In this document: one piece after another, positions 1 through 64,000 of the stretch
How positions within the stretch are numbered: position 1 is the stretch's first letter
How the letters are laid out: every line of letters starts with the position of its first letter
Assembly: GCA_008727115.1 (NCBI GenBank)
Contig: CP044131.1
Span: 186,001-250,000 of the forward strand
Direction: 5' to 3'
Length of the DNA stretch: 64,000 bases
DNA from: Comamonas testosteroni
GTDB taxonomy: Bacteria > Pseudomonadota > Gammaproteobacteria > Burkholderiales > Burkholderiaceae_C
Translations under genes and position numbers: made by a program
Notes under the pieces: model-generated
What the model was told of the DNA's origin: nothing
The model's database searches: none
Seen by the model: the letters and a program-made list of their open reading frames with translations, nothing else

Positions 1-768
1 CAGCAGTTCGTACTTTTCAATCAGCTGCTTGAACGCGTAATACGGACTCTGGGGATTGTGTGTGGCCGCGTACATGGCCACGGCCTCGAACGCATCCTGG
101 TTGATGATGGCCTTGAGAATGTTGGCGTAGAACATGCGGTCGCTGTGCGACTCCTGCGGAAATTTCTGGTCGATGAACTTCAGCATCTCGAACAGGATGG
201 AGATGAAGTGATCGATCTCGCTATGGTCGGCCATCAGTACAGCGCGCGCGGCCTCCAGTGTTTCCTGCTCGCGGGCCTGTCCCATCAGCAACTGCAGCGT
301 GCTGCCCGCAGGCACATCGCCCTCGGCCGGGTGGTACTCGTTAATCGTCTCGAAGGTGCTGTTGTGCAGCTTGAGCAGCGAGAAAAATGTGTTCTCGAAC
401 GCATCCAGCCGCTGGGCCCGAATCTGCTCGGTAAACAGGCGCACATTGCTCTCGGCTGCAGTGGTGGATTTCTTGAGCTCATCCATGGTGGCATTGAGCT
501 CGCGCCGCTGCAGCCGCAGTGTGAACAGCAGCGCCAGAAATGAGAAAAAACTCAGAATGGGGTTTAGCACCCCACCCAGAAAGTCCCCCGACAAGCCCAG
601 CGCCTCAGCGCGGCTCATGCCCTCGGGCATGTCCGGCGACTGCAGCCAGGTCTGGTAGTTGGACTCGAAGTCCAGATAAGCCTTGAGGTAGAAGCCCGCC
701 GTGCAGACCAGCAGGAAAACGGCAATCAGCTCCAGCAAATGCACTTCCTGCCATGCTTTTTTGAACAT
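1..768 (-). CDS. Putative phage abortive infection protein, partial (C-terminus outside window)
   Basis: The reading frame is open without a stop for 256 codons from an ATG at 768 and runs off the left edge, so only the N-terminal part is visible. AGGAGA lies a few bases before the ATG. Two hydrophobic segments are seen, at residues about 10-31 and 64-85, separated by an acidic loop. A charged, probably coiled-coil stretch follows (about 86-120), then RLDAFENTFFSLLKLHN at about 120-136 and a helical region. This order (two membrane helices, coil, FENTFF.LL..HN) fits the putative AbiC-like phage abortive infection family, thought to sense infection at the membrane; that assignment is from memory of the family. 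The downstream repeats and AT-rich gene suggest an accessory region. Frame is clear; function is moderately sure. Confidence 0.75.
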   Translation of the reverse strand, partial: MFKKAWQEVHLLELIAVFLLVCTAGFYLKAYLDFESNYQTWLQSPDMPEGMSRAEALGLSGDFLGGVLNPILSFFSFLALLFTLRLQRRELNATMDELKKSTTAAESNVRLFTEQIRAQRLDAFENTFFSLLKLHNSTFETINEYHPAEGDVPAGSTLQLLMGQAREQETLEAARAVLMADHSEIDHFISILFEMLKFIDQKFPQESHSDRMFYANILKAIINQDAFEAVAMYAATHNPQSPYYAFKQLIEKYELL

Positions 769-842
769 GTATCTCTCCTGAATGCACAGAGTGTCAGGCG
801 GCAGCGCGGCCTTTGCCTATAGGAGAAAGGCGGTTTATTGAA

Positions 843-1225
843 TTTGATAGCTGCTTGCGCTTGCTGTGATTGGGTTAGGGGCTGATTTGGCTTGTTTTTT
901 GTTTCAGCGACATGCTGGCTTGATGGACAGAGGGCGGGTCTCGGCCCGCCTTGCCGACCTACTTTCTGCTGCCAGAAAGTAGGCAAAGAGCCAGCCCCTG
1001 CTGCCCACGACCCCTTCGCTTCGCTGCGGGGCAACCTGCGCCGTCAAGCGCTTGGGGCTGTGCGGCAAAACTCGCTGCGTGCTTGCAGCACTTCGCTCAA
1101 ACACGTTGCCGCAAATTTGAGGACGATGCAGTTGCACTCTGCGGTGCAACTGCCAGCCCCAAGAGCTTGCCGTCGCAGGCGTGGGCACAAGGGGCGATAC
1201 CGGATGCGGATAGCTTCTTTGTGCT
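843..1225. repeat. Structured repeat unit 1 (tandem copy)
   Basis: This unit is about 385 nt and is repeated, diverged, at 1226-1630. It opens with the short dispersed element (843-892), then a GGCGGG/CCCGCC hairpin near 928-945, a CTACTTTCT/AGAAAGTAG hairpin (959-967 with 974-982), and a long-range stem pairing 1045-1060 with 1154-1169 (15 of 16 positions). Inside it, TGCGGCAA (1061-1068) pairs with 1106-1113 and AGTTGCAC (1130-1137) with 1144-1151. No convincing coding frame runs through it. Confidence 0.85.
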
Positions 1226-1630
1226 TTTGATAGCTGCTTGCGCTTGATGCGGTTGAGGCTGATTTGGCTCTTGATTTGTTTTCGCGACATGCCTTTGCCA
1301 AGGACAGAGGGCGGGTCTCGGCCCGCCTTGCCGACCTACTTTCTTGCGCAAGAAAGTAGGCAAAGAGCCTGCCCCTACTGCCCACGACCCCTTCGCTACG
1401 TTTCACTTCGCTATGGGCGACCTGCGCCGTCAAGCGCTTGGGGCTGTGCGGCAAAACTCACTTCGAGCTTCGCTCTCTGTTCAAACACGTTGCCGCAAGT
1501 CAGATGACGATGCAGTTGCACTCTGGGGTGCAACTGCCAGCCCCAAGCACTTGCCGTCGCAGGCGTGGGCACAAGGGGCGATACCTAATGCGGACAGCCA
1601 GATAGCTTCTTTACGCTTTTGATAGCTGCT
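1226..1630. repeat. Structured repeat unit 2 (tandem copy)
   Basis: Second direct copy of the 843-1225 unit. All the hairpins are kept: a perfect palindrome at 1335-1360, the long stem pairing 1431-1446 with 1538-1553 (15 of 16), the inner stem 1447-1454 with 1490-1497, and the hairpin 1514-1521 with 1528-1535. The single mismatch of the long stem is at a different position from that in unit 1. Loop sequences differ more than stems, for example 1455-1489 against 1069-1105. Confidence 0.85.
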
Positions 1631-1689
1631 GCCGTAATCTGCATAAGCGCTGGAGGCCAACTTCGTTACCAATCATGCAGGCCGTCCGT

Positions 1690-1985
1690 TCCCGTATCCA
1701 CCCGTGTGTCAGCGCCTGTGGCACGTTGTTCAGGCTGCGGGCAACGCTGCCGAAGGACAGCATTGCATCGTTATCAAGCTTGCGGCAACGTGTTTGAGCG
1801 GCGCGCGTAGCGCAAAGCGAGTTTTGCCGCATCGCAGACTGAATGGCGTGACGCAGGTTTGCCCGTAGCGAAGTGAAACGCAGCGCAGGGACGCGGACAG
1901 TCGGGTCGTGTTCTTTTGCCTTCTTTGCTTGCACGAGCAAGAAAAGAAGGTCGCCTGCCGGGGCGAGACCCGGCCTCTGTCGTGT
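1690..1985. repeat. Structured repeat unit 3 (inverted, diverged)
   Basis: A more diverged copy in the opposite orientation. Recognisable pieces are TTGCGGCAACGTGTTTGAGC near 1780-1800, GCGAGTTTTGCCGCA near 1818-1832, a CTTCTTT...AAAGAAGG hairpin near 1921-1949 and the GGGGCGAGACCCGGCC block near 1959-1974 just before the AT-rich gene. With units 1 and 2 it fills the gene-free stretch 769-2010, in which I see no gene. Confidence 0.6.
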
Positions 1986-2010
1986 ACCAAGATATATTTT
2001 CTTGAAAAAA

Positions 2011-2489
2011 TCAGTTTGATTTTATTTTTGTGCAAGTGGTAATTGTTTTTTCATTTTCTTCTTCTACAACCCAAATTTCGCTATTGATGAATATTGTCTT
2101 TACGGAGGTCGTATCTCCCTTTTTAATTGATTTTAAAATCTCATCAATAAATTTATCATTCTTTATCTTGTTATTTAAATTTCCGCTGAAAATTCTTCAA
2201 CTACACTTAAAAAATAACCATCCTTAATAGACCACGTTCCATTCCCAGCAGTGGAGTAAGCAGATGCCTCTGGTTTGAAGTTTGTGAAATTAATGGCAGT
2301 CATGAATGTTCCGGTACTAGAAAAGCGCTGGTTACGGTAGTAAGTAATGCTGTCTGTTTGAACCATGACACCACCAACGTTTGTGGTGCAATCCCACTTT
2401 CCAAGAATATCAAAATCGTTGATTTTTGATTGTGAGTTTGCACTAAATGCAATACAGGAAAGGATTGCCGCTGTCAGAATTTTTCGCAT
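2011..2489 (-). pseudogene. AT-rich small secreted protein, frameshifted
   Basis: An ATG at 2489 opens a frame with a signal peptide (MRKILTAAILSCIAFSANS) followed by a mature part with LGKWDCTTNVGG and NGTWSIKDGYFLSVVEEFS. The frame stops at 2175, but one base earlier in register the reading continues without a stop to a TGA at 2011-2013, giving a natural hydrophilic tail (NLNNKIKNDKFIDEI...EIWVVEEENEKTITTC). The whole would be about 159 residues. A one-base deletion near 2180-2185, in an A/T-rich run, explains this. Base and codon use are far more AT-rich than in neighbouring genes, which points to transfer. The two-cysteine beta-rich look resembles lipocalin-like secreted proteins, but I do not recognise a family. 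A sequencing error or programmed frameshift is possible. Confidence 0.6.
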
Positions 2490-2635
2490 ATATTTAAATA
2501 AAAGATCTATTGAGATAGAGGCTTTTATTCAATAAATAGAAAGCGAGCAATGACTTACGTCAGGTGAAAGCGCAATTTACTCAAAAATTCAATCAGTTTC
2601 TAGCAATGAAATTTACCGGAAAGCATATGTAGTGT

Positions 2636-3331
2636 TCACTCCTCAGGCAAAAAATACCCCGCCTTATGCTGATTCCGCGAACTGCTGATGCACAGCTTCA
2701 GCCTCGCCTCCATGTACTGCCGCACTTCCGAGCGATCACACATCAGCGCCAGATCTTCCCAGTACAGCAAACTGGTGAATTCGTTCTTGATCGGCTCAGG
2801 CGCTTCCCCCTCGGCCACTGACTCGACCTGTGCAACCGGTGAGGGCACAAAAATAGGCACATTCACCGGCGCGTAGTGACGCACAGGCCGGTCTGCGGCT
2901 TCTTCCTTGCGGCGTGAGGTCAGCACAAAGTAATGCTGGCGGGCGTCGGCCAGATGGGGCTTTTTCTCGGCGTCAAACACCTTGTCCAGTCGCTCCAGAC
3001 CCTTGGCGACGTCGGCGGCGTAAGTCCAGTTGGTCAGGTACTTGGTTTCGATGAACAGAAAGACCTGCCGTGCGCTGTCGGAGACCAGTACATCGGCCAG
3101 CTTGCTGCGCAGGCGCTCGTGGCACAGGTAGGCGTGGGTGTCGAACGAGACATTGGGGCTGTGCAGGGCCAGATCTTCCCGTCCCGTGACTTCCTGGATG
3201 TAGCGGTTGAACAGGGTGATGCGCTTGGTGTAGCCGGGCGTGAATTCGTTGAAGAAGTAGCCCGCAAAAAACTTGGTGCAGAGGTTGCGCTCTTTTTCGG
3301 ATTCGATGAGGGAGGCGTTCGAGAAGATCAC
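2636..3331 (-). CDS. Uncharacterised protein with PD-(D/E)XK nuclease-like motif
   Basis: The best start is a GTG at 3331, preceded by AGGA eight bases upstream. The longer frame to 3436 would begin inside a terminator hairpin and was rejected. The product is 231 residues. A helical N-terminus (IESEKERNLCTKFFAGYFFNEF) leads to SKLADVLV (Asp about 80), then QVFLFIETKYL (Glu about 95, Lys about 97). The D...(14 residues)...E-x-K pattern on consecutive predicted strands resembles the core of PD-(D/E)XK nucleases, and DVAKGLERLDKV after it could be the usual helix. This is inference from the motif alone; I recognise no named family. It lies alone downstream of gatB, in an accessory stretch that also holds a defence-type gene. 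Confidence 0.65.
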   Translation of the reverse strand: MIFSNASLIESEKERNLCTKFFAGYFFNEFTPGYTKRITLFNRYIQEVTGREDLALHSPNVSFDTHAYLCHERLRSKLADVLVSDSARQVFLFIETKYLTNWTYAADVAKGLERLDKVFDAEKKPHLADARQHYFVLTSRRKEEAADRPVRHYAPVNVPIFVPSPVAQVESVAEGEAPEPIKNEFTSLLYWEDLALMCDRSEVRQYMEARLKLCISSSRNQHKAGYFLPEE

Positions 3332-3397
3332 AGAATTTTTCCTGGGCAGGCGACGGCGCAGGGCATGAGAACCGAAGACAGCAATGAGCGAAAAGTA

Positions 3398-3432
3398 ACA
3401 AGGCCGCAGGCATGTGCTGCCTGCGGCCTTGT
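3398..3432 (-). terminator. Terminator of gatCAB operon
   Basis: Perfect 15-bp inverted repeat (3398-3412 with 3418-3432, 5-nt loop). On the minus strand a T-rich tract follows (3387-3397). It lies about 70 nt after the gatB stop. Confidence 0.8.
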
Positions 3433-3503
3433 GCATTATCTAAGCTCACAGGCCCGTCCGAGGGGAAGGTGCCTGTAACAGATTAGCGTTCGAAGAGCGG
3501 CTC

Positions 3504-4961
3504 TCAGGCCAGCTTGCTCTTGAGCAGCTCGTTGACCTGGCCGGGGTTGGCCTTGCCCTTGGAGGCTTTCATGACCTGGCCGACCAGAGCGTTGAAGGCC
3601 TTGTCCTTACCGGCGCGGTATTGCTCGACGTTGCCGGGGTTGGCGGCGATCACTTCGTCAATGATGGCTTCCAGCGCGCCGGTGTCGTTCATCTGCTTGA
3701 GGCCCTTGGCTTCAATCACGGCATCGACGTCCTGGCCCTCGCCGGTCCACAGGGCTTCAAACACGGTGCGGGCTGCGGCGTTGCTGATGGTGTTGTCGGC
3801 AATGCGGGCGATCATGGCACCCAGCTGGGCGCTCGTGACCTTGACCGCGTCCATGCCAATTTCTTCCATGTTCAGGCGGCGCGAGATTTCGCCCATGACC
3901 CAGTTGGAAGCCAGCTTGGGCTGCTTGCACACGGCGGCGGCGTCTTCAAAGTAGGCGGCCACGGCCTGGCTCTGGGTCAGGATGGTGGCGTCGTATTCGG
4001 GCAGGCCGTATTGCTCGACAAAGCGCGCGGCCATGGCGCGGGGCAGCTCGGGCATTTCGGCCTTGACCTGCTCCACCCATTCGGGTGCCACGACCAGCGG
4101 AGGCAGGTCGGGGTCGGGGAAGTAGCGGTAGTCGGCCGCGTCTTCCTTGGTGCGCATGGCGCGGGTCTCGCCCGTGTCGGGGTTGAACAGCACGGTGGCC
4201 TGCTGGATCTTGTGGCCGTCCTCGATCTGCTCGATCTGCCAGAGGATTTCGTAATCGATGGCGACCTGCATGTTGCGGAACGAGTTCAGGTTCTTGATCT
4301 CGCGGCGGGTGCCCAGCGGCTGGCCGGGCTTGCGCACGGAGACGTTGGCGTCGCAACGGAACGAGCCCTCTTGCATATTGCCGTCGCAGATGCCGATCCA
4401 GGTGACGATCTTGTGCAGTTCCTTGGCATAGGCCACGGCTTCGGCAGTCGAACGAATATCGGGTTCGGTCACGATTTCCAGCAGCGGCGTTCCGGCGCGG
4501 TTCAGGTCGATGCCGGACTGGCCGATGAACTCGTCGTGCACGGACTTGCCGGCGTCTTCCTCAAGGTGGGCACGCACCAGGCGCACGGTCTTGAGGACGT
4601 TGTTCTTGCCTTCTTCCAGATAGAAGCTGACTTCACCGCCTTGCACCACGGGAATCTCGAACTGGGAGATCTGGTAGCCCTTGGGCAGGTCGGGGTAGAA
4701 GTAGTTCTTGCGCGCGAAGATGGAGCGCGGCGCAATCGTCGAGCCCAGCGACAGGCCGAGCTTGATCGCGCATTCCACGGCCTTCTTGTTCATGACCGGC
4801 AGCGTGCCGGGCAGGGCCAGATCGACGGGGCTGGATTGCGTATTGGGCTCGGCACCAAAGGCGGTGCTGGAGCGGCTGAAGATCTTGCTGTTCGTGGCCA
4901 GCTGGGCGTGGGTCTCGAAGCCGATGACGACTTCGTACCCGTTAATCAGTTTCACAGTCAT
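3504..4961 (-). CDS. gatB: Asp-tRNA(Asn)/Glu-tRNA(Gln) amidotransferase subunit B
   Basis: 485 residues, full length for GatB. This subunit binds the misacylated tRNA, activates the carboxyl group with ATP and receives ammonia from GatA. The N-terminal catalytic cradle shows [20 protein letters not shown] and the [15 protein letters not shown] stretch typical of the family. The C-terminus from about residue 340 is the helical and YqeY-like tail that contacts tRNA, ending in [16 protein letters not shown]. The start ATG at 4961 is the standard one ([18 protein letters not shown]). It is the last gene of gatC-gatA-gatB; 116 nt separate it from gatA, and that gap holds one short dispersed repeat next to the gatA stop. 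Confidence 0.98.
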
Positions 4962-5053
4962 TGTTCTGTGTGTCCTAACTGCTTTAAAAGTGAAGCGGCT
5001 AGCGCATGGTCTGATTGAGTTTCAGGATGTTTAAGCATTGAAAGTGAATCAGA

Positions 5054-5076
5054 TCAAGCGCTAACAGCTATAAGTT
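5054..5076 (-). repeat. Short dispersed element, copy after gatA
   Basis: On the minus strand it reads ATAGCTGTTAGCGCTTGATC directly after the gatA stop codon, in gatA orientation. It is a truncated copy of the element best seen at 61233-61268. Confidence 0.6.
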
Positions 5077-5077
5077 T

Positions 5078-6568
5078 TTACATGCCAGCGGGGCGCTTCA
5101 AGTGGAAGTCGGTGGCTTGCTGGAAGCGGTGGGCCGCGTTCAGCAGCTTGGCCTCGCCGAAGTAATTGCCGATCAGCTGCAGGCCCACGGGCATGCCGCC
5201 GTCACCAAAGCCTGCGGGCAGGCTCATGCCGGGCAGGCCGGCCAGCGATGCGGGCAGGGTGAACACGTCGGCCAGATAGTTGCTCACGGGATCGGCCTTG
5301 CTGCCAATGGCCCAGGCCGTGGTGGGCGCTGCCGCACCGGCGATGACGTCGCAGTCCTTGAAGGCGGCCTGGAAGTCGTCGGCAATCATGCGGCGGATCT
5401 TTTGCGCCTGCAGGTAGTAGGCGTCGTAGTAGCCCTCGCTCAGCACATAGGCGCCGATCATGATGCGGCGCTTGACCTCGTCGCCAAAGCCTTCGGCGCG
5501 GGTCTTCTTGTACATGTCGTTGAGGTCTTCGTACTTGGCGGCGCGGTGGCCGAACTTCACGCCGTCAAAGCGCGAGAGGTTGGACGAGGCCTCGGCCGGG
5601 GCCAGGATGTAGTACACGGGCACGGACAGCTCGGTGCGCGGCAGCGACACCGGCACCAGCTTGGCGCCGAGCTTTTCGTATTCCTTCAAAGCTGCGTCGA
5701 CGGCGGTGCGCACATCGGCGGACAGGCCTTCGCCAAAGAACTCGGCGGGGATACCGATGCGCAGGCCTTCGATGCTGTCATTCAACTTGGCGCTGAAATC
5801 TTCGGCAGGGTAGTCCAGGCTGGTGGAGTCGCGGTCCAGATCAGGGCCGCACATCTCGCTCAGCAGCAGTGCGCAGTCTTCGGCGCTGCGGCCCATGGGG
5901 CCGGCTTGGTCCAGGCTGGAGGCAAACGCGATCATGCCGTAGCGGCTGGCGCGGCCGTAGGTGGGCTTGATGCCGGTCACGCCGCAAAACGATGCGGGCT
6001 GGCGGATCGATCCACCTGTGTCGGTGCCGGTCACAGCCGGTGCCAGGCGCGCGGCCACGGCAGCGGCGGAACCGCCGGACGAGCCGCCGGGCACGCGGTT
6101 CGTGTCCCAGGGGTTGCGCACGGGCTGGGCTGCGTCAAAGCCCACGGGGGCGATGGCGCTGTTTTCATTAGCACCGCCCATGGCGAATTCGTCGCAGTTG
6201 AGCTTGCCCAGAGTGACCACGCCAGCGTCGGCCAGTTTGCGCACCACGGTGGCGTCAAATGGCGACTTGTAGCCTTCCAGCATCTTGCTGGCGGCGGTGG
6301 TGGGGAAGTCCTTGGTGACGAAGAGGTCCTTGTGCGCAATCGGCACACCGGCCAGCTTGCCGCCCTTGCCTTCGGCAATCAGAGCATCGGCCGCCTTGGC
6401 CTGGGCCAGGGTGGCGTCTTCGTTGATGGAGACAAAAGCGCCCAGATTCTGGTGCTGCTTGGCGCGGGCCAGAAAGTGCTGGGCGGCTTCCGTGGCAGAC
6501 ACTTGTTTGGCACGCAGTTGAGCGGCCAGCTCGGCCACGCTCAGGTTGTGGAGTTCGGTTTGGCTCAT
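5078..6568 (-). CDS. gatA: Asp-tRNA(Asn)/Glu-tRNA(Gln) amidotransferase subunit A
   Basis: 496 residues, amidase-signature enzyme that hydrolyses glutamine and channels ammonia to GatB. The Ser-cis-Ser-Lys triad is visible: Lys in PIAHKDLF (about residue 79), the cis-Ser in [13 protein letters not shown] (about 158), and the nucleophile Ser in [12 protein letters not shown] (about 182). Length and order fit bacterial GatA throughout, ending in the conserved [19 protein letters not shown] block. It lies 21 nt downstream of gatC, so the two are cotranscribed. Together the three subunits supply Gln-tRNA and Asn-tRNA where the direct synthetases are absent or supplemented. A long open frame on the other strand is only a codon-bias shadow. 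Confidence 0.98.
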
Positions 6569-6589
6569 GTTCGTGTGCTTCCTGTGCGT

Positions 6590-6889
6590 TTACTCGATGA
6601 CCTTGGGCACGAGGAAGTAACCCTTTTCGGCTGCGGGGGCGTTTTGCATATTGGCGTCGCGGTTATTGGTCTCGCTTACCAAATCGTCACGTAGCCGTAA
6701 GGCGATGTCCTGGATGGCGGCAACTGGATGTGACAAAGGGCTGACGCCGGAGGTATCCACAGCCTGCATTTTTTCGACGATGCCGAAAAAGTTGTTTAGT
6801 TGCGCGAGCATGCGCTCACTTTCGGGCTGGGACAGCTCAAGGCGTGCCAAATTGGCGATGCGCGCAATATCTTGTTCGTTCAATGCCAT
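6590..6889 (-). CDS. gatC: Asp-tRNA(Asn)/Glu-tRNA(Gln) amidotransferase subunit C
   Basis: 99 residues, the size expected for GatC, which wraps around GatA and GatB and stabilises the complex. The N-terminal helix [20 protein letters not shown] and the following [22 protein letters not shown] segment are characteristic. The C-terminal part has [34 protein letters not shown], the usual tail ending in a YFLVPKVIE-like motif. It is the first gene of gatCAB and is transcribed away from mreB; the 212-nt gap between them must hold both promoters. Confidence 0.97.
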
Positions 6890-6949
6890 AGAAAATATTT
6901 AGCAGGGCCACCGCATGTAAAGCAGTGTTTCTGACCCAGACAGTAGAAG

Positions 6950-6958
6950 TTATTCACA
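6950..6958 (+). other. DnaA-box match in the gatC-mreB gap
   Basis: TTATTCACA matches the 9-mer TTATNCACA exactly. Such a match is expected about twice by chance in a window of this size, so it is only a candidate site. Confidence 0.25.
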
Positions 6959-7101
6959 GGGGATACGGTATTATCTCGGCTTTGCCGCAATACCTCCGCC
7001 CGGCTGGTCATTGTGCAAAAAATGCCCACCACCCAGACTCCATTACCTTACACCCTGGCGACGGCCAGCCGATGCGCAAGCCGTGCCTGAGAGGACCCTG
7101 A

Positions 7102-8145
<1,044 letters not shown>

Positions 8146-8311
8146 TCGCTGTGTAATGTGGTGTTTTGCGGCTCGCGGCATAGTTCGCGTACCGCAGCCA
8201 CTTCCATGAAACAGGGCCTGAGTCCGTGATACGTCAGCATACCGCGCTCTCTTTTTGCATTCCTTCTGCGCAAGCAGTTCAGGGGCACATCGCCATGCCC
8301 GGGGGGGATGC

Positions 8312-9334
8312 ATGAGTCTGGACACCCTGGATCACCGTGCTCCGTCGCTGTTCAAGCAACAGGCCTCGCGAACCTCACAGCTTGCTCTGTACAGCGCCTT
8401 GGCGCTGTTTTTGATGGTGGCGGATGCGCGTTTCAAGATTACGCAGCCGGTGAGAGCGGCCGTTTCCACGGCGCTGTCGCCGGTGCAGTGGCTGGTGGCC
8501 CAGCCGGTGCTGGCCTATCAGAACGCCAGCCGTTATGCCGAGGTGCAGCAGCAAGCGGTGAACCGCGAGGATGCCGCGCGCAAGGAGCTGGTGGTGATGG
8601 CGCAGCGTGCCGAGCTGGCCGATGAGCTGATCAATGAAAACCAGCGCCTGCGGGCCATGTTGGAGTTGCGTGAGCGCTCGCTGACGCCGGGGCAGGTGGC
8701 CGAGGTGGTATATGACAGCCCCGATCCCTATACGCGCCGGGTGGTGATTGACAAGGGGCTGGTGGACAAGGTGGAGCCGGGCTCGCCCGTGCTCGATGAA
8801 AAAGGGGTGATCGGCCAGGTCACACGGGTCTATCCCACACGCGCCGAAGTCACGCTGCTGATCGATCGCGATCAGGCCATTCCTGTATTCAACCCCCGTA
8901 CCGGTGCGCGCAGCGTTGCCTACGGTGATGCGTCTTCGACGCGTGCCGGAGGGCTGGAGCTGCGCTTCATGCCCAGCAATGCCGATGTACAGGTGGGCGA
9001 TCTGCTGACCACTAGCGGCATTGATGGGCTGTATCCGGAAGGCTTGCCGGTGGCCAAGGTGGTGACGGTAGACCGTCGCGCCGACTCTGCCTTTACCCGT
9101 ATTTACTGCGAGCCCGTGGGGCGAGTGCAGGGCGTGCGCCATGTGATGGTGCTCAAGCCCCAGGGTCGTACGGAGCACCCCGAGGCGGCAAACCAGGAGG
9201 CGCAGGCCGAGGCTGAAAAGGCTGATCGGGCAGCCAAGGCACGCGGAAAGAAGGAGGCTGCCGCTCAGAAAGAGAAGGCAGCCACAGAGAAGACGGACGG
9301 CAAGGCCGCTCAGCCTGCGAAGGACCCCGCATGA
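8312..9334 (+). CDS. mreC: Rod-shape-determining protein MreC
   Basis: The start is taken at 8312 (MSLDTLDHRAPSLFKQQ), since a G-rich ribosome site lies just before it and the longer frame adds an unlikely Cys/His/Gly tail. 340 residues. A membrane helix lies at about 25-42, a coiled coil at about 75-115 (VNREDAARKELVVM...NQRLRAMLELRERS), and the two beta-barrel domains follow, with DSPDPYTRRVVIDKGLVDKVEPGSPVLDEKGVIGQV and the TSGIDGLYPEGLPVAKV motif. MreC links MreB to PBP2 in the periplasm. After residue about 285 a long Ala/Lys/Glu-rich tail is present, probably disordered. Its stop overlaps the mreD start (ATGA). Confidence 0.97.
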   Translation: MSLDTLDHRAPSLFKQQASRTSQLALYSALALFLMVADARFKITQPVRAAVSTALSPVQWLVAQPVLAYQNASRYAEVQQQAVNREDAARKELVVMAQRAELADELINENQRLRAMLELRERSLTPGQVAEVVYDSPDPYTRRVVIDKGLVDKVEPGSPVLDEKGVIGQVTRVYPTRAEVTLLIDRDQAIPVFNPRTGARSVAYGDASSTRAGGLELRFMPSNADVQVGDLLTTSGIDGLYPEGLPVAKVVTVDRRADSAFTRIYCEPVGRVQGVRHVMVLKPQGRTEHPEAANQEAQAEAEKADRAAKARGKKEAAAQKEKAATEKTDGKAAQPAKDPA

Positions 9335-9849
9335 TCATGCCGCGTGGGCAGCAGTTGTTGCTGCCGGTCAACCCCCTGTTCATTGTCGTGACGCTGCTCA
9401 TAGGGCTGGCCATCAATATGCTGCCGCTGGGCCGCATTGTCTGGCTGCCGGATGTGCTGGTGGTGCTGCTGGCCTTCTGGAGCCTGAACCAGCCCCAGCG
9501 TGTGGGTCTGGGCCTTGCCTTTGCGCTGGGACTGATCATGGATGTGGATCGCTCCTCGCTGTTGGGTCAGCACGCACTGGCCTACACCCTGCTGGTGTAT
9601 GTGACCGGCTGGATGAGTCGGCGTCTGCTGTGGTTTTCAAGCCCGGTGCAGGCTTTGCACCTGTTGCCGGTGTTTGCTGTGGTGCATGGGATTCAGGTGC
9701 TGCTGCGTGTTGTGACCGGAGGCATCTTTCCAGGTATCGAATTTTTGATTGCCCCGGTGATTGAAACCATGCTGTGGCCGGTACTCAGTGTGCTGCTGCT
9801 GGCACCCCAGCGCCGTGCGCCGGATAGCGATGAAAACCGGCCGTTGTAA
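9331..9849 (+). CDS. mreD: Rod-shape-determining protein MreD
   Basis: 172 residues of mostly hydrophobic sequence with five or six predicted membrane helices, the pattern of MreD, the integral membrane partner of MreC in the elongasome. The N-terminus MIMPRGQQLLLPVNPLFIV and the block GLIMDVDRSSLLGQHALAYTLLVYV are typical of the family. It overlaps mreC by four bases, so translation is probably coupled. The next gene, mrdA, is 257 nt away because two copies of the 90-nt dispersed repeat fill the gap. Confidence 0.95.
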   Translation: MIMPRGQQLLLPVNPLFIVVTLLIGLAINMLPLGRIVWLPDVLVVLLAFWSLNQPQRVGLGLAFALGLIMDVDRSSLLGQHALAYTLLVYVTGWMSRRLLWFSSPVQALHLLPVFAVVHGIQVLLRVVTGGIFPGIEFLIAPVIETMLWPVLSVLLLAPQRRAPDSDENRPL

Positions 9850-9857
9850 ATGACGCT

Positions 9858-9946
9858 CCCCCTGAGTCGCTTCGCGCCTTCCCCCTCTCTCGCTGTGCGG
9901 GAGGGGGACAACAGCCTCGCTGCGGGGCGGCCCTTGCTCGCTGTTT
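9858..9946 (+). repeat. Stop-linked 90-nt repeat, copy 1 (after mreD)
   Basis: Begins CCCCCTGAGTCGCTTCGCG, has a CCCCCTCTC...GGGAGGGGG stem and ends GGCGGCCCTTGCTCGCTGT. It starts 8 nt after the mreD stop, in mreD orientation. Confidence 0.9.
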
Positions 9947-9981
9947 CGATGCTTGATGCCGGGACGAATTGGGATGGTGTG

Positions 9982-10067
9982 CCCCTGAGTCGCTTCGCGC
10001 CTTCCTCCCTCTCGCTTTGCGAGGGAGGACGACAGCTTCGCTGTGGGGCGGCCCTTGCTCGCTGTCC
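9982..10067 (+). repeat. Stop-linked 90-nt repeat, copy 2 (before mrdA)
   Basis: Second copy in tandem with 9858-9946, about 35 nt further on. It has the same start (CCCCTGAGTCGCTTCGCG), the same stem with CTCCCT/AGGGAG, and the same GGCGGCCCTTGCTCGCTGTC end. Confidence 0.9.
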
Positions 10068-10106
10068 TGGTAGATTGGTGCGCCTGGTTTTGAGGCAGGT
10101 CTGCTC

Positions 10107-12059
10107 ATGATGGAGATTCGGAATACCGAGGCCGAGCTGCAGCGCTTTCGCGTGCGTGCGGTCGTCATGGGCTGCGTGGTGTTTCTGGCGTTCTGCCTGC
10201 TGGTCTGGCGTTTGCTGGTGCTGCAGGTGGAGCGCCATGAGGAGTTTGCCGAGCGCGCCGAGAGCAATCGCACGGCGGTGGTGCCCATCGTGCCCAATCG
10301 GGGGCAGATTCTGGATCGCAACGGCGTGGTGCTGGCCACCAATTATTCGGCCTATACGCTGGAGATCACGCGGGCCAAGGTCAATGGGCTGGAAGAGACG
10401 ATTGATGAGCTCAGCGAGATCATCGAGATCACCCCACGTGACCGCCGCAAGTTCAAGCGGCTCATGGATGACTCCAAGAGCTTTGAGTCCATTCCCTTGC
10501 GTTCGCGCTTGAGCGATGAGGAGGTGGCCAAGTTCACGGCCCAGCGCTATCGCTTTCCGGGCGTGGATATCAAGGCGCGCCTGTTTCGGACCTACCCGCT
10601 TAAAGAGACGGGCAGCCATTTGATTGGATACATAGGTCGTATCAATCAAAAGGAAAAAGAAGAGATTGATGACTCGGAGGATGCGGCCAATTACCGTGGC
10701 ACGGAAGTCATAGGCAAGCTGGGCGCCGAAAAAAGCTATGAGCTGCAGTTGCACGGCCAGACGGGCTGGGAGGAGATGGAAACCTCGGCCGGTGGTCATG
10801 CCGTGCGCCGGCTGGGGAGCCGCCCTGCCACGCCAGGTCACAGTCTGCAGTTGTCGGTGGACATCAAGCTGCAGAAGATGGTGGAGGAGCTTTACGGCAA
10901 CCGTCGTGGCGTCGCCATTGCCATGGATCCACGCAATGGCGAAGTGCTGGCCATGGTCAGCAAACCCACCTACGACCCCAATCTGTTTGTCGATGGCATT
11001 GACCACGAGAACTGGAAGCTGCTGAACGAATCGCTGGATCGGCCTTTGCTCAATCGTTCCATGCGCGGTACCTACCCCGTGGGATCGACCTACAAGCCCT
11101 TTATGGCGCTGGCCGGTATCGAAACCGGCAAGCGCACGCCGGGTACGGTGATTCAGGATGGCGGCTCCTGGACGTTTGGCGGCCATACCTTCCGCTCAGG
11201 CCATGCGCTGGGCCCTGTGGATCTGGTGCGCGCCATTCAGCACTCCAGTAACGTCTACTTCTACACCTTGGCCAACGAGATGGGCGTGGATGCGATTCAC
11301 GACTTCATGAAGCCGCTGGGCTTTGGTCAGATCACCGGCATCGACCTGCCCGGCGAGCTGCGCGGAGTGCTGCCCAGCAAGGAGTGGAAGCGCAAGACCT
11401 ACAAACGCGCGGCCCAGCAACAGTGGTTTGGCGGCGAGACAATCTCGCTGGGCATTGGCCAGGGCTACAACAACTTCACCATCCTGCAGCTCTCGCATGC
11501 GCTGGCGACGCTGGTCAACAACGGCATCAGTCACACGCCGCATGTGGGCAAGGAGCTGATCGACTCGGTCACGGGTGCGCGCACAGCGATCGAGCAGCCT
11601 GCGCCAGTCAATCTGGGCTACAAGCAGAGCAATGTCGATGCCGTCAAGCGCGGTATGGTGGGCGTGGTGACGAATGGCACGGGCCGCGGCGTGTTTGGCG
11701 GTGCAGGCTATCTGTCCGGGGGCAAGACTGGTACGGCGCAGGCCGTGTCGGTGGGGCAGAAGGAGAGATACAACGCAGCACGTCTGGCCGAGTACCAGCG
11801 CGACCATTCGCTCTATATCGCTTATGGACCGGCTGACAATCCCAAGATTGCCGTGGCGGTGATTGTGGAAAATGCCGGTTTTGGCGCTGCCGCCGCCGCC
11901 CCTATTGCGCGCCGCATTCTGGACTACTGGCTGGTGGGCAACTATCCCAGCGAGGCAGATATTGCCGCCGTGCGCGTGGGCAAGGCCGGTGCTCCGCTAG
12001 GAACACCGCGCAAGGTGGAAGATATTCATCTTCTGTCCGAAGAAGAAATGACGCCTTGA
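10107..12059 (+). CDS. mrdA: Peptidoglycan D,D-transpeptidase PBP2
   Basis: 650 residues, normal for elongation-specific PBP2, which crosslinks lateral peptidoglycan. One N-terminal membrane helix (about 20-40), the dimerisation region starting VPIVPNRGQILDRNGVVLATNY, then the transpeptidase domain. The active-site motifs are clear: GSTYKPF (SxxK nucleophile) near 331, HSSN (SxN) near 377, and SGGKTGTAQ (KTG) near 545. Two adjacent ATGs (10107, 10110) are possible starts. It belongs to the mre cluster but is separated from mreD by two repeats. The usual partner rodA does not follow; the next gene is on the other strand. Confidence 0.98.
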   Translation: MMEIRNTEAELQRFRVRAVVMGCVVFLAFCLLVWRLLVLQVERHEEFAERAESNRTAVVPIVPNRGQILDRNGVVLATNYSAYTLEITRAKVNGLEETIDELSEIIEITPRDRRKFKRLMDDSKSFESIPLRSRLSDEEVAKFTAQRYRFPGVDIKARLFRTYPLKETGSHLIGYIGRINQKEKEEIDDSEDAANYRGTEVIGKLGAEKSYELQLHGQTGWEEMETSAGGHAVRRLGSRPATPGHSLQLSVDIKLQKMVEELYGNRRGVAIAMDPRNGEVLAMVSKPTYDPNLFVDGIDHENWKLLNESLDRPLLNRSMRGTYPVGSTYKPFMALAGIETGKRTPGTVIQDGGSWTFGGHTFRSGHALGPVDLVRAIQHSSNVYFYTLANEMGVDAIHDFMKPLGFGQITGIDLPGELRGVLPSKEWKRKTYKRAAQQQWFGGETISLGIGQGYNNFTILQLSHALATLVNNGISHTPHVGKELIDSVTGARTAIEQPAPVNLGYKQSNVDAVKRGMVGVVTNGTGRGVFGGAGYLSGGKTGTAQAVSVGQKERYNAARLAEYQRDHSLYIAYGPADNPKIAVAVIVENAGFGAAAAAPIARRILDYWLVGNYPSEADIAAVRVGKAGAPLGTPRKVEDIHLLSEEEMTP

Positions 12060-12060
12060 T

Positions 12061-12095
12061 TTTGATAGCGCTCAGCGCTTGTTGGGTATGGGTTT
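12061..12095 (+). repeat. Short dispersed element, copy after mrdA
   Basis: TTTGATAGCGCTCAGCGCTTG lies directly behind the mrdA stop in mrdA orientation. It is a diverged copy of the 61233-61268 element. Confidence 0.5.
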
Positions 12096-12852
12096 AACGC
12101 AGAAAAGCGTCGTAACCCGTTTTCAAGATCAGCAGACTGACTACGGCGATGAAGATGGTGCGCACAAAGCCTGTGCCGTGACGCAGGGCCATCCAGGTGC
12201 CCAGCATGCTTCCCAGAACATTGGCGACGGCCAGCGGAATGGCAAAGTGCCACCACACATGGCCTTTGAGGCTGAAGAGCAGCAGTGCCGCCGCGTTGGA
12301 GGCCAGGTTCAGCAGCTTGGCGCTGGCAGAGGCATTGAGGAAGTCATAACCCAGCAGGCGCACGAACAGGAACACGAAAAAGCTGCCCGTACCCGGGCCG
12401 AAGAAGCCGTCATAAAAGCCAATCAGCAGGCCGATGGCGCTGGCGGTCAGCATTTCGGTGCGGCCAGCCAGACGAGGCTCATGGTCGCGGCCCAGCTCCT
12501 TTTTGGCCAGGGTGTAGCCCAGCACGCCTAGCAAGATAAAGGGCAGCAGCTTGCGCAAAAAGTCGGGCGAGATCAGGGTTACGGCCCAGGCGCCCAGAAA
12601 AGCGCCGACCAGCGTGGTGCCAATGGCTGGCAGCAGCGTGGCCCAGGTGATGTGTACCCGCTTGGTGAACTGCCAGGCCGATATCGCCGTACCCCATACG
12701 GCAGCGCTTTTGTTGGTGCCAAACAGCGTTGCGGGTGTGGTGCTGGGGAAGGCGGCAAACATGGCCGGCACCAGAATCAGGCCGCCTCCTCCGACGATGG
12801 CGTCAATAAACCCGGCCAGGGCCGAGGCGAAGGAAACAAGAATCCATTCCAT
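12094..12852 (-). CDS. TauE/SafE family (TSUP) membrane permease
   Basis: 252 residues with about eight hydrophobic segments in two halves, the build of the TSUP/TauE-SafE family (YfcA-like), which exports or takes up sulfonates, sulfite or other small anions. The first half holds the family motif FASALAGFIDAIVGGGGLILVPAM and LFGTNKSAA. The second half has the matching GFYDGFFGPGTGSFF near 150. Substrate cannot be told from sequence. It converges on mrdA and has no close partner gene in its own direction; the GMC oxidoreductase upstream is 545 nt away and separated by a terminator. Confidence 0.92.
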   Translation of the reverse strand: MEWILVSFASALAGFIDAIVGGGGLILVPAMFAAFPSTTPATLFGTNKSAAVWGTAISAWQFTKRVHITWATLLPAIGTTLVGAFLGAWAVTLISPDFLRKLLPFILLGVLGYTLAKKELGRDHEPRLAGRTEMLTASAIGLLIGFYDGFFGPGTGSFFVFLFVRLLGYDFLNASASAKLLNLASNAAALLLFSLKGHVWWHFAIPLAVANVLGSMLGTWMALRHGTGFVRTIFIAVVSLLILKTGYDAFLR

Positions 12853-13397
12853 GGTGCTTTGCCTGCTGCAAGTGGTGCTGGCCCTCAGGCGGCTGTCTCT
12901 CTGCCGGATGCGGGTGTAGATAGAGATCTAGGAGCATGTCTGCCCCTGAATGGCGCGCATTGTCTCACTGCAGCATCAAGGGTGTACGTCGACACAGGCA
13001 TAAAAAAAGCGCCCCCTCAGGGGCGCTTTTGAACGCATCTTTGATGCTTTTATATGTATTGGTCTGGTTGTGTCGAGTTGTCTCCTCGGCCCTCCATGCT
13101 GCTTCGTGGAGCAGCGAGAGTGAGGAGAATGTAAGGTTTGCACCTACATGGTGCATTGGGGAATTCCCTCGGGTTGAAGGAAAAAACCTTTGTAAATGCA
13201 TCTGAAAGTTTCCTGGAATTTTCTCTGTTCCCAGAATCACTCAAAACTGATAGCTTCTTCCCTTTGATGGGAAAGGGTTGTGGAGTTTTTCCATTTCTCC
13301 AAATGTCAATAAAGGCTGTTGCCGCTTAAGTCATGAATTTGGGCGAATCAGGTGCTCAGATGAGTCTGAAGGCGCTTTGAGTCCTTTCCGTACTTAA
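12853..13397. other. Gene-free stretch between TSUP permease and GMC oxidoreductase
   Basis: No convincing gene is seen; the open frames here have no ribosome site and odd composition. It holds the terminator at 13005-13030 and, at 13079-13128, a nested imperfect stem (TCTCCTC with GAGGAGA outside, GCTGCT with AGCAGC inside) of unknown role. Confidence 0.5.
13005..13030 (-). terminator. Terminator downstream of the GMC oxidoreductase
   Basis: Perfect AAAAGCGCCCC/GGGGCGCTTTT stem with a 4-nt loop. On the minus strand it is followed by seven T, on the plus strand by four, so it works best for minus-strand transcripts. Confidence 0.8.
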
Positions 13398-15098
13398 TCA
13401 CTCAAGCTCTGCCAGGGACAGCTGCTCTGCCTCGCTGCGAATCCAGCCAGCCGCTTTCTCGGCCATCATCAGCGTCGGGCTGTTGGTATTGCCGCTGGTG
13501 ATGGTAGGCATGGCGCCCGCATCGACCACGCGCAGACCTTGAATGCCGCGCACGCGAAAGCGGCTGTCCAGCACGGCCATGGGGTCGCTGCCCTTACCCA
13601 TTTTGGTGGTGCCCACGGGGTGAAAGATGGTGGTGGCGATATCGCCGGCCAGCCGGGCCAGATCTTCGTCGCTTTGATACTGCACGCCGGGCTTGAATTC
13701 TTCGGGCTGATAGCGGGCCAGTGCCGGCTGGCTGACGATGCGGCGCGTGACACGCAGGCTGTCGGCTGCGACCTGGCGGTCTTCGGCGGTGGATAAATAG
13801 CGCGGCGCAATGGCTGGAGCCTGTCGGAAGTCGGCACTTTGCAGCTGCACCGTGCCCCGGCTGGTGGGGTTGAGGTTGCAGACGCTGGCGGTGAAGGCCG
13901 CAAAGTTGTGCAATGGCTCGCCAAAGGCGTCGAGTGACAGCGGCTGCACGTGATATTCCAGATTGGCGTGAGGCCGGGCGGGGTCGCTGCGCGTGAAGGC
14001 GCCCAGCTGCGAGGGGGCCATGCTCATGGGGCCGCTGCGTTTTAGGGCGTATTCCAGACCAATGGCGGCCTTGCCCATCAGGCTGCTGGCCATGGTGTTG
14101 AGCGTCTTGGTGCCTTGCACCTTGTAGACGGAACGAATCTGCAAATGGTCTTGCAGATTGGCGCCCACGCCAGGCAGGTCGCGTCGCACTTCAACGCTGT
14201 GGCGCTGCAGCAGCTCGCCCGGGCCTATGCCCGAGAGCTGCAGAATTTGCGGCGAATTGACGGCACCGGCACACAGCAGCACCTCGCGCTCGGCATGGAC
14301 GGTGACCATTTCACTGCCAGTCCAGACTTCCGCACCTGTGCAGCGCTGGCTGCCGTCGGGCAGGTCTTCCAGAGTCAGGCGGCTGACCTGGGCATGGGTC
14401 CACATTTCGAAGTTGGGGCGGCCATAGCAGGTAGGGCGCAAAAAAGCCTTGGCCGTGTTCCAGCGCCAACCGGCTTTCTGGTTGACCTCAAAATAGCCCA
14501 CGCCCTCGTTGTCGCCGCAGTTGAAGTCGTCCGAGGCCGGAATGCCGGCTTGCTGCGCGGCCTGGGAAAATGCATCCAGAATGTCCCAGCGCAGGCGCTG
14601 GCGTTCCACGCGCCATTCGCCATCGCCACCCTGGCTTTTGTTGCCATGCAGGCGGTGAAATTCTTCGCTGACCTGGCCGATCTGGTCGGCGTCCAGTCGC
14701 CAGTGATCTTCATGCTGGCGAAATGCCGGTAGTACCTGATCCCAGCGCCAGGTGTCGTCTCCTGTCAGATCGGCCCATTGCTCATAGTCACGGGTCTGGC
14801 CGCGCATATAGATCATGCCGTTGATGCTGGAGCAGCCGCCCAGCGTCTTGCCGCGCGGGTAGCGCAGGCTGCGGCCGTTGAGGCCGGGGTCGGCCTCGGT
14901 CTGGTAGAGCCAGTCGGTGCGTGGGTTGCCTATGCAGTACAGATAGCCGACGGGGATGTGAATCCAGTGGTAGTCGTCCTTGCGACCCGCTTCGATCAGC
15001 AGCACCCGGTGGTTTTTGTTGCGGGAAAGACGGTTGCACAGCAAGGAACCTGCAGTGCCGCCGCCAATGATGATGTAGTCAAAAGTGGTGTCGCTCAT
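13398..15098 (-). CDS. GMC-family FAD-dependent oxidoreductase (alcohol/choline dehydrogenase type)
   Basis: 566 residues. The N-terminus FDYIIIGGGTAGSLLCNRLS is the FAD-binding Rossmann motif. GMC signature 1 is seen at RYPRGKTLGGCSSINGMIYMRG (about 80-101) and signature 2 at GAVNSPQILQLSGIGPGELL (about 278-297). Near the C-terminus, FHPVGTTKMG carries the active-site His and RVVDAGAMPTITSGNTNSPTLMMAEKAA the second catalytic block. These enzymes oxidise alcohols; relatives in this group of bacteria include choline dehydrogenase-like and polyethylene-glycol or long-chain alcohol dehydrogenases. Substrate is not readable here. No betaine genes stand beside it, so a BetA role is unlikely. Monocistronic by layout. 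Confidence 0.95.
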   Translation of the reverse strand: MSDTTFDYIIIGGGTAGSLLCNRLSRNKNHRVLLIEAGRKDDYHWIHIPVGYLYCIGNPRTDWLYQTEADPGLNGRSLRYPRGKTLGGCSSINGMIYMRGQTRDYEQWADLTGDDTWRWDQVLPAFRQHEDHWRLDADQIGQVSEEFHRLHGNKSQGGDGEWRVERQRLRWDILDAFSQAAQQAGIPASDDFNCGDNEGVGYFEVNQKAGWRWNTAKAFLRPTCYGRPNFEMWTHAQVSRLTLEDLPDGSQRCTGAEVWTGSEMVTVHAEREVLLCAGAVNSPQILQLSGIGPGELLQRHSVEVRRDLPGVGANLQDHLQIRSVYKVQGTKTLNTMASSLMGKAAIGLEYALKRSGPMSMAPSQLGAFTRSDPARPHANLEYHVQPLSLDAFGEPLHNFAAFTASVCNLNPTSRGTVQLQSADFRQAPAIAPRYLSTAEDRQVAADSLRVTRRIVSQPALARYQPEEFKPGVQYQSDEDLARLAGDIATTIFHPVGTTKMGKGSDPMAVLDSRFRVRGIQGLRVVDAGAMPTITSGNTNSPTLMMAEKAAGWIRSEAEQLSLAELE

Positions 15099-15384
15099 GG
15101 GCAGAGATCAAGGGGCGGAACAGAAACCACAGGCAGAGCTTGTGGCCAATTGATTGTGCGGAGATGATTTGGGCTGTCGATAGGGAAAGCGCGCTGCTAC
15201 TCTCTTTTTTGAAGCGGCTTGCGCTTTATGGTTGCGGGTTGTGGCCGTTTTTTGATAAAAATTGCAGCAAATTGAGTGCAAGCTCGCGCTCAAGGCCTAC
15301 GCGTCGCCGTTGTCGCCGATAGTTCTTCGGGCCTTGCCTCGCGTTATGCTGAGCGCCGCCCCGTCTTTGTTTTAGGAAGATTCT

Positions 15385-16512
15385 TTGTCCAGCACTGATT
15401 CAAACCCTCAATGCCCCATGCAGACCCTGGAAGGGAGGCCCTGGGCCGTACCTGCGGGCCGCTGGAGCGCAGCCGAGCTGGGGGATCGCAGGCTCTGGCG
15501 ACAGCTGGCGCCACAGCTCAAGGCGGTGCCTGCTGGCGCAGCTTGGGATCTGGAGCAACTGCAATGGCTGGATCATGTGGGCGCTCAGCTGCTGTGGGAG
15601 CGCTGGGGCAAACGCTGGCCTGAGCAGCTCAAGACCACCGGCAACCAGCGCGCCATGCTGGAGCGCGTGGCCCGGTTCAGCGATGTGCCCGAACCCAAGC
15701 CAGCGCCTTCGGGGCTGATGTGCCAGATCAACCGCCTGGGCCAGCTGGTCATCAATGCCCGTGGTCACTTCATGGGGTTGACGGAGCTGATCGGCCAGTT
15801 GCTGCTGGACTGCCTGCGCCTGCTGCGCAACCCGTTTCGGGGCCCCTGGCGCGATATTTCTGGGCACCTCTATGCGACGGGCACAACTGCCTTGCCCATT
15901 ACGGCACTGGTGGGCTTCTTGATCGGTGTGGTGCTGGCTTACCTGATGGCGCTGCAGTTGCGCCAGTTCGGGGCAGAGTCGTTCATCGTCAATATTCTGG
16001 GCATTTCGCTGATTCGCGAGCTGGGGCCGTTGCTGGCCGCCATTCTGGTGGCGGGGCGCAGCGGCTCGGCCATCACAGCGCAGATCGGTGTGATGCGGGT
16101 GACGGAGGAGCTCGATGCCATGCAGGTCATGGGCATCTCCAAAGGGTATCGCCTGGTCATGCCACGGGCGCTGGCGCTGGCGATCTCCATGCCTTTGACA
16201 TCGCTGTGGACGATCCTGGCGTCGCTGGCAGGGGGTATGGTTGCGGCGGACCTGACCATGGACATCACGCCTTCGTACTTCTTTCAGTCTTTGCCGGGTG
16301 CTGTGCAGATTGGCAACCTGGGCTTGGCCATGGGAAAGTCCGTGGTGTTCGGAGTGCTGATCGCGCTGATTGGCTGCCACTGGGGGCTGAAGGTGGAGCC
16401 CAACACCCAGAGTCTGGGGCAGGGCACGACGGCATCGGTGGTGTCGTCCATCACCATGGTCATCATCGTGGATGCGATCTTCGCCATCCTGTTTAGAAAT
16501 GTGGGGTTTTGA
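15385..16512 (+). CDS. mlaE: MCE/Mla-type lipid ABC transporter permease fused to STAS domain
   Basis: 375 residues. The start is a TTG at 15385 with AGGAAGA about five bases before; no upstream ATG fits. Residues about 20-105 (LWRQLAPQL...WDLEQLQWLDHVGAQLLW) look like a STAS/MlaB-like domain. The MlaE permease follows, with several membrane helices and the hallmark ISLIRELGPLLAAILVAGRSGSAITAQIGVMRVTEELDAMQVMG. It moves phospholipid or another lipid between membranes, driven by MlaF. The fusion replaces a separate MlaB. First gene of a four-gene operon; a 79-nt dispersed repeat sits between its stop and mlaF. Confidence 0.93.
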   Translation: MSSTDSNPQCPMQTLEGRPWAVPAGRWSAAELGDRRLWRQLAPQLKAVPAGAAWDLEQLQWLDHVGAQLLWERWGKRWPEQLKTTGNQRAMLERVARFSDVPEPKPAPSGLMCQINRLGQLVINARGHFMGLTELIGQLLLDCLRLLRNPFRGPWRDISGHLYATGTTALPITALVGFLIGVVLAYLMALQLRQFGAESFIVNILGISLIRELGPLLAAILVAGRSGSAITAQIGVMRVTEELDAMQVMGISKGYRLVMPRALALAISMPLTSLWTILASLAGGMVAADLTMDITPSYFFQSLPGAVQIGNLGLAMGKSVVFGVLIALIGCHWGLKVEPNTQSLGQGTTASVVSSITMVIIVDAIFAILFRNVGF

Positions 16513-16521
16513 CATGATTTA

Positions 16522-16600
16522 CCCCCTGAGCGGCTTCGCCGCTTCCCCCAAGGGGGACGACACCATCGCCGCGAGGCGGCCCTTGCTGGCTGTCTTTTGC
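16522..16600 (+). repeat. Stop-linked 90-nt repeat, copy 3 (mlaE-mlaF gap)
   Basis: Starts CCCCCTGAGCGGCTTCGCCG 9 nt after the mlaE stop, in mlaE orientation. GCGGC-TTC-GCCGC and TCCCCC-AA-GGGGGA form two clean hairpins. It ends GGCGGCCCTTGCTGGCTGTC. Confidence 0.9.
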
Positions 16601-16632
16601 TTGGGCTGTGATCGTTTTGCAAAGGGGCGCGT

Positions 16633-17493
16633 ATGGCAGCTGTGATGCAAAACCGCCTGATCGATGGCGCTGTGGGTGGCTATGTGCCGCCTCAGGACCG
16701 TGCACCGCTGGTGCAGGCCAAGGATTTGTGGACCGAGTTTGGCTCGGGCGAGAACCGTTTTGCCGTGCACCAGGATTTGAATCTGGATGTCTATCCGGGT
16801 GAGATCCTGACGCTGGTCGGTGGCTCGGGTACGGGAAAGACGGTGCTGCTGCGCCAGATTCTGGGGTTGCTGACACCTTCGCGCGGGACGGTGACGATTG
16901 ATGGACGGCCTTCAAAGGAGGTCATCAGCGGGGAGCTGGCGGCCAGCCACGTGGGGATGCTGTTTCAGCAGGGCGCCCTGTATTCGGCCTTCAATGTGCT
17001 GGACAACATTGCCTTTGCACTCCGGGAGCAAGGCACACTGCCCGAGGCGGTGGTGCGCGATGCGGCTATGGTCAAGCTGCAGATGGTGGGCCTCAAGCCC
17101 GAGCATGCCACGCGCATGCCTTCCGATCTGTCGGGCGGCATGATCAAGCGCGTGGCACTGGCGCGCTCACTGATGATGGATCCACCGCTGCTGCTGCTGG
17201 ATGAGCCTACGGCGGGTCTGGACCCCAAGGGCTCGGACGAATTCTGCGATCTGTTACGTGATATCCATGCCGAGCTGGGGCTGACCGTGATCATGGTCAC
17301 CCATGATCTGGACACGCTGTTTGCGCTGTCCACCCGTGTGGCTGTGCTGGCGGAAAAGCGCGTACTGGTGACTGGCGCGCCACGTGATGTGGCTCTGGTC
17401 AAGCACCCGTTTATTGAACACTTTTTCCAGGGAGAGCGTGGCCGCCGTGCCATGGCCCCGGTGCAAGGCGGCGCGGCCGCAGAGGAAAGCTGA
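16633..17493 (+). CDS. mlaF: MCE/Mla-type lipid ABC transporter ATPase
   Basis: 286 residues, ABC ATPase that powers the MlaE permease. Walker A is VGGSGTGKTVLLRQILGL (about 62-79), the Q-loop GMLFQQGALYSAFNV, the signature LSGGMIKRVALARSLM and Walker B LLLLDEPTAGLDP, followed by VTHD with the switch His. The wording of Q-loop and signature is of MlaF type. The start at 16633 follows AAAGGGG. Its TGA overlaps the ATG of mlaD by one base (17493), so the two are translationally coupled. About 30 N-terminal residues precede the ABC domain. Confidence 0.95.
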   Translation: MAAVMQNRLIDGAVGGYVPPQDRAPLVQAKDLWTEFGSGENRFAVHQDLNLDVYPGEILTLVGGSGTGKTVLLRQILGLLTPSRGTVTIDGRPSKEVISGELAASHVGMLFQQGALYSAFNVLDNIAFALREQGTLPEAVVRDAAMVKLQMVGLKPEHATRMPSDLSGGMIKRVALARSLMMDPPLLLLDEPTAGLDPKGSDEFCDLLRDIHAELGLTVIMVTHDLDTLFALSTRVAVLAEKRVLVTGAPRDVALVKHPFIEHFFQGERGRRAMAPVQGGAAAEES

Positions 17494-18452
17494 TGGAAAA
17501 CAAGTCCCATGCCATGGCTGCCGGCATTTTTGTGCTGGTAGTTGCAGCCCTGCTGGCAGGGCTGGCCGTCTGGCTCACGCGTGACAACCGTGAATACCAG
17601 CTCTATGAAATGTCCACCAAGGATGGGGTCAGTGGCCTGCAGCCTCAGGCTACGGTGCGCTACAAGGGCGTACCCGTGGGGAAGGTCGTGCGCATCAGCT
17701 TTGATCCCCAGATTTCCGGCAATGTGCTGATTCGCATTGCCGTGGGAGAAGATACGCCGGTGACCGCCACGACTTATGCCCAGCTCGGCTATCAGGGTGT
17801 GACGGGCCTGGCCCATATTCAGCTGGATGACGATGCCAGACTGAATCAGCATCTCAAGCCCGGCCCCAGCGGCCTGCCGCGCATGGTCATGAAGTCCTCG
17901 CCGCTGAACATGCTGGCCGATCAGGGGCCGGTGCTGCTGGAGAGAGTGGACGAGATTTCTCGCCGCCTCAGCGCCATGCTGGGCGATGAGAACCAGAAGC
18001 ATCTGAGCGATGCTTTGCAGAACATTGCCTCTGCGGCAGGCAGCGTCAATGAGCTGGCAGGTACCATGAACAAGGCGGCCGCGGGCTTCCCACAAATCAC
18101 TACCGATGCCCAACAGACTCTTCAGTCGCTGACCAAGGCCGGTAATGCCGCGTCGGGAGTAGCGGGCGAGCTGCAGCAGACCGTGCGCCGTATCAATGCG
18201 CCTGATGGCCCGCTGGAGCAGATCGCTGCAGGCACGCAGTCGCTGACGGTGGCAGCCGATGCGCTGGGGCGCAGCACCTTGCCACGTGTCAACCGCGCTG
18301 CGGACGACTTTTCACGCGCTTCGCGCAACCTGAGCAATATGGCCAGCCGTATCGGCGACAACCCGCAGTCCGTTCTTTACGGCTCGGGTGTGGGCCTCCC
18401 CGGTCCTGGCGAGTCCGGCTTTGCCGCGCCTGCCGCTGCCCCAGCTCACTGA
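17493..18452 (+). CDS. mlaD: MCE-domain lipid-transfer protein (MlaD family)
   Basis: 319 residues. One N-terminal membrane helix (about 8-28), then the MCE domain (about 38-118) with LQPQATVRYKGVPVGKVVRISFDP and the hydrophobic-pore region near YAQLGYQGVTGLAHIQL. The rest is a long helical region, heptad-like from about 145 to 270 (LLERVDEISRRLSAML, LQNIASAAGSVNELAGTMN), ending in a Pro/Ala tail. This makes it longer than the E. coli MlaD (about 180) and more like single-MCE proteins that may form a needle or ring across the periplasm. Coupled to mlaF and followed 28 nt later by the lipoprotein gene. Confidence 0.93.
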   Translation: MENKSHAMAAGIFVLVVAALLAGLAVWLTRDNREYQLYEMSTKDGVSGLQPQATVRYKGVPVGKVVRISFDPQISGNVLIRIAVGEDTPVTATTYAQLGYQGVTGLAHIQLDDDARLNQHLKPGPSGLPRMVMKSSPLNMLADQGPVLLERVDEISRRLSAMLGDENQKHLSDALQNIASAAGSVNELAGTMNKAAAGFPQITTDAQQTLQSLTKAGNAASGVAGELQQTVRRINAPDGPLEQIAAGTQSLTVAADALGRSTLPRVNRAADDFSRASRNLSNMASRIGDNPQSVLYGSGVGLPGPGESGFAAPAAAPAH

Positions 18453-18480
18453 GCGGGTGGCTTCATCTACAGGAACTCTT

Positions 18481-19158
18481 ATGGCTCAAGTTATGAACCT
18501 CTCTTCAGGACTAATGCGCGTTGCCGGCGTGTCTGCCGTAGCGCTGGTGTTGGCGGCCTGCTCGGCGCTTCCCACGCCGCCCACACAGCACACTCGCTAC
18601 GATCTGGGTGTCACCGATACCACTGTGCCCATGGCGACTGCTGCAGCGCCTCTCGTGGCTCCGCCTCCGCTGGTGCTGGCCGAAGTGCAGACCCCGGCCG
18701 GTGCGGACAACTCCACTGCCATGCTTTATCGCCTGGGCTATGCGGACAGCCAGGAGCAGCGCGCCTATCAACATGCGCGCTGGACTTTGCCGCCTGCCCA
18801 GATGCTGGAGCAGCGCCTGCGTACCCGCCTGGCCCTGGAGCGGCCGGTGCTGTCGGAAAAGGACAATCTCAGCCCCAACCCCAGCGATACGCGCCCGCTG
18901 GGGCTGCTGCGTCTGGAGATTGTGGAGTTCAGCCAGGTCTTTGATAGCGCCAGCAGCAGCCAGGCTGTGGTGCGACTGCGCGCCAGCCTGATTGGCCAAG
19001 ACCGGCGTGGCGGCAATGTGTTGCTGGGCCAGCAACTGTTCAGTGCGCAAACCCCTGCCACCACGGGCGATGCTGCGGGCGGCGCGCGAGCCATGGCAAG
19101 CAGTGTGGACAAGCTGACCATCGAGCTCAGCAACTGGCTGCAGCGCCAAGGCCGGTAA
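18481..19158 (+). CDS. ABC-type transport auxiliary lipoprotein (PqiC-like)
   Basis: The start at 18481 (MAQVMNLSSGLMRVAG) has AGGAAC before it; the longer frame would overlap mlaD. 225 residues. A signal peptide ends in the lipobox VLAAC (lipidated Cys about 26). The mature part (HTRYDLG, PLVLAEVQTPAG, MLYRLGYADSQEQRAYQHARWTLPPAQMLEQRLRTRL) fits the auxiliary lipoprotein family that includes PqiC, an outer-membrane partner of MCE transporters. It closes the operon; no MlaC or MlaA homologue lies beside it, so this lipoprotein probably provides the outer-membrane end. Confidence 0.88.
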   Translation: MAQVMNLSSGLMRVAGVSAVALVLAACSALPTPPTQHTRYDLGVTDTTVPMATAAAPLVAPPPLVLAEVQTPAGADNSTAMLYRLGYADSQEQRAYQHARWTLPPAQMLEQRLRTRLALERPVLSEKDNLSPNPSDTRPLGLLRLEIVEFSQVFDSASSSQAVVRLRASLIGQDRRGGNVLLGQQLFSAQTPATTGDAAGGARAMASSVDKLTIELSNWLQRQGR

Positions 19159-19171
19159 ACAGGCTGTCATC

Positions 19172-19203
19172 ACCACAAGCCCTGCACATGCAGGGCTTTT
19201 TTG
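19172..19203 (+). terminator. Terminator of the MCE transporter operon
   Basis: AAGCCCTGC/GCAGGGCTT stem followed by six T (19197-19202), 14 nt after the lipoprotein stop. Confidence 0.85.
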
Positions 19204-19319
19204 TGGGTGCTTGATCTGGCGGGGCTGCGCGGCGCTGCTTTGCTGATATGGGCCAATGGGTGGTGGCGTTGATCTTTCTAAGCTGCAAATTCCGCAACTC
19301 GCAAAGCAAAGGAATCTCT

Positions 19320-19823
19320 ATGGCCAGCCTGGAATGGACTGCTGCTCTGATGTTGGACTTCCCCGCCATGGATTCGGTGCATGAGGAATTCGTCACTTTG
19401 CTGGCCCGGGTAGAGGCCGCTGACGACGTGCAGTTGTGCCCGTTGTGGGACGAATTGATTGCCCATACCCAGCAGCACTTTGATCAGGAAGACCGCTGGA
19501 TGCAGACCACAGGCTTTGCCACGGGCAACTGCCACAGCCAGCAGCACAAGGTCGTTTTGGCCGTCATGCGCGAAGGCGCGGCCAAGGGCGCGCAGGGTGA
19601 GCTGAGCACCATTCGCCATATGGCCGCCGAGCTAGGCCCCTGGTTCAGCCACCATGCCCAGAACATGGACGCAGCCCTGGCCTTGCACATGCGTCGAGCG
19701 GGCTTTGACCCGGTCAGCGGCGAAGTGCTAATGCCCGAAGCGCTGCCCGCCGAGCCCATCACCGGCTGTGGCGGCGCCTGCAGCACGCCAGAGCAAAAAG
19801 AAGAAGCAGTAGCCACTGTCTAA
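19320..19823 (+). CDS. Bacteriohemerythrin-like protein
   Basis: The start at 19320 (MASLEWTAALMLDFPAMD) follows AAAGGAATC; the longer frame is rejected. 167 residues. Diiron ligands of hemerythrin are in place: His in SVHEEF, His and Glu in HTQQHFDQED, the pair in CHSQQHKVV, and His with Asp in WFSHHAQNMD. Such proteins bind oxygen or sense it and are often linked to microaerobic or redox life. After the four-helix bundle there is a short Cys-containing tail (ITGCGGACSTPEQ, about 147-159). It has no obvious partner genes; the next gene converges. Confidence 0.92.
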   Translation: MASLEWTAALMLDFPAMDSVHEEFVTLLARVEAADDVQLCPLWDELIAHTQQHFDQEDRWMQTTGFATGNCHSQQHKVVLAVMREGAAKGAQGELSTIRHMAAELGPWFSHHAQNMDAALALHMRRAGFDPVSGEVLMPEALPAEPITGCGGACSTPEQKEEAVATV

Positions 19824-19863
19824 AACGGACTAAAAAGGCCAAAAAACTGGCGCAGCCCAACCC

Positions 19864-19964
19864 AGAGACAGCAAGCAAGCGCCGTCGCGCAGCGAAGCTG
19901 TCGTCCCCCTTCCATAGCGCGCAGCGCGTAGAGAAAGGGGGAAGCCGCAAAGCGGCTCAGGGGG
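19864..19964 (-). repeat. Stop-linked 90-nt repeat, copy 4 (after marC)
   Basis: On the minus strand CCCCCTGAGCCGCTTTGCGG starts immediately after the marC stop codon (19965-19967), in marC orientation. A CCCCCTTTC/GAAAGGGGG-type stem is present and the 3' end is degenerate. Confidence 0.85.
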
Positions 19965-20612
19965 TTACGGATAAATAGCTGGCGAAGCCAGAATCGGGAA
20001 GATCTTGATCAACCCGCCGGCCATCACCTCAATGGCCAGGGCCGCCAGAATCAACCCCATGAGGCGTGTCATGACGTTGATGCCGGTTCTGCCCAGCACG
20101 CGGGCAATGGGGTCGGCCAGAGAGAAGCACACCATGATGGCTGCGGCAACCACCACGCCATAGCCGACCAGCGCCACATGCTGCCAGATGGTGCGCGCCT
20201 GATCGGCATAGATCACCACGGTGGACATGGCTGCGGGCCCGGTCAGCAGCGGTATGGTCAGCGGCACCACGGCAATGCTATTGCCCTCGGCGGCTTTTTC
20301 GACACCGGCTTCCAGAGTGGCGTTGTTCGGGCGATCTTCCGCAGGGCGCGAGTTCAGCATGTTCATCGCGCTGATCAGCAGCAGCAGGCCGCCACCCACT
20401 TGAAAACTCTGCAGCGAGATATTGAAGAACTGCAGGATCTGCAAGCCCAGCAGTGCGCAGACCGCAATCACGCAGAACGCGGCAAAGGCTGCGGTGCGGA
20501 TGGTCTGCCAGCGCTGCTCGGCATTGAAGCCGGCCGTGTAATGGATAAAGAACGGAATAATGGCCAGCGGGTTGATGATGGCCACCAGGGTGATCAGCGG
20601 CTTGAGGTCCAT
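19965..20612 (-). CDS. MarC-family integral membrane protein
   Basis: 215 residues with six hydrophobic segments. The start MDLKPLITLVAIINPLAIIPFF and the central SIAVVPLTIPLLTGPAAMSTVVIYA are the conserved parts of the MarC/UPF0056 family. Its members were once linked to multidrug resistance, but their function is unsettled. The start ATG overlaps the stop of a 23-codon open frame with a good ribosome site (20612-20683), which may couple its translation. The 90-nt dispersed repeat touches the stop codon. Confidence 0.92.
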   Translation of the reverse strand: MDLKPLITLVAIINPLAIIPFFIHYTAGFNAEQRWQTIRTAAFAAFCVIAVCALLGLQILQFFNISLQSFQVGGGLLLLISAMNMLNSRPAEDRPNNATLEAGVEKAAEGNSIAVVPLTIPLLTGPAAMSTVVIYADQARTIWQHVALVGYGVVVAAAIMVCFSLADPIARVLGRTGINVMTRLMGLILAALAIEVMAGGLIKIFPILASPAIYP

Positions 20613-20683
20613 TACAGCGCGCCCCCTTGGGTGGCGGGTATCTTGCGATGCTTGTCCTTGGCGCGGGCTGAAATACCTTGCAT
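20612..20683 (-). CDS. Possible 23-residue leader peptide before marC
   Basis: ATG at 20683 is preceded by AGGAG with five-base spacing, a better ribosome site than that of marC itself. The frame is 23 codons (MQGISARAKDKHRKIPATQG then GAL) and its TAA overlaps the marC ATG as TAATG. The sequence is basic and has no known family. It could be a coupling peptide or chance. Confidence 0.35.
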   Translation of the reverse strand: MQGISARAKDKHRKIPATQGGAL

Positions 20684-20795
20684 GAACACTCCTGTGAAAA
20701 AATGGCCCTCGTCCTCGACGTGGCAGCTGCCATTACAGCACTGCTGGGTGCTGGCGTCGCTGATTTCCCCTTGAACAATATGAAGGAGCTTTGCA

Positions 20796-21488
20796 ATGGG
20801 TAGCTTTGTTGAACTGACGGCCGTGGATGGCGCAAAAACTCCCACCTATGTCGCCATGCCGGAAGGCACGCCGCGTGGTGCCATCGTGGTGCTGCAGGAG
20901 ATTTTTGGCGTGAACTCGCACATCCGCTCCGTGGCCGACCGCTATGCTGCGCAAGGTTATGTGGCAGTGGCCCCCGCCATGTTTGCCCGTGTTGAGCCCG
21001 ATGTGGAGCTGGGCTACACCGAAGAAGACATGAAGGCCGGTTTTGCACTCAAAACCGCAGTCGAGGCTTTGCCAGAGCCCGGTGCATTGCGTGACATCGA
21101 GGCTGCTGTGGCCCATGCTGCAACGCTGGTGGCCGGCGGCAAGGTGGGCGTGGTGGGCTTTTGCTGGGGTGGCCTCATGACCTGGCGCGCGGCCTGCAGC
21201 CTGCCCAGCGTATCGGTCGCAGTCTGCTACTACGGCGGCGGCATGACCGGCGAGCTGGAAGCCAGTCGTCAGGCGCAGAGCCCGGTGTTGGCGCACTTTG
21301 GCAGCAAGGACCACTACATCTCGCTGGAGTCCGTGGAAGCCTTCAAGCTGGCGCAGCCCAAGGTGGAGGTCCATGTCTACGAAGCCGACCACGGCTTCAA
21401 CTGCGACCAGCGCGGCTCATACAACGAAGCGGCTGCAGTACTCGCGAACGAGCGCACCCTGGCCTTCTTCAAGCAGCATCTGGGCTGA
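20796..21488 (+). CDS. Dienelactone hydrolase family protein
   Basis: 230 residues, close to the 236 typical of dienelactone hydrolases. The alpha/beta-hydrolase core has IVVLQEIFGVNSHIRSVADRYA (oxyanion-side Glu region), the nucleophile Cys in VVGFCWGGLMTW (about 125), Asp in FGSKDHYIS (about 172) and His in EADHGFNCDQR (about 203). This Cys-Asp-His triad is characteristic. The family opens dienelactones in chlorocatechol breakdown, but many members act on other small esters or lactones, and no catabolic genes are near. Divergent from marC, with about 110 nt between (overlapped by the possible leader peptide). Followed by a repeat-derived terminator. Confidence 0.93.
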   Translation: MGSFVELTAVDGAKTPTYVAMPEGTPRGAIVVLQEIFGVNSHIRSVADRYAAQGYVAVAPAMFARVEPDVELGYTEEDMKAGFALKTAVEALPEPGALRDIEAAVAHAATLVAGGKVGVVGFCWGGLMTWRAACSLPSVSVAVCYYGGGMTGELEASRQAQSPVLAHFGSKDHYISLESVEAFKLAQPKVEVHVYEADHGFNCDQRGSYNEAAAVLANERTLAFFKQHLG

Positions 21489-21503
21489 TCGAAGTCTCAA
21501 AAC

Positions 21504-21547
21504 AATAGCTGCTAGCGCTTTATGCACAAGCGTTAGCAGCTATTTTT
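21504..21547 (+). terminator. Terminator formed by a short dispersed element
   Basis: 17-bp stem (21504-21520 with 21528-21544, one G-T pair) and a T tract. The left arm AATAGCTGCTAGCGCTT is the dispersed element sequence and the right arm is its complement, so the terminator of the hydrolase gene has been built from that element or has given rise to it. Confidence 0.85.
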
Positions 21548-21592
21548 ATTCAAACTATGGGTCAAGCCACAAGGCGCGTACTGCCCCATTGC

Positions 21593-21679
21593 AGAGACAG
21601 CGAGCAAGGGCAGCCCCGCACCGAGGCTGTCGTCCCCCTCCCGAAGAGAGAGGGAGAAGGCGCGCAGCGCCTCAGGGGG
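21593..21679 (-). repeat. Stop-linked 90-nt repeat, copy 5 (supplies corA stop)
   Basis: On the minus strand CCCCCTGAGGCGCTGCGCGC covers the last codons of corA: the TGA at 21672-21674 is the TGA of the repeat itself. A CCTCCC... type stem and the CCCTTGCTCGCTGTCTCTGC end follow. Confidence 0.85.
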
Positions 21680-22859
21680 TGTCCCTGTCTTCACTTTCCA
21701 GATAGCGGCGACGCCAGAAGTAGGCCACCAGCACCACGGTAATCACGGCCATAGAGAACAAGGCCCAGATAAAGCCGTCCTTGGTGTGGACAAAGGGAAT
21801 GAACTCGAAGTTCATGCCGAAGATGCCGGCAATCAGGTTCAGTGGCAAAAAGATGGCCGTGACCGTGGTCAGCGTGCGCATGATGTCGTTGGCCCGGTTG
21901 CTCTGGGCAGAGAAGTGCATTTGCACGGCGGTCTCGGCGCTTTGCTCCATGCGATGGATATGGTGGGTTACGCGCTCTATGTGCTCAAGCACATCGCGTG
22001 AGCGCACGCGCAGCAGCTCGCGCTCATGCTGGCGCGCCGGGGTTTGCTCGGGCGGCCAGCCTTCCAGTGCCTCGGTCCAGTCCTGCACGGCGGCGCGCTG
22101 GTCTTCGCAGATCTCATCGAGCTGGTGCAGTGCAAGACGTACATCGAGCACGCTGGCCCAGTTGCTAAAGCGCTTGTTGGGCTTGAGCAGCGCGATTTGC
22201 CAATGATCGATCTGGCGCGTCAGGGTGCGGCGCAGGTCCAGGTAGCCGTCCACCATGGAGTTGACCATGCGTAGCATCAGGTCGGCAGGCTCGACCGGCA
22301 TCTTGCTGCTTTGCTGGCGACCTTCGATTTTGACGGGGCCGGAGATCAGTCTCTGCCAGAAGTTGTCCAGCACAAAGCATTCGTCCGGGTGTACGGACAG
22401 CAGCAACTGGTCATACAGTGCAAAGCCCACGGGCTGGGTTTCAACGCGCTGCAGGATTGGCGCAGCAGCCGGGGCGTGTGAGGGCGGTGGGGCGCTGGCT
22501 GCTTCTGTGTGATTGGTCTGCGGTGTCGGGCCTGGTGAGGGAGCCGTGGGGCTTGTCGCCGCTGCGGGCTTGCCTGTCAGCGGCGGCAGGTGGGCATTGG
22601 CCAGACGGCGAAACACCAGCACGTCATACACCGAGGTGTAGTCGTAGTTGGAGGGAATGGCCGGGTTCAGCAGGTCCGAAACGTGCAGGTCCACCAGCGC
22701 GGAGCCGCCCAGCTGGGTCAGCATAGTCTGTATGGCGGGCAGTTGTGACTCCAGCTCCGAGCGTGTGCAGGAGACCCAGTAGAACCCCGTTGTGGCTGCA
22801 TGTGTGGGCAGTTCGTCAACCGGCTGGGCGTAGAGGGGGGAGATATGCAGCACGCGCAT
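21672..22859 (-). CDS. CorA-family divalent metal ion transporter
   Basis: 395 residues. A cytosolic N-terminal part holds a Pro/Ala/Thr-rich insertion (about 98-138) and a helical region rich in Arg and Glu. Two C-terminal membrane helices are present; the first ends in the pore signature GMNFEFIPF (about 349-357) and the second is ALFSMAVITVVLVAYFWRRRYLE. The GMN triad is the mark of CorA/ZntB transporters of Mg, Co or Zn. The loop after it (VHTKDG) lacks the acidic MPEL of classic CorA, so zinc or another ion is possible. The stop codon lies in the dispersed repeat that follows. Confidence 0.9.
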   Translation of the reverse strand: MRVLHISPLYAQPVDELPTHAATTGFYWVSCTRSELESQLPAIQTMLTQLGGSALVDLHVSDLLNPAIPSNYDYTSVYDVLVFRRLANAHLPPLTGKPAAATSPTAPSPGPTPQTNHTEAASAPPPSHAPAAAPILQRVETQPVGFALYDQLLLSVHPDECFVLDNFWQRLISGPVKIEGRQQSSKMPVEPADLMLRMVNSMVDGYLDLRRTLTRQIDHWQIALLKPNKRFSNWASVLDVRLALHQLDEICEDQRAAVQDWTEALEGWPPEQTPARQHERELLRVRSRDVLEHIERVTHHIHRMEQSAETAVQMHFSAQSNRANDIMRTLTTVTAIFLPLNLIAGIFGMNFEFIPFVHTKDGFIWALFSMAVITVVLVAYFWRRRYLESEDRDTP

Positions 22860-22887
22860 GGGAATGAAGCGACCTCGGGAGTTGATG

Positions 22888-22917
22888 CAAAAACGGCCTG
22901 GGCAAAGCCCAAGCCGT
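22888..22917 (-). terminator. Terminator of hemB
   Basis: Stem of 11 bp (22893-22903 with 22907-22917, one G-T pair, 3-nt loop) followed by a T tract on the minus strand, about 60 nt after the hemB stop. Confidence 0.75.
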
Positions 22918-22932
22918 CAAATAATGCCTGAA

Positions 22933-22977
22933 ATGGCCTCAAGCGCAAGCATGACCTGCGCTGCTAGCTATCAATTT
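22933..22977 (-). repeat. Short dispersed element, copy after hemB
   Basis: On the minus strand TTGATAGCTAGCAGCGCAGG and GCTTGCGCTTGAGGCC follow the hemB stop directly. It is in hemB orientation and contains rearranged halves of the element. Confidence 0.6.
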
Positions 22978-24036
<1,059 letters not shown>

Positions 24037-24131
24037 CTATTCCATGCTGGCAGTCGCATGAAGGTCGGCAGAAGAGGTAAAGACGCGGCCTGCCGCAGGC
24101 ATGGTCGGGCGTGGGCCTTTACACTGGCTCC

Positions 24132-24548
24132 ATGCTATGGGTTAAAGCCTTTCACATCGTTTTTGTGGCCAGCTGGTTTGCTGGCCTGTTCTATCTGCCA
24201 CGCATCTTCGTCAACATCGCCATGGTCACGCCAGGCTCGGTGGCCGAGCGCGAGCGCTTGCTGCTGATGGGGCGCAAATTGCTGCGCTTCACCACCATGC
24301 TGGCCGTGCCCGCCTTGGGTCTGGGGCTGTGGCTGTGGCTGGGCTGGGGTTTTTCAGGTGGCTGGCTGCATGCCAAGCTGGCTGTGGTGCTGCTGGTCAT
24401 TGGCTATCACCACAGCTGCGCCGTGCTGCTGCGCAAGCTGGCGGATAACATCTGCCATAAAAGCCACCGCTGGTTTCGTTTCTACAACGAGGTGCCGGTG
24501 CTGCTGCTGATCGCTGCCGTGATTTTGGTGGTGGTCAAACCCTTCTGA
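24132..24548 (+). CDS. hemJ: HemJ/CopD-like membrane protein (probable protoporphyrinogen oxidase)
   Basis: Start taken at 24132 (MLWVKAFHIVFVASWFAGLF); a second ATG seven codons earlier is possible. 138 residues with four membrane helices. The opening WVKAFHIVFVASWFAGLFYLPR with its conserved His, and LHAKLAVVLLVIGYHH in the third helix, match the UPF0093/HemJ family, which oxidises protoporphyrinogen IX. CopD-like copper proteins share the fold, so annotation by domain alone would be ambiguous. Being back-to-back with hemB favours the heme role. Symbol given on that basis. Confidence 0.75.
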   Translation: MLWVKAFHIVFVASWFAGLFYLPRIFVNIAMVTPGSVAERERLLLMGRKLLRFTTMLAVPALGLGLWLWLGWGFSGGWLHAKLAVVLLVIGYHHSCAVLLRKLADNICHKSHRWFRFYNEVPVLLLIAAVILVVVKPF

Positions 24549-24575
24549 GTGTTGTGCAAAGAGTAGGAAGCGACT

Positions 24576-25703
24576 GTGTCTGAATCCGCAGTGCCGGTAA
24601 TTTCCATGCGCCATACCTCGGCCTGGCCGCTGGCGCTGGTCTACAGCCTGCTCATTGTCTTTGCCAGTCTGTTCCCGTTTGATGGCTGGCGTGCGCAGGG
24701 CATTGATCCGCGTGTCTTTCTGTTTGCCAAGATACCGCCGCCTTACTGGACCTGGTTCGACGTCAACACGAACATCGTCGGCTATGCGCCGCTGGGCTTT
24801 TTTCTGGCATTGGCGTTGATGCGCTCGGGCCTGCCACGGCTGGCCGTGCCGCTGGCATTTCTTGCGGGTACTTTGCTGTCGCTGTGCATGGAGTTCTTGC
24901 AGATCTATCTGCCGCGCCGTGTGCCGTCCAATATGGATTGGGTGCTGAACGCGGGCGGTACTTTGCTGGGAGCCTTGTTGGCTGCCTTGCTGGAAAAGTT
25001 GGGGGTGCTGTCGCGCTGGAGTGCCTTTCGCCATCAGTGGATGGGTGAGGGCGGCGCAGGTGTGCTGGCCCTGTTGGCGCTGTGGCCGTTTGCGCTGCTG
25101 TTTCCGGCTGCCGTGCCCTTTGGCCTGGGGCAGGTGCTCGAACGTGTCGATGAGACGCTGCAGGACTGGCTGCTGAATACACCGTTCGAAGCCTGGCTGC
25201 CGCTGGGTGACTTTGCCATGACTCCGCTGTCGCTGGCGTCAGAGATGCTGTGTGTGATGCTGGGGCTGTGGATCCCTTGTCTGCTGGCTTACTGCGCGAT
25301 TGCCGGCATGGGAAGGCGCATATTGGCCGGCCTGCTGATGATTGCGGCAGGAGTAGGGGCAACCGCCTTGTCGGCGGCGCTGAGCTGGGGGCCGGTACAT
25401 GCCTGGGAGTGGGTGAACCTGCCGGTGCGCCTGGGTGTTTGGGGGGGGCTGGGACTGGCGGTGATTGCCTTGCCGGCCTCACGCCGAGTGTGTGCGGTGC
25501 TGTTGCTGGTGGTGTTGGTGCTGCATCTGAGCATCCTCAATCAGGCACCGACGAATGTGTACTTTGCCCAGACCTTGCAGGCCTGGGAGCAGGGGCGTTT
25601 CATTCGCTTCTACGGTCTGGGCCAATGGCTGGGCTGGCTCTGGCCTTACGTGACGCTGGCGTATGTTGTGGTTCGACTCTCGCGCCGCCAGCAGCCTGCC
25701 TAG
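24576..25703 (+). CDS. VanZ-family membrane protein
   Basis: 375 residues. The start is a GTG at 24576, with AGGAAG before it. The N-terminal half (about 12-135) is the VanZ-like domain: ALVYSLLIVFASLFPFDGW, TWFDVNTNIVGYAPLGFFLAL and the block SLCMEFLQIYLPRRVPSNMDWVLNAGGTLLG. The C-terminal half carries several more hydrophobic helices without a family I recognise. VanZ proteins are linked to low-level teicoplanin resistance and to envelope processes, but the role of such long forms is unknown. It lies 27 nt behind the HemJ-like gene and 12 nt before the ferredoxin gene, so a small operon is likely. Confidence 0.88.
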   Translation: MSESAVPVISMRHTSAWPLALVYSLLIVFASLFPFDGWRAQGIDPRVFLFAKIPPPYWTWFDVNTNIVGYAPLGFFLALALMRSGLPRLAVPLAFLAGTLLSLCMEFLQIYLPRRVPSNMDWVLNAGGTLLGALLAALLEKLGVLSRWSAFRHQWMGEGGAGVLALLALWPFALLFPAAVPFGLGQVLERVDETLQDWLLNTPFEAWLPLGDFAMTPLSLASEMLCVMLGLWIPCLLAYCAIAGMGRRILAGLLMIAAGVGATALSAALSWGPVHAWEWVNLPVRLGVWGGLGLAVIALPASRRVCAVLLLVVLVLHLSILNQAPTNVYFAQTLQAWEQGRFIRFYGLGQWLGWLWPYVTLAYVVVRLSRRQQPA

Positions 25704-25715
25704 AATGGATTCCCT

Positions 25716-26072
25716 ATGAGTGACACCCAGAATCAAGACAACGCCGGTGGCTACTATCAGCGCCACATTTTCTTTTGCCTGAACGAGCGTCTCAATGGAG
25801 AGGACTGTTGCGCGCTGCATGGTGCCAAGGCAGGCTTTGACCACTGCAAAAAGCGTGTCAAGGAAGAAGGCCTGGCGGGCAAAGGCCAGGTGCGTGTGAA
25901 CAAGGCGGGTTGCCTGGATCGCTGTGCCGGTGGCCCTGTGGCGGTGGTGTATCCGGAAGCGGTCTGGTACACCTTTGTCGACGACAGCGACATCGATGAA
26001 ATCGTGGAGTCCCACCTCAAGAATGGCAAGGTGGTGGACCGCCTGGTGCTTCCTGATAGCGTAGGGCGCTGA
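25716..26072 (+). CDS. Thioredoxin-like (2Fe-2S) ferredoxin
   Basis: 118 residues. HIFFCLNERLNGEDCCALHG gives the first cysteines and NKAGCLDRCAGGPVAVVYPEAVWYTF the second pair. The four-Cys spacing with a thioredoxin-like fold is that of shethna-type/NuoE-like small ferredoxins. The C-terminal VDDSDIDEIVESHLKNGKVVDRL is typical of the family in betaproteobacteria. It probably carries electrons in the cytosol; its partner is unknown. It follows the VanZ gene by 12 nt. Behind it lies an inverted copy of the short dispersed element. Confidence 0.9.
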   Translation: MSDTQNQDNAGGYYQRHIFFCLNERLNGEDCCALHGAKAGFDHCKKRVKEEGLAGKGQVRVNKAGCLDRCAGGPVAVVYPEAVWYTFVDDSDIDEIVESHLKNGKVVDRLVLPDSVGR

Positions 26073-26107
26073 TTCCATAAGGAACTCACAGCAGTTTCTT
26101 GCCTCTA

Positions 26108-26138
26108 TTTAATATAGATAAGCGCTACAAGCTATAAC
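26108..26138 (-). repeat. Short dispersed element, partial inverted copy
   Basis: On the minus strand it reads ATAGCTTGTAGCGCTTATCT, an eroded copy facing against the two flanking plus-strand genes. It is one of the few copies not in the orientation of an upstream gene. Confidence 0.45.
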
Positions 26139-26151
26139 TAGGATAGCAATC

Positions 26152-26790
26152 GTGAACTCCCAGACTGAACGACTGACTCTTGCCGGCGGTGCCGGTGTCA
26201 TCGAAGCCTTGCGCGATGCCCCGCAGCTGGCCGAAGGGCAAAGCCCCAAGGGCGTAGCCATCATCGCTCACCCCCACCCGCTGTTTGGCGGCACCATGGA
26301 CAACAAAGTGGTCCAGACGCTGGCCCGTGCTTTTGTGCAGTGTGGCTATACGGCGGTGCGATTCAACTTTCGCGGTGTGGGTGCCAGTGCGGGTGAGCAT
26401 GATGCCGGCATAGGTGAGGCTCAGGACATGCTGGCCGTGGTGCAGCAGGTTGCGCCCGAGGGGCCGATTGCTCTGGCCGGCTTTTCCTTCGGCGCTTTTG
26501 TGACCAGTCATGCGCTGGCCCAGCTATGGCCTGAAGGTCGTGTGCAAAAGACCGTACTGGTCGGCACGGCTGCCAGCCGCTTCAATGTGGCGCCTATTCC
26601 GGCCGATGCGCATGAGCAGACGCTGGTGATTCATGGCGAGGCGGATGACACGGTGGAGCTGTCCGCCGTGATGGAATGGGCCCGCCCGCAGATACTGCCT
26701 GTTACCGTGATCCCGCAGGTCGGACACTTCTTTCACGGACAATTACCTTTGCTCAAGAGCCTGGTGGTGCGCCACCTGAAATCTCAGTGA
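26152..26790 (+). CDS. Alpha/beta hydrolase (serine, short form)
   Basis: 212 residues from a GTG at 26152, with AGGATAG about seven bases before. IIAHPHPLFGGTMDNKVVQTLARAF is the oxyanion-loop motif of the small serine hydrolase group also seen in CocE/NonD-type families. The nucleophile lies in LAGFSFGAFVTS (Ser about 106), with Asp in HGEADDTVELS (about 164) and His in QVGHFFHGQL (about 192). The substrate is unknown. Its stop is followed by a 12-bp hairpin (26857-26883). Possibly cotranscribed with the ferredoxin upstream. Confidence 0.88.
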   Translation: MNSQTERLTLAGGAGVIEALRDAPQLAEGQSPKGVAIIAHPHPLFGGTMDNKVVQTLARAFVQCGYTAVRFNFRGVGASAGEHDAGIGEAQDMLAVVQQVAPEGPIALAGFSFGAFVTSHALAQLWPEGRVQKTVLVGTAASRFNVAPIPADAHEQTLVIHGEADDTVELSAVMEWARPQILPVTVIPQVGHFFHGQLPLLKSLVVRHLKSQ

Positions 26791-26856
26791 GCGCCCGTTC
26801 GATATCTGGATGATGTGTGAACTGCAGCGGTGTCTCCATTCACTATTTTTATAGCG

Positions 26857-26883
26857 CCAAGCCAAGGTCTAACCTTGGCTTGG
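26857..26883 (+). terminator. Hairpin after the hydrolase gene
   Basis: Perfect 12-bp stem CCAAGCCAAGGT/ACCTTGGCTTGG with a 3-nt loop, followed by CCGTTTTGG. The T tract is weak, so termination strength is uncertain. It resembles the dispersed element only at its TATAGCGC start. Confidence 0.55.
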
Positions 26884-26938
26884 CCGTTTTGGCGGTAAAT
26901 TTTCCGCGTTCACCTTTGCTTTAGCGAGAGTCGTCTTT

Positions 26939-28111
26939 ATGAAGCCTATCTACTCCACACTGCGTGTTCTGGCCGTTGCTGCTGCCGTGGCGCCTGTGTT
27001 TGCCATGGCGCAGGTGGCGGCGCCTGTACCCCCCGAAATCGCGGCCCGTAACTATCTGCTGGTGGATGTGACCGCAGGTCAGGTGCTGGGCGCCAAGGAT
27101 GTCGACGCTCCTGTGGAGCAGGCATCGCTGACCAAGCTGATGACCGCTTATGTGGTGTTTGATGCCCTGCGTGCCAAAAAGATCACGCTGGAGCAGAAGA
27201 TGCCCGTGAGCGAGCGCGCCTGGAAGATGCCGGGTTCGCGCATGTTCATCGACCCCAAGATGCAGGTGCCCGTCAACGATTTGATCAGCGGCATGATTGT
27301 TCAGTCCGGCAACGACGCAACCATGGCGCTGGCCGAAGCCGTGGGTGGAACGGCCGAGAACTTCGTCAAGATGATGAATGACCAGGCACAGGCGCTGGGC
27401 ATGAAGGGCACGAGCTACAAGAACCCGGAAGGCCTGACAGAGCCCGGTCACCTGACCACGGCGCGCGATCTCTCGATTCTGGCTCAGCGCCTGATGCATG
27501 ACTTCCCCGAGTACATGCACTACTACGCCACCAAGCACTACGCTTATCCGGGCACGCCTGCCTCCAACGGCAACAACCGCAATACGCTGCTGTTCCGTGA
27601 TCCCACTGTGGATGGCTTGAAGACCGGACATACCAACGCCGCTGGCTACTGCCTGGTGGCGACGGCCAAGCGCGACCTGCCCAATGTGGGCCAGCGCCGA
27701 CTGCTCTCCATCGTGCTGGGTACGGCCAGCGAAAAGGCTCGCGCCAACGAAAGCCAGAAGTTGCTGAACTGGGGCTATACCGCCTATGACGCGGTCAAGC
27801 TGTTCGATGCAGACCAGCCTGTTGCCACGCCTTCGGTCTGGAAGGGTTCTGCCAATGTCGTCAAGATCGGCAAGGCCGATGGTGCCGTGGTGGTGACTGT
27901 TCCTTCTGGGATGGGTGGCAAGTTGACCACCGAAGTCGTGCGCCAGGATCCGCTGATTGCGCCTATCGCCAAGGGGCAGTCCATGGGGGTGCTCAAGGTC
28001 AAGTCGGGTGCCGATGTGGTGGCCGAAGTGCCGCTGGTGGCGCTTGAGGCGGTTGAGCAAGCGGGCTTTTTTGGCCGTCTGTGGGACACGATTCGCCTCT
28101 GGATCAAGTAA
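26939..28111 (+). CDS. dacA: D-alanyl-D-alanine carboxypeptidase (PBP5/6 type)
   Basis: 390 residues. Signal peptide of about 24 residues (MKPIYSTLRVLAVAAAVAPV then FAMAQ). Penicillin-binding motifs are all there: SLTK (SxxK) at about 63-66, SGN at about 122-124, and KTG in VDGLKTGHTNAAGY at about 227-229. The beta-rich C-terminal PBP5 domain follows, and the last helix FFGRLWDTIRLWIK is an amphipathic membrane anchor. It trims the terminal D-Ala from peptidoglycan stems in the periplasm. The naming as DacA or DacC cannot be settled from sequence alone. A terminator follows directly. Confidence 0.95.
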   Translation: MKPIYSTLRVLAVAAAVAPVFAMAQVAAPVPPEIAARNYLLVDVTAGQVLGAKDVDAPVEQASLTKLMTAYVVFDALRAKKITLEQKMPVSERAWKMPGSRMFIDPKMQVPVNDLISGMIVQSGNDATMALAEAVGGTAENFVKMMNDQAQALGMKGTSYKNPEGLTEPGHLTTARDLSILAQRLMHDFPEYMHYYATKHYAYPGTPASNGNNRNTLLFRDPTVDGLKTGHTNAAGYCLVATAKRDLPNVGQRRLLSIVLGTASEKARANESQKLLNWGYTAYDAVKLFDADQPVATPSVWKGSANVVKIGKADGAVVVTVPSGMGGKLTTEVVRQDPLIAPIAKGQSMGVLKVKSGADVVAEVPLVALEAVEQAGFFGRLWDTIRLWIK

Positions 28112-28116
28112 TTCCC

Positions 28117-28149
28117 AAACCGGTGAAAAGCGCTTCTTCGCCGGTTTTT
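28117..28149 (+). terminator. Terminator of dacA
   Basis: AAACCGGTGAA pairs with TTCGCCGGTTT (one G-T pair) around a short inner loop, followed by T5; it begins six bases after the dacA stop. Confidence 0.85.
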
Positions 28150-28246
28150 GCCCTGGGGTAGTGATGCGAGGGGGAGCCAGCTCGCTGCGGGGATATTGTC
28201 CGCAGGGAGTTGTGCGGATCTTTGCAAGCTGGTACATTCGAGGGCT

Positions 28247-28335
28247 TTTCGGAATTTCCGAAGGGATTCACGTTTCCGCTCAAGCACTTGTTTTTGCGGA
28301 TAAACCTTTTGCTTTCACGAAGCAAATTCACGTTT
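28247..28335 (+). promoter_or_regulatory. Structured leader of the str operon
   Basis: Upstream of rpsL a TTCGGAA-T-TTCCGAA palindrome and a TTTGCTT/AAGCAAA hairpin are seen, and ATTCACGTTT occurs twice, at 28266-28275 and 28326-28335, 60 nt apart. They could be part of an untranslated leader controlled by a ribosomal protein; I could not assign the promoter. Confidence 0.4.
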
Positions 28336-28350
28336 AGGGACGTTTAATTA

Positions 28351-28728
28351 ATGCCAACCATTAACCAACTCGTGCGTCAGGGCCGCACGGTAGAAGTTGT
28401 TAAATCCAAGAGCCCTGCTATGGAAAACTGCCCCCAACGCCGTGGCGTGTGCACTCGCGTGTACACCACCACTCCTAAGAAGCCTAACTCGGCTCTGCGT
28501 AAGGTGGCTAAGGTTCGTCTGACCAACGGTTTCGAAGTGATTTCGTACATCGGCGGTGAAGGCCACAACCTGCAAGAGCACAGCGTTGTGCTGGTGCGCG
28601 GCGGCCGTGTGAAGGACTTGCCTGGTGTGCGTTACCACATCGTGCGCGGTTCGCTTGACCTGCAAGGCGTCAAGGACCGTAAGCAGTCCCGCTCCAAGTA
28701 CGGTGCCAAGAAGCCTAAGGCTAAGTAA
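28351..28728 (+). CDS. rpsL: 30S ribosomal protein S12
   Basis: 125 residues, standard. [20 protein letters not shown] is the usual N-terminus and the decoding-loop sequence [19 protein letters not shown] with the streptomycin-site Lys (KKPN) is intact and of the sensitive form. [13 protein letters not shown] near residue 90 is the second decoding-site loop. S12 checks codon-anticodon pairing in the A site. First gene of the str operon rpsL-rpsG-fusA-tuf, which here runs on into the S10 operon. Confidence 0.99.
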
Positions 28729-28896
28729 TCAGCCCTGGTTTTTTGAAAACAAACGGTGTTTGATTCGCCTGACTGGCGCGGTCAAACGTAGTGGCCCTGA
28801 ACACAAGTGTTTTGTGCGGGTCGAGTAAGTGAGAGTTTTGAATAGCTCTCGCGGTATCTGAAAAGATGCCAACTGAAGCAAAGATAGAGGTAAAAA

Positions 28897-29370
28897 ATGC
28901 CACGTCGTCGCGAAGTCCCCAAACGTGAAATTCTGCCGGATCCCAAGTTCGGCAATGTAGAGCTGTCCAAATTCATGAACGTGATCATGGAAGGCGGCAA
29001 GAAAGCGGTTGCTGAGCGCATCATTTACGGCGCTCTGGACCTGATCGAGAAGAAGCATCCCGGTAAGGATCCTCTGGAAGCTTTCGTTGTTGCCATCAAC
29101 AACGTCAAGCCCATGGTTGAAGTGAAGTCCCGCCGCGTGGGTGGTGCTAACTATCAAGTGCCAGTGGAAGTGCGCCCTGTTCGTCGTCTGGCTCTGGCCA
29201 TGCGCTGGATCAAGGAAGCTTCGCGCAAGCGCGGTGAGAAGTCCATGGCTCAACGCCTGGCCAACGAACTGCTGGAAGCCACCGAAGGCCGTGGCGGCGC
29301 CATGAAGCGTCGTGACGAAGTGCACCGTATGGCCGAAGCCAACAAGGCTTTCAGCCACTTCCGCTTCTAA
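28897..29370 (+). CDS. rpsG: 30S ribosomal protein S7
   Basis: 157 residues. [20 protein letters not shown] and the [21 protein letters not shown] block are conserved S7 sequence; the C-terminus [15 protein letters not shown] is the short form. S7 binds the 3' major domain of 16S rRNA and contacts the E-site tRNA; in E. coli it also represses its own operon from the rpsL-rpsG gap. Here that gap is 168 nt, long enough for such a site, and it contains AACACAAGTGTT. The ribosome site GAGGTAAAA precedes the start. Confidence 0.99.
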
Positions 29371-29516
29371 TCGGAATCTCGCTCGAGATACAGGGCCGCA
29401 TGCAAAAACATTGCTGCGGCCTTGTGTCGATTTTGAGTGCCCCCATATAGAATTGCTGTCCCCTGCGCACAAGGTGGGCAAGGCAGTACTCCCATACGAT
29501 CAAGCAAGGATCAATC

Positions 29517-31625
29517 ATGGCTCGCAAGACCCCCATTAGCCGTTATCGCAACATCGGTATTTCGGCCCACATTGACGCAGGCAAGACAACGACTTCCGAA
29601 CGTATCCTGTTCTATACCGGCGTGACCCACAAGCTGGGTGAAACCCACGAAGGTTCTGCCACCACCGACTGGATGGAGCAAGAGCAAGAGCGCGGTATCA
29701 CGATCACTTCGTCGGCTGTGACCTGCTTCTGGAAGGGTATGGACCTGTCCCGCCCCGAGCACCGCATCAACATCATCGACACCCCCGGCCACGTGGACTT
29801 CACGATTGAAGTGGAGCGTTCCATGCGCGTGCTGGACGGTGCAGTGATGGTTTACTGCGCTGTGGGTGGCGTGCAGCCCCAGTCCGAAACTGTGTGGCGT
29901 CAAGCTAACAAGCACAAGGTGCCTCGTCTGGCCTTCGTGAACAAGATGGACCGTACCGGCGCCAACTTCTTCAAGGTCGTGGAAGGCATGAAGACTCGCC
30001 TGAACGCGAACCCTGTGCCTATCGTGATCCCAATCGGTGCTGAAGACAACTTCCAGGGCGTGGTCGATCTGCTGAAGATGAAGGCCATCATCTGGGATGA
30101 GGCTTCGCAAGGCATGAAGTTCGAATACCGTGACATTCCCGCCGAACTGGTGGACACGGCCAACGAATGGCGCGAAAAGATGATCGAGTCGGCTGCCGAA
30201 GCTTCGGAAGAGCTGATGAACAAGTACCTGGAAGAAGGTACTCTGACTGAAGAAGAGATCATCGCCGGTCTGCGTCAGCGCACTATCGCTACCGAAATCC
30301 AGCCCATGCTGTGCGGTACTGCGTTCAAGAACAAGGGTGTGCAGCGCATGCTGGACGCCGTGCTGGACTTGCTGCCTGCTCCTACCGATATCGCCGACGT
30401 GTCCGGTACCGACCCCGACGACGAAGAGAAGAAGCTGACACGTAAGGCTGATGATGCTGAGAAGTTCTCGGCTCTGGCATTCAAGCTGATGACCGACCCC
30501 TTTGTTGGTCAGCTGACTTTCGTGCGCGTCTACTCTGGCGTGCTGACCAAGGGTGAAACCGTTCTGAACTCTGTGAAGGGTAAGAAAGAGCGCATCGGTC
30601 GTATCGTGCAGATGCACGCCAACGAGCGTCAGGAAGTCGAAGAAATTCGTGCTGGTGACATCGCTGCCTGCGTGGGTCTGAAGGATGTGACTACAGGTGA
30701 AACCCTGTGCGCACTGGATGCACCTATCGTGCTGGAGCGCATGGTCTTCCCTGAGCCCGTGATTGCACAGGCTGTGGAGCCAAAGTCCAAGGCTGACCAG
30801 GAAAAGATGGGTATTGCCCTGTCGCGTCTGGCTGCTGAAGATCCTTCCTTCCGCGTGCGTACCGACGAAGAATCCGGCCAGACCATCATTGCTGGTATGG
30901 GCGAGCTGCACCTGGACATCATCATTGACCGTATGAAGCGCGAGTTCAACGTGGAAGCCAACGTGGGCAAGCCCCAGGTTGCTTACCGCGAAACCGTTCG
31001 CAGCACCGTCAAGGACGTGGACGGCAAGTTCGTTCGTCAGTCCGGTGGTAAGGGTCAGTACGGCCACGTGGTGTTCACGCTGGAGCCTCAAGAAGCCGGC
31101 AAGGGTTTTGAGTTCCTGGACGAAATCAAGGGCGGTGTGGTGCCTCGCGAATACATCCCTGCAGTGCAGAAGGGTGTGGAAGAAGCTCTGACTTCTGGCG
31201 TGCTGGCTGGCTACCCTGTGGTGGACGTCAAGGTTCGCCTGACTTTCGGTTCGTACCACGATGTGGACTCGTCCGAAATGGCGTTCAAGATGGCCGCTAT
31301 CTTCGGTTTCAAGGAAGCCGCTCGCAAGGCCAATCCCGTGATCCTCGAGCCCATGATGGCCGTGGAAGTGGAAACGCCTGAAGACTACGCCGGTACCGTG
31401 ATGGGTGACCTGTCTTCTCGCCGTGGCATGGTCCAGGGTATGGACGACATGGTTGGTGGCGGTAAGGCCATCAAGGCTGAAGTGCCTCTGTCCGAAATGT
31501 TCGGCTACGCCACTCAGCTGCGCTCCATGACTCAAGGTCGTGCCAGCTACACCATGGAGTTCAAGCACTACGCTGAAGCTCCTCGTAACGTGGCCGAAGC
31601 CATCGTTGCCGCCCGCGCCAAGTAA
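29517..31625 (+). CDS. fusA: Elongation factor G
   Basis: 702 residues, the classical EF-G length. G-domain motifs: [16 protein letters not shown] (P-loop), [10 protein letters not shown] (switch 1), [12 protein letters not shown] (G3), [10 protein letters not shown] (G4). Domains II to V follow, with [10 protein letters not shown] and the C-terminal [25 protein letters not shown] of domain V. It moves tRNAs and mRNA through the ribosome with GTP. The start GTATTCC-AAGGATCAATC-ATG has a clear ribosome site. A long antisense frame covering nearly the whole gene is a shadow. The terminator-like hairpin 3' of the gene sits before tuf. Confidence 0.99.
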
Positions 31626-31666
31626 TTAGCGCAGGTTTGACGAATCGGTCATAATCCCCGGTTCTG

Positions 31667-31701
31667 ATCGCGACAGCTCCTTGTGGGCTGTCGCGATTTT
31701 T
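31667..31701 (+). terminator. Terminator/attenuator between fusA and tuf
   Basis: Perfect 11-bp stem ATCGCGACAGC/GCTGTCGCGAT with a 9-nt loop and five T. It would lower or end read-through from fusA, so tuf and the S10 genes probably have their own promoter between here and 31805. Confidence 0.75.
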
Positions 31702-31804
31702 GCCGGTCTGCGATCCCATGCCGTCCTGTCTCCTGTGCGGGGCGAATCAGCAATGAGGTGCAGACCTTAAACATCACACAGGTTTTTGCTCTTTCGGAGA
31801 AATC

Positions 31805-32995
31805 ATGGCAAAAGAAAAATTCGAGCGCACCAAGCCCCACGTGAACGTGGGCACCATCGGTCACGTTGACCACGGTAAGACCACCCTGACTGCTGCTATC
31901 GCTACCGTGCTGTCCAAGCACTTCGGCGGCGAAGCCAAGGACTACTCGCAAATTGATGCGGCTCCTGAAGAAAAGGCTCGTGGTATCACCATCAACACTT
32001 CGCACGTCGAGTACGAAACCGCTACTCGTCACTACGCTCACGTTGACTGCCCCGGTCACGCTGACTATGTGAAGAACATGATTACTGGTGCTGCCCAGAT
32101 GGACGGCGCTATCTTGGTTTGCTCCGCTGCTGACGGCCCCATGCCCCAGACTCGCGAGCACATCCTGCTGTCGCGTCAGGTGGGTGTTCCTTACATCATC
32201 GTGTTCCTGAACAAGGCCGACCTGGTGGACGACGAAGAGCTGCTGGAACTGGTCGAAATGGAAGTGCGCGAGCTGCTGTCCAAGTACGACTTCCCCGGTG
32301 ACGATACTCCCATCATCCGCGGCTCTGCCCGTCTGGCTCTGGAAGGCGACACATCCGACAAGGGTGAGCCCGCTATCCTGAAGCTGGCCGAAGCTCTGGA
32401 TTCCTACATCCCCACTCCCGAGCGTGCTGTTGACGGCGCATTCGTGATGCCTGTGGAAGACGTGTTCTCCATCTCCGGTCGTGGCACTGTGGTGACTGGC
32501 CGTATCGAGCGCGGTATCGTCAAGGTCGGCGAAGAAATCGAAATCGTTGGTATCACTGACACCGTCAAGACCACTGTGACCGGCGTGGAAATGTTCCGCA
32601 AGCTGCTGGACCAGGGTCAAGCTGGTGACAACGTGGGTCTGCTGCTGCGCGGCACAAAGCGTGAAGACGTGCAGCGTGGCCAAGTGCTGTGCAAGCCCGG
32701 CTCCATCAAGCCCCACACCAACTTCACTGCTGAAGTTTACGTGCTGTCCAAGGACGAAGGCGGTCGCCACACTCCTTTCTTCAACAACTACCGTCCTCAG
32801 TTCTACTTCCGTACAACTGACGTGACCGGCTCCATCGAACTGCCCGAAGGCAAGGAAATGGTGATGCCTGGTGATAACGTGTCGATCACTGTGAAGCTGA
32901 TTGCTCCTATCGCTATGGAAGAAGGTCTGCGCTTCGCTATCCGCGAAGGTGGTCGTACTGTTGGTGCCGGTGTGGTTGCCAAGATCATTGCTTAA
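31805..32995 (+). CDS. tuf: Elongation factor Tu
   Basis: 396 residues. [14 protein letters not shown] (P-loop), [12 protein letters not shown] (switch 1), [15 protein letters not shown] (G3) and [18 protein letters not shown] (G4) are all present; the C-terminal domain ends [18 protein letters not shown]-Tu delivers aminoacyl-tRNA to the ribosome. Many betaproteobacteria carry a second, near-identical copy elsewhere; only this one is in the window. Codon choice is strongly biased, as expected for a very highly expressed gene. The start follows CGGAGAAATC. Confidence 0.99.
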
Positions 32996-33020
32996 TTCTT
33001 AGAAAAGCTAGGAATTAACA

Positions 33021-33332
33021 ATGTCTAAGCAAAAGATCCGTATCCGCCTGAAGGCATTCGACTACAAGCTGATCGATCAGTCTGCAGCCGAGATCGTGGA
33101 CACCGCCAAGCGCACTGGCGCGATTGTCAAGGGTCCTGTGCCCCTGCCAACACGCATGAAGCGTTTCGACATCCTGCGTTCGCCCCACGTCAACAAGACC
33201 AGCCGCGACCAGCTCGAAATCCGCACACACCAGCGTCTGATGGACATCGTTGACCCCACCGACAAGACGGTTGACGCCCTGATGAAGCTGGACCTGCCCG
33301 CAGGTGTGGACGTCGAAATCAAACTGCAATAA
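33021..33332 (+). CDS. rpsJ: 30S ribosomal protein S10 (NusE)
   Basis: 103 residues, standard. [30 protein letters not shown] and [33 protein letters not shown] are fully conserved S10 sequence. S10 sits in the head of the small subunit and also joins NusB and NusG in transcription antitermination. It lies 25 nt after tuf. Unusually, 210 nt of hairpin-rich sequence separate it from rplC, so the regulatory leader of the S10 operon is behind, not before, this gene. Confidence 0.99.
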
Positions 33333-33343
33333 GAGTTTTGGAG

Positions 33344-33491
33344 GCCGCTGAGGGATGCCTCAGTGGCTTTTAAGGGTCTTTGTTTAACGCGAACTTGCTC
33401 TAAAAGGCAGTTCGCGTTAAACTTTGGGGCTTCGCCTTTGATGCGAAGTTTTATTAACCTTCTTTTGTGTGCTAGGCCTCAAGGTTGAGGC
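33344..33491 (+). promoter_or_regulatory. Hairpin-rich leader between rpsJ and rplC
   Basis: Four hairpins in 150 nt: 33344-33353 with 33358-33367 followed by TTTT; 33382-33395 with 33409-33422, a perfect 14-bp stem; CTTCGC 33430-33435 with 33443-33448 followed by TTTTATT; and GCCTCAA 33476-33482 with 33485-33491. The first and third look like attenuators. In E. coli L4 controls this operon through a leader before rpsJ; a comparable role here is inference. Confidence 0.6.
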
Positions 33492-33542
33492 ACAACGCTG
33501 GGCCAATTGCAGTTTCAGCGGCAAAAGCTTTGGAGCAAACAA

Positions 33543-34217
33543 ATGAGTCTGAGCAACTCCCTGGGGTTGCTGGGTCGCAAGGTGGGCATGATGCGTCTGT
33601 TCACTGATGATGGGGACGCAGTGCCTGTCACAGTGGTGGATGTTTCTAACAACCGCGTGACTCAGGTCAAAACCCAAGAGAACGATGGCTATGTGGCCTT
33701 GCAGGTCACTTTCGGTGCACGCAAGGCTTCTCGCGTGACCAAGCCAGCCGCTGGCCACCTTGCCAAGGCAGGTGTTGAAGCCGGTGAAGTGACCCGTGAA
33801 TTCCGCGTGACCGATGAAACCGCTGGCAAGTACGCCGCTGGTGCCGTTCTGCCTGTGGCCGAACTGTTCAGCGTTGGCCAGAAGGTGGACGTGCAAGGCA
33901 CTTCCATCGGTAAGGGCTACGCCGGCACGATCAAGCGTCACAACTTCGGTTCGCAGCGCGCATCGCACGGTAACAGCCGTTCGCACAATGTCCCCGGCTC
34001 GATCGGTATGGCACAAGACCCCGGTCGCGTGTTCCCCGGCAAGAAGATGACCGGCCACATGGGCGACGAAACCGTCACTACTCAAAACCTCGATGTGGTT
34101 CGTATCGACGAAACACGTCAACTGCTGTTGATCAAGGGTGCCATTCCTGGTGCCAAGGGTGGCTTCGTTTCCGTGCGCCCCGCAATCAAGGCTAAAGCTT
34201 CCAAAGGAGCGAACTAA
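33543..34217 (+). CDS. rplC: 50S ribosomal protein L3
   Basis: Start at 33543 ([20 protein letters not shown]), preceded by TTTGGAGC; the longer frame is in the leader and rejected. 224 residues. [33 protein letters not shown] and [15 protein letters not shown] are the conserved loops reaching to the peptidyl-transferase centre. The central insertion (about 60-110, [20 protein letters not shown]) is usual for proteobacteria. L3 starts 50S assembly. Its TAA overlaps the rplD ATG (TAATG). Confidence 0.99.
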
Positions 34218-34840
34218 TGCAGCTCGAACTCCTGAATGAACAAGGCCAGGCTGCATCCAAGGTGGATGCTCCCGAGACTGTGTTCGGTCGTGAATTCAAC
34301 GAAGACCTGGTTCACCAGCTGGTGACTGCCTACCGTGCCAACGCACGTCAAGGCACTCGCGCCCAGAAGGACCGTGAACAAGTGCGTCACACCACCGCCA
34401 AGCCTTTCAAGCAAAAGGGTACAGGCCGTGCACGTGCTGGTATGTCCTCCTCGCCCCTGTGGCGTGGCGGCGGTCGCATCTTCCCCAACCTGCCTGAAGA
34501 AAACTTCGCGCAGAAGATCAACAAGAAGATGTACCGCGCTGGTATGGCTTCCATCCTGTCTCAGCTGGCCCGCGAAGGCCGTCTGGCAGTTGTGGAATCC
34601 CTGAAGCTGGATACCCCCAAGACCAAGGTGCTGGCAGACAAGTTCAAGGCTATGAACCTGTCTTCGTCGGTGATGGTGATCGCTGAAGAAATCGACGAGA
34701 ACCTGTACCTGGCATCCCGCAATCTGAAGAACGTGTTCGTGGTTGAGCCGCGCTATGCAGACCCCGTGTCTCTGGTGCACTACAAGAAAGTGCTCGTCAC
34801 CAAGGGTGCGATCGACAAACTCAAGGAGATGTTCGCATGA
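34217..34840 (+). CDS. rplD: 50S ribosomal protein L4
   Basis: 207 residues. [54 protein letters not shown] is the conserved part with the long loop lining the exit tunnel, where macrolide resistance changes occur; [14 protein letters not shown] is wild type. In E. coli L4 also represses the S10 operon by binding its leader, and the hairpins between rpsJ and rplC are the obvious candidate target here. Overlaps rplC by one base and rplW by four. Confidence 0.99.
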
Positions 34841-35151
34841 GCACTACCAAGTTTGACGAAGGTCGTCTGATGCAAGTGCTGGTCGCTCCCATCGTGTCCG
34901 AAAAGGCCACTCTGGTTGCTGAAAAGTCCAACGCTGTGACATTCAAGGTGCTGCAGAACGCTACCAAGCCCGAAATCAAGGCCGCTGTGGAATTGATGTT
35001 CAAGGTTGAAGTGGCTGGCGTGTCTGTGGTGAACACCAAGGGCAAGACCAAGCGCTTTGGCAAGACCGTGGGCCGTCGCGACAACGTTCGCAAGGCATAC
35101 GTGATGCTCAAGCCCGGTCAAGAGCTGAACCTGTCTGGGGAGGCTGCGTAA
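34837..35151 (+). CDS. rplW: 50S ribosomal protein L23
   Basis: 104 residues. [81 protein letters not shown] covers the whole fold. L23 lies at the tunnel exit and is the docking site for trigger factor and SRP. The start overlaps the end of rplD as ATGA. Normal in length and order; nothing unusual. Confidence 0.99.
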
Positions 35152-35153
35152 TC

Positions 35154-35978
35154 ATGGCTGTTATCAAGCTCAAACCTACGACCCCCGGCCAACGCGGCGC
35201 GGTGAAGGTTACTCGCGATCACCTGCACAAGGGTGAGGGCTTTGCCCCCCTGCTGGAATCCCAATTCCAGAAGGCTGGTCGTAATAACAACGGTCACATC
35301 ACAACTCGCCACAAGGGCGGTGGTCACAAGCACCACTACCGCGTGGTGGACTTCAAGCGCAACAAGGACGGCATCCCTGCCAAGGTTGAACGCATTGAAT
35401 ACGACCCCAACCGTACCGCTCACATCGCTCTGGTGTGCTATGCAGACGGCGAGCGTCGTTATGTGATCGCTCCTCGCAACCTGGAAGTCGGCGCCACTAT
35501 CATCAGCGGCTCTGAAGCTCCTATCCGCGTGGGCAACACCCTGCCTATCCGCAACATCCCCGTGGGCTCGACCATCCACTGCATCGAACTGAAGATCGGT
35601 GCTGGTGCTCAGATCGCTCGTTCGGCTGGTACATCCGCTACGCTGCTGGCCCGTGAAGGCATCTACGCTCAAGTGCGTATGCGTTCCGGCGAAGTGCGCA
35701 AGGTGCACATCGAATGCCGCGCCACCATCGGTGAAGTTGCCAACGAAGAACACAGCCTGCGCCGTCTGGGCAAGGCCGGTGTGAAGCGTTGGATGGGTAT
35801 TCGTCCTACCGTCCGCGGTACGGTCATGAACCCTGTCGACCACCCGCACGGTGGTGGTGAAGGTAAGACCGGTGAAGGCCGTCACCCAGTTGACCCATGG
35901 GGCAATCTGACGAAGGGCTACCGCACCCGTAACAACAAGCGCACACAGACAATGATCGTGTCGCGCCGTAAAAAGTAA
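35154..35978 (+). CDS. rplB: 50S ribosomal protein L2
   Basis: 274 residues. The opening [23 protein letters not shown] differs mildly from E. coli but is usual for Comamonadaceae-type L2; the peptidyl-transferase-proximal block [34 protein letters not shown], with its essential His, is intact. L2 binds 23S rRNA domain IV and is needed for subunit joining. It begins two nt after rplW. Confidence 0.99.
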
Positions 35979-35988
35979 GGGGTAGCAA

Positions 35989-36264
35989 ATGACTCGTTCT
36001 CTTAAAAAGGGTCCGTTTGTTGACCATCACTTGCTGGCAAAGGTCGAAAAGGCCATCGCCACCAAGGACAAGAAGCCAGTGAAGACTTGGTCGCGTCGCT
36101 CCATGGTTCTGCCCGAGTTCATCGGTCTGACCATCGCCGTGCACAACGGCAAGCAACACGTGCCGGTTTATGTGACTGACCAAATGGTTGGCCACAAGCT
36201 GGGTGAATTCGCGCTGACTCGTACCTTCAAGGGTCACCCTGCGGACAAGAAAGCCAAGAAGTAA
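35989..36264 (+). CDS. rpsS: 30S ribosomal protein S19
   Basis: 91 residues, standard length. [73 protein letters not shown] is unbroken S19 sequence. It binds S13 and the head of 16S rRNA. AAGGGGTAGCAA precedes the ATG, 10 nt after rplB. Confidence 0.99.
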
Positions 36265-36274
36265 GGAATAGAAC

Positions 36275-36607
36275 ATGTCTGAAACACGTGCTGTTCTCCG
36301 TGGCGTCCGCCTGTCTGTTGACAAGGGTCGCCTGGTCGCGGATCTGATCCGCGGCAAGAAGGTGGATCAAGCTCTGAACATTCTGACTTTCACACAGAAA
36401 AAAGCTGCTGTGATCGTGAAGAAGGTTCTGGAATCCGCTATCGCCAACGCTGAGCACAACGACGGCGCCGATATCGACGAACTGAAGGTCAAGACCATCT
36501 TCGTCGAACAAGGCACCACGCTCAAGCGTTTTACCGCTCGCGCCAAGGGCCGCGGCAACCGCATCAGCAAGCCTACCTGCCACATCTACGTGACAGTGGG
36601 TAACTGA
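36275..36607 (+). CDS. rplV: 50S ribosomal protein L22
   Basis: 110 residues. [35 protein letters not shown], the loop [31 protein letters not shown], whose beta-hairpin reaches into the exit tunnel and carries macrolide-resistance sites; the sequence looks wild type. It follows rpsS by 10 nt with GGAATAG as ribosome site. Confidence 0.99.
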
Positions 36608-36623
36608 GGCCTTAAGGAAGAAT

Positions 36624-37490
36624 ATGGGACAGAAAATCCATCCTACCGGCTTCCGTCTGGCGGTGAGCCGCAACTGGGCAAGCCGCTGGTACGCTAGCAA
36701 CCGTGACTTTGCAGGCATGCTGGCCGAAGACATCAAGGTGCGTGAGTACCTGAAGGCCAAGCTGAAGAACGCCGCCGTGGCGCGCGTTTTGATCGAGCGT
36801 CCTGCCAAGAACGCCCGCATCACTATTTTCTCGGCTCGTCCGGGCGTGGTGATCGGCAAGAAGGGCGAAGACATCGAGAACCTGAAGAAGGAACTCGCTA
36901 CTCGTCTGGGCGTGCCTGTTGCAGTGAACATCGAAGAAGTGCGCAAGCCCGAAATCGATGCCAAGCTGATCGCTGACTCCATCTGCCAGCAGCTGGAAAA
37001 GCGCATCATGTTCCGTCGCGCCATGAAGCGTGCGATGCAGAACGCCATGCGTCTGGGTGCTCAGGGCATCAAGATCATGTCTTCTGGTCGTCTGAACGGT
37101 ATCGAAATCGCTCGTACCGAGTGGTATCGGGAAGGCCGCGTGCCTCTGCACACTCTGCGTGCTGACATCGACTACGGCTTCTCCGAAGCCAAGACGACAT
37201 ACGGCATCATTGGCGTGAAGGTCTGGGTCTACAAGGGTGATACCTTGGGCCGCAACGATCTGCCCGCCGTGGAAACGCCCCGTCCTGAAGACGAGCGTCG
37301 TCCTCGTGGTCCCCGTCGCGACGGTCGTCGTGATGGCGATCGCGCTGGCCGCGGTGGTCGTCGTCCCGCTGGTACCAATGCCGCTCCTGCCGATGGCAGC
37401 GACAAGCCTGCTGGCGCTGGTGCTGATTCCGTTAAGCGCGTTCGTAAGGCTGACGCGCCCGCTACAGCAGCGGACGGTAAAGGAGAATAA
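36624..37490 (+). CDS. rpsC: 30S ribosomal protein S3, with long C-terminal tail
   Basis: 288 residues, compared with 233 in E. coli. The KH domain ([24 protein letters not shown], about 72-95) and the C-terminal S3 domain ([46 protein letters not shown]) are normal. From about 217 an Arg/Gly/Asp/Pro-rich tail follows ([20 protein letters not shown]...), then an Ala-rich end. The tail is low complexity and probably disordered; comparable tails occur in related bacteria. S3 lines the mRNA entry channel and has helicase activity. Confidence 0.98.
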
Positions 37491-37492
37491 CC

Positions 37493-37909
37493 ATGCTGCA
37501 ACCTGCACGCCGCAAGTTCCGTAAGGAACAAAAAGGCCGCAACACCGGCATCGCTACCCGTGGCAACTCCGTTGCTTTCGGCGATTTCGGTTTGAAGTCT
37601 ACTGACCGTGGTCGTTTGACCGCACGCCAGATCGAAGCTGCACGTCGTGCAATTTCCCGTCACGTCAAGCGTGGTGGTCGTATCTGGATCCGCGTGTTCC
37701 CGGACAAGCCAATCTCTACCAAGCCCGCCGAAGTGCGTATGGGTAACGGTAAGGGCAACCCCGAGTACTACGTGGCCGAAATCCAGCCCGGTAAGGTGAT
37801 CTACGAAATCGTGGGTGTGCCTGAAGAGCTGGCCCGTGAAGCGTTCCGCCTGGCTGCTGCAAAGCTGCCTCTGCGTACGACCTTCGTGTCCCGTCACATT
37901 GGTGCTTAA
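37493..37909 (+). CDS. rplP: 50S ribosomal protein L16
   Basis: 138 residues. [106 protein letters not shown] is standard L16. It helps bind A-site tRNA near the 5S rRNA. Two nt after rpsC, so translation is coupled. Confidence 0.99.
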
Positions 37910-37919
37910 GGAGATCAAC

Positions 37920-38117
37920 ATGACGAAATCTGCTGAACTCCGCCAAAAAGACGTGGCTGGTCTGGAAGCTGAAGTGAAGTCCCTGCAAAAGGCTCACTTC
38001 GGTCTGCGCATGCAAAAGGCCACGCAACAACTGGGCAACACTGCGACGATCAAGGCTACACGCCGCGACATCGCTCGTGCCAAGACCATCCTTGCTGAAA
38101 AGCAAGCCGCCAAGTAA
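37920..38117 (+). CDS. rpmC: 50S ribosomal protein L29
   Basis: Start at 37920 ([20 protein letters not shown]), with AAGGAGATC directly before it; a longer open frame overlapping rplP is rejected. 65 residues, standard. The helical hairpin ends in [19 protein letters not shown]29 sits next to L23 at the tunnel exit. Confidence 0.98.
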
Positions 38118-38126
38118 GGAGCCGAC

Positions 38127-38396
38127 ATGACGGAAGCTAAAACATCCCTCAAGCGCACCTTGATTGGCAAGGTGGTGAGCGACAAGCGTGCAAAGACTGT
38201 GACTGTGCTGGTGGAGCGTCGTGTGATGCACCCCATCTACGGCAAGATCATGATCAAGTCGAGCAAGTACCATGCACACGACGAGCAAGGTGAATTCAAG
38301 ATGGGTGACACCATCGAAATCACCGAGAGCCGTCCTCTGTCCAAGACCAAGAACTGGGTTGCTACCCGCTTGGTGCAAAAGGCTGGTCTGGTGTAA
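38127..38396 (+). CDS. rpsQ: 30S ribosomal protein S17
   Basis: 89 residues. [46 protein letters not shown] and [27 protein letters not shown] are canonical S17. It binds 16S rRNA helices 7 and 11. It is the last gene of the S10 operon and is followed by a strong terminator and a peroxiredoxin gene; rplN and the rest of the spc operon do not follow here. Confidence 0.99.
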
Positions 38397-38428
38397 GCCT
38401 AAGGGCCTCCATCGGCTGCAACGCCTCT

Positions 38429-38462
38429 AAAAACGACCCACAATGCGTGGGTCGTTTTTTTA
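38429..38462 (+). terminator. Terminator of the S10 operon
   Basis: AAACGACCCAC/GTGGGTCGTTT stem (38431-38441 with 38447-38457) and a run of seven T. Confidence 0.92.
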
Positions 38463-38513
38463 TTTGGGCCGCCAATTCCGGTGGCCCATGCTGATGCAAC
38501 CAAGGAGAAATTC

Positions 38514-39020
38514 ATGATTAAAGTTGGAGACACACTGCCCGCCGTCACGCTGACCGAGTATGTGGAAGTGGAAGGCAATGGCTGCAGCATTGGCCCCAAC
38601 CCCGTGAAGCTGCCCGAAGCTCTGGCTGGCAAGACGGTCGCGCTGTTCGCCGTGCCCGGCGCTTTCACGCCCACCTGCTCTGAAAAGCATCTGCCTGGCT
38701 ATGTGCAACAGGCTGCCGAGCTCAAGGCCGCTGGCGTTGACGAAATCTGGTGCCTGTCCGTGAACGACGCCTTTGTCATGGGTGCCTGGGGCCGCGATCA
38801 GAAGGTGGACGGCAAGGTGCGCATGATTGCTGACGGCGATGCCGCTTTTGCCAAGGCTACGGGCCTGACACTGGATCTGAATGGCAAGGGCCTGGGTCTG
38901 CGCGCCAACCGCTTCTCCATGCTGGTCAAGGATGGCAAGGTCGTGACGCTGAACGTGGAAGGCCCTGGCAAGTTTGAAGTCAGCGATGCCGCCACCCTGC
39001 TGGCCCAGGCCAAGGCCTGA
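38514..39020 (+). CDS. Peroxiredoxin (Prx5 family)
   Basis: Start at 38514 (MIKVGDTLPAVTLTEYVE) behind AAGGAGAAATTC; the longer frame is rejected. 168 residues. Redoxin fold; peroxidatic Cys in VPGAFTPTCSEKHLPGYVQ (about 52), the motif of the AhpE/Prx5 group with one conserved Thr and Cys. A second Cys lies in DEIWCLSVND (about 76). It reduces hydroperoxides with thiol donors, most likely glutathione or glutaredoxin in this group. It stands directly behind the S10 operon terminator and has its own (bidirectional) terminator. Confidence 0.95.
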   Translation: MIKVGDTLPAVTLTEYVEVEGNGCSIGPNPVKLPEALAGKTVALFAVPGAFTPTCSEKHLPGYVQQAAELKAAGVDEIWCLSVNDAFVMGAWGRDQKVDGKVRMIADGDAAFAKATGLTLDLNGKGLGLRANRFSMLVKDGKVVTLNVEGPGKFEVSDAATLLAQAKA

Positions 39021-39145
39021 GTGCCCGTTGCTCTCATTCTGAAATGAGAGCGCTTACCGCTTGACAGTCTTGAGTTTCAGCATTGTTTCAATCTGAGATC
39101 CAATGGCAGTTGGCGGTGAATGCTTCTGAAATCAGAGTGAATATG

Positions 39146-39170
39146 AAAAACCGGCCCTGAGCCGGTTTTT
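39146..39170. terminator. Bidirectional terminator, peroxiredoxin / GNAT
   Basis: Perfect AAAAACCGGC/GCCGGTTTTT stem with a 5-nt loop, between two converging genes; T tracts in both directions. Confidence 0.88.
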
Positions 39171-39193
39171 CTTTGCTGCTGTCCTGGGCAGGC

Positions 39194-39682
39194 TCAGAAC
39201 AGGTCTGCCTTGAGGTAGTGCGCGCCGGAAAGAGGGTTGTGATAGTAGGGCTCGATAGACTCAAAGCCCAGATCGACATAGAGCGCGCGGGCGGCCTCCA
39301 TATCGTCCAGGGTGTCCAGTAGCACATGGTCATAGCCGCTCTGGCGTGCTACGTCCAGCATGGCTTCGGCCAGCTGACGGCCGAGGCCAAAGCCGCGAAA
39401 TGCCTTGCGCACAAACAGGCGCTTCATTTCGGCGGCATTGGGGTAGTCGGAGTCGTCCAAGGGGCGCAGGGCACAGCAGCCTGCGATGCTGCCGTCCACC
39501 CAGGCCAGCAGAATCTGCCCTCTGGGTGCGGCATATTCGCCGGGAAGCTCGGCGAGTTCGGATTCGAATCCTTGAAATTCCAGGTCGATGTTCAGGCTGT
39601 CTGCATATTCCTGGAAGATCTGGCGCACGGCATCCATTTCTTCCAGGCTGGGCGTCAGCAAGTCCACGGCAGGCTTGTCCAC
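39194..39682 (-). CDS. GNAT-family N-acetyltransferase
   Basis: 162 residues from a GTG at 39682; no clear ribosome site is seen, so an ATG at codon 16 is an alternative start. FVRKAFRGFGLGRQLAEAMLDVARQ holds the acetyl-CoA loop (R/Q-x-x-G-x-G/A: RGFGLG) and LLDTLDDMEAARALYVDLGFESIEPYYHNP the C-terminal GNAT motif with the typical Y..LGF. FRG-type context and AEMKRLFVRK are as in the common stand-alone acetyltransferases. The substrate cannot be told. Upstream lies about 80 nt to the cytochrome b561 gene, which is on the same strand, so a small operon is possible. Confidence 0.93.
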   Translation of the reverse strand: MDKPAVDLLTPSLEEMDAVRQIFQEYADSLNIDLEFQGFESELAELPGEYAAPRGQILLAWVDGSIAGCCALRPLDDSDYPNAAEMKRLFVRKAFRGFGLGRQLAEAMLDVARQSGYDHVLLDTLDDMEAARALYVDLGFESIEPYYHNPLSGAHYLKADLF

Positions 39683-39764
39683 GGCAACTAGGCAATGATG
39701 AAAGAGGGCTCAGTGTAGCGGCAAGTACGCCGTATGGTTAAAGCGCCACTTTTCTCGTCAGAAC

Positions 39765-40469
39765 TCAGAAAGCGGCGCCCTGGCCCAGCTGATGAATCCA
39801 CCAGGAAATAGCGCTTGCCACAATGGCCAGCACGGCGGCAAGTATGCGGCTGCCCGCGCTGTCGCTGCTGGCGGGCACGGGCTCCTCCAGCAGCTTGTCA
39901 CCCTGGATCATGGAGGAGACCAGCCTCTGGCCCTTGATGCTGTACCAGAGTATGGCCAGGACATGCAGGGCGATCAGGGCGTACAGCAGATACTGGCCCC
40001 AGTGCGCGTGATAGCTGGTGGCCTTGGAGATCAGGTCGCCGGAGACAAAGCGAGTCAGCGGGCCGCTGAAGGCAATTTCGTCATCGCTCATGAGGCCGCT
40101 GGCAACTTGCGCTATCAAAACCGCGAGCATGGCGATGACAGAAAAAGAACCCAGAGGGTTGTGCCCGGCGCGCTCATCGGCACGCGAGAGGCCGCGCATG
40201 TAGCGCACAACGGCAGCCGGAGACAGGGCAAAGTTGCCAAAGCGCGACCAGTAACCGCCTGCAATCCCCCAAAGAAGGCGAAAAATGATCAGGGCCAAGG
40301 CCACCTGGCCCAGGATCAAATGCCAGTTCATGGCATTGCCGCCCAGCTTGGCTGTGACAACCAAGGCCGTGATGCAGGCCAGCAGCAGCCAGTGAAACAG
40401 GCGTGTCGGAAGATCCCAGATACGTACTTTGTGAGAGGCGGCGCCTGCCGCGTGGGTGGGTGATGTCAT
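39765..40469 (-). CDS. Cytochrome b561 (thiosulfate reductase cytochrome b-like)
   Basis: Start taken at 40469 (MTSPTHAAGAASHKVRIWD); 234 residues. VRIWDLPTRLFHWLLLACI carries the first heme His in a helix, MNWHLILGQVALALIIFRLLWG the second, and SYHAHWGQYLLYALIALHVLAILWY two further His. Four to five membrane helices are predicted, with a short C-terminal one at the end. It would be a diheme membrane cytochrome that hands electrons from quinol to a periplasmic cytochrome. The divergent neighbour is a cytochrome c-prime-type protein, a likely partner; this pairing is common in Comamonadaceae. Confidence 0.93.
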   Translation of the reverse strand: MTSPTHAAGAASHKVRIWDLPTRLFHWLLLACITALVVTAKLGGNAMNWHLILGQVALALIIFRLLWGIAGGYWSRFGNFALSPAAVVRYMRGLSRADERAGHNPLGSFSVIAMLAVLIAQVASGLMSDDEIAFSGPLTRFVSGDLISKATSYHAHWGQYLLYALIALHVLAILWYSIKGQRLVSSMIQGDKLLEEPVPASSDSAGSRILAAVLAIVASAISWWIHQLGQGAAF

Positions 40470-40619
40470 GGCGAACTCATGGCAGATAGACGCAGGCATT
40501 GTGCCTTGTCGGCCTGTCGGCCAAGCCCAAGCAGTTGGGTCAGTTTTTTTGTCAGGGGGTCTGCGATACTGGCAGGCTGTCGCTTGCGGCAAGTTGTTGA
40601 ATCAAGAAAGGATACCCCG

Positions 40620-41066
40620 ATGAAAGCTCTCTCCACCCTGGCCCTGGCGGCCGTGGTTGCCACCGTGGCTCTGCCTGCTTCGGCACAGTTCGCCAAATCC
40701 GAAGATGCTATCAAGTACCGCCAGAGCGCCTTGAGCGTGCTGGGCACGCACTTCAGCCGTTTGGGCGGTATGGCCAACGGCAAGATTCCTTTTGATGCCA
40801 AGAGCGCGCAGGAAAGCGCTGAGGTGGTGGCGTTCATGTCCAAGCTGCCATGGGCCGGTTTTGGCGCGGGAACGGAAGGCGGTAAGACCAAGCCTGAGGT
40901 GTGGAAAGAGCAGACGAAGTTTCATGACCTGGCAGGCAAGATGGAAGCCGAGGTGGTCAAGCTCAACGCGGCGGCCAAGACCGGCAACCTGGACAACCTC
41001 AAGGCAGCTTTCGGCCCCGCAGCCAACAGCTGCAAGAGCTGCCACGACAGCTTCCGGAACAAGTAA
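40620..41066 (+). CDS. Cytochrome c-prime (c556 type)
   Basis: The start at 40620 (MKALSTLALAAVVATVALPA) follows GAAAGGATACC; the longer frame is rejected. 148 residues with a signal peptide of about 22. The C-terminal heme motif is CKSCHDSFRNK (about 138-148), the usual position for this four-helix family. The rest (EDAIKYRQSALSVLGTHFSRLGGM, FDAKSAQESAEVVAFMSKLP) is the expected helix bundle. It works in the periplasm, binding NO or carrying electrons. Divergent from the b561 gene. Sixteen nt after its stop begins a 90-nt repeat. Confidence 0.95.
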   Translation: MKALSTLALAAVVATVALPASAQFAKSEDAIKYRQSALSVLGTHFSRLGGMANGKIPFDAKSAQESAEVVAFMSKLPWAGFGAGTEGGKTKPEVWKEQTKFHDLAGKMEAEVVKLNAAAKTGNLDNLKAAFGPAANSCKSCHDSFRNK

Positions 41067-41082
41067 CCTCTGAATAAGTGAT

Positions 41083-41160
41083 CCCCCTGCGCCGCTGCGC
41101 GGCTTCCCCCAAGGGGGACAGCATCTTTGCTGCGGGGCGGCCCTTGCTCGATGCTTCTGG
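41083..41160 (+). repeat. Stop-linked 90-nt repeat, copy 6 (after cytochrome c-prime)
   Basis: CCCCCTGCGCCGCTGCGCGG, TTCCCCC-AA-GGGGGA stem, then GCGGGGCGGCCCTTGCTCGA; in the orientation of the cytochrome gene, 16 nt after its stop. Confidence 0.9.
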
Positions 41161-41164
41161 CAAT

Positions 41165-41192
41165 AAAAAACCGGCTCTTGGCCGGTTTTTTT
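41165..41192 (+). terminator. Terminator after the cytochrome c-prime gene
   Basis: AAAAAACCGGC/GCCGGTTTTTT stem with a 5-nt loop and seven T, directly behind the repeat. It can also stop minus-strand transcripts. Confidence 0.88.
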
Positions 41193-41281
41193 GTGAGCTG
41201 CTCGCGCTTGCTAGAGCTAAGTTTCAGTTTCTATTCATGCTGAAATGTCCGGGTGATTGCGCTGTCAGCTATTGTTTTTGA

Positions 41282-41791
41282 TCAGGCTGCTGCAGGCTCG
41301 GCCAGCAGCTTTTCGATCAGCTTGTGCAGCTGGACAAAGTCGGGTGCGCCGATATAGCTTTTCACAATTTCGCCGCGCTTGTTGACGATGAAGGTGGTGG
41401 GGGTGAGCTTCACATCGCCCCAGGCCTTGGCGACGTTGCCGGTGTTGTCCAGCGCGACCTTGAATGGCAGCTGGCGCGACTCGGCAAAGTTCACCACATA
41501 GCTGGGTGGGTCGTAGCTCATGGCCACGGCCAGGGTGTCATAGCCCTTGTCTTTGTATTTGTTGTGGGTGCTGATGATCTCGGGCATTTCTGCCACGCAG
41601 GTGGTGCAGCTGGTGGCCCAGAAGTTCACCAGTGTGACCTTGCCTTTGAGGTCGTCCGTCGTCTTCTGGCTGCCATCGAGCAGCACAAAGGTGGACTGAG
41701 GTGCCGCAGACTGGCCCGTGCCCGAATACACCCAGGCGCCTACGCCGATGACGGCTGCGGCCACAATGCCCGCGATCCAATGTTTGCTTGC
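41282..41791 (-). CDS. TlpA/ResA-like periplasmic thioredoxin
   Basis: Start taken at 41791 (MASKHWIAGIVAAAVIGVGA); 169 residues. A membrane anchor or signal (about 6-24) and a thioredoxin fold follow. The active site lies in LVNFWATSCTTCVAEMPEI (CxxC about 65-68); cis-Pro is in LTPTTFIVNKRGEI. Such proteins keep cytochrome c cysteines reduced before heme insertion. The cytochrome gene upstream suggests this use. The Thr between the two Cys (CTTC) is unusual compared with the CEPC or CPPC of ResA and TlpA. Moderately sure of role, sure of family. Confidence 0.9.
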   Translation of the reverse strand, partial: ASKHWIAGIVAAAVIGVGAWVYSGTGQSAAPQSTFVLLDGSQKTTDDLKGKVTLVNFWATSCTTCVAEMPEIISTHNKYKDKGYDTLAVAMSYDPPSYVVNFAESRQLPFKVALDNTGNVAKAWGDVKLTPTTFIVNKRGEIVKSYIGAPDFVQLHKLIEKLLAEPAAA

Positions 41792-41944
41792 CATAGAGGT
41801 TGATTGTGCACAAATCATCAGCACTTTGCTGTGTTGTGGTTGGTGCTGTTTGTGGGCAAAAAGTTCAGCAGCGAAAGCCTAATTCTCGGGTCAACCCCAG
41901 GTTTGGACGATGTGCTGCCTTTGTGGGGCTGCTGATAATGGGCC

Positions 41945-42511
41945 ATGGAGAAAACCGGACTCAGGGTGGTCACTGCACTGGCGGGCTGTGCGCTGTTGGC
42001 GGCGGCTTGTAGCCCGGCCTTGAATTGGCGCACCGTGCAGCTCAAGGATGCGCCGCTGCAACTGCTGCTGCCCTGCGATGCCCAGGCAGCAAGCAGGCCG
42101 GTCACGCTAGGCTCAGGAGTGGTGCGGATTGCGATGCAGGGCTGCGAGGCGCAAGGCTCCACGTATGCGCTCTCGCACTTCAGCCTTGAGCAGCCCGCGC
42201 AAATCGCGCAGGTGCTGGATTACTGGCAGCAAGCCGTGCTGGCGCAGCTCAGGCCTCTGGAGGGCGCTCAGAGCCGTGTGACGGCCCTGGAGCGCAAGCC
42301 TTATGTGCCCGAAGGCGCGCTGAACCTGCCGCAGTCGGTGAGCATGCGGTTTGAAGGACGCAGTGCCCAAGGAGACATCGTGTTCGGACAAGGGCTGTGG
42401 TTTGCCCGCATGGAAGGGCAGAGCGCCAGGCTCTATCACGCGGTGATATATGCCAGCCAGCCGCTTGCACCAGAGGCGGAGATATTTTTTTCAGGGCTGA
42501 AGTTGCAGTAA
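41945..42511 (+). CDS. Hypothetical lipoprotein
   Basis: 188 residues. MEKTGLRVVTALAGCALLAAA ends in a lipobox LAAAC (lipidated Cys about 22). Mature part: WRTVQLKDAPLQLLLPCDAQAASRPVTLGSG, a second cysteine pair (Cys about 44 and 67) that may be disulfide bonded, and a helix LDYWQQAVLAQLRPLEG. I recognise no family. It probably sits in the outer membrane. Alone on its strand, divergent from the TlpA-like gene and about 100 nt before the PTS genes. Confidence 0.75.
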   Translation: MEKTGLRVVTALAGCALLAAACSPALNWRTVQLKDAPLQLLLPCDAQAASRPVTLGSGVVRIAMQGCEAQGSTYALSHFSLEQPAQIAQVLDYWQQAVLAQLRPLEGAQSRVTALERKPYVPEGALNLPQSVSMRFEGRSAQGDIVFGQGLWFARMEGQSARLYHAVIYASQPLAPEAEIFFSGLKLQ

Positions 42512-42611
42512 GTGAGGTTGTCAAACATCATGAGCTTTTGTCTTCGGCGACTCGATTGACCTTGCATGCCTTGCCAAGGCAGCATAATTTGCTATCAAGA
42601 ACTGTGACTAC

Positions 42612-43067
42612 ATGACCACGCGCATTCTTTTGCTCACCCACGCTCCCCTGGCCAGTGCCTTGCGCGAATGCGCTTTGCATGTGTTTGCCGACAGCGCAGG
42701 CGACTTGCTGGCCCTGGATGTGTCTTCGGAGGAGACGCCGGAGGCCACGCTGGAGCGCGCACTGGCTTTGCTGGTGAAGCAGGGCGGGCTGGAGGCCCCC
42801 ACGCTGGTGCTGAGCGACTTGTTTGGCGCCACACCCTGCAATGTGGCTCAGCGCCTGACGGGGCTGCTGCAGGCAAGGCTGGTGGCTGGAGTGAACTTGC
42901 CCATGCTGCTGCGCTCTATCGGTTACAGGCATGAGCCTCTGGACGCCCTGGTGTCCCGGGCCATGGTGGGTGGCAGCCAGGGCGTGATGCAGGTGGCCAG
43001 CAGTTCTCGACAAAATCAAAGCGCACGACCTTCCCATGATCAAGACCAACATCACCATCAGCAATAA
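42612..43067 (+). CDS. PTS EIIA component, mannose (EIIA-Man) family
   Basis: 151 residues. RILLLTHAPLASALRECALHVF carries the phospho-accepting His at about position 10. EAPTLVLSDLFGATPCNVAQRL and the final VNLPMLLRSI are the conserved core. In betaproteobacteria this protein, HPr and EI form an incomplete phosphorelay without sugar permease and act in regulation. The last 11 codons (32 nt with the stop) overlap the HPr gene in another frame and give an odd Gln/His-rich tail (HDQDQHHHQQ). First gene of the three-gene PTS cluster. Confidence 0.92.
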   Translation: MTTRILLLTHAPLASALRECALHVFADSAGDLLALDVSSEETPEATLERALALLVKQGGLEAPTLVLSDLFGATPCNVAQRLTGLLQARLVAGVNLPMLLRSIGYRHEPLDALVSRAMVGGSQGVMQVASSSRQNQSARPSHDQDQHHHQQ

Positions 43068-43305
43068 ATTGGGCCTGCATGCCCGTGCATCGGCCAAGCT
43101 CACCAAGCTGGCCGGCAGCTTTCCCTGCGAAGTCTGGCTGACCAAGGGCGAGCGCCGCGTCAATGCCAAGAGCATCATGGGTGTGATGATGTTGGCGGCA
43201 GGCATTGGCTCTGAGCTGGAGCTGGAAACCGATGGCGCACAAGAGCAGGAAGCCATGGACGCGCTGGTGGCGCTGATCAACGACAAGTTTGGCGAAGGTC
43301 AGTAA
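43036..43305 (+). CDS. ptsH: Phosphocarrier protein HPr
   Basis: 89 residues. The active His is in SNKLGLHARASAKLTKLAG (about 16) and the regulatory Ser site in NAKSIMGVMMLAAGIG (about 47), which HPr kinase would phosphorylate. It passes phosphate from EI to EIIA. The gene begins inside the end of the EIIA gene (43036 against stop at 43067), so translation is coupled. Followed by ptsI after about 200 nt. Confidence 0.97.
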   Translation: MIKTNITISNKLGLHARASAKLTKLAGSFPCEVWLTKGERRVNAKSIMGVMMLAAGIGSELELETDGAQEQEAMDALVALINDKFGEGQ

Positions 43306-43508
43306 GCAGCTTGAGAAACGGTGTGACTGGCGCAAGCAGCAGGGGCCCTGAACCGGTGGCTCTCTTTTCTGCGAGACCGCTGGACAGTCTGTTGAACCTA
43401 TAAAGCGTTTTGTGCTGTAAGGCAGTAGGGGCGAGGGCTTTCTGCTGTAAAAACAAGAGCAAGAAGCAAGCAAAAAGCAATCGCGACATTCGCGAAAGGG
43501 CATTCGCT

Positions 43509-45272
43509 ATGACATTTGCCATCCACGGACTGGCCGTCTCCCGGGGTATCGCCATTGGGCGCGCGGTCGTTGTGGCCTCCAGTCGCATGGAGGTGGTGCA
43601 CTACTTCATTCGTCCAGATCAGGTCGAGTCCGAAATTCAGCGTGCGCGTTCTGCCCGCAATGCCGTGATTGACGAGCTGCGCCGCCTGCAGGAGGAGATG
43701 CCCAAGGACGCACCCGGCGAGCTGGATGCATTGCTGGATGTGCACTTGCTGCTGCTGCAGGACTCGGCGCTGGCCGAGGCGATTCGCAACTGGATCTCGG
43801 AGCGCCTGTACAACGCCGAATGGGCGCTGACCACGCAGCTGGAAATCATCTCGCGCCAGTTCGACGAGATGGATGACGAATACCTGCGCGAGCGCAAGGC
43901 CGACCTAGAGCAGGTGGTGGAGCGCATTCTGCGCCATATGAAGGGCGCTGCGGGCCCGATCACGCCACCGGCCAGTGCGCCGGCCCTGGTGGGGGGCAGC
44001 GCTCAGCAGGTGCCGCCAGAGGGCGCAGCGGAGACGCCGCTGGTGCTGGTGGCGCAAGACCTGTCGCCGGCCGACATGCTGCAGTTCAAGAGCAAGGTGT
44101 TTGCGGGCTTCATCACCGCGGTTGGCGGCAAGACCAGCCACACCGCCATCGTGGCGCGCAGCATGGACATCCCGGCGGTGGTCGGGGCACGTGCCGCAAG
44201 CCAGCTGATTCGCCAGGACGACTGGGTCATCATTGACGGCAACGAAGGTGTCGTCATCGTGGATCCGACGCCCATCATTCTGGAGGAATACAGCTATCGC
44301 CAGCGCCAGGGCGAGCTCGAGCGTGAGCGGCTGGCTCGTCTGCGCTATACGCCCGCACTGACCATGGATGGCCAGAAGGTGGAGCTGCTGGCCAACATCG
44401 AGCAGCCCACGGATGGCCCGGCAGCAGTACGTGCTGGCGCTGTGGGCGTGGGGCTGTTTCGTACCGAATTTCTGTTCATGGGGCGCAGCGGCAACTTGCC
44501 GGGCGAAGAGGAGCAGTACCGCGCCTACCGCGAGGCCATTGACGGCATGCAGGGCATGCCTGTGACCATTCGAACCCTGGACGTAGGGGCTGACAAGCCG
44601 CTGGACAAGGCGCAGCCTAAGGACTATTACCTCAACCCGGCTCTGGGTCTGCGTGCCATTCGCTGGAGCCTGGCGGATCCTGCGATGTTCCGCACCCAGC
44701 TGCGCGCCATTTTGCGCGCCGCTGCACATGGGCAGATCAAGCTGCTGTTCCCCATGCTGGCCCATCGCAGCGAGATCGAGCAGACGCTGGCCCAGTTGCG
44801 CCAGGCCCAGCAAGAGCTGGATGCGCGAGGCATGGTGTACGGCACGGTCAAGCTGGGTGCGATGATCGAAATCCCGGCGGCTGCGCTCACGGTACGCAGC
44901 TTCCTCAAGTACTTCGACTTTCTGTCCATTGGCACCAACGACCTGATTCAGTACACGCTGGCCATTGACCGCGCCGATGAGGCTGTGGCCCATCTTTATG
45001 ACCCCATGCACCCGGCTGTGCTGCGGCTGGTTGCCGAGGTGATTGCGGCAGCCAATGCCATGGGCAAGGAGGTCTGCGTGTGCGGCGAAATGGCTGGCGA
45101 CCTGAGCATGACGCGGCTGCTGCTTGGCCTGGGGCTGCGCAGCTTTTCTATGCACCCCGCGCAGATTCTGGCGGTCAAGCAGGAGGTGTTGCGCGCCGAT
45201 ACTGGCCGACTGCAATCGTGGGCACATGCGGTCATGGACAGCGACAGCCCGGCAGAGATGCTTGGCATCTGA
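43509..45272 (+). CDS. ptsI: PTS enzyme I (phosphoenolpyruvate-protein phosphotransferase)
   Basis: Start taken at 43509 (MTFAIHGLAVSRGIAIGRAVVV), with CGAAAGGG before it; a longer frame is rejected. 587 residues, near the standard 575. The phospho-His is in GGKTSHTAIVARSMDIPAVVG (about 208). The PEP-binding C-terminal domain shows GVGLFRTEFLFMGRSG, IPAAALTVRSFLKYFDFLSIGTNDLIQYTLAIDR and VCVCGEMAGD. An Ala/Pro-rich insertion at about 150-178 is not in E. coli EI. It draws phosphate from phosphoenolpyruvate and gives it to HPr. Confidence 0.98.
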   Translation: MTFAIHGLAVSRGIAIGRAVVVASSRMEVVHYFIRPDQVESEIQRARSARNAVIDELRRLQEEMPKDAPGELDALLDVHLLLLQDSALAEAIRNWISERLYNAEWALTTQLEIISRQFDEMDDEYLRERKADLEQVVERILRHMKGAAGPITPPASAPALVGGSAQQVPPEGAAETPLVLVAQDLSPADMLQFKSKVFAGFITAVGGKTSHTAIVARSMDIPAVVGARAASQLIRQDDWVIIDGNEGVVIVDPTPIILEEYSYRQRQGELERERLARLRYTPALTMDGQKVELLANIEQPTDGPAAVRAGAVGVGLFRTEFLFMGRSGNLPGEEEQYRAYREAIDGMQGMPVTIRTLDVGADKPLDKAQPKDYYLNPALGLRAIRWSLADPAMFRTQLRAILRAAAHGQIKLLFPMLAHRSEIEQTLAQLRQAQQELDARGMVYGTVKLGAMIEIPAAALTVRSFLKYFDFLSIGTNDLIQYTLAIDRADEAVAHLYDPMHPAVLRLVAEVIAAANAMGKEVCVCGEMAGDLSMTRLLLGLGLRSFSMHPAQILAVKQEVLRADTGRLQSWAHAVMDSDSPAEMLGI

Positions 45273-45275
45273 AAT

Positions 45276-45299
45276 CTAAGAACGTAAAAACGTTCTTAG
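45276..45299 (+). other. Hairpin after ptsI
   Basis: Perfect 9-bp CTAAGAACG/CGTTCTTAG stem with a TAAAAA loop, three nt after the ptsI stop, without a T tract. It may protect the mRNA end. Confidence 0.6.
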
Positions 45300-45346
45300 G
45301 CTTGCTGCCTGCTCTGGCAAAGGCTTTGCTATGAAGCGGGTGGAGG

Positions 45347-45371
45347 TGCCGGTAGAAAGCCGGCATTTTTT
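45347..45371 (+). terminator. Terminator of the PTS operon
   Basis: TGCCGG/CCGGCA stem with a 7-nt loop and six T, 75 nt after ptsI. Confidence 0.8.
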
Positions 45372-45380
45372 AGGGAATTA

Positions 45381-45411
45381 ATTGAGATTGATTCTCATTT
45401 GCTGCTATGAT
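45381..45411 (+). promoter_or_regulatory. Sigma-70 promoter overlapped by a Fur-box-like palindrome
   Basis: TTGAGA (45382-45387), 18 nt, TATGAT (45406-45411): five of six consensus bases in each hexamer. The palindrome TGAGA-TTGAT-TCTCA (45383-45397), within 45381-45399, covers the -35 and the spacer and resembles Fur sites (TGAGAATnATTCTCA type). Iron-repressed transcription to the right from about 45418 is the inference. Confidence 0.65.
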
Positions 45412-45585
45412 TCATTCCAGCATGTCACGCAGAACTCTGGTGGGGTATCCAGCGGGACATGCCTCAGTTTCATCGTGGGGCGACTCGTCAGGCCAGTTCA
45501 GCCTGCAGTCGTTTTTGCCAGCCAGCGGTTTGCCGGTTAGCCAGGCATTTTTTCTCGATGTAAACAGCAGGTTTCATTTAATTTC

Positions 45586-45627
45586 ATAGCTGCTTGCGCT
45601 TGTCTTTCAATGAATTGGGCCTGAAAT
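45586..45627 (+). repeat. Short dispersed element, copy in the Fur-linked locus
   Basis: ATAGCTGCTTGCGCTTG at 45586, then a diverged GGGCCTGAAA end. Its TAG closes the 55-codon frame. Confidence 0.7.
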
Positions 45628-45658
45628 ATATCTGAGACTAGCTAAATATCAGCGCTCT

Positions 45659-45686
45659 AAGCTCCTTATTCAGGAGCTTTATTTTT
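45659..45686 (+). terminator. Terminator of the Fur-linked locus
   Basis: AAGCTCCT/AGGAGCTT stem with a 5-nt loop, followed by TATTTTT. Confidence 0.75.
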
Positions 45687-45722
45687 GCCTGCCTTTGTTT
45701 GAGTCGTGTCAGCGCAGGCATG

Positions 45723-45751
45723 AAAAAAGCAGCCGCAAGGGCTGCTTTTTT
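45723..45751 (-). terminator. Terminator of the lipA operon
   Basis: AAAAAAGCAGCC/GGCTGCTTTTTT stem with a 5-nt loop, T tracts on both strands, 17 nt after the lipA stop. Confidence 0.9.
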
Positions 45752-45767
45752 GTGGAGCGTTCAGCGC

Positions 45768-46748
45768 TTAGACGCCGGCGGCATGGGCCTGCTGATCAGC
45801 GTGATAGCTTGATCGCACCATGGCGCCCACGGCAGCGTGGGTGAAGCCCATCTTGTAAGCCTCTTCCTCGAACATCTTGAAGGTGTCGGGGTGCACATAA
45901 CGGCGCACGGGCAGGTGGCTGTTGGTGGGCGCGAGGTACTGGCCAATGGTCAGCATGTCGATGTTGTGGGCGCGCATATCGCGCATCACCTGCAGGATTT
46001 CCTCGTCGGTCTCACCCAGTCCCACCATGATGCCGCTCTTGGTCGGCACATTGGGGTGCAGTTCCTTGAACTTCTTGAGCAGGTTGAGGCTGAACTGGTA
46101 GTCCGAACCGGGGCGCGCTTCCTTGTACAGACGGGGCGCGGTTTCCAGGTTGTGGTTCATCACATCGGGCGGAGCCGACTTGAGGATTTCCAGCGCGCGG
46201 TCGTCACGGCCACGGAAGTCGGGCACCAGAATTTCGATCTGAGTCTGGGGCGAGAGTTCGCGGATGTTCTTGATGCACTCCACAAAGTGGCCCGAGCCAC
46301 CGTCGCGCAGATCGTCGCGGTCCACGCTGGTGATCACCACGTACTTGAGCTTGAGCGCTGCAATGGTGCGCGCTAGGTTCAGCGGCTCGTTCACATCCAG
46401 CGGGTCGGGGCGGCCATGGCCCACGTCGCAGAACGGGCAGCGGCGCGTGCACTTGTCACCCATGATCATGAAGGTGGCCGTACCCTTGCCAAAGCATTCG
46501 CCGATGTTGGGGCAGGAGGCTTCTTCGCAGACGGTGTGCAGCTTGTTCTCGCGCAGGATGTCCTTGATCTCGTAAAAGCGCGTGCTGGGGCTGCCCGCCT
46601 TGACGCGAATCCAGTCGGGCTTTTTGAGCACTTCGGCCTGCTCGACCTTCACAGGGATACGCGAGAGCTTGGCCGCAGCTTTTTGCTTGGCCAGCGGGTT
46701 GTAATCGGCTTGGGATTGCGCTTCGCGCACGACTTCATTGGTGCTCAT
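45768..46748 (-). CDS. lipA: Lipoyl synthase
   Basis: 326 residues. A radical-SAM enzyme that inserts two sulfur atoms into octanoyl groups to form lipoate. The auxiliary cluster motif is [12 protein letters not shown] (about 74-85) and the SAM cluster CTRRCPFC (about 100-107). [19 protein letters not shown] and the C-terminal region with [29 protein letters not shown], including the late conserved RSSYHAD with its Ser ligand, are intact. Last gene of ybeD-lipB-lipA, ten nt behind lipB. Confidence 0.98.
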
Positions 46749-46758
46749 GGTCTTGCCT

Positions 46759-47502
46759 TCAGGGAGTCAGACGCGATTTCAACTGGCGACCCAGTATGTG
46801 CGCGGCTTCGTCCCAGGTTGTCTGTACGCCGATTGTAGAAAGGTCCACCGTCCTCAGTCCTGCGTATCCGCAAGGATTGATTCGCCCGTAGGGTTCCAAA
46901 TCCATGTTTACATTGAGCGCCGCGCCGTGGTAGGTGCTGTGACGGCTCACTTTGATGCCCAGGGCTGCAATTTTGCCCAGGCCGTCGAAATGCGGCTCGG
47001 GCGCAGGGCTGCCGGGCTCGCGGTGCTGGGGGCGCTGCTCCAGCATGGCGTGGCTGCGCGGGTCGTCTAGGCGCACATAGATGCCGGGAGCGCCTGCGAC
47101 ACGGTGGCCGGTCACGCCAAAGTGCTCCAGTGTGCGGATCACCGCATCTTCCAGCCGGTATACATATTCCTTGACGAAGTAGCCCATGCGCTGCAAATCG
47201 AGCAGCGGATAGGCTACGACCTGTCCGGGTCCGTGATAGGTCACCTGGCCACCACGGTTGGTGGCGACGACTGGAATATCGCCAGGGTGCAGCAAATGAT
47301 CGCTTTTGCCCGCCAGCCCTTGCGTGAAGTGAGGTGAGTGCTCGCAAATCCAGAGTTCGTCACGTGTGCTCGCATCGCGGATGCGCGTGAACTCCTGCAT
47401 GGCCGTGACAGTGGCTTCATAGCCCGTACGGCCAAGAATGCGCAGGTCCATCGGCTCGGGCGTGGGTGAAGGCTGTGCTGTACTGGCTGGCGCCTGGCTC
47501 AC
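46759..47502 (-). CDS. lipB: Octanoyl-[acyl-carrier-protein]-protein N-octanoyltransferase
   Basis: 247 residues. It moves octanoyl groups from ACP to lipoyl domains, the step before Lip[23 protein letters not shown] is the substrate-binding block; the catalytic Lys lies in [17 protein letters not shown] and the Cys in [17 protein letters not shown] Ser/Pro-rich stretch of about 17 residues precedes [15 protein letters not shown]; the shorter ATG there is an alternative start. A Pro/Gln-rich insertion (about 156-172) precedes the catalytic part. Overlaps ybeD by four bases. Confidence 0.96.
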
Positions 47503-47816
47503 AACACCACCTTGACCAGCGGGTGCGCTGTCAGGGCGCGGTAGGTGTTGTCCAACTGCTCGCGGCTGGTTGCCGTGATCGTGATGGTTACGCCCAGATA
47601 TTTTCCGCTGGAGCTGGGGCGCAGCTCGATGGTGGTGGCATCGAAATTCGGATCGAACTTTTCGGCGATCTGGGTGATTTCGTGCACCAGGTGCTCATCA
47701 TGTACGCCCATGACTTTGATGGGGAACTGGCTGGGGTACTCAATCAAAGAGTCCTTGCGCGGGTCTTCTTGCTGCTCGTTCTCGTTGGCGGCAGAGGTAT
47801 TGGGTGTGTCGCTCAT
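47499..47816 (-). CDS. DUF493 / YbeD-family protein
   Basis: Start at 47816 ([20 protein letters not shown]), AGGACTCTTC in front; the longer frame is rejected. 105 residues. [20 protein letters not shown] and [30 protein letters not shown] give the ACT-like fold of the YbeD (DUF493) family, which is usually found next to lipB. Its exact role is not established; a regulatory function is suspected from the fold. First gene of the lipoate operon. Confidence 0.93.
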
Positions 47817-48205
47817 GAAGAGTCCTTGGGCTGAAAGGGGAAACGGCCAACTGTCAGGCAGTCGGCTGGTCAATGAAAAGATTGTGCGTCACGTGTGATG
47901 CACGTGTGCATGTAGGCCTTAACACCGGGCTAATAGCTGCTTTGCGCAGGTGGAATCAAGCGAATGCCCCCTTGCTACAGCAGACAATTCAGGGTAATCA
48001 AGTATTCCAATTCAGGCACACTCCCGCCGCATTGCCAACGGCAACAAAACGTTGTCTGCTAGAGACAACCCGCGAGTCTTGTAAAAGACCTTTTGCGCAT
48101 GGCAGTATCAACCCCTATCTCAGGACGGGGGTTTTTACTTATAATCAGAGGCTTTGTAAAAAAGTCTTGTCTGGCTCTTGCTTGATCAGTGGTGCGAAAG
48201 AGAAC
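47817..48205. other. Gene-free stretch between the lipoate and atp operons
   Basis: Divergent control region of 389 nt without a gene. Inverted repeats: ATGCAC-GT-GTGCAT (47898-47911), GTTGTCT/AGACAAC (48051-48069), and an AACCCC/GGGGTT stem before TTTTT (about 48110-48136) that looks like an attenuator ahead of the atp genes. Confidence 0.5.
48140..48145 (+). promoter_or_regulatory. Candidate -10 element of the atp operon
   Basis: TATAAT, perfect, 60 nt before the atpI start. No convincing -35 is seen at the right distance, so this is only a candidate. Confidence 0.35.
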
Positions 48206-48676
48206 ATGAAAAACATGCCCGCTGATTTTCAGGATGAGGACGAAGTTGAAGACTTCAAGCCCTTGACGGCAGAGGAAGCTTCGGACTGGCGCTCGCGCTT
48301 TCCGCAGGTTTCAGTCTGGCGCATCGTCATCGTGCAGGCGCTGGTCGGCATCGTTGTTGCTGCACTGGCCTGGTGGGTGACGGGGCGCGCCGCAGCGGGA
48401 TGGTCGGCAGCGTATGGAGCGCTGGCGGTTGTTTTGCCAGCGGCGTTGTTTGCAAGAGGTGTGGTTCGTCAGCGGCCTGGAGGTGCCGGGGCGGCCATGG
48501 CAGGAATTTTTGGTTGGGAATTGGTGAAGTTGGTGCTGTGCATTGCCATGTTGGCAGCGGCGCCCAAACTGGTACCTGACCTGAGCTGGCTGGCGCTGCT
48601 GGTTGGCTTGATTGTTGTGATGAAAACGTATTGGATTGCGCTTCTGGTGCGATCCAGTGTCCCAAAAACCGATTGA
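48206..48676 (+). CDS. atpI: ATP synthase subunit I
   Basis: Start at 48206 (MKNMPADFQDEDEVEDFKPL) behind AAAGAGAAC; the longer frame is in the control region and rejected. 156 residues. A cytosolic acidic N-terminus (about 45 residues) and four hydrophobic segments with WSAAYGALAVVLPAALFARG and AGIFGWELVKLVLCIAML, the AtpI pattern. AtpI helps c-ring assembly and may bring magnesium. First gene of atpIBEFHAGDC. Confidence 0.9.
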   Translation: MKNMPADFQDEDEVEDFKPLTAEEASDWRSRFPQVSVWRIVIVQALVGIVVAALAWWVTGRAAAGWSAAYGALAVVLPAALFARGVVRQRPGGAGAAMAGIFGWELVKLVLCIAMLAAAPKLVPDLSWLALLVGLIVVMKTYWIALLVRSSVPKTD

Positions 48677-48693
48677 TATTTGAGAGAAGTTGA

Positions 48694-49560
<867 letters not shown>

Positions 49561-49590
49561 AATCCTTTATTTCACTCAACCTTCCTTTAA

Positions 49591-49857
<267 letters not shown>

Positions 49858-49892
49858 GCTCCGTTCAACGCCCTAAATAGAAAGGTGTTGCC

Positions 49893-50363
49893 GTGAGTAT
49901 TAACGCGACCCTGTTCGTTCAGCTTGGTGTTTTCCTGGTTCTGGCGCTGTTCACGATGAAGTTCGTGTGGCCCCCGATCGCGAAGGCACTGGATGAGCGA
50001 GCCCAGAAAATCGCCGATGGCCTCGCTGCTGCCGACAAGGCCAAATCTGAATTGACCGCTGTAAACAAGCGTGTCGAGGCAGAACTGTCCCAGACGCGCA
50101 ACGAAACAGCTTCGCGGCTTGCGGACGCCGAACGTCGTGCACAGGCCATCATTGAAGAGGCCAAAGCCCGCGCGACAGAAGAAGGCAACAAGATTGTTGC
50201 TGCTGCCCGCGCTGAAGCTGAACAGCAAGCCATTGCTGCCCGTGAAGCCCTGCGTGAGCAAGTGGCGACGCTGGCTGTCAAGGGTGCCGAGCAGATCCTG
50301 AAGAAGGAAGTCAATGCCGGTATCCATGCTGATCTGCTGAACCGCCTGAAGACAGAGCTGTAA
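49893..50363 (+). CDS. atpF: ATP synthase subunit b
   Basis: 156 residues from a GTG at 49893, with AAAGGTGTTGCC before it. One N-terminal membrane helix ([19 protein letters not shown]) and a long charged helix that dimerises as the peripheral stalk. Length matches E. coli b (156). The start GTG AGT ATT AAC gives [10 protein letters not shown], the usual N-terminus; no ATG upstream is in frame. Confidence 0.97.
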
Positions 50364-50374
50364 GGAGCGCAAAA

Positions 50375-50914
50375 ATGGCAGAACTCGCCACCATTGCCCG
50401 CCCTTACGCCGAAGCATTGTTCAAAACCTGCGCCGATCAAGGCGCGGATTTGAACGGCAGTGTCGCTTGGGTGGAGGAATTGGCGGCGATTGCCGCCAAT
50501 CCGCAATTACGCCAACTGGCCGGCAACCCCAATGTGAACAGCACGCAAGTGTTTGATCTCATTACGGGTGTGGCCAAGTCGGCATTGCCCGAGTCTGCAC
50601 GCAATTTTCTGCGTGTAGTTCTCGAAAACGGCCGTTTGGACGCGCTGCCTGAAGTGGCAGCCCAGTTCCGCAGCCTCGTGAACAGCAAGAGCGGCTCTTC
50701 GGATGCCGTGGTGTACAGCGCTTTCCCCATTGAGGATGCAGCGCTGGCCGAGCTTGGCGCCACGCTGGAAAAGCGCTTTGGCCGCAAGCTGAATCTCGCC
50801 GTGAAGCTGGATGAATCGCTGATCGGTGGCGTTCGCGTCGTGGTGGGCGACGAGGTGCTGGACACCTCCGTCAAGGCCCGTCTGGAACAAATGAAAGCGG
50901 CCCTCACCGCGTAA
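50375..50914 (+). CDS. atpH: ATP synthase subunit delta
   Basis: 179 residues. [14 protein letters not shown] and [21 protein letters not shown] are the helical N-terminal domain that binds the top of alpha; the C-terminal part ends [29 protein letters not shown], the standard delta ending. Joins the b dimer to F1. 11 nt after atpF; ribosome site AAGGAGCG. Confidence 0.98.
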
Positions 50915-50960
50915 TGCGCTTGAGGTCTCGGCTAACACACAAGAAAGTAAGGAAAGAGTC

Positions 50961-52520
50961 ATGCAACTCAATCCCGCAGAAATTTCTGAACTGATCAAGA
51001 GCCGCATCGAAGGGCTGGCTGCTAGCACTGACGTCCGTAACCAAGGCACCGTGGTGTCGGTGACTGACGGTATCGTGCGCGTGCACGGCCTGTCCGACGT
51101 GATGGCTGGCGAAATGCTGGAATTCCCCGCAGGTGCCGACGGTCAGCCCACTTACGGTCTGGCTTTGAACCTGGAGCGTGACTCCGTGGGTGCCGTGATT
51201 CTGGGTGCTTACGAGCACATCGCAGAAGGCAACACCGTCAAGTGCACTGGCCGTATTCTGGAAGTGCCCGTGGGTCCCGAACTGGTTGGCCGCGTGGTGA
51301 ACGCCCTGGGTCAGCCTATCGACGGCAAGGGCCCCATCAACGCCAAGATGACGGACGTGATCGAGAAGGTCGCTCCTGGCGTGATCGCACGTCAATCCGT
51401 GGATCAGCCTCTGCAGACCGGTATCAAGTCCATCGACTCCATGGTTCCCGTGGGCCGTGGTCAGCGTGAACTGATCATTGGTGACCGTCAAACTGGTAAG
51501 ACCGCTGTTGCTATCGACGCGATCATCAACCAGAAGGGCCAAGGCGTTGTTTGCGTGTACGTGGCGATTGGTCAGAAGGCATCTTCGATCAAGAACGTGG
51601 TGCGTGCTCTGGAGCAAGCCGGCGCGATGGAATACACCATCGTTGTGGCAGCTACCGCCTCTGAATCTGCTGCGATGCAGTACGTGTCTGCCTACTCCGG
51701 CTGCACGATGGGCGAGTACTTCCGTGACCGTGGTGAAGATGCCCTGATCGTTTATGACGACCTGTCCAAGCAAGCCGTGGCCTACCGCCAGGTTTCGCTG
51801 CTGCTGCGTCGCCCACCAGGACGTGAAGCCTTCCCTGGCGACGTGTTCTATCTCCACTCGCGTCTGCTCGAGCGTGCAGCTCGCGTGAACGCTGACTACG
51901 TGGAAGCCTTCACCAAGGGTGAAGTCAAGGGCAAGACCGGCTCTCTGACCGCTCTGCCTATCATCGAAACACAAGCTGGCGACGTGTCCGCTTTCGTTCC
52001 TACGAACGTGATTTCGATTACCGACGGCCAGATCTTCCTGGAAACCAGCCTGTTCAACGCTGGTGTGCGTCCCGCTATCAACGCCGGTATCTCTGTGTCC
52101 CGCGTCGGTGGCTCCGCCCAGACCAAGGTCGTCAAGGGCCTGTCCGGCGGTATCCGTACCGACCTGGCGCAGTACCGTGAACTGGCAGCTTTCGCGCAGT
52201 TCGCTTCCGATCTGGACGAAGCGACCCGCAAGCAGCTGGACCGTGGTGCCCGCGTGACCGAGCTGCTCAAGCAGGCTCAGTACTCTCCCCTGTCGACCGC
52301 TTTGATGGCCGCTTCGCTGTTCGCAGTGAACAAGGGCTTCATGGACGACATCGAAGTCAAGCAAGTGCTGCCCTTCGAATCTGGTCTGCACCAGTTCCTG
52401 AAGACCAGCCATGGCGCTTTGCTCGACCGTCTGAACGAAAAGCGTGCTTTCGACAAGGAAGGCAAGGACGAAGCTGAACTGACTGCAGCCATTACTGCAT
52501 TCAAGAAGTCCTTCGCTTAA
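50961..52520 (+). CDS. atpA: ATP synthase subunit alpha
   Basis: 519 residues. P-loop [15 protein letters not shown] (about 169-183), [16 protein letters not shown], the Arg finger region in [21 protein letters not shown], and the signature block [16 protein letters not shown]. Forms the noncatalytic nucleotide sites and supplies the Arg finger to beta. The start follows AAGGAAAGAGTC. A very long antisense frame over atpA and atpG is a shadow. Confidence 0.99.
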
Positions 52521-52538
52521 TACTGGCGAGGAGTCATC

Positions 52539-53405
52539 ATGGCAGCAGGTAAGGAAATACGCGGCAAGATCAAATCGGTGGAAAACACCAAGAAGATCAC
52601 CAAAGCCATGGAAATGGTGGCTGCATCCAAAATGCGCAAGGCGCAGGAACGGATGCTGGCTGCCCGTCCATACAGCGAAAAAATCCGCAACATTGCAGCC
52701 CATCTTGGCGAAGCAAACCCCGAGTACGTGCATCCGTTCATGCAAGTGAACGATGCAAAGAAGGTCGGCGTCATCGTTGTGACGACCGACAAGGGTTTGT
52801 GCGGCGGCATGAACACCAACGTGTTGCGTGTCGTCACCAACAAGCTGCGCGAACTGCAAGATGCAGGTGTTGCGACAGATGCAGTGGCCATTGGCGGCAA
52901 GGGACTGGGTTTCCTGAACCGTGTCGGTGCCAAGGTGGTCTCTCACGCTACAGGCCTGGGCGACACGCCTCACCTCGACAAGCTCATCGGGCCTGTCAAG
53001 GTGTTGCTGGACCAATATGCTGAAGGCAAGCTGAGCGCGGTGTACCTCTCGTACACCAAGTTCATCAACACCATGAAGCAAGAGTCGGTGGTGGAGCAGT
53101 TGCTTCCCCTGTCGTCCGACAAAATGCAAGCCGAGAAGACGGGTGCATCCTGGGAATACATCTACGAACCTGACGCACAGACCGTCATCGACGAACTCCT
53201 GGTTCGTTACGTAGAGTCCCTCGTGTACCAGGCAGTGGCGGAAAACATGGCGTCCGAGCAATCGGCGCGCATGGTGGCCATGAAGGCCGCAACCGACAAC
53301 GCCGGCAACGTCATCAGCGAGTTGAAGCTGGTCTACAACAAGACGCGTCAGGCAGCGATTACGACCGAGTTGTCGGAAATCGTCGCAGGCGCAGCCGCTG
53401 TGTAA
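52539..53405 (+). CDS. atpG: ATP synthase subunit gamma
   Basis: 288 residues. [36 protein letters not shown] is the N-terminal shaft helix and [41 protein letters not shown] the C-terminal one; they form the rotating coiled coil inside F1. The middle Rossmann-like domain carries [19 protein letters not shown]. Standard length. 18 nt after atpA. Confidence 0.98.
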
Positions 53406-53415
53406 ACGGCTTTAA

Positions 53416-54849
<1,434 letters not shown>

Positions 54850-54859
54850 CTGACTTTCA

Positions 54860-54950
54860 CCCCCTGAGCGGCTTACGCCGCTTCCCCCTCTCTTTCAGGA
54901 GGGGGACGACGCCCTCGCTGCGGGGCGGCCCTTGCTTGGCGTCTCTTGCT
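54860..54950 (+). repeat. Stop-linked 90-nt repeat, copy 7 (inside the atp operon)
   Basis: CCCCCTGAGCGGCTTACGCC, a TCCCCCTC...GAGGGGGA-type stem, then GCGGGGCGGCCCTTGCTTGG. It lies between atpD and atpC, ten nt after the atpD stop and in its orientation. Confidence 0.9.
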
Positions 54951-54999
54951 TGGGGAGTGCTTGTTTTAGGACCAGTTTTAACCTTTTCAAGGAGCAAAG

Positions 55000-55416
55000 A
55001 TGAACACCATTCACGTTGATGTGGTCAGTGCCGAAGAGTCCATCTTCTCCGGTGAAGCACGCTTTGTTGCTTTGCCTGGTGAAGCGGGCGAGCTGGGCAT
55101 TTTTCCCCGCCACACACCGCTGATCACCCGCATCAAGCCGGGTTCGGTGCGCATCGAAATGCCGGATGGCAGCGAAGAGTTCGTCTTCGTGGCCGGCGGC
55201 ATTTTGGAAGTGCAACCCAACTGCGTGACCGTTCTGTCCGACACCGCGATTCGTGGCAAGGATCTGGACGAGCAAAAGGCCAATGAGGCCAAGGCTGCTG
55301 CCGAGGAAGCGCTGAAGAACGCCAAGGGCGAGTTGGACATTGCTCGTGCACAGTCCGAGCTGGCCGTCATGGCTGCTCAGATTGCTGCTCTGCGCAAGTT
55401 CCGCCAGAAGCGCTGA
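55000..55416 (+). CDS. atpC: ATP synthase subunit epsilon
   Basis: 138 residues. The beta-sandwich part includes [48 protein letters not shown], and the C-terminal helices are [44 protein letters not shown]. Epsilon couples F1 to the c ring and can inhibit hydrolysis by its C-terminal helix. Ribosome site CAAGGAGCAAAG. It is separated from atpD by 150 nt and a repeat, so its level may be set apart from the other subunits. Confidence 0.98.
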
Positions 55417-55450
55417 TCTTTGGCTTGCCTTTGGGCACAGCAATCGGCAC

Positions 55451-55481
55451 AAAAAAGCCACCGCATGCGGTGGCTTTTTTT
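55451..55481. terminator. Terminator of the atp operon
   Basis: Perfect AAAAAAGCCACCGC/GCGGTGGCTTTTTT stem and seven T, 35 nt after atpC; also serves the converging lipoprotein gene at 55500. Confidence 0.92.
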
Positions 55482-55499
55482 ATGGCTGCTCTCTATCGA

Positions 55500-55769
55500 T
55501 CAGCCGTTGCAGGCGGCCTGGTAGGCGTAGATCACCGAGTTGTCCAGAGGATCTACGTGGCGTGATTTGCGGACCACAGCCTTGCTGGGATCGTCACACA
55601 GCGAGCGTACCTGGGCTTCGCATTTCTTGGGGTCATCGACCTTGAGCTTGCAGCTCAGCGCATAGTCATATTCCACGGGGGCTTCGGCGCCCTTGGGGCT
55701 GATGGAAGCGCAAGCGCTCAGGGTCAGAGCGGCTCCGAGAATGGCCATAGAGAGCAGAGATTTTTTCAT
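55500..55769 (-). CDS. Small hypothetical lipoprotein
   Basis: 89 residues. MKKSLLSMAILGAALTLSAC is a lipoprotein signal with lipobox LSAC (Cys about 20). The mature part has four further cysteines (SCKLKV, KCEAQVRSLCDDPSK, AACNG), in a spacing that would allow two disulfides. No family recognised; I infer an envelope location. Monocistronic, converging on atpC and sharing its terminator. Confidence 0.75.
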   Translation of the reverse strand: MKKSLLSMAILGAALTLSACASISPKGAEAPVEYDYALSCKLKVDDPKKCEAQVRSLCDDPSKAVVRKSRHVDPLDNSVIYAYQAACNG

Positions 55770-55909
55770 GCTTGAGTGCTTTCTTAAGAAAATAAGTCTG
55801 CCCTGAAACTAACACAGTCCATTGAAGAAAAAGGTTTTTTCTGTGCAGGACAAGCCTGCTTTTTGGCTGCTTTGGACAGTGCCTGAACGAAAAACAACAA
55901 AGGAGAAAA

Positions 55910-56593
55910 ATGCGTTATAGCGGTACCTTGGTGCAATGGAATGACGAGCGCGGCTTCGGCTGGATTGAAGCAGACTCCGGGGGAGAGCGTCTTTTTGTCC
56001 ACATCAGTGCCTTTGAGCCGCGCCCGTCTGCAGAGCAGCGACCTCAGCCTGGGTTGCGCCTGCAATTTGCGGTGGGCCTGGAGCAGGGGAAAAAGCGTGC
56101 GCTTCAGGTGGCCTGGTGCATACCAAGCCAAGGTCGAGGCCCCTCTGCAGACGTGACCAGGCGGAGCAGGGGCAATAACCAGTCTACGGGGCGTGTGCCT
56201 TCTTCTCGCGCGGCCTCTCAGGGCTGGCATGCTTCCAGCCGCTTCAGCTATGGCGCTTTGCTGTGCTGGATGGTACTGATGCTGGGCACCGCTGTGATCT
56301 GGGGTGTGCCGCGCATTCTCTGGCTCGTTTATGCGGGCCTGAGTGCATTGACCTTTATGGTGTATTGGCAGGACAAATGGTCGGCCCAGAAAGGGCAGTG
56401 GCGAACGCCCGAGAAAACGCTGCAGCTTCTGGCGCTTGCGGGTGGCTGGCCAGGAGCGGTACTGGCTCAGCAGTGGTTGCGCCACAAAAGCAGCAAGACC
56501 CGTTTTCAGCTGGAGTTCTGGCTCATGGTCCTGATCAATGTCGCGGCCGTGTTTTGGCTGTGTTCGCCTTATGGGCGCTCTGTGTGGATTTAA
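55910..56593 (+). CDS. Cold-shock domain + DUF1294 membrane protein
   Basis: 227 residues. Residues about 1-65 are a cold-shock domain: YSGTLVQWNDERGFGWIEAD has the RNP-1 motif and ERLFVHISAF the RNP-2 motif. A basic linker (about 72-108) leads to DUF1294 with four hydrophobic segments, including VYWQDKWSAQKGQWRTPEKTLQLLALAGGWPGAVLAQQWLRHKSSKTRFQ, the family core. The pairing of an RNA-binding domain with a membrane part is known but unexplained. AAAGGAGAAAA precedes the ATG. Confidence 0.93.
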   Translation: MRYSGTLVQWNDERGFGWIEADSGGERLFVHISAFEPRPSAEQRPQPGLRLQFAVGLEQGKKRALQVAWCIPSQGRGPSADVTRRSRGNNQSTGRVPSSRAASQGWHASSRFSYGALLCWMVLMLGTAVIWGVPRILWLVYAGLSALTFMVYWQDKWSAQKGQWRTPEKTLQLLALAGGWPGAVLAQQWLRHKSSKTRFQLEFWLMVLINVAAVFWLCSPYGRSVWI

Positions 56594-56602
56594 GGATTTT
56601 TA

Positions 56603-56639
56603 GGCTTCTAGCCCTTGCACAGCAAGCGCTTGCTGCTAT
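56603..56639 (-). repeat. Short dispersed element, copy after the TPM gene
   Basis: On the minus strand ATAGCAGCAAGCGCTTGCTG then AAGGGCTAGAAGCC, 25 nt after the stop of the TPM-domain gene and in its orientation. Confidence 0.65.
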
Positions 56640-56664
56640 GAATAATGATTATTCGTGAGTGAGG

Positions 56665-57207
56665 TCAGCGTTCACGGTGTGGCAGATGGCGCTCGACGAC
56701 GGGAGTGTCTGGCAGGTTGCGAGCTTGGGCATTGATGGCGGATTTGCGGGGAAAGTGGGTCTGCAACTGGCGGCTGACACGCTCCAATGCCGATGTCAGC
56801 CCCACGCTGAAATGCCCGCCTCTGAAGGCAGCCTGCATATCGCTGATCAGCGTTTGCCACTGCTCGGCGTTCATGGTGCGCTCAAGGGCGCGATCGGCCA
56901 CGATCTCGATGGCATGGTCGGCCAGCAGCAGGTAGATCAGGGCACCATTGTTGTGCTCCGTGTCCCAGACGTGCAGCTTGGCAAATTGCGACAGTGCCCG
57001 TTCGCGCGCCGTGGCATCGCGCCAGATATAGCTGAAAGGCAGGCCGGCCTCCACACAGATCCGCACCTGGCCGGTGTGACTCAACTCACTTCTGGCAACC
57101 AGCTGCTCCAGCTCTTTGAGAGTCGCAGGAGGCAGGCTCTTGCGCAGGTGCTGCTCTGCCCAGCGGTGGCGTACCAGTCGGGCCAGACGTTGGAAGACAT
57201 TGCTCAT
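56665..57207 (-). CDS. TPM-domain protein
   Basis: Start at 57207 (MSNVFQRLARLVRHRWAEQH), one nt after the stop of the previous gene; the longer frame is rejected. 180 residues. Residues about 25-155 form a TPM (TLP18.3-Psb32-MOLO1) domain: LEQLVARSELSHTGQVRICVEAGL, VWDTEHNNGALIYLLLADHAIEIVADRAL. No signal peptide or membrane helix is seen, so it is cytosolic or peripheral. Last of three genes LemA - TPM1 - TPM2, probably one functional unit; the precise role is unknown. Confidence 0.88.
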   Translation of the reverse strand: MSNVFQRLARLVRHRWAEQHLRKSLPPATLKELEQLVARSELSHTGQVRICVEAGLPFSYIWRDATARERALSQFAKLHVWDTEHNNGALIYLLLADHAIEIVADRALERTMNAEQWQTLISDMQAAFRGGHFSVGLTSALERVSRQLQTHFPRKSAINAQARNLPDTPVVERHLPHRER

Positions 57208-57208
57208 T

Positions 57209-58165
57209 TCACCAATCCCCTGAGGCGCCACCGCCACCAAAGCTGCCGCCACCACCGGAGCTGAATCCACCCCCTGAACTGAAGCTGTCGCTGCTGCCAC
57301 TGCTCCACCCACCTCCGCCACTGCTGATGTAAGGGCCACCACCTCCACCGCGTGAGAGGTTGGAGAGCAGGGTGAAGATCAGACCCAGAAAGCCCGCAAC
57401 GCCTGCAACCAGCAAGCTGGTAGTGATCGCATAGGCGGCCACGCCGGCAATGCCGCCAATGACCACCGAGCCCAGTACGCGGCCAAAGATGGCGCGGGCG
57501 ATGCCAATACCGATCGGAAAGCCGAAAAACAGCAGGGGGAGCAGAAAATCCAGCTTGTCGCTCCAGGACTGGCTGGGCTGGCGTGACTGAGGCTTGGGCG
57601 CAGGCAGCTTTTCGCCATGAATCAGCAAGCTCATCTGCTCAATGGCCGCGGACAGGCCGCCTGCATAGTCGTCGGCACGAAAGCGCGGCTTCATGGCGCC
57701 ATCGATGATGCGGGCCGCCATGATGTCGGAGATGGCACCTTCGAGTTTGCGGGCCACCTCGATGCGCATGCGCCGGTCGTTCTTGGCAACGACGATGAGC
57801 GAGCCGTCGCCGATGTCCTGGCGGCCCAGCTTCCAGCTGCTGGCAACGCGCCAGGCGTAGGCGGCAATGTCTTCAGGGGAGGTGGTGGGTACCATCAAAA
57901 CGACGACCTGCGCACCGGTGTCGTCCTCCAGCTTTTTGAGCTGTGCAGTGAGCGCCTGTACATCGTCGCTGCTGAGCGTGCCGCTTTGGTCAATGACCCG
58001 GCCAGTCAGCTCGGGTACGGGCTGAGGCTGGCCAAAGGGCTTGGCTTGGGCCCAGGCCGCTGGCGCAAACATCAGCAGCACGCCAATCCATGCAAAAACA
58101 ATAGCTGCTAGCGCTTTATGGATAAGGGCTGGAAGCGTTTTTTGCATGGATTTCTGGGAGTGCAT
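57209..58165 (-). CDS. TPM-domain membrane protein with Gly/Ser-rich tail
   Basis: 318 residues. The signal peptide (about 10-40) is partly encoded by a short dispersed element at 58101-58136 (KALAAI and neighbours). TPM domain about 55-185: LTGRVIDQSGTLSSDDVQALTAQLKKLEDDTGAQVVVLMV, IGDGSLIVVAKNDRRMRIEV, DDYAGGLSAAIEQM. Two or three membrane helices (about 210-275), then a Gly/Ser-rich C-terminus. This is the YgcG-like form. It follows lemA by six nt. An ATG six codons in (MQKTLPAL) is an alternative start. Confidence 0.9.
   Translation of the reverse strand: MHSQKSMQKTLPALIHKALAAIVFAWIGVLLMFAPAAWAQAKPFGQPQPVPELTGRVIDQSGTLSSDDVQALTAQLKKLEDDTGAQVVVLMVPTTSPEDIAAYAWRVASSWKLGRQDIGDGSLIVVAKNDRRMRIEVARKLEGAISDIMAARIIDGAMKPRFRADDYAGGLSAAIEQMSLLIHGEKLPAPKPQSRQPSQSWSDKLDFLLPLLFFGFPIGIGIARAIFGRVLGSVVIGGIAGVAAYAITTSLLVAGVAGFLGLIFTLLSNLSRGGGGGPYISSGGGGWSSGSSDSFSSGGGFSSGGGGSFGGGGASGDW
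58101..58136 (+). repeat. Short dispersed element inside the TPM signal-peptide codons
   Basis: ATAGCTGCTAGCGCTTTATG then GATAAGGGCTGGAAGC. About 30 of 36 positions agree with the copy at 61233-61268. The coding strand is the opposite one and reads through it in frame. Confidence 0.8.
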
Positions 58166-58171
58166 GAATCT

Positions 58172-58795
58172 TTACTTGCTGCCGGCGGGACTGGCAGGTG
58201 CTGCAGGGGAGAAGTCCACCGTTGGCGGCTGAGAAATCTGCGCTTCGTTCTGCACGGTGAACGTGGGCTTGACGGGGTAGCCGAATACCTTGGCCGTGAT
58301 GTTGGTGGGGAAACTGCGCGCCAGAACGTTGTAGGCCTGCACGGTGCCGATGTACTCGTTGCGCGCCACGGCAATGCGGTTTTCCGTGCCGTCCAGCGTC
58401 ACGCGCAGATCACGGAAAGCCTGGTTGGCCTTGAGCTCGGGATAGCGTTCCGCCACCACCATCAGGCGCGACAGGGCACTGGACAGCTCTCCCTGCGCCT
58501 GCTGAAACTTGTTGAAGGCCTCGGGGTCGTTGATCAGCTCTGGTGTGGCCTGAATCGATGTGGCCTTGGAGCGCGCTTCGATGACCTTGGTCAGCGTGTC
58601 CTGCTCGAAGCTGGCTTCGCCCTTGACGGTCGCCACGATGTTGGGAACGAGGTCGGCACGGCGCTGATATTGGTTCAGCACTTCGCTCCAGGCGGCCTTG
58701 GTCTTTTCGTCCAGGCGCTGAAAGTCGTTGTAGCCGCAACCCGTCAGGGAGAGCATCGACACAATGGTCGCAATCATGAGGAACCAGCGTTTCAT
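58172..58795 (-). CDS. LemA-family protein
   Basis: Start at 58795 (MKRWFLMIATIVSMLSLTGC); the longer frame is less likely. 207 residues. The signal ends in lipobox LTGC. The LemA helical core is clear: YNDFQRLDEKTKAAWSEVLNQYQRRADLVPNIVATVKGEASFEQ and LMVVAERYPELKANQAFRDLRVTLDGTENRIAVARNEY. LemA proteins are often next to TPM or membrane-protease genes; their activity is unknown. A Pro/Ala-rich end follows. First gene of the trio. Confidence 0.95.
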   Translation of the reverse strand: MKRWFLMIATIVSMLSLTGCGYNDFQRLDEKTKAAWSEVLNQYQRRADLVPNIVATVKGEASFEQDTLTKVIEARSKATSIQATPELINDPEAFNKFQQAQGELSSALSRLMVVAERYPELKANQAFRDLRVTLDGTENRIAVARNEYIGTVQAYNVLARSFPTNITAKVFGYPVKPTFTVQNEAQISQPPTVDFSPAAPASPAGSK

Positions 58796-58906
58796 GGGGG
58801 GCTTCCGTTCGCGAGAATAAGGCTGAAACGATAGCATAAGGTCCTGCCTGCATCACGTGCGCACTTGGCTGATAGCTCTGTCCGAGCGCGGTAACCTGCT
58901 TTATTC

Positions 58907-59671
58907 ATGACCTCTGTTTCTCCTCTTGATGCTTTGCGCGCTGCGCAGCGGCCTTTCCCTGCCGCAGCAGCCAGGCCGCGTATGCTGGTGGCCGGGGCCA
59001 CAGGCCCGCTGGGCAATGAAGTGCTCAACCGCGTGGTAGGCGGGCAGAAATATGCGCTTGTACAAGTGCTGGCACGAGAACGCTACACCGAAGGCTTGCG
59101 CGGTATGCAATTGCTGCCGCAAGCCGGTGATGCACCGCAGCAGTGGCTACAGCAGAGTGCGGACGTGGGGCTCATCATGTTCGAGCCGCCTCGCCCTTTC
59201 TATCAACGAGAGCGTGCTCTGTGGACGCCGCAGCCAGCGCAACTGCTTGCAGTTGCCCAGTGGATGCATGCTTGCGGCGTGAAGACGCTGGCGGTCGTAC
59301 TGCCGCACGACATGGGTAGCCTGCCGCAGTCCATTCGTCAGGGGCTGGCCACGGTGGATGAGCATGACGTGGCGGCACTAGGGTTTGAGCGCTTGATTCT
59401 GGTGCGCTCGGCCAAAGAGCCTGCCAGGCGCAGTATGGGCAATCTGCTGCAGCGCACAGCGGGCATGTTGCTCTCTGGGCTCAGCTATATGGTTCCGCAA
59501 AGCGACAGGCCCGTGCGCGCCATGCATGTGGCCCAGCTGGTGGAGGCGGCTTTGCTGCAAGCGCCGGCGGGCATTCATGTGGCTTCGCCAGAACGCGTGT
59601 GGCGTGCTGCGCAAAAGGGCGGCTTGCATGCAGAACTGCAGGACTGGCTCAAGAATCGTCATGAGCCTTGA
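58907..59671 (+). CDS. NAD(P)-binding Rossmann-fold protein
   Basis: 254 residues. RMLVAGATGPLGNEVLNRVVGG (about 25-46) is a nucleotide-binding loop (G-x-T-G-x-x-G) like that of atypical short-chain dehydrogenases or sugar epimerase relatives. The rest is less conserved: ERALWTPQPAQLLAVAQWMHACGV, VVLPHDMGSLP and FERLILVRSAKEP. The catalytic Tyr-x-x-x-Lys is not obvious, so it may be a non-catalytic or NmrA-like protein. Overlaps the next gene by 11 nt, so translation is coupled. Confidence 0.8.
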   Translation: MTSVSPLDALRAAQRPFPAAAARPRMLVAGATGPLGNEVLNRVVGGQKYALVQVLARERYTEGLRGMQLLPQAGDAPQQWLQQSADVGLIMFEPPRPFYQRERALWTPQPAQLLAVAQWMHACGVKTLAVVLPHDMGSLPQSIRQGLATVDEHDVAALGFERLILVRSAKEPARRSMGNLLQRTAGMLLSGLSYMVPQSDRPVRAMHVAQLVEAALLQAPAGIHVASPERVWRAAQKGGLHAELQDWLKNRHEP

Positions 59672-60644
59672 GCGGTTTCGCGCCCCATGGTGGCAGCCGG
59701 GAGGGCATGTGCAGACCATCTGGTCAGCGCTGTATGCACGCCGCCACCTGCAGGGGCAGGTCGTCAGTCCATGGCGGAGAGAGCGATGGGAAACCGATGA
59801 TGGCGACTTCATCGATGTCGACTTTTCCAGCCATGCAGTTCCCTCCGGCGCACCCTTGCTGGCCTTGTTTCATGGGCTGGAGGGATCGTCTGCCAGCCAC
59901 TATGCACAGGCCATGGCGCAGGTGTGCGAACAGCGCGGCTGGCAACTGGCGGTGCCGCATTTTCGCGGTTGCAGCGGCGAGGCCAATCGACTCTTGCGCG
60001 CCTATCACTCCGGTGATGCGGCCGAGGTGGATTGGGTACTGCGTCGCTTGCATGCGCGGCGCGATGGCCAGCTGCTGGCCATGGGCGTTTCGCTAGGGGG
60101 CAATGCGCTAGCCCGATGGGCGGGGTTGCAAGGGGAGGGTGCGACTCAGGTTGTGAAGGCCGCCGCGGTGGTCTGTGCACCGCTGGATCTAGTGGCCGGA
60201 GGAGAGCGGCTGGGGCGGGGCCTGTGCCGCTGGCTGTACACGCCCATGTTCATGAAAACGCTGGTGCCCAAGGCGTTGGGCAAATGGCAACGGTCGCCCG
60301 GCTTGTTTGACAAGGCCAGACTGCAGCGTGCCCGCACCCTGCACGAATTTGACGATGTGTTTACCGCGCCTGTACACGGTTTTGCGGGTGCCGATGATTA
60401 CTGGCGCAGGGCTTCTGCCAAACCGCTGCTCAAGCAGGTGGCCGTGCCTTTGCTGCTGCTCAATGCCCGCAATGATCCCTTTGTGCCTGTGCACAGCTTG
60501 CCGACGGCGGCGGATGTCAGCGCATCGGTGCAGCTATGGCAACCCGCGCATGGTGGTCATGTAGGTTTCTCGATGGGGCCCTGGCCTGCCCATGTGCAAG
60601 CCATGCCGCAGGCTGTGGCAGCATGGCTGGCGCAATGGCTGTAG
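59661..60644 (+). CDS. YheT-type alpha/beta hydrolase (UPF0017)
   Basis: Start at 59661 (MSLERFRAPWWQPGGHVQTI); a longer frame covering the previous gene is rejected. 327 residues. FRAPWWQPGGHVQTIWSALYAR opens the YheT family; nucleophile Ser in LAMGVSLGGNALARWAG (about 143), Asp in LLNARNDPFVPVHSLP (about 273) and His in PAHGGHVGFS (about 301). FHGLEGSSASHYAQAMAQVCEQRGW forms the oxyanion side. The physiological ester is unknown; ABHD1/3-type relatives cleave phospholipids or carboxyl esters. Confidence 0.93.
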   Translation: MSLERFRAPWWQPGGHVQTIWSALYARRHLQGQVVSPWRRERWETDDGDFIDVDFSSHAVPSGAPLLALFHGLEGSSASHYAQAMAQVCEQRGWQLAVPHFRGCSGEANRLLRAYHSGDAAEVDWVLRRLHARRDGQLLAMGVSLGGNALARWAGLQGEGATQVVKAAAVVCAPLDLVAGGERLGRGLCRWLYTPMFMKTLVPKALGKWQRSPGLFDKARLQRARTLHEFDDVFTAPVHGFAGADDYWRRASAKPLLKQVAVPLLLLNARNDPFVPVHSLPTAADVSASVQLWQPAHGGHVGFSMGPWPAHVQAMPQAVAAWLAQWL

Positions 60645-60675
60645 AGCAGGAATTTTCAAGATCAGGAGACCGGGA

Positions 60676-61236
60676 ATGGATGACATCGTCAAACAGGCCA
60701 TGGCCAAGTGGCCGAATGTGCCGGCCTGCTATGGCTGGCTGGCGCTGGATGCGCGCGGCCAGTGGTGGCTGCGTGATGCCCAGGCACAGGCCTGCGGTGC
60801 CTTCAACAGCGGCATTGAAGGTGCCAAGGGCCATTTGCTGCGCCATGAAAAGCTGGCGGAGTTCATCGGTCGCAACTACCTGATTGAAGGCGATGGTTGC
60901 TGGTTCTTTCAGAACGGTCCACAGCGTGTGTATGTGGAGCTGGAGGCCGCGCCCTGGATCTGGCGTGTGCACAACGCAGAGCATGGTGTGACGCTGCATG
61001 ACCATATTGGCCGGCTTCAGTCTTTGAGCGATGTGCAACAGGCCGTGATGGACGCGCAGGGGCGGCTTTATCTGGCGCTGCCGCAAGGGCTGGGCATGGT
61101 GCACAGCATGGACATGCTGGACACTGCAGCAGCGCTGGAGCAGGGCTTGCTGCCCGAGGTGACGGAGCGGGAGTTTGCACAGCTGCCGCAGCAGTTTGGC
61201 TATGTGTTGAGCCCTGAAGCAATTCAAAAAACGTAG
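60676..61236 (+). CDS. Conserved hypothetical protein
   Basis: Start at 60676 (MDDIVKQAMAKWPNVPACYG), with AGGAGACCGGGA before it; the longer frame is rejected. 186 residues, rich in Trp: WPNVPACYGWLALDARGQWWLRD, LRHEKLAEFIGRNYLIEGDGCWFFQNGPQRVYVELEAAPWIWRV. I believe it belongs to a DUF of beta- and gammaproteobacteria but cannot name it. No signal peptide or membrane helix. It follows the YheT hydrolase by 31 nt and its stop TAG lies in a short dispersed element. Confidence 0.85.
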   Translation: MDDIVKQAMAKWPNVPACYGWLALDARGQWWLRDAQAQACGAFNSGIEGAKGHLLRHEKLAEFIGRNYLIEGDGCWFFQNGPQRVYVELEAAPWIWRVHNAEHGVTLHDHIGRLQSLSDVQQAVMDAQGRLYLALPQGLGMVHSMDMLDTAAALEQGLLPEVTEREFAQLPQQFGYVLSPEAIQKT

Positions 61237-61268
61237 CTGCTTGCGCTTGATGGGTAAGGGCTAGAGGC
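61233..61268 (+). repeat. Short dispersed element, reference copy (supplies stop)
   Basis: GTAGCTGCTTGCGCTTGATG, GGTAAGGGCTAGAGGC. TAG at 61234-61236 closes the upstream gene. This is the most complete copy in the window. Confidence 0.85.
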
Positions 61269-61277
61269 CAAAAAGAT

Positions 61278-61303
61278 AAAAACCGGCGCAAGGCCGGTTT
61301 TTT
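61278..61303. terminator. Bidirectional terminator between converging genes
   Basis: AAAAACCGGC/GCCGGTTTTTT stem with a 5-nt loop between 60676-61236 (+) and 61328-62203 (-). Confidence 0.9.
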
Positions 61304-61327
61304 CATGATGGATGACGAAGACGGCTT

Positions 61328-62203
61328 TTACTTTGCAGCATCCACCATGTACTGGATGGCTGCCTTGAAGTCTGCATCCGACGCGGTGGAGCCGCCCTTG
61401 GGGGGCATGGCGCCTACGCCTTTGGTAGCTTTTTCCACCATGTCGTCCATGCCCTTGGCGATGAAGGGTGCCCAGGCCGCCTTGTCGCCAAACTTGGGTG
61501 CGCCAGCTACGCCACTGGCGTGGCAGACCATGCAGGTGGTGTTGTAGAGGTTTTTGCCGACATCGGACGCGGCAGGGGCTGTAGCAGTGGCGGGTACGGG
61601 TTCGGCTGCGGGGGGCTGCTCTGCGGCGGCTGCAGGCGTGGCAGCCGGAGTGGCTTCAGCAACAGGTGCGGCGGCAGCGGGAGCTGCTTCGCCGGAGGCG
61701 GCACCGCCCGCTGGCTGGGGCTCGGGGAAGTTGGCACCGGCGGCATTGGTCATATAAACCACGCCACGGGCAATTTCCGTGTCGTTGAACTCACCACCAC
61801 CCTGAGCGGCCATGGCTCCCTTGCCAGCCAGGGCCGAGTGCACCAGCGCATCCAGTCCTTGCTTGAGGCGAGGGCCCCAGGCGGCGGCATCCTGAAACTT
61901 GGGTGCGCCAACAGTGCCGGTTTCATGGCAGGCTGCGCATTGTGATTTGAAGACTTCGGCGCCGCCGCGCAATGGACGGTCGGCATCACGAATTTCCACG
62001 GAGCCCACTTTTTGCAGGCGCATGGCCTTGGCCATCTCGGCATTGGCCGTCCCAGCACCCGTGGTGTCGGATGAGGTCACGAACTTGACCAGACCGATGA
62101 TGACGAAGATGGGAACCACAAACGAGAAGAAGACGGCAAGCAACAACTGCTTGGGTTTTTTGATAGGGCCGGTATGGGCTTCTTCGTGGTGTTGCTCGCT
62201 CAT
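61328..62203 (-). CDS. Diheme cytochrome c (c5 family, membrane anchored)
   Basis: 291 residues. The N-terminus is cytosolic (MSEQHHEEAHTGPIKKPKQL), then a membrane helix (about 20-42), then two cytochrome c5-type domains: CAACHETGTVGAPKFQDAAAWGPR (heme 1, about 89) and CMVCHASGVAGAPKFGDKAAWAPF (heme 2, about 224), each with a later Met. An Ala/Pro/Glu-rich linker of about 55 residues joins them. It is a periplasmic electron carrier, probably to a terminal oxidase. GAGGACTTC precedes the ATG. No oxidase gene is near. Confidence 0.95.
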   Translation of the reverse strand: MSEQHHEEAHTGPIKKPKQLLLAVFFSFVVPIFVIIGLVKFVTSSDTTGAGTANAEMAKAMRLQKVGSVEIRDADRPLRGGAEVFKSQCAACHETGTVGAPKFQDAAAWGPRLKQGLDALVHSALAGKGAMAAQGGGEFNDTEIARGVVYMTNAAGANFPEPQPAGGAASGEAAPAAAAPVAEATPAATPAAAAEQPPAAEPVPATATAPAASDVGKNLYNTTCMVCHASGVAGAPKFGDKAAWAPFIAKGMDDMVEKATKGVGAMPPKGGSTASDADFKAAIQYMVDAAK

Positions 62204-62351
62204 GAAGTCCTCTGAGATCGTGGGGTGGAATTAACAAACCATTATAGAAGTGAGGGTTAAGAATGCCAGTGCACGACGATCCGGGTTGACGCTTGGCACA
62301 TAAAGGAGTTGAGTTGGATCAACGTTGTGCAAGCCATTGGCGGTGCACATG

Positions 62352-62380
62352 AAAAAAAGGCGTCCGAAGACGCCTTTTTT
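62352..62380 (-). terminator. Terminator of the efflux operon
   Basis: AAAAAAGGCGTC/GACGCCTTTTTT stem with a 4-nt loop, seven T on the minus strand, 23 nt after the channel gene. Confidence 0.9.
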
Positions 62381-62402
62381 GAATGGCAAGTGCCTGCACC
62401 AC

Positions 62403-63836
62403 TTACTGGGCTGTGGTGGTCGCCGCAGCGCTGTCGTCGGCAGCCGGCTCTGTCCAGCCACCTCCCAAGACTTTGTAGAGGCTGACCTGGTTTTGCATCT
62501 GTGCCAGGCGCACTTGCACCACGGATTGCTCCAGGGCAAACAGTGAGCGCTGTGCATCCAGCAGATCCAGGTAGCTGGCCACGCCATTGGTGTAGCGCAG
62601 GTCTGACAGCTTGTAGCGAACCTGCTCGGCCTCTAGCTGGCGCGACTGGGCTTCCAGCTGCTCCTTGAGGGCGCGGCGGTTCACCAAGGTGTCGGACACC
62701 TCTCGGAATGCCGACTGGATGGCTCCTTCATATTGCGCCACGGCAATTTTCTGGCCAGCTTCCGCGACTTGCAGATTGGCCCGGTTGCGACCCGCGTTGA
62801 AGATAGGCAGGTACAGCGAAGGCGCAATGGTGAACGCTGCGGAGTCCGACTTGAACAGGTCGGAGACCTCGGAGTTCATAAAGCCGGCCGATGCGGTGAG
62901 CGAGATGTTCGGAAAGAACAGTGCGCGTGCTGCGCCAATACTGGCATTGGCCGCAATCATGCTCTGCTCGGCCTGACGGATGTCGGGGCGGCGCAGCAGC
63001 AGCTCGGATGGCAGGCCTGCAGGAACATCGGCCAATGAAGGCAGCTCTTGCAGTTGCTTGCCTTGCATGCTGGCAAGCAGCTCTTGCGGCAAGGTCTGCC
63101 CGATCAGCAGTGTCAATGCATTGAGGTCGCGATCGCGCTGACCGGCCTGCTGCGCCAGTGTGGCTCGGGCGCTTTCGGTCAGCGACTGTGCCTGGCGGTA
63201 GTCCAGCTCGGAGGTGACGCCTGCGTCCAGACGCAGCTTGGTCAGCTTGATCGACTGCTCGCGTGTGCTCAGCGTGCGACGAGAGATGGTCAGCAACTCT
63301 TCGTCGGCCTGAAGGCTGAGCCAGGTGCTGGCGACGGTAGCGATCAGGCTGATCTGAGCTGACTTGCGGCCTTCCTCCGTAGCCAGATACTGGGCCAGGG
63401 CTTGCTGCTTGAGGCTGCCGATGCGTCCCCAGAAGTCAATTTCCCAGCTGGGCATGGACAGCCCCACCATGTAGGCATTGGCATACCGACCTGTCGCAGC
63501 ACTGGGCTGGCGACTGGCGCTGCCTGCAACGCCAATCTCAGGGAACTGGCCAGCACGCTGGATTTGGTACTGAGCCTGTGCCTTCTCGATATTGAGCACA
63601 GCCACACGCAGGTCGCGGTTGTTGTCCAGCGCAAGCTGGATCACCTGCTGTAGGCGTGGGTCCGTATAGAACTGCTGCCAGGGGATGTCGGCAGCCGCCG
63701 TGGCGCCAGCCTGCTCGTCAGCGGTCGGGTAATGCTCCGCCACCGGAGCGGCAGGGCGCTCCAGCGTGGGGATGAAGGAGCAGCCGCTGACCAGCAGCGC
63801 GCCAGCCAGTGCTACGGGTAGCAAGGTTTTATTCAT
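62403..63836 (-). CDS. RND efflux outer-membrane channel (OprM/NodT family)
   Basis: Start at 63836 (MNKTLLPVALAGALLVSGCS), GAGGCTCGCAAC before it; the longer frame is rejected. 477 residues. Lipobox VSGC (Cys about 19). The two repeated TolC-like halves are seen: the first with IQLALDNNRDLRVAVLNIEKAQAQYQIQRAGQFPEIG, the second with RRPDIRQAEQSMIAANASIGAARALFFPNISLTASAG. The family end LGGGWTEPA is present. It forms the outer-membrane exit of a tripartite drug pump. It overlaps the end of the pump gene by eight nt (ATGAATAA). Confidence 0.95.
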   Translation of the reverse strand: MNKTLLPVALAGALLVSGCSFIPTLERPAAPVAEHYPTADEQAGATAAADIPWQQFYTDPRLQQVIQLALDNNRDLRVAVLNIEKAQAQYQIQRAGQFPEIGVAGSASRQPSAATGRYANAYMVGLSMPSWEIDFWGRIGSLKQQALAQYLATEEGRKSAQISLIATVASTWLSLQADEELLTISRRTLSTREQSIKLTKLRLDAGVTSELDYRQAQSLTESARATLAQQAGQRDRDLNALTLLIGQTLPQELLASMQGKQLQELPSLADVPAGLPSELLLRRPDIRQAEQSMIAANASIGAARALFFPNISLTASAGFMNSEVSDLFKSDSAAFTIAPSLYLPIFNAGRNRANLQVAEAGQKIAVAQYEGAIQSAFREVSDTLVNRRALKEQLEAQSRQLEAEQVRYKLSDLRYTNGVASYLDLLDAQRSLFALEQSVVQVRLAQMQNQVSLYKVLGGGWTEPAADDSAAATTTAQ

Positions 63837-64000
63837 GTTGCGAGCCTCCCTGTGCTGCAGAAGTTGCCGCCGGGGGAGTGGCGTCGGAGTCTTGCTTGGA
63901 CTTCTTGCCAAACAGGTTGAACACAGCCACGAAGAACACAGGCACCAGGAAGACGGAGATCGGCGTGCCGATCACCATGCCCCAGAACACGCCGGTACCG
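63829..64000 (-). CDS. RND efflux pump inner-membrane transporter, C-terminal end only
   Basis: The frame is open from the right edge to a TAA at 63829-63831. The 56 residues seen, GTGVFWGMVIGTPISVFLVP, FFVAVFNLFGKKSKQ and an Ala/Ser/Gln-rich tail, match the last membrane helix and cytosolic end of AcrB/MexB-type pumps (GTGVFGGM motif). Most of the gene lies outside. It is upstream of, and overlaps, the channel gene in the same operon. Confidence 0.85.
   Translation of the reverse strand, partial: GTGVFWGMVIGTPISVFLVPVFFVAVFNLFGKKSKQDSDATPPAATSAAQGGSQHE

Follow-up and report, generated by a model that had tools for sequence, protein, structure and literature searches.

Predicted promoter and Fur box between ptsP and lipA

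Between the converging genes ptsP and lipA of Comamonas testosteroni lies a short intergenic stretch, which raises the question of what is made from it. An initial annotation of the window (the whole 64,000-nt stretch of contig CP044131.1 analysed here) had proposed a Fur-repressed, iron-sparing small RNA (sRNA) that ends at a terminator about 250 nt downstream of its promoter. Our reading of the locus is built on the following features:

45272, plus strand: stop of ptsP, which converges with lipA.
45347–45371, plus strand: terminator-like stem and T-run (TGCCGG-7 nt-CCGGCA-TTTTTT), read from the sequence and without a listing in the terminator scan.
45383–45397, plus strand: predicted Fur box TGAGATTGATTCTCA, overlapping the −35 hexamer TTGAGA (45382–45387); found by promoter and palindrome scan and kept in relatives.
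45406–45411, plus strand: TG-extended −10 hexamer TATGAT, found by promoter scan; its spacing from the Fur box is constant in orthologues.
45419–45553, plus strand: predicted sRNA of about 135 nt, its start placed 7–8 nt after the −10 hexamer and its end at a T-run (both ends predicted).
45420–45462, plus strand: 5′ hairpin, supported by covariation, with the loop motif CUCUGGUGGGG at 45435–45445.
45467–45484, plus strand: near-invariant block GUUUCAUCGUGGGGCGAC, which includes the predicted seed UCGUGG (45473–45478); from alignment and covariance model.
45477–45515, plus strand: second hairpin GGGGCGAC...GUCGUUUUU, closing on a U-run, with three pairs that show two-sided changes.
45516–45553, plus strand: 3′ module of two AGCCA motifs, a weak hairpin and six T (45548–45553); from alignment and covariance model.
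45768, minus strand: stop of lipA, which converges with ptsP.

Two converging operons, each with its own terminator, had been described here. The convergence was borne out, and ptsP is closed by the stem and T-run at 45347–45371, which separates it from the Fur box that starts just 3′ of it. The promoter that had been pointed out (TTGAGA-18-TATGAT) was found at 45382–45411 with 10/12 matches and a TG before the −10 hexamer, and it is the best of three promoter-like sites in the region, against 0.9 ± 1.0 expected. The palindrome said to cover the −35 hexamer was likewise recovered, as TGAGATTGATTCTCA, and differs from TGAGAATNATTCTCA by one mismatch. The promoter is thus predicted to be under Fur control, with a putative Fur box placed on it as in Fur-repressed sRNAs.

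A predicted, conserved and structured RNA of about 135 nt

In a DNA search of related genomes, the RNA core was matched in 29 of 36 genomes of the same genus, and the Fur box was conserved alongside it. The box is nearly unchanged in the alignment, and the extended −10 hexamer follows at a near-constant distance. Using tblastn, we found that a copy adjoins ptsP in at least 24 Comamonas/Delftia-type genomes, Delftia acidovorans among them, and most of these copies also adjoin lipA. Joint retention of Fur box and RNA core, in orthologues as well as dispersed paralogues, lies far above chance.

Conservation of the box, the promoter and the terminator in relatives had been proposed as a check of the sRNA. 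The first two were indeed kept, together with the RNA core, but the terminator named for the RNA end is not the conserved one. A stem does exist at 45659–45679; however, terminator-like stems are not above chance in the region (2 vs 3.0 ± 1.8 expected). Because the block common to orthologues and paralogues stops at the T-run 45548–45553, we place the length of the RNA at about 135 nt and not about 260 nt, and a 3′ end at 45659–45679, beyond that block, was rejected. A covariance model of the core (R1) matches the window at 45467–45553 (1.1e-26). The sequence 3′ of 45553 enters an intergenic repeat: positions 45570–45640 belong to a genus-wide repeat. This repeat, around CATAGCTGCTTGCGCTTGTC, is partially matched about 40 times in the genome and many times in the genus.

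The 5′ hairpin keeps 95% of its pairs across ten sequences, with two-sided changes at three pairs, and in a control the pairing was lost when the partner strand was slid. Its loop motif is present in most ptsP-lipA copies. In the predicted fold, the 5′ part of the seed region (45468–45475) is mostly unpaired, and the G-run is paired. The G-run is matched to the U-run by G-U pairs, which suggests that binding of the U-run, for example by Hfq, would free the G-run; the U-run, which closes the second hairpin, may be an Hfq site. The 3′ module at 45516–45553 is likely the terminator, and its hairpin is weak by energy. Taken together, alignment and fold describe a putative non-coding RNA that is structured, conserved and equipped with a predicted terminator of its own.

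Two kinds of copy, behind hemP or alone

A family search with covariance models of the RNA core (A1, R1) gave matches in 80 of 301 genomes of the taxonomic family and in 40 of its 141 genera. By exact scan, the genera include Comamonas, Delftia, Acidovorax, Paracidovorax, Variovorax, Hydrogenophaga, Polaromonas, Pseudorhodoferax, Curvibacter, Rhodoferax, Giesbergeria and others. The genome of the window holds only two copies, the one in the window and another at 1579105–1579176 (minus strand), directly behind hemP (1579206–1579313), which has a Fur-like sequence upstream.

Throughout the family, copies are of the same two kinds, either directly behind hemP or alone. Counting Fur boxes with up to 3 mismatches that lie no more than 120 nt upstream, we found one before 59 of 63 stand-alone copies vs none of 61 hemP-linked copies, with a mean of 0.94 and a maximum of 4 in shuffled controls. 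Three of the four stand-alone exceptions (L145, L163, L194) are each the second of two tandem copies behind hemP. The fourth, L190 (7090–7280), is an intact sRNA copy after an apparently truncated hemP, where the RNA may have outlived the protein gene.

Some stand-alone copies neighbour apparent iron-uptake genes, which we named by eye from the sequence. Those in L046 (3011, 4252) and L052 (2935) immediately precede a siderophore-interacting-protein-like gene that runs in their own direction, one pair lying in tandem about 1.2 kb apart, and the copy in L050 adjoins a TonB-dependent-receptor-like gene.

A tree of the sRNAs, which is rough and has too few columns for dating the escapes from hemP, needs 13 label changes (11–15 in bootstraps), five of them forced by well-supported branches. 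This suggests that copies have switched several times between being linked to hemP and standing alone. Since the hemP-linked form is the more widely spread, we infer a direction from hemP-linked to stand-alone, and regard the RNA in the window as a dispersed paralogue of a hemP 3′ UTR sRNA that descends from the hemP-linked form. The members of the family form a natural series that runs from an sRNA in an mRNA 3′ UTR to free-standing genes with a regulator site of their own, which bears on the origin of sRNA genes.

Predicted pairing with sdhC and sodB

Target prediction against iron-enzyme mRNAs, another check that the initial annotation had proposed, placed the complement of the seed at the ribosome sites of sdhC and sodB. 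Among the 5′ regions of iron-enzyme genes in seven genomes of the genus, sdhC carries CCACGA at the ribosome site in 7/7, giving a short pairing of 7 pairs. In most of these genomes, CCACGAGGAAA lies over the Shine-Dalgarno region of sodB and forms 10/11 pairs with UUUCAUCGUGG. The start of acnA reads CACGAUG in five of the six genomes read and CGCGAUG in the remaining one, and the acnB 5′ region is without the seed-complementary site in the genomes of the genus.

We compared 15 genera that have the RNA with 15 genomes that do not, two sets that are not phylogenetically independent. CACGA was present at sdhC in 13/15 vs 0/15 (p 1.8e-6, kinship ignored) and at the sodB orthologue in 12/12 vs 3/12 (p 3.4e-4, kinship ignored). 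As background, 339 starts contained CCACGA in 4 cases and CACGA in 11. When all 132 hexamers of the RNA were scanned, UCGUGG was the only one whose complement is enriched at both the sdhC and the sodB ribosome site: CCACGA occurs at sdhC in 91% of genomes with the RNA vs 0% of those without it, and at sodB in 86% vs 18%. The summed difference amounts to 1.58, with 0.21 for the next hexamer. Duplex energies of whole 5′ regions against shuffles proved noisy and were replaced by this hexamer test, in which the RNA-less genomes serve as the control. Genome comparison thus predicts pairing with iron-enzyme mRNAs. In L319, a Fur-like sequence AATGATTCTCATTT lies about 90 nt upstream of a second sod gene, a layout that would fit induction of an alternative SOD when the first is spared.

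Proposed mechanism and other readings of the locus

Since the complement of UCGUGG is enriched at sdhC and sodB, we favour an RNA that is repressed by Fur and spares iron through base pairing, as RyhB, PrrF, NrrF and BrrF do. With iron present, Fur would cover the −35 hexamer and silence the RNA. When iron is short, the RNA would be produced, and UUUCAUCGUGG would base-pair with the CCACGA found at both the sdhC and the sodB ribosome site, as well as with CACGAUG at the start of acnA. Synthesis of iron-using enzymes would then be lowered, which would spare iron. We infer transcription, Fur binding, Hfq dependence and target repression from the sequence. The initial proposal of a Fur-repressed iron-sparing sRNA gains support from the Fur box, the covarying RNA, the lack of a conserved frame and the co-occurrence of seed and target sites. 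The locus very probably encodes an sRNA of about 135 nt that acts in trans, stands alone and is repressed by Fur; a paralogue of the hemP 3′ UTR sRNA, it would at low iron pair with sdhC and sodB and at the start of acnA.

The same promoter could instead drive a small protein of 55–60 aa. The single frame that had been reported does have 55 codons when read from 45422, but it has 60 when read from 45407, and two shorter TTG/ATG frames accompany it. This 55–60-codon frame is open in the window and partly open in the closest relatives. The start at 45407, however, falls within the −10 hexamer, and, in agreement with the initial annotation, no ribosome site was seen before the frame. A frame conserved in relatives, which had been named as evidence against an sRNA, was not found among the 28 orthologous loci: 15 have no start codon in frame after the −10 hexamer, and frame length varies from 18 to 70 codons in the remaining ones. 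Substitutions track base pairing, and the hemP-linked paralogues carry the RNA core without the start of the 55–60-codon frame. We therefore rejected the small-protein reading, which has very little left to recommend it. Even slighter is the chance that we are looking at mobile or repeated DNA with no function as RNA. Such an element would account for the presence of several copies at different sites of one genome, but the genome of the window has just two, the place between ptsP and lipA is constant in at least 24 genomes, the hairpin shows compensatory changes, and a Fur box or hemP precedes nearly every copy.

A genuine Fur-controlled sRNA could also have its main partner elsewhere, acting as a sponge for a protein or on a different set of mRNAs, and affect sdhC and sodB only slightly or indirectly. 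Conservation of the AGCCAGC motifs in hemP 3′ regions reaches far past the genomes that have the UCGUGG seed, and the ptsP-lipA copies preserve another G-rich loop, CUCUGGUGGGG, so that either might bind something else. Against this stands the co-occurrence of UCGUGG and CCACGA at both sdhC and sodB, which is unique to one of the 132 hexamers, and we consider a main action elsewhere unlikely.

Comparison with known iron-sparing sRNAs

Among the open-access papers searched, none reported an iron-sparing sRNA from Comamonadaceae (Comamonas, Delftia, Acidovorax, Variovorax, Hydrogenophaga, Polaromonas and others). The earlier remark that no equivalent is known in this family agrees with that search, but a betaproteobacterial counterpart, BrrF, is known in Burkholderia (PMC7377471). 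What is new here is the predicted family, its putative stand-alone Fur-driven copies, and a seed matched to predicted targets. The family supplies a seed and named targets that are testable in laboratory strains.

PrrF1 and PrrF2 of Pseudomonas and RyhB of enterobacteria are free-standing sRNAs whose promoters are overlaid by a Fur box; they target sdh and sodB, and PrrF is present in several copies. The RNA in the window resembles them in the Fur-box-over-promoter layout, in being free-standing and in its sdh and sodB targets (here predicted), but it has another seed, and no sequence relation was found. An Rfam scan of the window gave no match to PrrF, RyhB, NrrF or any known family, and membership in a known Rfam family was rejected. 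NrrF of Neisseria is a betaproteobacterial, Fur-controlled sRNA that represses sdhCDAB (PMC5586341), and to that extent resembles the RNA in the window in lineage, predicted Fur control and predicted sdh target. A link of NrrF to hemP is not known.

The comparison with BrrF goes further. BTH_s39 (Rfam RF02692) is the homologue of BrrF, which invariably lies behind hemP and lacks its own Fur box (PMC7377471). In B. cenocepacia at low iron, sdhC, acnA, fumA and sodB fall in the wild type but not in a brrF mutant (PMC7377471). The window was without a match to RF02692 even at E ≤ 10, and the gathering score was not reached, whereas the positive control of the scan (L271) scored 118.8. Model R1, in turn, does not recover BrrF; with no match in either direction, membership in RF02692 by model was rejected.

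In genome G154, which belongs to a different family of the order, BTH_s39 matches the region 3′ of hemP at 118.8 bits; this region contains GUAUUGUGGGGACC, with AGCCAGC motifs further 3′. Of the hemP 3′ regions from other families of the order (L243–L271), 20 of 29 contain AGCCAG two or more times in the 220 nt that follow the hemP stop, often arranged as AGCCAGCC-stem-loop-AGCCAGCC. At least two such motifs occur in 23 of 59 hemP 3′ regions overall, against a mean of 0.125 in shuffles. A hemP 3′ UTR RNA module wider than BrrF may thus exist in Betaproteobacteria.

The RNA in the window differs from BrrF in its position between ptsP and lipA, away from hemP, in its own Fur promoter and in its seed (CAUCGUGGGG, compared with GUAUUGUGGGG in BrrF). 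They share the link to Fur-controlled hemP, seen in many relatives of this RNA and in the other copy of its genome. By eye, both also seem to have a 5′ GUGGGG stretch followed by a hairpin and AGCCAGC motifs further on, but R1 misses BrrF. Its relatives are commonly placed behind hemP, and BrrF lowers sdhC, acnA and sodB at low iron (PMC7377471). We base the kinship on position and shared motifs, not on a model score: the RNA is BrrF-like, probably with a common origin via hemP, and not a member of RF02692. On balance, we lean towards a history in which a hemP 3′ UTR sRNA of the BrrF lineage repeatedly left hemP, gained a Fur promoter and spread to several loci per genome, while gains and losses of the seed went hand in hand with those of the sdhC and sodB sites across genera.
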